Shown: positions 1 through 21,365 of the stretch, piece after piece
How positions within the stretch are numbered: position 1 is the stretch's first letter
Layout of the letters: each line of letters opens with the position of its first letter
From: a virus
DNA length: 21,365 nt
Strand: one strand, 5' to 3'
IMG/VR virus record: IMGVR_UViG_3300006736_001109
Span: 1 to 21,365 of that record
Notes under the pieces: model-generated
Database searches by the model: none
Told to the model about the DNA's origin: nothing
The model's input: only the letters and a program-made list of their open reading frames with translations
Made by a program: the position numbers and the translations under genes

Positions 1-57
1 ACTAAGATAGAAATAACAACAGGAACAAAAACGGAAGAAGAAAAAGAAAATGTATAA
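1..57 (+). CDS. C-terminal end of an upstream gene (partial)
   Basis: A frame open from base 1 encodes 18 residues, is rich in Thr, Lys and Glu, and stops at TAA 55-57. It overlaps the ATG of the next gene at 50-52 by 8 bases, which fits the overlapped gene packing of the rest of this arm. Too little is present to suggest a function. The purine-rich run at 30-49 could instead be only a leader for the following gene. Confidence 0.4.
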   Translation, partial: TKIEITTGTKTEEEKENV

Positions 58-706
58 ACCACTAATAGCAATCGTAGGTCACAGCGGCAGCGGTAAGAGT
101 ACAGCGTTGCGTAACCTAGACCCGAAGACAACCTACATTCTAGACTTGGAGCGTAAGGGATTTCCTTTTCCCAAGGCTAGTAGGTTCAACATCATTCCCG
201 TGGAGAACGCCAACGCTTTCCCTAGGGAACTTGAGAAGGTTCTAAAGAAAGATGACTGCGAGACCATAGTGGTCGAGTCGTTCACCAAGTACGTGGAACA
301 GGTTCACACGTTGGCTACCAACTCGTTCAAGGGCTACGATATCTGGTCGTTCTACAACAGGACTATCCGTAATATGTTAGACTCCATCAAGAACGATAAG
401 GCTACAATTATTTTCACCGCCGTAGACGACATCGTGAAGATTCCGCAGATTACAGGCGGCGAGTCCTCGCACCGCAGGGTCAAGGTGCAAGGTAAAGTTC
501 ACGAAGGCGCGATAGAGAAGGAGTTTCTCATGGTGTTGTTCACCGAGGTACGCAAGAACGAGAAGACCGAGGAGATGGAATACTTCTTCCAGACTAACAC
601 GGATGGGGTTACGTCAGCCAAGACTCCAATGGGTATGTTCGACGAACAGCTCATCCCCAATGACATCGTTACGGTGCTGAAGAAAGCGGAGGAATACTAC
701 AAATGA
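50..706 (+). CDS. Phage P-loop ATPase, RecA-like/AAA_24 (Sak4-type) protein
   Basis: This 218-aa protein has a clear Walker A motif (GHSGSGKST, residues 10-18) right after a first beta strand. A Walker B-like strand follows at about 72-77 (TIVVES, acidic residue E76). The later part alternates strands and helices with a basic stretch around 145-155, as in the phage ATP-binding proteins annotated AAA_24 or Sak4-like. Family members often sit beside an ssDNA-binding protein and are thought to act in recombination or annealing during phage replication. A DUF669-like gene lies 1 kb downstream and supports that role. The ATG follows a purine-rich leader without a canonical Shine-Dalgarno sequence. 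The gene ends in an ATGA overlap with the next one. The ATPase fold is confident; the recombination role is inferred. Confidence 0.82.
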   Translation: MYKPLIAIVGHSGSGKSTALRNLDPKTTYILDLERKGFPFPKASRFNIIPVENANAFPRELEKVLKKDDCETIVVESFTKYVEQVHTLATNSFKGYDIWSFYNRTIRNMLDSIKNDKATIIFTAVDDIVKIPQITGGESSHRRVKVQGKVHEGAIEKEFLMVLFTEVRKNEKTEEMEYFFQTNTDGVTSAKTPMGMFDEQLIPNDIVTVLKKAEEYYK

Positions 707-1149
707 TAACAGACATAGATGCACCTTGGGAAATAATAGAAGAAATTTCTGATGGTACATATACAGGAAAGCGTTGGCTGTTGGAGTGTCCACTCTGTAA
801 AAAAGACCCTGTTTTACTTGTGGAAAACAACGGTCAAGATTGTTCTGTAGAGTGTCCAACCTGTAACCTTCTTATAAACAACCGCTCAAAGGTTGGCATA
901 AAACAAATGGGGAAGCTTTGGAACAAGCTAACCACGCAAACGTGGCCAGCCGAAGAGTTTACATACTGTATGCGTGACGAGTGTAAGAAGGTTGGTGATA
1001 ACACCGTCAAGCCTACTCCATATATCGGCAGTAACAGAGATACTAATTACGGTTGGTATGCAATGTGTCCTAACTGTCATAACATTGTATCTGGAGACAC
1101 GCGAGCGGAAACATTAAAGCTTTGGGATAGCGAGCATTTGATTGTTTAA
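703..1149 (+). CDS. Tandem zinc-ribbon protein, Lar-like
   Basis: This 148-aa protein has two four-cysteine sites: C29/C32 with C51/C54, and C89/C94 with C122/C125. The first unit is followed by a stretch ending in LWN and the second by one ending in LWD. That matches the order in Lar-type restriction alleviation proteins: CPxC, a short beta segment, CxxC, then a helix ending in WN. Lar family proteins are small, usually single-unit, phage and prophage proteins linked to relief of type I restriction, but many relatives are uncharacterised. The tandem arrangement suggests internal duplication and divergence. Translation is probably coupled to the upstream ATPase by ATGA at 703-706. A GGAGGA purine run lies about 14 bases upstream. 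A counter-restriction role is only a hypothesis. Confidence 0.7.
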   Translation: MITDIDAPWEIIEEISDGTYTGKRWLLECPLCKKDPVLLVENNGQDCSVECPTCNLLINNRSKVGIKQMGKLWNKLTTQTWPAEEFTYCMRDECKKVGDNTVKPTPYIGSNRDTNYGWYAMCPNCHNIVSGDTRAETLKLWDSEHLIV

Positions 1150-1153
1150 TGTT

Positions 1154-1378
1154 ATGAAAAATAAACCTAGGGTAACATTGGGACGGTTGTTTGTAGTAGC
1201 GAACGACCGCAAGCACAAGGCAGCCAACAGGTCGTATATCTTTACGTACCTTGAGGGCAAACACAGACCTGTCCCACATCTATTCACGGACAGGCAGCTA
1301 AAGGAAGCCAGAGAACGGGCATTTAATAACCCAGAGGACTGCCTACCCCTGTCTAGGTGGTGGGAGTTTTGGAAATAA
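1154..1378 (+). CDS. Small hypothetical protein
   Basis: I do not recognise this gene. The ATG at 1154 lies 4 bases after the previous stop and gives 74 residues. An in-frame TTG at 1142 would add four residues and overlap the previous gene, so the ATG is preferred. The N-terminal half is basic and beta-like. Near residue 45 there is a helix-like segment beginning FTDRQLKEARERA, followed by NPED and a tryptophan-rich end. It has no cysteines, signal peptide or membrane segment. It lies between the zinc-ribbon gene and the ssDNA-binding-type gene in the same orientation, so it is probably an early gene. Confidence 0.62.
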   Translation: MKNKPRVTLGRLFVVANDRKHKAANRSYIFTYLEGKHRPVPHLFTDRQLKEARERAFNNPEDCLPLSRWWEFWK

Positions 1379-1449
1379 TTTCCCTATGAGTGTAGGGGAT
1401 ACGTGTACGATACACTACAATAAACATAAACTACAATACATAATAACAA
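1379..1449 (+). promoter_or_regulatory. AT-rich leader with two hairpins and tandem TACAAT boxes
   Basis: Just after the preceding stop, CCCTA at 1382-1386 pairs with TAGGG at 1393-1397 around a 6-base loop. Next, GTGTA at 1403-1407 pairs with TACAC at 1411-1415 around CGA. The 9-base direct repeat ACTACAATA then occurs at 1414-1422 and 1430-1438; each copy contains TACAAT, one mismatch from a sigma-70 -10 box. No good -35 box stands at normal distance: GATACA at 1409-1414 matches only the last three positions. The start of the ssDNA-binding-type gene at 1450 has no Shine-Dalgarno sequence. This could be a promoter/leader region, but the evidence is weak. Confidence 0.35.
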
Positions 1450-1932
1450 ATGGCTAAGATAAGTCTAAAAGGTATTACGGAAAGTTCGGGTAGGCCTTAC
1501 CTCCCGAATGGTACATACACGCTTCGCATTGTCGAGGCAGAGCGCAAGGTCAGTAGCAAGGGCAACGACATGGTTGCTATTGTAACTGAAGTTGTAGAAC
1601 CCGCAGAAGTTAACGGGCCTAGTGGCTTTGTTGAGATCAGCGGTGTTCAAGTTAGGGACTACCCTCTGATTCCGTCTCGGAGTCTGAAGGAGTACCACAA
1701 AATCTTCGACCTGCCCGATGAGTTCGAGCTGGAAGAGTACGATGAGATCGCCGAGGGTCTCAAGGGTAAAGCATTTAAGGCTGTACTCTACACGAAGTCT
1801 GAGTCTAGAATGGACGAGATCACAGGTGACCCTATGATCGACCCCATAACTGGGCAACCGTTAGCGAGTTATCGCTACAACGTGGAACGCAGATTAGAAG
1901 CTGCTGAAGACCACGATATGTCTGGGTTCTAG
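1450..1932 (+). CDS. Probable ssDNA-binding protein, DUF669-like
   Basis: This 160-aa protein opens with a beta-rich region (NGTYTLRIVEAERK, then GNDMVAIVTEVV) resembling the OB-fold-like start of phage DUF669 and related single-strand-binding proteins. It then has an acidic helical section around residues 85-105. The last residues, EDHDMSGF, are acidic and end in a phenylalanine. That resembles the C-terminal tips by which bacterial and phage SSBs recruit partner proteins. It sits between an AAA_24/Sak4-type ATPase and the DNA polymerase, a common neighbourhood for such proteins. The start follows an A-rich leader. Assignment rests on overall pattern and context, not on an invariant motif. 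Confidence 0.62.
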   Translation: MAKISLKGITESSGRPYLPNGTYTLRIVEAERKVSSKGNDMVAIVTEVVEPAEVNGPSGFVEISGVQVRDYPLIPSRSLKEYHKIFDLPDEFELEEYDEIAEGLKGKAFKAVLYTKSESRMDEITGDPMIDPITGQPLASYRYNVERRLEAAEDHDMSGF

Positions 1933-1940
1933 TCTCTAAC

Positions 1941-2024
1941 GAGGCTTGCGGTATGGTACGCAGAGAGATTCTGCGGCGGGTTTATGACATTCTGTCATTC
2001 CCCTCTGAAACAAACGCAAGCCTC
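1941..2024 (+). ncRNA. Candidate structured RNA: perfect three-way junction
   Basis: The outer arms GAGGCTTGCG (1941-1950) and CGCAAGCCTC (2015-2024) are exact reverse complements, a 10-bp closing stem. Inside are two independent perfect hairpins. CGCAGA (1959-1964) pairs with TCTGCG (1970-1975) around a 5-base loop, and ATGACA (1984-1989 by 6 bp) pairs with TGTCAT (1993-1998) around a 3-base loop. The joining segments are 8, 8 and 16 bases. The structure fills most of the gap between the ssDNA-binding gene stop (1932) and the next ATG (2036), with the closing stem ending 11 bases before that ATG. It has no U-tract, so a simple terminator is unlikely. It could be a cis-regulatory RNA, a small RNA, or a DNA cruciform used in replication. 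Strand is assigned from the surrounding genes. Confidence 0.5.
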
Positions 2025-2035
2025 ACTTACAGAAA

Positions 2036-2218
2036 ATGCTTATGAACAAAACTAAACCTAAGTCGGACAGCAGGGTGAAGCGGTATATCCCTCTGATGAT
2101 ACCCGAAACCCTACACCGCAAACTAAAGACAAGGGCCAGAGACAAGTGTATGCGACTCAATCAATACGGGCCGCGCCTACTGGCCAAAGCACTACGAAAC
2201 GACAATGACAGTTATTGA
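2036..2218 (+). CDS. Small ribbon-helix-helix-like DNA-binding protein
   Basis: This basic 60-aa protein has a short strand (RYIPLMIP) followed by a helix (ETLHRKLKTRARDK) and a second helix (YGPRLLAKALRN). This is the strand-helix-helix order and length of Arc/CopG-type ribbon-helix-helix regulators. Two in-frame ATGs occur at 2036 and 2042; neither has a clear Shine-Dalgarno sequence. The gene begins 11 bases after the three-way-junction element, and its 3' end overlaps the next gene by 14 bases. If it is a repressor, operators in the adjacent leaders are plausible, but that is inference. The fold assignment is moderate because the core is short. Confidence 0.6.
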   Translation: MLMNKTKPKSDSRVKRYIPLMIPETLHRKLKTRARDKCMRLNQYGPRLLAKALRNDNDSY

Positions 2219-2471
2219 ACAAGTAAAGCAGGAGCTAGAGAGCTTGGCTCCCAAAAAAGTACAGGACTGTGAGGCGGTAGCCCACAGGTTTAAGGAACTA
2301 ATGGCTAAGGTTTTGGTCGTCGGGTATAAGTCCGGCTTCCAAGACGCGGCAAACTTGGTTGTATCCTACGTTGACGGTCACTTCAAGGACAACAAGGAGT
2401 TCGCCGAGGAATCCGAGGAGATCGCAACGGCGAAACTTATGGACTTAGAGTTTCCAACCGATGCGTCATAA
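2205..2471 (+). CDS. Small hypothetical protein, helical and acidic
   Basis: I do not recognise this 88-aa protein. It appears mostly alpha-helical: residues 3-40 are amphipathic and include a hydrophobic stretch (LMAKVLVVGYKSGF). The C-terminal half is acidic (EESEEIATAKLMDLEFP). It has no cysteine pairs beyond a lone Cys and no signal peptide. It overlaps the ribbon-helix-helix gene by 14 bases and the DNA polymerase start by 11 bases. That supports real coupled translation within the replication operon and possibly an accessory role beside the polymerase. Confidence 0.62.
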   Translation: MTVIEQVKQELESLAPKKVQDCEAVAHRFKELMAKVLVVGYKSGFQDAANLVVSYVDGHFKDNKEFAEESEEIATAKLMDLEFPTDAS

Positions 2472-4848
2472 GCCTACCGAGACATACTCAGGCTTAACTG
2501 TTGTAATAGACACGCCCTCGCGGTTCGACCGACACGTTCTTTTGAGCGGTTACGCGGGGGCGTTTTTTGACTCTACAGTTGCAGTTGGTCGGGACTCTTG
2601 CGATCTGCGTACCCTGCCTACATTGGGTGCTGGGCTACTGCCGGGGACGAAGGTAGTCTTGTTGCTTGGTCGTAAGTCTTTGCGCCAACATAAACCCGGA
2701 GTAGGCCTTGATGAACAGAGGGGAAATCCGTGGGTAGAGGATGGCGTAACCTACCTTGCGTCGTATATGCCGCAGGATGCCTTTGATCGTAAGAACTATT
2801 TCAACCCTAACGAAGAATACGCAGGGGGTAGCGATGACGACAAGGTAACACACGGGAGAACCAAGCGACAGAACTGGAGATTCTGGTTGCGTAAGGATAT
2901 CCGCAAGGCCTGTCGGTATCTGTTGGTAAAGCCAAGGATGCGGGAGATAGGTGAGGTAATCTATCCTAAGCTTGAGGATGTGGTCGGAGACCTCACGGAG
3001 ACCAAGGGTAAAGACCTGTTCTTCGATGTCGAGACCATGAGCGATTTGACGCTCACTTGCCTAGGTTATGGGTGGTCAGATGCGGAGGCTATCTGTGTTC
3101 CTATGTATGAGATACCGCGTCAGGCATACTACTATGGTGGTCAGGGTACAGCGGAAGTTTTAAGAGCCTTGGCGGTGGCATTTCGGGACAATACGGTGGT
3201 AATCCACAACGCTATGTTCGACCTCTTTGTCATGGCCTACAAGTACGGGATTCCCTTCCCCCGCAAAGTCTATGACACTATGCTTTCGCACCATCGACTG
3301 TACCCCGAAGTCGAGAAATCCCTAGGCCACTGCATCTCCCTCTACATAGACCGGGAGTACCACAAGAACGAGGGTGTCTTTGAACCCCGCAACCAGCAGC
3401 AAATCCTCTCCCTCTACCACTACAACGCCAAGGATGTCATCAGCCTAGCCCTGCTCAAACCCAAGCTCGAACTACACGCAGCCCAGCTCTACGCCAAGGA
3501 AAGTGTCCAGCAGGTAAACGACAGCATCATACCGTACCTGACTGCCATGTGCCAAGGCATCAACTACGACAAGAAAACCCTAGAGGACAAGATAGTCTAC
3601 AACAACCGCTACTGCGCCCAACTCTCCCGTATGCTGCGGCTGCTCGTCGGCTACGAACTCAACCCGAACAGTCCCAAGCAGGTTTCCAACTACCTCTACA
3701 ACTGTATGCTGTACAAGAAACCAGCCAAAGACCTAACGAATGAGAAGACCTTGTTGCAGCTACGACTTAAGCATCCGAACCCTGTGCTTACGCTTATACT
3801 AAAGTACAGGGGAGTAGCGAAGCAGTCTGGCCAGTTGAAGTTCCCGCCCTATGTTCCACGTGGAACAACCAAGGAAAGGATAACCACAGCCTACAATCTG
3901 GCCGGTACTACCACTTTCCGACTGGCTTCCAAAAGATTGCTTGGCAGATGGGGTACGAACGTGCAAAACTTTCCCAAGGATTTACGTAAATTATTCCTTC
4001 CAGATGAAAACAGAATCTTTATCCAAGTTGACCAGTCGGGTGCAGAGGCACTTGTTGTTTCTTACCTCTGCACTAAAGGTAACTTTCGCAGTCTCTTTCT
4101 TCATGGGATTAAAAGTCATGTGTATGTTGCCCTTCGTTTGTTTGCCGAAGTGTGGTCTACAGAACTGGGCCGTTCAGTCGATGAGTTCTGTACTTCGCCA
4201 ATTGCCCAAGTTAGCAGGCTGCGAGGATGGGACGAACTCGACCGCTTAATAAAGTCTAGCGACAACTGGAGCGCAGAGAAACGCTACTACTTCATTGCCA
4301 AGATGGTTTGCCATGCCAGCAACTACGGCATGAAGCCTCCCACCTTTAGGGTAAACCTACTCCAGAAATCAGAGGGCAAGGTCTCCATCTCAATGGCCGA
4401 GGCCAAGCGATTCCTTAACACCTACCACGATCTCTTTCCAGAAATACGCTTGTGGCACATGGAAACTATCAGTACATTACGGCGTGAGGGTATCCTAAGA
4501 AATCTGTTTGGCTACCCCCGTGTATTCACAGCCAACGTAGATGAATCCATGTACAAGGAAGCCTACGCCTTCGTACCGCAATCAACTGTAGGCACGATAA
4601 CGAATATTACATTTACCAAAATGCAACAGAAAATAGAGAATCCCCAAGATCCACTATCCTCCATGAATGTGGATATCCTACAGAACAATCACGACAGCGT
4701 TCTGATACAATGTCCACCCGAACACGCAGACTATGTGGCCAAGGAAACCATGACCATAATGAACTGTGATCTAGTTTCGCCACGCGGTGAGAAGTTCTCG
4801 ATGAAGAGCGAAGCCTGCGTCGGTGATACATGGGGAGGTGTAGCGTGA
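2461..4848 (+). CDS. Family A DNA polymerase with 3'-5' exonuclease and UDG-like N-terminus
   Basis: This 795-aa protein is the replicative polymerase. The exonuclease domain is intact: D189 and E191 (FDVET), D254 (HNAMFD) and Y321/D325 (YNAKD). Polymerase motif A is VDQSGAE (D524, E529). Motif B is AKMVCHASNYG with K614, Y622 and G623. Motif C is HD at 744-745, followed by Ser rather than the usual Glu. Residues 1 to about 130 resemble a family 4/5 uracil-DNA glycosylase: IDTPS stands where GEAPG is expected, then LLGRKSL, an RGNPW box, and SYMP where a catalytic-type His box (HP) is expected. This domain is probably inactive. Residue 618, in the position of E. coli Pol I F762, is His. The start overlaps the upstream gene by 11 bases and the stop overlaps the next gene's GTG. 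Codon use shifts strongly towards C-ending codons at about 3250-3720. Confidence 0.93.
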   Translation: MRHKPTETYSGLTVVIDTPSRFDRHVLLSGYAGAFFDSTVAVGRDSCDLRTLPTLGAGLLPGTKVVLLLGRKSLRQHKPGVGLDEQRGNPWVEDGVTYLASYMPQDAFDRKNYFNPNEEYAGGSDDDKVTHGRTKRQNWRFWLRKDIRKACRYLLVKPRMREIGEVIYPKLEDVVGDLTETKGKDLFFDVETMSDLTLTCLGYGWSDAEAICVPMYEIPRQAYYYGGQGTAEVLRALAVAFRDNTVVIHNAMFDLFVMAYKYGIPFPRKVYDTMLSHHRLYPEVEKSLGHCISLYIDREYHKNEGVFEPRNQQQILSLYHYNAKDVISLALLKPKLELHAAQLYAKESVQQVNDSIIPYLTAMCQGINYDKKTLEDKIVYNNRYCAQLSRMLRLLVGYELNPNSPKQVSNYLYNCMLYKKPAKDLTNEKTLLQLRLKHPNPVLTLILKYRGVAKQSGQLKFPPYVPRGTTKERITTAYNLAGTTTFRLASKRLLGRWGTNVQNFPKDLRKLFLPDENRIFIQVDQSGAEALVVSYLCTKGNFRSLFLHGIKSHVYVALRLFAEVWSTELGRSVDEFCTSPIAQVSRLRGWDELDRLIKSSDNWSAEKRYYFIAKMVCHASNYGMKPPTFRVNLLQKSEGKVSISMAEAKRFLNTYHDLFPEIRLWHMETISTLRREGILRNLFGYPRVFTANVDESMYKEAYAFVPQSTVGTITNITFTKMQQKIENPQDPLSSMNVDILQNNHDSVLIQCPPEHADYVAKETMTIMNCDLVSPRGEKFSMKSEACVGDTWGGVA
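4833..4840 (+). promoter_or_regulatory. Ribosome binding site deciding a GTG start
   Basis: GGGAGGTG lies inside the end of the polymerase gene, 4 bases before GTG 4845-4847. That GTG overlaps the polymerase TGA as GTGA. It is the best Shine-Dalgarno sequence in the left arm. It argues that the downstream ATPase starts at this GTG rather than at the ATG at 4830, which would precede the site. Confidence 0.6.
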
Positions 4849-6047
4849 CGATCTTGGAGAAGTGGCGTTTCTATCTGGAAGACCTTGAGTCACCCGACCT
4901 CTACCTAGACTGGGGATTCTACTTTCTGATAAGCAGTTGTCTTCAGCGTAGGATATGGACTTCGCAGGGTATCAACGCAATCTACCCGAACCTGTTCATG
5001 CTGCTGGTTGGGCCACCCGCTTGTGGCAAGAGTCGTTTGATCTCCATGATCTCTGACATCATCGAGGACAACGAGCTAAAGATAATGAGCAAGGACAAGA
5101 AACAAACTGCTCCCCTCTTCCCCTACACCGCTGACAGCATAACAGCAGAAGCTCTCAGCAGATACTTGGCTGAAGAATGCACCAAGGTTTTTACCCTAGA
5201 GGATGGTAGCGACTATGTTCATGCGTCCTGTACCATGTTGATAGAGGAACTCGGAGTCTTCCTAAAGAAGCGTACCGAGGACACCGTGAATATGCTCAAC
5301 CAACTCTACGATGCTCGCAACTACCGCTACTACACAAAGAAGCAGGGTAAAGACAACGTACAAAACGTGTGCGTGTCGATGATAGCAGGCACTACCCCGG
5401 CGTTCATCCGTGAGTGCTTCAACGAGAACCTCATATCCCAAGGCTTCACCTCCCGCTTCATTGTAGTCTACCAAGACGAACCTCGATTCCTCCGACAGTT
5501 CACCGGCTTCACGGACAAGCACATCCAAGCTAGGGCAGACGTTGTCCAGCACGTAAAGAAGCTGTCCAAACGCTGTGGCCCAGTACCCATGTCCGAAGAG
5601 TGCGCTGCCTACCACAAGAAACGCTACGAAAGCGGCTCATACATAAACAACAGAATCAACAGCAGTCCCAAGCTGGATCTATACTACGCCCGGAAGAACA
5701 TCCACCTACAAAAGCTGGCCCTCGCGGTGCAAATGGGCAATTCAGCCGAATCTGAAGAGGTTACGCTGGAGGCATTTAAGTACGCAGAGAAATTCATTGC
5801 AGAGACCGAGCTTTTCATGCACCGTAGCTATGACCTAACAGGCAGAAATGTGATCCACGAGTTCACACGGAAGCTTGGTGAGTATGTGAATGGTAAAGAG
5901 GACGGTGTATCCCACAAAAAACTATGGCTAGACTGGCACAGCGACCTAAAAAAGGACGAGTTAGAAGCAGCGCTAGAGTTTCTAATGCAAACCGATCAGA
6001 TCGTAGCCGCAAAGAAGGGCGGCAAGTTAGTCTACCTGCCAAAATAA
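4845..6047 (+). CDS. DUF3987-like AAA+ ATPase, probable replicative helicase
   Basis: From GTG 4845 this is a 400-aa protein. A Walker A motif (GPPACGKS, K62) follows a hydrophobic strand. Walker B is TMLIEE (E134/E135). A later strand ends in AGTTPAF (sensor-1 position), and GFTSRF carries a candidate arginine finger, R204. The C-terminal third is helical and ends in a winged-helix-like segment (KKLWLDW, then LEAALEFLMQTDQI). This layout matches the DUF3987 group of phage and plasmid primase/helicase proteins, minus any primase domain. It directly follows the DNA polymerase with coupled translation, so it most likely unwinds DNA at the phage fork. An ATG at 4830 would add five residues. Helicase activity is inferred from family and context. 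Confidence 0.78.
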   Translation: MTILEKWRFYLEDLESPDLYLDWGFYFLISSCLQRRIWTSQGINAIYPNLFMLLVGPPACGKSRLISMISDIIEDNELKIMSKDKKQTAPLFPYTADSITAEALSRYLAEECTKVFTLEDGSDYVHASCTMLIEELGVFLKKRTEDTVNMLNQLYDARNYRYYTKKQGKDNVQNVCVSMIAGTTPAFIRECFNENLISQGFTSRFIVVYQDEPRFLRQFTGFTDKHIQARADVVQHVKKLSKRCGPVPMSEECAAYHKKRYESGSYINNRINSSPKLDLYYARKNIHLQKLALAVQMGNSAESEEVTLEAFKYAEKFIAETELFMHRSYDLTGRNVIHEFTRKLGEYVNGKEDGVSHKKLWLDWHSDLKKDELEAALEFLMQTDQIVAAKKGGKLVYLPK

Positions 6048-6340
6048 AGATAGCCAACCTCAACTTCAAGTTAAAGTTCATCAACTCTGACAGCAGGGAG
6101 ATTTGTGACAGTCACGGGTGGGTAGATTTTAACAGAGAGCTTATCGCATTAAACCCGGAACAGTCAGCCGAGGCCTTGCATGATACATTTCTCCATGAGG
6201 TGATTCACGCTATCTGTTACGTCATGTCTGTTAAGATGGAAGAGGGTGACGAGCAGATGACACGTAGGCTCGCCACAGGTTTGTGCATGGTATGGAAAGA
6301 TAATAAGAAAGTATTCGAGTGGTGGCAAAAACTAATCTAA
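6044..6340 (+). CDS. HExxH metallopeptidase-like protein, non-ATG start likely
   Basis: The protein contains LHEVIHAI, an HExxH zinc site, preceded by an extended strand that looks like the usual first strand of these small phage peptidases. It is followed by an acidic run (EEGDEQMTRRLA) that may supply a third ligand. Family members are around 100 residues and start just before the KIKIANLNF-like strand. No ATG, GTG or TTG exists there in frame. An ATA at 6044 overlaps the previous gene's TAA as ATAA, mimicking the ATGA couplings seen elsewhere, and would give 98 residues. The nearest in-frame ATG is at 5924, deep in the helicase gene; it would add a basic, low-quality 40-residue tail. No substrate is known; such proteins might act on DNA-protein complexes like SprT, but this is a guess. 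Confidence 0.6.
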   Translation: MKIANLNFKLKFINSDSREICDSHGWVDFNRELIALNPEQSAEALHDTFLHEVIHAICYVMSVKMEEGDEQMTRRLATGLCMVWKDNKKVFEWWQKLI

Positions 6341-6492
6341 CATGGTGGGAGAAAGAACGAAAACTTATGGGGGGCGAGCTAGACGAACTACTAGTGGCCC
6401 TAGACGGGATGAAGTTGCCGAAAGTTAAATGTGCGCCCTTCAGTATAAAGCAAAAGCAGACCGAGGAGTTACGGAAGAAGCTGAAAATCTAG
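6322..6492 (+). CDS. Small charged hypothetical protein
   Basis: A frame with codon use like the neighbouring genes runs to TAG 6490-6492. From GTG 6322 it encodes 56 residues beginning MAKTNLTWWEKERKL, overlapping the metallopeptidase gene by 19 bases. From ATG 6367 it would encode 41 residues. It is helical and lysine-rich at the end (EELRKKLKI), with a small middle segment containing KVKCAPF. I do not recognise it. It is the last gene of the left arm, and its stop codon lies only 2 bases from the stop of the converging pseudopilin gene. Confidence 0.5.
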   Translation: MAKTNLTWWEKERKLMGGELDELLVALDGMKLPKVKCAPFSIKQKQTEELRKKLKI

Positions 6493-6494
6493 GC

Positions 6495-7472
6495 CTACCA
6501 GCTATCATTCCAGTACCAACCCCATGACTCGTACAGCTTATCGTTAATGTTTCTAGTGTTCCACTCTCTGTTGTAACGACCTATCCCACCCATTATGACG
6601 TACCAGTTGTGGTTGTTGGGGTCTTCTATGGTTGATCGGTAACGAAGCCATGCCAAGTCACGGTTGTTTTGCGAGACTAAGCGTGAGTTCATAGAAGTTG
6701 GGCTTCCCGCAGCCAGTGGGATGTTCTTGGTATCTTCCTCCAGCCAACGCTTGAATTCTACGTGGCCGTCGATGAAGGAGACTACAGACCCACCGTTATG
6801 GTAAACACCGGGCCAGTCTTGCGAGAAGATTTCCTTATCCCCTGACTTCAGAGGCACAACCCTGAAGTTACCGCTGTTTATAGAGGCGGCTGGCATCTCG
6901 ATAAACGTGAATATCTGTGAGGGGGACGCCACATCTGCGTACTTATGGTACGTCTTATACTGTGTGTCGTGCATAAACGGCCAGCCTGACCACCCACCTA
7001 CGAAGACATTCATAGAGTAACTGCGAGGGCGAAGCTGCTGCTGTACGTTCGTACCACCATCCCCACTAACAGCCTCCCAACGGCCTGTCCACCTAACTGT
7101 TGACTTGTCACCGGGACAGCGGAATATCCGCATCCCCGTGTAAGGTTTCAGCGGAGACCAGAACAAAGCCCTGTCTGTCTGCGCCCACGTTGTCCAACCT
7201 GACGAGCCGCTCATCGAGTCAGCAACCCACGCCCAACGTGCTGACGGCTCATTGTGCCACGCACTTGCGTAAGGGAAACGATCATCATGGTCGCCAGCAA
7301 ACTCCTTAACAGCCATGTTCAACTGCTTATGGTTGGATAAACAAGCTGCCTGCCAACCTGTCTGCTTAGCAGAAGCCAGTGCCGGTAACAGTAAGGCGGC
7401 AAGTATCGCAATGATTGCAATTACAACCAGTAATTCAACCAGCGTAAAGCCGCGCTTTTTGCTAACAGACAC
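6495..7472 (-). CDS. Phage-encoded type II pseudopilin-like protein (H-X9-DG type)
   Basis: From GTG 7472 this is a 325-aa protein with a short basic leader SVSKKRG, then FTLVELLVVIAIIAILAALLLPALA. The prepilin peptidase site is G8/F9 and the conserved Glu is E13. This N-terminus is followed by the CLSN and KQL helix pattern of PulG-like proteins, an RCPGD box, and H225 with nine residues to D235-G236, exactly the H-X9-DG signature. Such proteins are abundant in Verrucomicrobiota, Planctomycetota and Lentisphaerota, so the gene was probably acquired from a host of that kind. The GTG start leaves 31 bases after the upstream gene; an ATG at 7574 would add a 34-residue non-signal tail overlapping the nuclease gene. 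The protein should enter the inner membrane and be processed by host prepilin peptidase. Its phage role is unknown. Confidence 0.85.
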   Translation of the reverse strand: MSVSKKRGFTLVELLVVIAIIAILAALLLPALASAKQTGWQAACLSNHKQLNMAVKEFAGDHDDRFPYASAWHNEPSARWAWVADSMSGSSGWTTWAQTDRALFWSPLKPYTGMRIFRCPGDKSTVRWTGRWEAVSGDGGTNVQQQLRPRSYSMNVFVGGWSGWPFMHDTQYKTYHKYADVASPSQIFTFIEMPAASINSGNFRVVPLKSGDKEIFSQDWPGVYHNGGSVVSFIDGHVEFKRWLEEDTKNIPLAAGSPTSMNSRLVSQNNRDLAWLRYRSTIEDPNNHNWYVIMGGIGRYNREWNTRNINDKLYESWGWYWNDSW

Positions 7473-7503
7473 ATCAGCAAAGCTACGGAGTAAAAACCTA
7501 CAG

Positions 7504-7941
7504 TCAAGAAGTTTTGTCCGTATCCAGTAAGTCCCAAGCGTTCTCGTAGACTGCGTACTTGCACTTTTTACCACCGTAAATCTTTGTGGTTATGCAGTTA
7601 ACTGTGTCGAAGGGCATCACCCAGAACTTGAGGCAGTCCAAGGCACAGCAGATAAAGTAGTCTACTGTGGATTTGTCGTACTTGGATTTCGTCTTGCAAC
7701 CGTGGTTGGTTTGAAATTGAAAGTTGGGGGTAGAGGAGTTTGCGTGTAAGACCAAACCCTGCGTGGTCTTTATTTGTATCCGCCAGATCTTATCACCCTT
7801 ACTGGCTAGAAGATCGAAGGAAGAGCTGTCACTTAGTGGGTGAGCTATGCCCCAGCCATGTTCGAGAAGTTTTTCTGCAACCAGAAACTCCCCTCGCTGT
7901 CCAATGGTTCTGCGATTCTTTGTTGGATCTGATTCTGGCAA
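7504..7941 (-). CDS. PD-(D/E)XK nuclease, PDDEXK_5-like
   Basis: This 145-aa protein has the layout of small PD-(D/E)XK endonucleases. A first helix carries the conserved Glu (RGEFLVAEKLLEHGW), an Asp follows in SSFDLLAS, and QIKTT provides the Q/ExK strand. This is the pattern of the PDDEXK_5 group, which includes group I intron homing endonucleases and resembles Holliday-junction resolvase folds. No intron is visible here. The start appears to be TTG 7941; the upstream ATG at 7964 is in a different frame. It lies between the giant virion gene and the pseudopilin gene, an accessory position. It could be a free-standing homing nuclease, a resolvase of replication intermediates or an anti-competitor nuclease. 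The fold is fairly sure; the role is not. Confidence 0.75.
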   Translation of the reverse strand: MPESDPTKNRRTIGQRGEFLVAEKLLEHGWGIAHPLSDSSSFDLLASKGDKIWRIQIKTTQGLVLHANSSTPNFQFQTNHGCKTKSKYDKSTVDYFICCALDCLKFWVMPFDTVNCITTKIYGGKKCKYAVYENAWDLLDTDKTS

Positions 7942-8005
7942 AGGCTAAGGTTTTGTCGTTTCATTCTTTTTCTACTTTAACTACTACTGTGTCAAGGTTT
8001 ATCTC

Positions 8006-11000
8006 TCAGTAACCCTTGGTCGCCAGAAAGTCTCGAACACTATCTTGAATCAACTTCTTACGAACTTGCGAGAAGCCTTCGTCCCTATACTCACGTAGCA
8101 TAATGTCACGCACGGCTTCTTCGCTCTTCGTCCGCGCAATAAAGTCTGCGAACCTACGGGCTTCCCTTAGTGAGTAGGCATCTGTTACGTTGGGAGAGAG
8201 CTTTTTGTGCTTGACGTAGCCCTGTTGGAGTAGGCGCTTGAACTTGTTCGGGTCTACGCCCTCCTTGGTTTGTGAACGTTTCCACGCACCCTCTAGGAAC
8301 GGCTTTAAGGTATCTTGCAGTTGCTCCACAGTTTCAGAGTTACGGAAAGCAGACGCAGGTGTTTTTTCGTACCTGTCAAGGTTCGCCATAAACCGTGAGC
8401 CGTGATCTCCACGATAGAGGCGTTTAAAGACCTTGAGGTCACGATTCATTTTTTCGCGCTCAAATTCAGAAGCCCTACCCCTAAACGTGCCTGTACTCAA
8501 AGCCTTATCTAAGGTCTGCGCAACCTCTGTGTGGGCCAAAGCTTGATTACGGGCAATACGTAGCGTCTGGTTAAGATTGGTCATTATGTCTTCCAAATAA
8601 CGCAGCGCGGAAGATGAGTCAGTTCCCGGAAGAGGCCATACATTTCCCGATCTCATGTAGGCCAGTGTTGACATCCCGAAACCCTTGTCAAAAACAAGAG
8701 CCTCCAAGGCTGGGAAAGTCACAAGAGAGAAGTCTTCCGCGCCGCTCTTGCCTGTATACATCCTGACAGCATCGTTGCCCAGCGCAGACAGTATACCAAA
8801 GTAACCACTCAGGTTAGCTAGGTGCATTGCGTGATAGATGAAGTCTTCCGCGCCAGATGGTGACTCCAGAACTTCTTCAAGCGATGGCTCGTAGCTTTCT
8901 TTGGCATTCATCATCTTGCCAACCTCGTTGAGCGCAACGCCGGTAACAGCACCACCAAGCGTAGCCTTGATGAGCGGTCTAAAATCTCTTTTGCCGTAGG
9001 TTTTCTTGTCAAGGATGGGGAGTATTATATCCTTCATATAACGGTTGTACTTCTCCACAGACCATCTAGACAAAGACAGGACATAGCTGCCCTTGCCTCG
9101 GATCATCGTAGACGGCACACCACGAACACCGTACGTCCCTTGATTGATCTCTACCCAAGCTGTCGCAAGTTTATGAAGATCGCCTTCCGTAACTTCCGTG
9201 GGATTCTTCCTAAGCTTAATGGTATCAACATCTGCAAACCGCCCCATCGTTGTAAGTATACGCTGCACATGGGGGTCTTTGGACGAGCTGTTAAGGTAGC
9301 TACGCATCAACAACTTTCCTAAGCTAAACTGTATTGCCCGTGTGCCTTTTTCGAACAGCTCGCGACCTGACCACTTCTGCGAGAAATCGGCCACGGTAGA
9401 AAAGGAATCTGCTACACGATCTGCGCTGTCCATTGCGAACTCGATAGAGGAAAACTTGTTACGGTTTGCACCGTGTCGATGGCTTTGTTTCCACGCATCC
9501 CCAAAGTGCGTTACCGCCTTGAGCATCAAAGGATAGTCCTGTAGCCTCATGTAATGGGAAGCTTTCTCGAAAGCGGTAACAAAATCACGCGCACCAGAAT
9601 AAAGGCCAAGCCAGTTTGCAGTTACCATCCGGTTGGCTCTCATAACAAACAAATCCATATCGCTATGAAAACCGGCGTGAACCTCGTCCAAGTTGTTAAA
9701 GGTTTTCTGAGCGCGGTTGGCGTAGTCTACATCTACGTCATCACCAAAAATTTCCTTTAGCGTTGGTGTCGTTGCTTCCCTCTCTCCAACTTTACGGTGT
9801 GTATACGTACCCATCTGATCGGGAAGATCGCGTATCGCTCTTACGATGTTGTCACTCTCTATTTGGGTATACCACGCCATATCCTTGGCGAAACGCCCAG
9901 CATACCTTTGCGCCCGTATGAACGGGTCAGGGTCTACCAAGTCTAAAGGCATACTCAAACCCTCTGCCTTTCTTAACGCCTGGAATTTTGACGCACCAGC
10001 AAGGCTTTTAGTTTCTCCACCAACTGTCGTATAACTGTCCTTGTTGCTGATAACTGCGACATACTCAGAAAGCATATCACGCAATTCATTCTCGGTAGCC
10101 GTAGACTCTTCTCCCCAGTGTTTGATTATTTTTTCCTGTAAATCCTTCCCCTCTTTTGTGTGAGACTTTTTCCGAAGAATTGATGAGGCATCACGACTTA
10201 ACATATACGGATCATAGTTCTTATTCACATGATCTGGGTCGTCACTAACTTTTACCCAACGCTTTTTTCTCCAGACTAACGGCCCGTTGGCCGCGTGTTC
10301 CAAGCGTGTCTCCGAGAAGAACCTATCAAGTGACTCGTTGGCTGCGTGAAGCTTGCCTGTGATTTGCGGCTCAAGCTTGTCGAGTTTTTCCTTTAACTTA
10401 GCAAACTCTGGAGTGTCGGAAAAGTCGCGCCTTTCTCGTCCTTTGACCATACGACGCAAAGTTCTGTATTCTCCAAGTAACAGCACATCTGCTTTGTTTA
10501 AACCTAAAGTCTGCATCTCCATAATCAGAGGCTCTGCGAATCTGCCGATATAACGCTTCTCCACCATTTCCAACCTGTTGTGCGCGTCCCTAATATACAA
10601 AGCCTGCTTCTTGGTGGCATCTGTAATATCAGCATTCACCAAACCTTTGAACGGCCTTACCAACAGTTGATCTGTCTCTGCTATGGAGTATTGAAGCTTC
10701 TGAAACCACCAACGGGGGTCAACAAGCATCGTATACTCTTTGCCCTCGAAGGGTGAAAGTATGCGCCGCTCAGGATCGAAAGCTCCTACGTCTGTGAGAA
10801 ACTTGTCGAAGGTTTCCGCCATGTGCTTGGCTCGATCACGGCTGGAGGCGAAGAGTGCGGCCTCATCAGCAGAAAGCGTACGTTCACCACCACGGGCTGC
10901 TTGGAACTTTATGCTTTCCCTGCGGCTAAAGCGTTTGCTGAGCGGTATAACCTTGTTGGTCTCTGAGTCACGAACCACAGGATCAGCGGATTTAATCTGG

Positions 11001-14000
11001 TTACTTTTGTAGACAATGTAGGTATCACGAAGCTTGGGATTTTCTACCTCATGCCTATTCCGATACAAAATAGAATCAAATCCGTGTCGGTCTAGCAACA
11101 AGGCAATTTGTTGCGTTTGTTCTGTCTTAGTTAATACCCTCCATCTACCACCGGCCTCCAAACGCTTTAGGTCGTTTTTCAAGGCAGCTTGCCGATTCAT
11201 GTGGTCGTGCCAACTTGCAGGTGCGGCTTCACCAGAAGGTAATCGGTTGACCTCTCCACGCTGAGTTAGCCAAGCATTGCTCTCAGCAGTTTGCCCTGAA
11301 TGAAATTGCATCAACACATCTGTCCGCGCAGGGAAAGGTCGTCCAGTTTCGTGTGTTAAGTCCAGCGTTTGTATAAGACCCTTTATACCCCACGCGCCGG
11401 GATCATCACCAACAACGGCTGGGTTTTCAGCCTTAACGTAAACATTAAGTACGTTGCTATCAAGCGACTCCGCACGTGCAGCGATAGATTCTGGTGTGCT
11501 GGGTAGGTCGCCCATCATACTTGATACGTCCACACGCTTTCCTGAAATACCTTCAGCAACCTTGGGGTCTGCGGTAATGTGAAAGCCTAGTTCGGACGCG
11601 CCTTCTGCTACATACTTTTGAGTAACAGAGTCTAGGTGCAATTTGTCTTGCCAAGGTGGAATTCCACCAACACCAGTACCAACCTTCTCAGGATCAAAAA
11701 CCTCAAACTTTCCTTTTGTACCATGATACCCCCGAACCTTATAACCGCCAAGCTCCGCAGCCTGCGCCGTCAAGGCTCGCAACGCCTGCATATCATCGGT
11801 AGAAAGTGCGCGTTCGTACGCTGCGTCCACCTTCTGAAACTTGGCCTTGTCGATTCCCTCAGTGTCCTGCAAAAGCTTGTCTATCATGCGACTTGCAGGT
11901 GCGCCACTTTCTGCAGTTCCCGGCTCGTCTTTAATACCCAATTGACGCTTTACGCCCGCCATTAACTCAAGGCCCTCCTCCTTGGAAACTACCTCTTCCC
12001 CCCTTGAGTTGAAGCGTTTCTTGGCTTCCTGAAATTCCAACTCTTTCCAAGGATCGCCACCAGCACGTTTCTCATAATAAGCATCGTCCCGTCTGATAGG
12101 TCTCCCGGCCCTTACATCCTCCAATACCCCCTGCTTTAGCTCTGCCGTATCTTGCGTACCATAAAGATGTTTGGCAAAACCTGCAACCATGTCATCATTG
12201 AACATGAACGGCATATCATGCTCGTACTTGAGAAGCATATAGTTCTTTAGCTGTTTATCTGTCAGCCTGAAACCGAGCCTGTCTTTCCAGCGTACCTTGA
12301 GTTCTCCCACCAGCTTCGTAAACTTGTGCTGATTACGGGTTTCGACTTTTTGGGTCATCGCTCTGCCCAAGAACTCGACAGCTCTTTCTTCTTCAGCAAA
12401 AAGTTCCAGAAAATCTTGGCGTAGTTTCTGATCTCTCGGATTAGACGAATACTGTAAGTCATCCAACCAGTTGTGGAAACCTTCGTGGGCTATGGTGTCT
12501 TTCGACATACGCCGAGGATCGACAGTTACGGTTCGTCTGTCGTAAGCAGCAAACCCACCGGCTAGTCCGCCATCTGGATGGTCGATGCTTCTGAGAGCGG
12601 CTGCCAAGTTGAAACCTCTGACCAAGGCAAGCCTATTCAGTATATCTATAACTTCCGTGTCTAGTGGTTTTAGCTTTCTTACTGGTTTACCTGTAGCCAT
12701 GCGCCTTTCTTTTTCCAGCTCTCTTCTAGCTTCACCAATCTTCTTCCGCATACCTACGGCATGATCGTGGAATGCCTTTTGTATTTTAGCGGCTTCAGGC
12801 TTACTTACAAATTGCCAACCTACACTACCATCTTTGTGTGGTACGGCCTTTTGCACGCGGCCATTTGCCAAGACTCTTACAGGATCAGTGAGCCAAACAC
12901 CCAACCTGTCTATCAACGGCTCGCCTTCACTATCTACAACATTCTTGCTGGCTTCTCTTGGAACCTCGGCTGCCTTGACAGTCCTAGGTTTGCCAGTAAC
13001 AGGGTCTGTAATCTTCGCAGGTTTGGCTGCACTAGAGAACAGCTTTAGTATGGCCCTCTCATGCCCCTTGCTAACACCCGCGTCCAGCACCTTGTCTGCT
13101 TTATCTATCTTTTTCTGCGCTTTGTTTATCGCAGTTTGTGCCTGCTTTTTTTCTCTGGCTGAATAGAATACCCCACCCCGGTCAGCAAGCTTGCGCTTGG
13201 CAACTGCTAGTTCCTGTACACCCTCTGCGCGTTGGCCAAGTGCCTGTTGCTTGGCAGCCTCCGATGCACCATAAACTTCACGATACCTCTCTGGGGATAC
13301 CTTTTGTGCAGCAGCAACCTCGTCTGCTGTCAAAGGCACAGCCCCTATATCTGGTCGCTCCATAGACCTAGCGGCTGGCCCCGGTTCAGCAGGGTCTATA
13401 AAACCAGTACCTCTTGTCTGGTGCAGCTTCCACCCCGATGCATCCTTCTGCCATAAATCAACCTTGCCGGTAACCTGTGCTTCAATAGCGGCAACAAGGT
13501 CTGTATCTGTAGGAGTTGATGCGTCCTCTATCGCGCCAACCTTACGCCCTATGTCGCTTTCGTAAATCTTGCCCCGGCTGAATACGCTTGTGTAGCCTAC
13601 GTCACCTATCTGGTCTCTGAGCGTGGACAAAGCTGGTATAGGTTCACGCCACGGGTTAAACATTGTGTTAGGATCGCGACCTTTGGCTGTGGCTCTTTTT
13701 TCACCTCTTTCAACAAGCTTGGCTAGTCCGGGTGGCTTGAACGTAGGCCGTTGTAAGCCTGCGCCGATACCAGCCGCGATGGCTAGTCTACTAGGATCGA
13801 AGTCTCCGTGATAAGCTTGAAAACCTCCCTCGATGGCTGTGTCAAAAGTCGCGCCGAGTGCCATCTCTTTTAGTGCTTGGCTTTCTCCCGGTGCAACTCT
13901 TCCTAACGGTGATTCAAAACGAAGCTTAGACTGTGCTGGGCCTGCTAATCCAGAACGAGTTGTAAAGCTAGTTGGTGTTGGAACATCTGCCTTATGAAGC

Positions 14001-14560
14001 CCCTTGCCCCAACGAAGTCTACCTGTTGCTGCCTGCCCCAGCCCTTTTACACCTTTGACCAGTTGCGTTGGCGAAGGTCTGAAAGCTAACGTCGATGGAA
14101 GCATCGAACCAGCAAAGGCGTAGTTGGGATTTGCCATATACGCCTCTTGCCGTTTCCTGTCCAGCGCGGCCTGCTGCTCGTCAGTAAGAAAAACTTCCTC
14201 ACCAATATCCTGCGCGAAGCTACCAGTCAAAGAACCAATAATACCAGCACCGCCCATAAGAGCTAATCCGGGCCAGAAGCCTACGCCAGTGCTTGCCAGA
14301 TAACCACCAGCACCCATCATAAAAGTAGCTGCTCCTACACCTGAACCAGCGTGTTCCCCAGCGGCTGTCAACATTGATTCACGGCCACTTATATGCTCGT
14401 TTAGATACTCTTCAAGATCCTCTTCAGGTATTGCGGCATACAAATTAGGATCGTAACCCATATCACGTAGCTTGGCGTCCAGAAGTAAATTAGACCCCGT
14501 TTGGTAACGGCTTTCAAGAAGTTTGCTAGGCCTCCTGTCAACTATGTGTAGTTGAGGCAT
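8006..14560 (-). CDS. Giant internal virion/ejection protein with metallopeptidase and ART-like domains
   Basis: This 2184-aa protein is the largest gene. Residues 71-116 form a glycine-rich hydrophobic region suited to membrane insertion. Residues of about 415-520 are coiled-coil-like. H692-E-G-F-H696, followed by EERAVEF, makes an HExxH zinc metallopeptidase-like site. From about 940 to 1190 there is a polyvalent-type ADP-ribosyltransferase-like domain: YHGTKG (945-950), GFHITADPKVAEG (from 992), FDSILYRN (about 1161) and a closing KSNQIKSAD. It is followed by the linker PLSKRF (from 1206) that often ends such domains in phage polyvalent proteins. The remaining ~950 residues are helix-rich, like large polyvalent-associated and T7 gp16-type internal core proteins. 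Its position after tail and internal-virion genes supports packaging in the particle and ejection with DNA. Enzymatic activities are inferred from motifs only. Confidence 0.8.
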   Translation of the reverse strand: MPQLHIVDRRPSKLLESRYQTGSNLLLDAKLRDMGYDPNLYAAIPEEDLEEYLNEHISGRESMLTAAGEHAGSGVGAATFMMGAGGYLASTGVGFWPGLALMGGAGIIGSLTGSFAQDIGEEVFLTDEQQAALDRKRQEAYMANPNYAFAGSMLPSTLAFRPSPTQLVKGVKGLGQAATGRLRWGKGLHKADVPTPTSFTTRSGLAGPAQSKLRFESPLGRVAPGESQALKEMALGATFDTAIEGGFQAYHGDFDPSRLAIAAGIGAGLQRPTFKPPGLAKLVERGEKRATAKGRDPNTMFNPWREPIPALSTLRDQIGDVGYTSVFSRGKIYESDIGRKVGAIEDASTPTDTDLVAAIEAQVTGKVDLWQKDASGWKLHQTRGTGFIDPAEPGPAARSMERPDIGAVPLTADEVAAAQKVSPERYREVYGASEAAKQQALGQRAEGVQELAVAKRKLADRGGVFYSAREKKQAQTAINKAQKKIDKADKVLDAGVSKGHERAILKLFSSAAKPAKITDPVTGKPRTVKAAEVPREASKNVVDSEGEPLIDRLGVWLTDPVRVLANGRVQKAVPHKDGSVGWQFVSKPEAAKIQKAFHDHAVGMRKKIGEARRELEKERRMATGKPVRKLKPLDTEVIDILNRLALVRGFNLAAALRSIDHPDGGLAGGFAAYDRRTVTVDPRRMSKDTIAHEGFHNWLDDLQYSSNPRDQKLRQDFLELFAEEERAVEFLGRAMTQKVETRNQHKFTKLVGELKVRWKDRLGFRLTDKQLKNYMLLKYEHDMPFMFNDDMVAGFAKHLYGTQDTAELKQGVLEDVRAGRPIRRDDAYYEKRAGGDPWKELEFQEAKKRFNSRGEEVVSKEEGLELMAGVKRQLGIKDEPGTAESGAPASRMIDKLLQDTEGIDKAKFQKVDAAYERALSTDDMQALRALTAQAAELGGYKVRGYHGTKGKFEVFDPEKVGTGVGGIPPWQDKLHLDSVTQKYVAEGASELGFHITADPKVAEGISGKRVDVSSMMGDLPSTPESIAARAESLDSNVLNVYVKAENPAVVGDDPGAWGIKGLIQTLDLTHETGRPFPARTDVLMQFHSGQTAESNAWLTQRGEVNRLPSGEAAPASWHDHMNRQAALKNDLKRLEAGGRWRVLTKTEQTQQIALLLDRHGFDSILYRNRHEVENPKLRDTYIVYKSNQIKSADPVVRDSETNKVIPLSKRFSRRESIKFQAARGGERTLSADEAALFASSRDRAKHMAETFDKFLTDVGAFDPERRILSPFEGKEYTMLVDPRWWFQKLQYSIAETDQLLVRPFKGLVNADITDATKKQALYIRDAHNRLEMVEKRYIGRFAEPLIMEMQTLGLNKADVLLLGEYRTLRRMVKGRERRDFSDTPEFAKLKEKLDKLEPQITGKLHAANESLDRFFSETRLEHAANGPLVWRKKRWVKVSDDPDHVNKNYDPYMLSRDASSILRKKSHTKEGKDLQEKIIKHWGEESTATENELRDMLSEYVAVISNKDSYTTVGGETKSLAGASKFQALRKAEGLSMPLDLVDPDPFIRAQRYAGRFAKDMAWYTQIESDNIVRAIRDLPDQMGTYTHRKVGEREATTPTLKEIFGDDVDVDYANRAQKTFNNLDEVHAGFHSDMDLFVMRANRMVTANWLGLYSGARDFVTAFEKASHYMRLQDYPLMLKAVTHFGDAWKQSHRHGANRNKFSSIEFAMDSADRVADSFSTVADFSQKWSGRELFEKGTRAIQFSLGKLLMRSYLNSSSKDPHVQRILTTMGRFADVDTIKLRKNPTEVTEGDLHKLATAWVEINQGTYGVRGVPSTMIRGKGSYVLSLSRWSVEKYNRYMKDIILPILDKKTYGKRDFRPLIKATLGGAVTGVALNEVGKMMNAKESYEPSLEEVLESPSGAEDFIYHAMHLANLSGYFGILSALGNDAVRMYTGKSGAEDFSLVTFPALEALVFDKGFGMSTLAYMRSGNVWPLPGTDSSSALRYLEDIMTNLNQTLRIARNQALAHTEVAQTLDKALSTGTFRGRASEFEREKMNRDLKVFKRLYRGDHGSRFMANLDRYEKTPASAFRNSETVEQLQDTLKPFLEGAWKRSQTKEGVDPNKFKRLLQQGYVKHKKLSPNVTDAYSLREARRFADFIARTKSEEAVRDIMLREYRDEGFSQVRKKLIQDSVRDFLATKGY

Positions 14561-14563
14561 CGT

Positions 14564-15682
14564 TTATGGAAATCTTCTGCTTGGATTAACTGGTGCGTTT
14601 GTGTTACCCCAGTTAAATGTCCTGTTGGGATCCCAGCCTGAGCTGCTTCCTCTTCCTCCTCCTCCGCCGCTTCCGTCTCCAAATGGATTAAATGGCGGAG
14701 TATAAGACTCTGCCCTAATCTTGGCAGCTTCCGCTTGCATCAACATAGCCTTCAACTGACCAAGCTTTAACCGCTGCTCTTCCCGCTGAGGCCCACCCAA
14801 ACGCAGAAACTCCCGTCCCTCGGCTGTATTAACAAGCCACGATTCAAGAGACTCAATCGCCACGATTTCCTGTTTCTTGGTAGCTATACTCGCATCAGCT
14901 TCCGTTTGCATCAGTTTTTCACCCACCTTTTGGGATACGGCAAGACGGTGTGTGTCCAACAATGTTTTAAGCTCCAAGCCCAAGACTTGACTGTCAGCCA
15001 CCCTCTTTGCGTAATCACTGGGGAGATTTATGTGTACCTGCTTGGCTAAATCGTCAGCGCGTCTTTTGGTCTCCACATCTATCTGGCCTGTTACAGTCTT
15101 TTGTTGCGCCTGCTTCAACGCCTCAGCCTGTGTCAAAGACGGGGTTATGTTACGCTGCAACACAGCAAGTTCTGCCTTTTGACGATCAGTTATTTGTGGT
15201 GGCGCGGTTTTTGCGTACTCTTCTGCAGACCTATACATCATAGATGGGCCTGTTCCTTGTGCTTGATCCGCAGCAAACCGTTGCCGTGGCGTAGTTGTAG
15301 GCAAACCTCCCAAACGCTGCCGAGTCTCTTCGTCTGCAATCTGTCTCGCCCTATTCTGCCGTATAAGCTGATTAGCAAAGTCTTGTTCTTGGTTAAACTT
15401 CTCTACAGCAGCAGCCCGTCTTGCACCCTCGCTACGCTGCCGCATAAGATCATTCATCTTACGCTGCTGCTCAGGCTTTATCGCAGCACGTATAGCAGTT
15501 AAATCTTCCCTACGCTGGCGACCACTACCGTAACCAAACGGAGACACCTTACGCTGCTGCGGGACATACGCACCTTGAGCGCGTAACTCCTCCATTAACC
15601 TACGCTCCTCTTCGTCGAGAGGTCTGCCCTCATAAAAGGGGCTTGCTATCTGACCCAATAAGTTTGAAAAATTGTTTGCCAT
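14564..15682 (-). CDS. Glutamine/arginine-rich internal virion-type protein
   Basis: From ATG 15682 this is a 372-aa protein (MANNFSN...). An in-frame ATG at 15703 would add seven residues, but AAGGA at 15690-15694 is correctly placed for the inner ATG. The protein is hydrophilic and helical, rich in Q, R, E and A for about 300 residues. It ends in a glycine/serine-rich tail (GDGSGGGGGRGSSSG) and a short proline/asparagine end. It has no signal peptide or membrane span. Such composition and its place immediately upstream of the giant ejected protein resemble the internal core proteins (gp14/gp15-type) of podoviruses. Sequence similarity to a named family is not evident, so function rests on context. 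Confidence 0.68.
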   Translation of the reverse strand: MANNFSNLLGQIASPFYEGRPLDEEERRLMEELRAQGAYVPQQRKVSPFGYGSGRQRREDLTAIRAAIKPEQQRKMNDLMRQRSEGARRAAAVEKFNQEQDFANQLIRQNRARQIADEETRQRLGGLPTTTPRQRFAADQAQGTGPSMMYRSAEEYAKTAPPQITDRQKAELAVLQRNITPSLTQAEALKQAQQKTVTGQIDVETKRRADDLAKQVHINLPSDYAKRVADSQVLGLELKTLLDTHRLAVSQKVGEKLMQTEADASIATKKQEIVAIESLESWLVNTAEGREFLRLGGPQREEQRLKLGQLKAMLMQAEAAKIRAESYTPPFNPFGDGSGGGGGRGSSSGWDPNRTFNWGNTNAPVNPSRRFP

Positions 15683-15689
15683 TTTATAG

Positions 15690-15694
15690 TCCTT
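15690..15694 (-). promoter_or_regulatory. Ribosome binding site (AAGGA) overlapping the upstream stop
   Basis: On the minus strand AAGGA stands 7 bases before ATG 15682, and its two A residues belong to the TAA stop of the 308-aa gene. It decides the inner start of the 372-aa gene. The same stop-embedded arrangement (TAAGGAG) occurs before the 308-aa gene at 16628-16633. Confidence 0.65.
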
Positions 15695-16619
15695 AATTGC
15701 CAAGCCATTGATCTATGACGCTCTTACCTTGTTTCATCGTACCCAATAAACCACCTTGATTTATACCTGTCATTATATCTTTAGGCAAACTCGGCATCTG
15801 GTTAGAGTAGTTCTGCACCGGCTGCACACCTTGGAATCCTGCGGCTATCTGGTTAGTGCCGCTACCCCTGCCTAGGGTGGCCTGTACAGGATCGAAACCT
15901 GAGCGCGAGCCTGCCATGAAATTTGTGGCTGTATTCAAGGCGTTACCCAACGCAGCCCTTTTGCGGTCTAGCGCAGAACCAAACTGCATGGCGTTCTCTA
16001 TAGCCGTGAGGTTTCCACCGCCACCGGCTGAACCCCTCTGCATATTCCGTCGTGCGTTCATACGCTCAATCTCTGCACGCTCACCACCAGAAAGACCGCT
16101 CATGTTTATACTACCGAGAAGGTCTTGTACCTTCTGTCTCCCTGTCTCTCTGGCCTGCAACCACGGTTGGTCAGTTACAGCCAACTGATCCATTACGTTC
16201 TGAGCCATCTCTGGCCCTTGAAGATCCATAATGGTCTTATCTGTACCAGCAGCCAGCCTACGTTTCCAATGGTCTGCCTCGCCCTCAAGACCTACGTAAT
16301 CAACCGCACCGGGTACAAATCCCGGTTTATAGTCTTTGATACCCTCGCTACCTTGTGCAGTTTCCCAAGCTAGACGTTGTTGTTGAGGGGTGAACTGCCT
16401 CTGCATATTGAGGTCTTTCTGCAGCATGGCTTCTACCTCGTCACGATGCGCCCCCATTATACGTGGGTATGACTCCGCGTAAGCCTTACCGTAGTCCTCG
16501 CCTACATCTTTAGGAGATGTCTCTGTTGCCCTACCTACACCGTATTCTATGCCACCACTAATTAAACTGGGGATAATGTCATCCCAACCGATGCCTGTTC
16601 CAAGTAATCCATTTCCCAT
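15693..16619 (-). CDS. Internal virion-type structural protein
   Basis: This 308-aa protein starts with a glycine-rich, mildly hydrophobic segment (residues 1-30, including IIPSLISGGIEYG). A long helical, Q-rich part follows (MLQKDLNMQRQFTPQQQRLA), then a glycine stretch (RGSAGGGGN) and a glycine/asparagine-rich end. It lacks catalytic motifs I can recognise. The gene has one of the best ribosome binding sites in the window (AAGGAG, 8 bases upstream), suggesting high late expression. Its amphipathic N-terminus, composition and neighbours (nozzle-like protein upstream, giant ejected protein downstream) point to an internal core or ejection protein. This is positional inference. Confidence 0.68.
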   Translation of the reverse strand: MGNGLLGTGIGWDDIIPSLISGGIEYGVGRATETSPKDVGEDYGKAYAESYPRIMGAHRDEVEAMLQKDLNMQRQFTPQQQRLAWETAQGSEGIKDYKPGFVPGAVDYVGLEGEADHWKRRLAAGTDKTIMDLQGPEMAQNVMDQLAVTDQPWLQARETGRQKVQDLLGSINMSGLSGGERAEIERMNARRNMQRGSAGGGGNLTAIENAMQFGSALDRKRAALGNALNTATNFMAGSRSGFDPVQATLGRGSGTNQIAAGFQGVQPVQNYSNQMPSLPKDIMTGINQGGLLGTMKQGKSVIDQWLGN

Positions 16620-16627
16620 AGCTCTAT

Positions 16628-16633
16628 CTCCTT
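16628..16633 (-). promoter_or_regulatory. Strong ribosome binding site (AAGGAG)
   Basis: AAGGAG on the minus strand lies 8 bases before ATG 16619. It shares bases with the TAA stop (16632-16634) of the 80-aa gene, so termination and re-initiation are likely coupled. Confidence 0.7.
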
Positions 16634-16874
16634 ATGATGTTATTACCCCTGCCGTTCTCAAACTCGCCAGCAACGCTATAATTGCCGTTTGATTATTTGC
16701 TGCACTATCCCCTGACGGGTTTGTTACAGCCACGCCTTTAAGTACCACACCCCTTGCCGAGGTCGTCGCATCCGCCACGGTAATCCCGGCTAACCAACTG
16801 TCAAAGTCATCCTTGCTAGTGAACAAAGTCACAGTGTCCGTCTTACTTATCGCACTTGTTACTGCTATTGGCAT
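16632..16874 (-). CDS. Small structural-type protein, head-fibre/decoration-like end
   Basis: This 80-aa protein is neutral and rich in Thr, Ala and Ser. Its C-terminal part (NNQTAIIALLASLRTAGVIT) resembles the short helix plus 'LR.AG.I' ending common in small phage head-fibre or baseplate-like proteins. It starts 1 base after the 795-aa gene stop without a Shine-Dalgarno sequence. It sits among tail and internal virion genes, so a virion role is likely, but the similarity is short and I cannot name the family with certainty. Confidence 0.58.
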   Translation of the reverse strand: MPIAVTSAISKTDTVTLFTSKDDFDSWLAGITVADATTSARGVVLKGVAVTNPSGDSAANNQTAIIALLASLRTAGVITS

Positions 16875-16875
16875 A

Positions 16876-19263
16876 TCATGCTGAGTATGCTTGGTTAATG
16901 AGTGACGACTTCAGCGTCACATCCTTGGTTTGTATGCGTAACGTAGACATTTTAGGCGAACCCTTCAAGTACAACTTGAAAGAGACCTTCCAGCCTTGGC
17001 TACTAGATTGATAGTTAAAAGTCATGTTTGCGTGTGTATTTGTGTTGATTTCGGAGGGGTAAGTGACAGGATACTTCAGCCCTGACCTTATCAGCGGAAT
17101 GCTTCTTACCTGAAAACCACCGTTTACACCGGCAGTTCTCGCGTCATCCACATACTGAGAGACAGCAAAAAATCCAGCGTTATAGCCCAGTGCGTCATCG
17201 TCCACGCCCTTGTTTGACAAGATTCCTGTTGCGGCGGTGCTAGAAAAACCGAATTTCGTGCCTACTGTACCCGCCTCTGCAAAGACCTTAAATGCGAGAG
17301 TAGCTCCGTTATCAAAAAAGAGTGTTGAATCATGTGGCGGAAAACTGCTTGAGGTAACACCCGTACTACCCTCCTTGAAACCATCTACGGTTATGTAGTT
17401 GGATGCAGCAGAAGACAAACCCGTAGGATACTTACCGGGTGGGTATCCACTTGCGTTGTTTATCTTGAAATTGTTGAAGATGTTAAAAGGCTTGTTGAAC
17501 AAAACATTGATGCTCAAAGGCTTTATCTCAACCTTGGGGTCTTGCGAACAGAAACTTTTAGTCTCCACGATGGCAAGATCATACTCTTCAGCACCATAAA
17601 GCTGCTTCAACCAAAAGCCCTGCGAGTCTGGGTCATCGGTTACTGCGTACAAAGCCTGAACACCTGCTGTCGTAACACCCACAGCCATGTCCCGAATCGG
17701 TTTGCATAATACACTCTTGTGTGTAAAAATAGCAGAGGTGCTATCTCCGTCCCAACTTTCTATTCCATTCCCTGAGTCATCGTGCATATCCAGACTCACA
17801 AACTTCTTGGTGGCCATATCGTAGACCACAGTTACCTGCTGCTGCGGGAGATTGGTCAGCAGGTGGAATAGCGCGTAACCATCGTGGATTATTGCACACT
17901 GGAAAGTGCCATCCTGTAGAACGCCCTTGAATATATCAGAGATCGGACGAGAGAAGATGTCGTTTCTGGCCAAGGCTTCAGCCTGCTGTACCGCGTTGAA
18001 AGAGCGTATCCCGTGCTGATCTATGAAGGCAAAGTCACCCAGCAAATCCACAAACGAGTTGTGATTCACCGGCCCTGTGCTAAACAGATACTTCTTGGTG
18101 AAGGTCGGCTCACCGAAGATCGTGTTCGTTATGTCGGGCTTAATGGCGTAGCTTGAGTTTGCCGCACCAACAAAGAGTTCCTCCGTGTTCAGGGAACGCA
18201 AGCAGGTTATTGGATCGTTGCTTATCGTGTAGGCTACAGCCTCGACACCGCCTATGGCTTCCTTGTCGTGTATCTTACCGCCAGACTCGTTCAGCGGAAT
18301 CATGAAATCCAGAGGACGCCCACTAACACTATGGTAGAGTTTCGTCCCGTCAACGGAGGCCACATACAACTTACCACCGTGATGTGCCATCTGCTTGCCT
18401 ATCGGCACATACTCACGGAAACCAACAACACCTAGCTCGTCATTCTCAACCCTATTGCCAGTTAACACACCTACAAATGCAGTAGCACTGGCAACGGCAT
18501 CAAAAGAAGTTGTAATTGAACCCCCACCAGCAAACTTAATCACAGAACCGGCGTCAATATCCACAGGCAAAGCATCCACAGCGAAAGCCCACGTACCTGT
18601 AGCGTAACCGTTGCTGTTGTTTATCGTAACGTAATAGTTCTGCCACTGGTCATAGCCCATCAACTGTCTGGCTGTAACCGTGGTATCTGCGGCTATCTCG
18701 ATCAAATTGGGTTGGTTAGTGCCATCCTGTACGACGATACCTGCGACTGTTGGGGGTATCCGCTTAGTGTAGTCTGACTGTGCGCCCACGTTGGGGTTGT
18801 CCGATGAGGTAGACTTGGCTGCAAAGTTGTCGTACGAGGGCGGAACTACTACTGTATGGACAAACTCTGCCGTGGTTGAAAGTCTTATCGTGCCTGTACC
18901 TGTGGTAACGCCAGTAGCATACGCTACAGGTTTTACGTGTGTACTTGTGGTACTCCAGACTACCGAGAGAGCCTCTGCGTCTTTGGACTTCTTGAGACAG
19001 ACGCCATCCACAAAGATAAAGAAGTACGGGTCTACAAAGATTATCCCCTGTACCTTTGGGTCTGTAGATGTGTAAGCCCCAGGATTAGCTACCACAGGAA
19101 AGAGCTGGTCAGTATCATACACCTTCGACTTTTTGATGGCCTCCAGCGCATCGTGCCGATTTCTAACATTAAACGCCAGCCTGTAGGCATCTTCAGGAAC
19201 CCGTGTGTCATCGACACTTAGATTCATTCCGCCACCAAAAGACCGTTGTATGAAGTCTGCCAT
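16876..19263 (-). CDS. Tail nozzle-like protein (T7 gp12-type tail tubular protein B)
   Basis: This 795-aa protein begins IQRSFGGGMNLSVDDTRVP and continues with YRLAFNVRNRHDALEAIKKS. That opening (a GG motif, then a short segment naming residues that precede 'N.r.R.g.l..i') is seen at the start of podoviral nozzle/tail tubular B and related stabilisation proteins. The rest is beta-rich with repeated blades, as expected for a beta-propeller nozzle, and ends in strand-rich receptor- or platform-like domains. Length fits T7 gp12 (about 790). It directly follows the adaptor-like gene with a TGATG overlap, the same order as gp11-gp12. Assignment is by architecture and synteny rather than by catalytic motif. 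Confidence 0.72.
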   Translation of the reverse strand: MADFIQRSFGGGMNLSVDDTRVPEDAYRLAFNVRNRHDALEAIKKSKVYDTDQLFPVVANPGAYTSTDPKVQGIIFVDPYFFIFVDGVCLKKSKDAEALSVVWSTTSTHVKPVAYATGVTTGTGTIRLSTTAEFVHTVVVPPSYDNFAAKSTSSDNPNVGAQSDYTKRIPPTVAGIVVQDGTNQPNLIEIAADTTVTARQLMGYDQWQNYYVTINNSNGYATGTWAFAVDALPVDIDAGSVIKFAGGGSITTSFDAVASATAFVGVLTGNRVENDELGVVGFREYVPIGKQMAHHGGKLYVASVDGTKLYHSVSGRPLDFMIPLNESGGKIHDKEAIGGVEAVAYTISNDPITCLRSLNTEELFVGAANSSYAIKPDITNTIFGEPTFTKKYLFSTGPVNHNSFVDLLGDFAFIDQHGIRSFNAVQQAEALARNDIFSRPISDIFKGVLQDGTFQCAIIHDGYALFHLLTNLPQQQVTVVYDMATKKFVSLDMHDDSGNGIESWDGDSTSAIFTHKSVLCKPIRDMAVGVTTAGVQALYAVTDDPDSQGFWLKQLYGAEEYDLAIVETKSFCSQDPKVEIKPLSINVLFNKPFNIFNNFKINNASGYPPGKYPTGLSSAASNYITVDGFKEGSTGVTSSSFPPHDSTLFFDNGATLAFKVFAEAGTVGTKFGFSSTAATGILSNKGVDDDALGYNAGFFAVSQYVDDARTAGVNGGFQVRSIPLIRSGLKYPVTYPSEINTNTHANMTFNYQSSSQGWKVSFKLYLKGSPKMSTLRIQTKDVTLKSSLINQAYSA

Positions 19264-20216
19264 CAGCGGAAGGTTTTCGTATACTTGTTGATGAGGGAGA
19301 CCGTAAGCTTGTCGTGCGGATGCTTGTCGAACCTGACCTTCTGCAACTGACCGCGTTGCAAATCCGAGTTACGCCTGCCCATGCTCCGAGAGGCTTTCTT
19401 GTCGTACAACATGGCCTCCTCGATCTTGCCCTGCTCCTCCATATAAAGCTGCATCACCTTGTTCACGATGATGTTATCGTAACCATCTGCCGGGAACTCG
19501 TCGCTGTCCTTGCTGAGATAAGGAAGCTTCTTCTTGTAGACTACCTCCAGCGTATGATTGTCGTCCTGTGCCGCAGTGGATTCCCACGGAAACTCGCTGA
19601 CATCCACTATCAGATACTGTGACTCCTTCTCGTTGTTGGGTATGACCGCAACCACGGTGTCGTCTGACTGCTTGATACTGATATCGTAAGTGCAGACATC
19701 CGACTTAATGATGGATTCTATCGACGTAAAGGTAGTCGAGAAAGTATTGCTTGTGCTGCTTAGTGTAACATCCTCGAAGGTTCTGGAGATACCTGCAGCA
19801 GACCCTACGACTGTTATCGTTATCGTGGACATCGCAGCAGTTACCACGGCTTTCATACCTGAGAAGCTGGTGGGAGTTACCTTGAAAGGTTCGTAGCCCT
19901 TGATACGCCACGTACGGTCATCCTGTTCCAAGGTGTTGTATGCGTAGCGTTCGGTAAGGTTGGACAGACTCCAAGGGTACTTACTTTCTTTTTCCCTTAC
20001 GGCCCGTATGGAGCTTACGTTGCTGGGCAGAGCTATAGTCTTGTTACCTTGGACATAGAAGGAGTCCTCCACAAGACTCCCGACCATATCAGATTCCTCG
20101 TAGAGTTCCTGCGCCCCCTCGTTGAGGTAGTCCAGCATAATGGAACGCTGGTGATTATCGTTCGGATTAATCCCCAGCTTCTTCCCTGCTCTATCCAGTA
20201 TGTATTCTACACTCAT
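19263..20216 (-). CDS. Tail adaptor-like protein (T7 gp11-type tail tubular protein A)
   Basis: This 317-aa protein has a helical N-terminus (ILDRAGKKLGI, then IMLDYLNEGAQELYEE) and an inserted Thr/Ser-rich beta region around residues 115-210. A helical C-terminus follows (VNKVMQLYMEEQGKIEEAMLYDKKA) with a basic end. Helical ends around a beta insertion, with the long C-terminal helix carrying tyrosine and glutamate, fit podoviral head-tail adaptors/gatekeepers. It is longer than T7 gp11 (about 196 aa); the beta insertion accounts for the difference. It lies just upstream of the nozzle-like gene in coupled translation, and its own start overlaps the preceding small gene as ATGA. Confidence 0.7.
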   Translation of the reverse strand: MSVEYILDRAGKKLGINPNDNHQRSIMLDYLNEGAQELYEESDMVGSLVEDSFYVQGNKTIALPSNVSSIRAVREKESKYPWSLSNLTERYAYNTLEQDDRTWRIKGYEPFKVTPTSFSGMKAVVTAAMSTITITVVGSAAGISRTFEDVTLSSTSNTFSTTFTSIESIIKSDVCTYDISIKQSDDTVVAVIPNNEKESQYLIVDVSEFPWESTAAQDDNHTLEVVYKKKLPYLSKDSDEFPADGYDNIIVNKVMQLYMEEQGKIEEAMLYDKKASRSMGRRNSDLQRGQLQKVRFDKHPHDKLTVSLINKYTKTFR

Positions 20217-20341
20217 CTTGCTGTTACAGCACTTACTGAACCTTTGCTACGCGCCGTCACTGCGACCTTAGACCCCTTGGAGCGAGCGGTCTTCTCACTC
20301 ACCGAGGCCTGCGTCCTTGCTGTTACTGCTACCGTAGCCAT
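20213..20341 (-). CDS. 42-aa basic repeat protein (VTAR repeats)
   Basis: This very small gene encodes MATVAVTARTQASV followed by repeated units: VTAR occurs at residues 6-9, 28-31 and 39-42, and SKGS occurs twice. The protein is basic, rich in Ser, Ala, Thr, Lys and Val, and has no hydrophobic core. It begins with TAATG after the Rz1-like stop and ends as ATGA with the adaptor start, so it is tightly coupled in the late operon. AAGG lies 8-11 bases upstream of the ATG. I do not recognise a named family. An alternating Val/Thr/Ser pattern could form a short beta fibre or bind DNA, but function is unknown. Confidence 0.65.
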   Translation of the reverse strand: MATVAVTARTQASVSEKTARSKGSKVAVTARSKGSVSAVTAR

Positions 20342-20571
20342 TACCTTCGCCTTTCTAACTCATACTCAAGCCCATTTATCGTCTTGAGTGCTTCCCTCGT
20401 AAACTCAGGAGCCGCTTGCGCCGCCGCCGGAAACTCTGGATGACTCATCAGCCTCCCGCTGTTTTCCAGCTTCACGCTTACGCACCCACTCATCAATAGA
20501 AGCATCAACAGCAGCATCTTTTTGGGAATGCCGCTGTTGCGCTTTTTGTTCTCTAAGCATATCAATCGCAT
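20341..20571 (-). CDS. Rz1-like outer-membrane spanin lipoprotein
   Basis: This 76-aa protein has a basic N-region, a hydrophobic run (MLLLMLLLM) and a lipobox-like LMSGC with the cysteine at residue 30. The mature part is short and ends in a helical, charged segment (FTREALKTINGLEYELERRR). It starts out of frame inside the Rz-like gene and runs 64 bases beyond its stop, the overlapping layout typical of o-spanins. It would be exported, lipidated and anchored in the outer membrane, pairing with the inner-membrane spanin for the last step of lysis. The start at 20571 keeps the positively charged n-region; the later ATG before LLLM would lose it. This also implies a host with an outer membrane. 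Confidence 0.7.
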   Translation of the reverse strand: MRLICLENKKRNSGIPKKMLLLMLLLMSGCVSVKLENSGRLMSHPEFPAAAQAAPEFTREALKTINGLEYELERRR

Positions 20572-20632
20572 TGCCGATTAAATCCGCAAGCGCGGGAAAC
20601 GCTTTAAGAATCGCTGTTACCAGACTCAGCAC
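20405..20632 (-). CDS. Rz-like inner-membrane spanin candidate
   Basis: From GTG 20632 this is a 75-aa protein. A moderately hydrophobic N-terminal stretch (SLVTAILKAFPALADLIG) is followed by a long charged helix (EQKAQQRHSQKDAAVDASID) and a Ser/Gly-rich end. This membrane-anchor plus coiled segment fits an i-spanin, although the hydrophobic part contains charged residues and is weak for a membrane span. A longer frame begins at TTG 20689 inside the holin-like gene; its first 19 residues do not look coding, so GTG is preferred. The frame overlaps the holin stop by 29 bases and contains the Rz1-like start, supporting a lysis cassette. An ATG at 20563 would remove the anchor. Confidence 0.58.
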   Translation of the reverse strand: MLSLVTAILKAFPALADLIGNAIDMLREQKAQQRHSQKDAAVDASIDEWVRKREAGKQREADESSRVSGGGASGS

Positions 20633-20792
20633 CCGCGTCTGATTGAATGCCCTTGCGTAAGAAACCGGCCAACAACGAGGTAATGACAAGGTTAATCATC
20701 ATACCAAGTTCCATATCACCGCTAAGGTACGCACCCACTGCTGCCAAGATTCCTCCCGCAGCCGTCATGTATGTCTTCTTGCCTTTAAGCAT
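20604..20792 (-). CDS. Holin-like small membrane protein
   Basis: This 62-aa protein has two hydrophobic segments, at about residues 8-25 (TYMTAAGGILAAVGAYLSG) and about 29-46 (LGMMINLVITSLLAGFL). The start is basic (LKGKK) and the tail polar. Two membrane spans and this size fit a class II-type holin that forms lesions in the inner membrane to start lysis. It lies directly upstream of the overlapping spanin-like genes; no endolysin is seen in the window. It begins 2 bases after the preceding small gene. The call rests on topology and position. Confidence 0.72.
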   Translation of the reverse strand: MLKGKKTYMTAAGGILAAVGAYLSGDMELGMMINLVITSLLAGFLRKGIQSDAGAESGNSDS

Positions 20793-20794
20793 AT

Positions 20795-20914
20795 CTATTT
20801 CTTTCTTCCCTTCGCTCCTTTTTGTTTCTTTTTATCCTCACGCCTCTTTGCCGCGTTCGCAGCCCTAATACCCGCTGGGGTATACGCATAATGTTTTCCT
20901 GCTACCATTGGCAT
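20795..20914 (-). CDS. 39-aa highly basic protein (MPMV start)
   Basis: A short gene encodes MPMVAGKHYAYTPAGIRAAN followed by a strongly basic tail that is mostly Lys and Arg (KRREDKKKQKGAKGRKK). Similar very small proteins opening with MPMV, a Gly-Lys and a YT segment recur in late regions of marine phages as I remember them; I cannot confirm this here. A ribosome binding site (AAGGA) stands 9 bases before the ATG, and the gene starts 1 base after the previous stop. The basic tail suggests nucleic acid or capsid interaction; no function is established. Confidence 0.72.
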   Translation of the reverse strand: MPMVAGKHYAYTPAGIRAANAAKRREDKKKQKGAKGRKK

Positions 20915-20915
20915 A

Positions 20916-21068
20916 TTATGTATTCCTTATTTGTTCACGTATCTTCAATACAATATAGACTAAAGTGGCCAGACTGACTCCAACCTTCAGTAGTATGTCA
21001 ATCTCAAGCAGCCAGTTTCCAAGACCTGTAACAGACGCAACTCCAACTTTTAAGTCATCTAAATTCAT
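20916..21068 (-). CDS. Small single-span membrane protein
   Basis: This 50-aa protein has a polar start (NLDDLK), a mildly hydrophobic part (VGVASVTGLGNWLLEID) and a clear hydrophobic segment (LLKVGVSLATLVYIVLKI, about residues 26-43) before a short basic end. It is probably an inner-membrane protein with one span. It begins as ATGA with the lipoprotein gene. Its location, just before the holin-like gene, suggests an antiholin or second holin, but this is only positional. Confidence 0.62.
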   Translation of the reverse strand: MNLDDLKVGVASVTGLGNWLLEIDILLKVGVSLATLVYIVLKIREQIRNT

Positions 21069-21202
21069 TCAGTCGTTTTACCTTCGTACTCTATATCAAT
21101 AAAGGGCGTGTCAATCTCCAGCTTCCCCGGTAGTGACTTACACCCCGCACCAATCCAGATGATCGCCGCACTAATAATTGTAATCACTAAAAACCGTTTC
21201 AT
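21065..21202 (-). CDS. Small lipoprotein
   Basis: This 45-aa protein starts MKRFLVITIISAAIIW, a compact signal peptide. A lipobox-like IGAGC follows, with Cys at residue 21; position -3 is Gly rather than the usual Leu. The mature part is only about 25 residues and acidic (LEIDTPFIDIEYEGKTTE). It would be exported and lipidated. Together with the Rz1-like protein it makes two lipoproteins in this late region. It could be an additional lysis protein or an envelope modifier such as an exclusion lipoprotein. Both ends are ATGA overlaps. Confidence 0.66.
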   Translation of the reverse strand: MKRFLVITIISAAIIWIGAGCKSLPGKLEIDTPFIDIEYEGKTTE

Positions 21203-21351
21203 TCGTCTTCGATCAGTTCCACCTTTGTCACGCCCAACTCACTGCCTTTCGGCAAATAACAATCGCCCCCGTTTATAGGCAGTCGCCGCTCAATGGTGAG
21301 TTCCTTCAACTGACAGTTTGGAACCACCATCGTCGAGGAACGATCACTCAT
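21199..21351 (-). CDS. 50-aa hypothetical protein
   Basis: I do not recognise this protein. It has two Cys (PNCQLKELTI and GGDCYLPKGSELG), beta-like strands and an acidic end (LIEDE). No signal peptide or membrane segment is visible. It starts in an ATGA overlap with a frame entering from the right edge and ends in an ATGA overlap with the lipoprotein gene, which supports it as a real, coupled gene. Confidence 0.62.
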   Translation of the reverse strand: MSDRSSTMVVPNCQLKELTIERRLPINGGDCYLPKGSELGVTKVELIEDE

Positions 21352-21365
21352 CTGAAAGGTTGTTG
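21348..21365 (-). CDS. C-terminal codons of an upstream gene (partial)
   Basis: An open frame of five codons (QQPFR) ends at TGA in an ATGA overlap with the 50-aa gene. The call rests only on the coupling pattern repeated through this operon; too little sequence remains for any function. Confidence 0.25.
   Translation of the reverse strand, partial: QQPFR

What the first reader, a model, noticed from the sequence alone, without database searches (positions are those of the whole stretch)
8006..14560. A 2184-aa virion protein combining HExxH peptidase and ADP-ribosyltransferase-like domains
Seen: HEGFH at 692-696, YHGT at 945-948, GFHIT at 992-996, a terminal KSNQIKSAD plus PLSKRF, a glycine-rich hydrophobic segment near the N-terminus and a long helical C-terminus. 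Known: polyvalent phage proteins carry such mixtures and are injected with DNA. Inference: this protein may be delivered into the host at infection to cleave and ADP-ribosylate host targets before phage genes are expressed.
Basis: partly seen in the sequence, partly recalled or inferred. Interest (0 to 1): 0.7.

Follow-up and report, generated by a model that had tools for sequence, protein, structure and literature searches.

The report
Phage protein with swappable effector slot
A very large protein in the virion-gene block of an uncultured bacteriophage combines a predicted metal-dependent protease with one exchangeable cargo slot that here holds a predicted ADP-ribosyltransferase; close relatives carry other cargos or none in exactly the same place, so this phage group appears to swap pre-loaded effectors like cassettes.

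Summary
In detail: an intact 2184-aa ORF (minus strand, 8006-14560) carries HEGFH (692-696), YHGT (945-948), GFHIT (992-996) and the QIKSAD...PLSKRF end. The ART reading is supported: Pfam ART-PolyVal E=6e-7, 0.5 bit under cutoff, and the closest relatives pass the cutoff. The zincin rests on motif conservation only; structure prediction failed. The gene lies in a virion-gene block; no proteomics exists. New: residues ~907-1217 are an exchangeable cargo slot. Relatives share N-terminus, HExxH region and C-terminus, but the slot holds ART-PolyVal domains, a YHVTT domain, four other sequences, or nothing. Against a relative with a 99% identical C-terminus, the slot is the only non-matching block of the protein. 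Core and slot-edge phylogenies conflict (AU p 1.6e-65). Four near-identical phages hold three cargos and none. Cargos recur in distant or unrelated phage proteins. The slot is bounded by a repeated K[FY]Q-type peptide, present once when the slot is empty. Best reading: a polyvalent-type ejected protein with a fixed carrier and swappable effector, possibly released by cleavage at the linkers. Injection, cleavage and ADP-ribosylation are inferred. New variant of a known kind.

The parts
8006..14560 (-). 2184-aa carrier protein with cargo slot (polyvalent-type protein)
   Evidence: intact ORF; relatives in 15 viral contigs
14207..14374 (-). N-terminal glycine-rich hydrophobic segment, residues 63-118
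   Evidence: hydropathy peak kept in all N-terminally complete relatives
12356..12643 (-). HExxH peptidase-like region, residues 640-735, with EE at 724-725
   Evidence: invariant H, E, G, H and EE in alignment A13; no Pfam or PDB match; fold prediction failed
12473..12487 (-). HEGFH, residues 692-696
   Evidence: HEG[FLW]H in 14 of 14 members that contain it
12020..12037 (-). linker 1, EFQEAK, residues 842-847
   Evidence: [KE]FQ after DPWxxL in every relative
11825..11842 (-). linker 2, KFQKVD, residues 907-912, left edge of slot
10910..11842 (-). exchangeable cargo slot, residues 907-1217
   Evidence: only block under 30% identity against L003 (880-1220); cargo differs or is absent in relatives
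10982..11728 (-). ART-PolyVal-like domain, residues 945-1193 (H946, H994, D1162, Q1188)
   Evidence: PF18760 E=6.2e-07; conserved columns
10877..10909 (-). linker 3, KFQAARGGERT, residues 1218-1228, right edge of slot
8009..10885 (-). conserved helical C-terminal carrier region, residues 1226-2184
   Evidence: 53-99% identical in relatives, 24-29% in L020 and L021; helical model
14564..15703 (-). 379-aa gene directly upstream in the block (role unknown)
   Evidence: co-directional and syntenic in relatives
15693..16619 (-). 308-aa gene of the block (role unknown)
16632..16874 (-). 80-aa gene, head-fibre-like
   Evidence: phrog_20838 E=6.4e-06
16876..19263 (-). 795-aa gene, probable tail component (size and position of T7 gp12; no detectable homology)
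19263..20216 (-). 317-aa gene, probable head-tail or tail component
   Evidence: position and conservation; no homology to T7 gp11

Best explanation
It is a polyvalent-type internal (ejected) virion protein of a novel, probably short-tailed phage group. A fixed carrier (N-terminal hydrophobic segment, HExxH peptidase-like region, roughly 950-residue helical C-terminus) holds one exchangeable effector slot, filled here by an ART-PolyVal-like ADP-ribosyltransferase. Shown here: the ORF, the ART homology, conservation of the HExxH region, the position and exchange of the slot, and the repeated linker at its edges. Inferred: the protein is packaged, leaves the virion with the DNA, is opened at the K[FY]Q linkers (perhaps by its own peptidase), and the ART then modifies a host protein with NAD+ before phage genes are expressed.
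For: ART profile match; HExxH conserved. Slot is the only non-matching block against L003; L013/L014/L015/L019 share C-termini 97-98% identical with three different cargos or none and DNA 90-99% identical next to the slot. Core and inter-linker trees conflict (AU p 1.6e-65 and 8e-73). Cargos recur elsewhere: ART in L008, L015 cargo 90% identical in distant homologue L111, L018 cargo 64% in unrelated L109. Linker repeated at both edges, single in empty alleles. Gene context: end of a co-directional block after terminase, coat-size and tail-spike genes in relatives.
Against: No structural confirmation of ART or peptidase; no detectable homology to T7 gp16 or to any cultured phage protein; no virion proteomics; strand-2 Tyr of the ART is His; no experiment shows cleavage at the linkers. 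All sequences are metagenomic assemblies, so a single odd allele could be an assembly chimera, although the agreement of many makes this unlikely as a general explanation.
Confidence: 0.65

Rival explanations
1. Same ejected carrier and slot, but the repeated K[FY]Q linkers are only flexible, recombination-friendly joints: the cargo stays attached, and the peptidase acts on a host protein rather than on the carrier.
For: L003 keeps a 21-nt exact repeat at the slot edges; the empty L019 linker looks like a left/right hybrid of the L015 copies; T7-type and N4 vRNAP proteins are packaged unprocessed (for N4: PMC5512222).
Against: In the window gene the two linker copies share only 9 of 21 nt, too little for homologous recombination, yet the KFQ core is kept; distant homologues repeat their own versions at the slot (KFQPL in L020, RFQ[EK]IE in L021).
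Confidence: 0.4
2. The ART in this slot is catalytically dead or serves as a binding or filler domain.
For: Strand-2 Tyr replaced by His in the window protein, L004 and L008, and apparently in L002 and L010; four relatives do without any cargo.
Against: H946, D1162 and Q1188 are invariant across these domains, including L008 in an otherwise unrelated protein. His at this place occurs in other ART-fold enzymes of the Tpt1/KptA type (general knowledge, not tested here).
Confidence: 0.2
3. The protein is not in the virion: it is made late in the infected cell and acts there (assembly, lysis timing, host modification or exclusion of other phages).
For: No proteomics; no homology to a proven virion protein.
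Against: Last gene of a contiguous virion-gene block in all relatives; large size, hydrophobic N-terminus and helical C-terminus resemble ejected proteins; polyvalent proteins are predicted to be transferred with DNA (PMC5512222).
Confidence: 0.15
4. The slot differences are assembly artefacts of metagenomes (chimeric contigs joining unrelated ART-encoding sequence).
For: All sequences are metagenomic; cargos are shared between phages of similar samples (L015 and L111).
Against: Every cargo is in frame between the same linkers in independent samples; the YHVTT cargo occurs in two divergent carriers at 65% identity, the window-type ART in two at 78%; four empty alleles keep one linker.
Confidence: 0.04

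Closest known systems
Polyvalent proteins of phages (Iyer et al. 2017, PMC5512222), e.g. Roseovarius Plymouth podovirus 1 vRNAP with metallopeptidase and ART
   Same: very large phage protein joining a zincin-like peptidase and an ART of the ART-PolyVal type; predicted to be transferred with DNA
   Different: no RNA polymerase or other listed domain seen; carrier region new to Pfam and PHROGs; one discrete slot whose content is exchanged between near-identical phages; repeated linker peptides at its borders
T7 internal core protein gp16 / P22 ejection proteins
   Same: position at the end of the tail-gene block, size, helical make-up, presumed ejection (what it works like)
   Different: no detectable homology to gp16; carries peptidase-like and ART domains
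T4 Alt
   Same: packaged phage ART acting early (general precedent)
   Different: Alt is of the R-S-E clade and a separate protein (PMC5512222); this one is ART-PolyVal-like within a giant carrier
Polymorphic toxins
   Same: constant delivery part with exchangeable effector domains
   Different: the variable part is internal, not C-terminal, and the carrier is a phage protein; no immunity gene was looked for systematically

Membership tests
Polyvalent proteins (Iyer et al. 2017) | large phage or plasmid protein joining domains of unrelated activity | tested here: met
   ART-PolyVal match plus conserved HExxH region in one 2184-aa ORF
Polyvalent proteins (Iyer et al. 2017) | transfer into the host with the DNA | not testable with these tools
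   gene context only
ART-PolyVal (PF18760) | profile score at or above the curated cutoff | tested here: inconclusive
   window protein 30.7 against 31.2 bits; orthologous domains in L004 and L008 44.5 and 44.9
Tox-ART-HYD2 clade | His in strand 1 | tested here: met
   H946 in YHGT, invariant
Tox-ART-HYD2 clade | Tyr in strand 2 | tested here: not met
   GFHIT where most relatives read GFYFT; therefore not filed as a canonical HYD2 member
Tox-ART-HYD2 clade | Asp in strand 5 | tested here: inconclusive
   D1162 is invariant but strands could not be assigned without a structure
Zincin-like metallopeptidase of polyvalent proteins | HExxH with a further Glu in a downstream helix | tested here: met
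   H692, E693, H696 and EE 724-725 invariant in A13
Zincin-like metallopeptidase of polyvalent proteins | zincin fold | tested here: inconclusive
   AlphaFold pLDDT 43; no Pfam or PDB match
T7 gp16-type internal core protein | homology to gp16 | tested here: not met
   hhalign probability about 1% and 0.4%; no Foldseek match with E<=0.001, on a weak model

The most novel reading that the evidence does not exclude
The repeated [KR][FY]Q-type inter-domain peptide is both the cleavage signal of the embedded metallopeptidase and the cassette border, so these phages carry a self-releasing effector cartridge in which whatever domain lies between two linker copies is packaged, injected and cut free. 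Each phage lineage would have its own linker sequence matched to its own peptidase (KFQEA-GER, KFQPL, RFQEIE; possibly RFMP[AE] in other proteins).
Probability: 0.22. Interest if true: 0.85.

Novelty: new variant of a known kind. Interest (0 to 1): 0.62.

Why it matters
Polyvalent proteins are known mainly from domain catalogues. Here a natural allelic series (same carrier, different or no cargo, near-identical phages) shows one discrete slot, its borders and its exchange. That makes two open questions directly testable: whether injected phage proteins are cut into separate effectors, and how phages renew the effectors they carry pre-loaded. It also offers several unnamed cargo domains as candidate anti-host or counter-defence effectors.

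Tried and rejected
AlphaFold of residues 560-1225 (14 rows): pLDDT 43, not used. AlphaFold of the C-terminus: helical, pLDDT 55; Foldseek against PDB gave no match with E<=0.001. PDB sequence searches with the whole protein, C-terminus, the two tail-block genes, peptidase, ART and YHVTT cargo: nothing significant. T7 gp16, gp12, gp11 by hhalign: no homology. Cultured phages: no relative of the protein. GTDB genomes: no relative of the C-terminus nor of the pilin-like gene, for which the patterns came from its variable C-terminus, so the host stays unproven. YHVTT cargo (L005/L014) against the ART profile: no hhalign match, so calling it ART-like is only a visual guess. The excess of [KR][FY][QM] over shuffles is significant in the window protein and several others but not all, and counts sites outside the slot, so it is weak evidence by itself.

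Full report
Observation. The reading frame 8006-14560 lies on the minus strand and encodes 2184 residues without interruption. The window is an entire IMG/VR record of 21,365 bases and probably only part of the phage genome: relatives reach 40-53 kb.

What the domains are. Residues 945-1193 match Pfam ART-PolyVal (PF18760) at E=6.2e-07, 30.7 bits against a cutoff of 31.2. The homologous domains in L004 (78% identical) and L008 (68%) score 44.5 and 44.9 bits. The ending NQIKSADPVVRDSETNKVIPLSKRF is a standard cap of this ART in dozens of other phage proteins. The usual strand-2 motif G-[FVI]-Y-F-[TS] reads G-F-H-I-T here, so the Tyr of the H-Y-D active site described by Iyer et al. (PMC5512222) is His; H946, D1162 and Q1188 are invariant in the alignment. 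The HExxH region has no Pfam or PDB match, but HEG[FLW]H is kept in all 14 family members that contain it, with an invariant EE 28 residues after the second His, and distant homologues have HExxH in the corresponding part. Structure prediction of both domains failed, so the folds rest on sequence.

The slot. Relatives were found only among viral contigs of metagenomes and one genome project. In all of them the N-terminal part, the HExxH region and the roughly 950-residue C-terminus align end to end where the contig covers them, but a stretch between two copies of a short peptide, K[FY]Q-x-A-x-GER, differs. Cargo lengths: window 299 aa (ART-PolyVal-like), L002 271 and L010 281 (divergent ART-PolyVal), L004 the window's type of ART, L005 260 and L014 249 (a shared YHVTT domain, 65% identical), L003 91, L013 174, L015 171 and L018 153 (four different sequences without a Pfam match), and zero in L006, L016, L017 and L019. 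Comparing the window protein with L003, the slot (880-1220) is the only block below 30% identity in the whole protein; the same is true for L013 against L015 (891-1067).

Evidence for exchange. L003 is 95% (the 500 residues before linker 1) and 99% (C-terminus) identical to the window protein, but its segment between linkers 1 and 2 is 44% identical to the window's and 90% to that of L006, whose other parts are only 51% and 59% identical to L003; L005 and L018 share 97% there against 50% and 64% elsewhere. Trees conflict: the clade of window protein, L002 and L003, which the core supports at 100/100, is rejected on the segment (AU p 1.6e-65), and L003 with L006 is rejected on the core (p 8e-73). 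Cargo type changes at least 8 times on a 13-tip core tree (cargo types assigned by me). L013, L014, L015 and L019 have C-terminal regions 97-98% identical and DNA next to the slot 90-99% identical, yet carry three different cargos and none. The empty L019 linker is identical to the left copy of L015 for 22 nt and to the right copy for the last 19 nt, as expected for recombination between two copies (read from the sequences); L003 keeps a 21-nt exact repeat at the slot edges. The L015 cargo recurs at 90% identity after the HEVTH motif of the distant homologue L111, and the L018 cargo at 64% in an unrelated 2915-aa protein. The ART recurs in the otherwise unrelated L008 protein.

Context. The gene is the last of a co-directional block of 317, 795, 80, 308, 379 and 2184 aa; its ATG follows the previous stop codon by 3 nt. 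In longer relatives this block accompanies a terminase (phrog_2), genes of portal, scaffold and coat size (no family match), and a tail-spike gene with an S74 chaperone domain. I saw no gene of tape-measure type, so a short-tailed phage is likely, but the 317- and 795-aa proteins show no detectable homology to T7 gp11 and gp12, and no cultured phage carries the protein. Placement among ejected proteins is therefore by position, size, hydrophobic N-terminus and helical C-terminus: inference, not demonstration.

Mechanism. Most likely the protein is packed in the head, leaves with the DNA, and delivers the slot domain as an effector; the HExxH domain either trims the protein or acts on the host. 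The repeated linker is a candidate processing site because the K[FY]Q core persists when the DNA of the two copies has diverged (window: 9 of 21 nt identical), and because distant homologues repeat their own versions, KFQPL in L020 and RFQ[EK]IE in L021, while RFMP[AE] is repeated in other ART-bearing proteins. The recombination-joint reading remains open, and the two are compatible.

Literature. Iyer et al. 2017 described polyvalent proteins, found ART and zincin domains among their commonest parts, proposed peptidase processing, and noted that P1 DdrB is cleaved while N4 vRNAP is not. My limited searches found no report of a single exchangeable slot with repeated borders in an ejected-protein carrier; absence there is not proof of novelty.

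Verdict.

Noticed in passing
window 6495-7574 (-): Pilin-like gene just downstream of the big gene: N-terminal methylation motif (PF07963 E=8e-9, TIGR02532) and an H-X9-DG-like end (TIGR04294 18.9 bits, cutoff 19). Kept at 78-97% identity in L002 and L003, not seen in L004-L006. H-X9-DG pilins suggest a Planctomycetota/Verrucomicrobiota-type host (general knowledge); host not proven.
   Followed up: partly
window 7504-7941 (-): PD-(D/E)XK endonuclease-like gene (PF11645 E=4.6e-16) directly after the carrier gene, kept in the relatives.
   Followed up: no
window 5924-6340 (+): SprT-like metallopeptidase gene (PF10263) overlapping the end of the primase/helicase-like gene in another frame, kept in several relatives.
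   Followed up: no
L103:1688-2470 (-): A relative of the window phage encodes a 260-aa sigma-54 activator-type AAA protein (PF00158 E=1.5e-46); related genes are in L105 and L006. Possible control of host sigma-54 transcription.
   Followed up: no
L104:2611-3000 (-): Small 129-aa protein matching the mechanosensitive channel beta-domain (PF00924 E=3e-5) near the tail-spike gene.
   Followed up: no
L100 (2451-aa ORF), L008, L049, L050, L066: Other large ART-bearing phage proteins repeat a short RFMP[AE]-type peptide, up to six copies in L100, much as the window family repeats K[FY]Q linkers.
   Followed up: partly
L111:1-4488: Distant homologue carrying the L015 cargo followed by a second segment that looks ART-like (LHHGTNDIPSILQEGF...GRGIYMT), i.e. 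apparently two cargos in one protein.
   Followed up: partly
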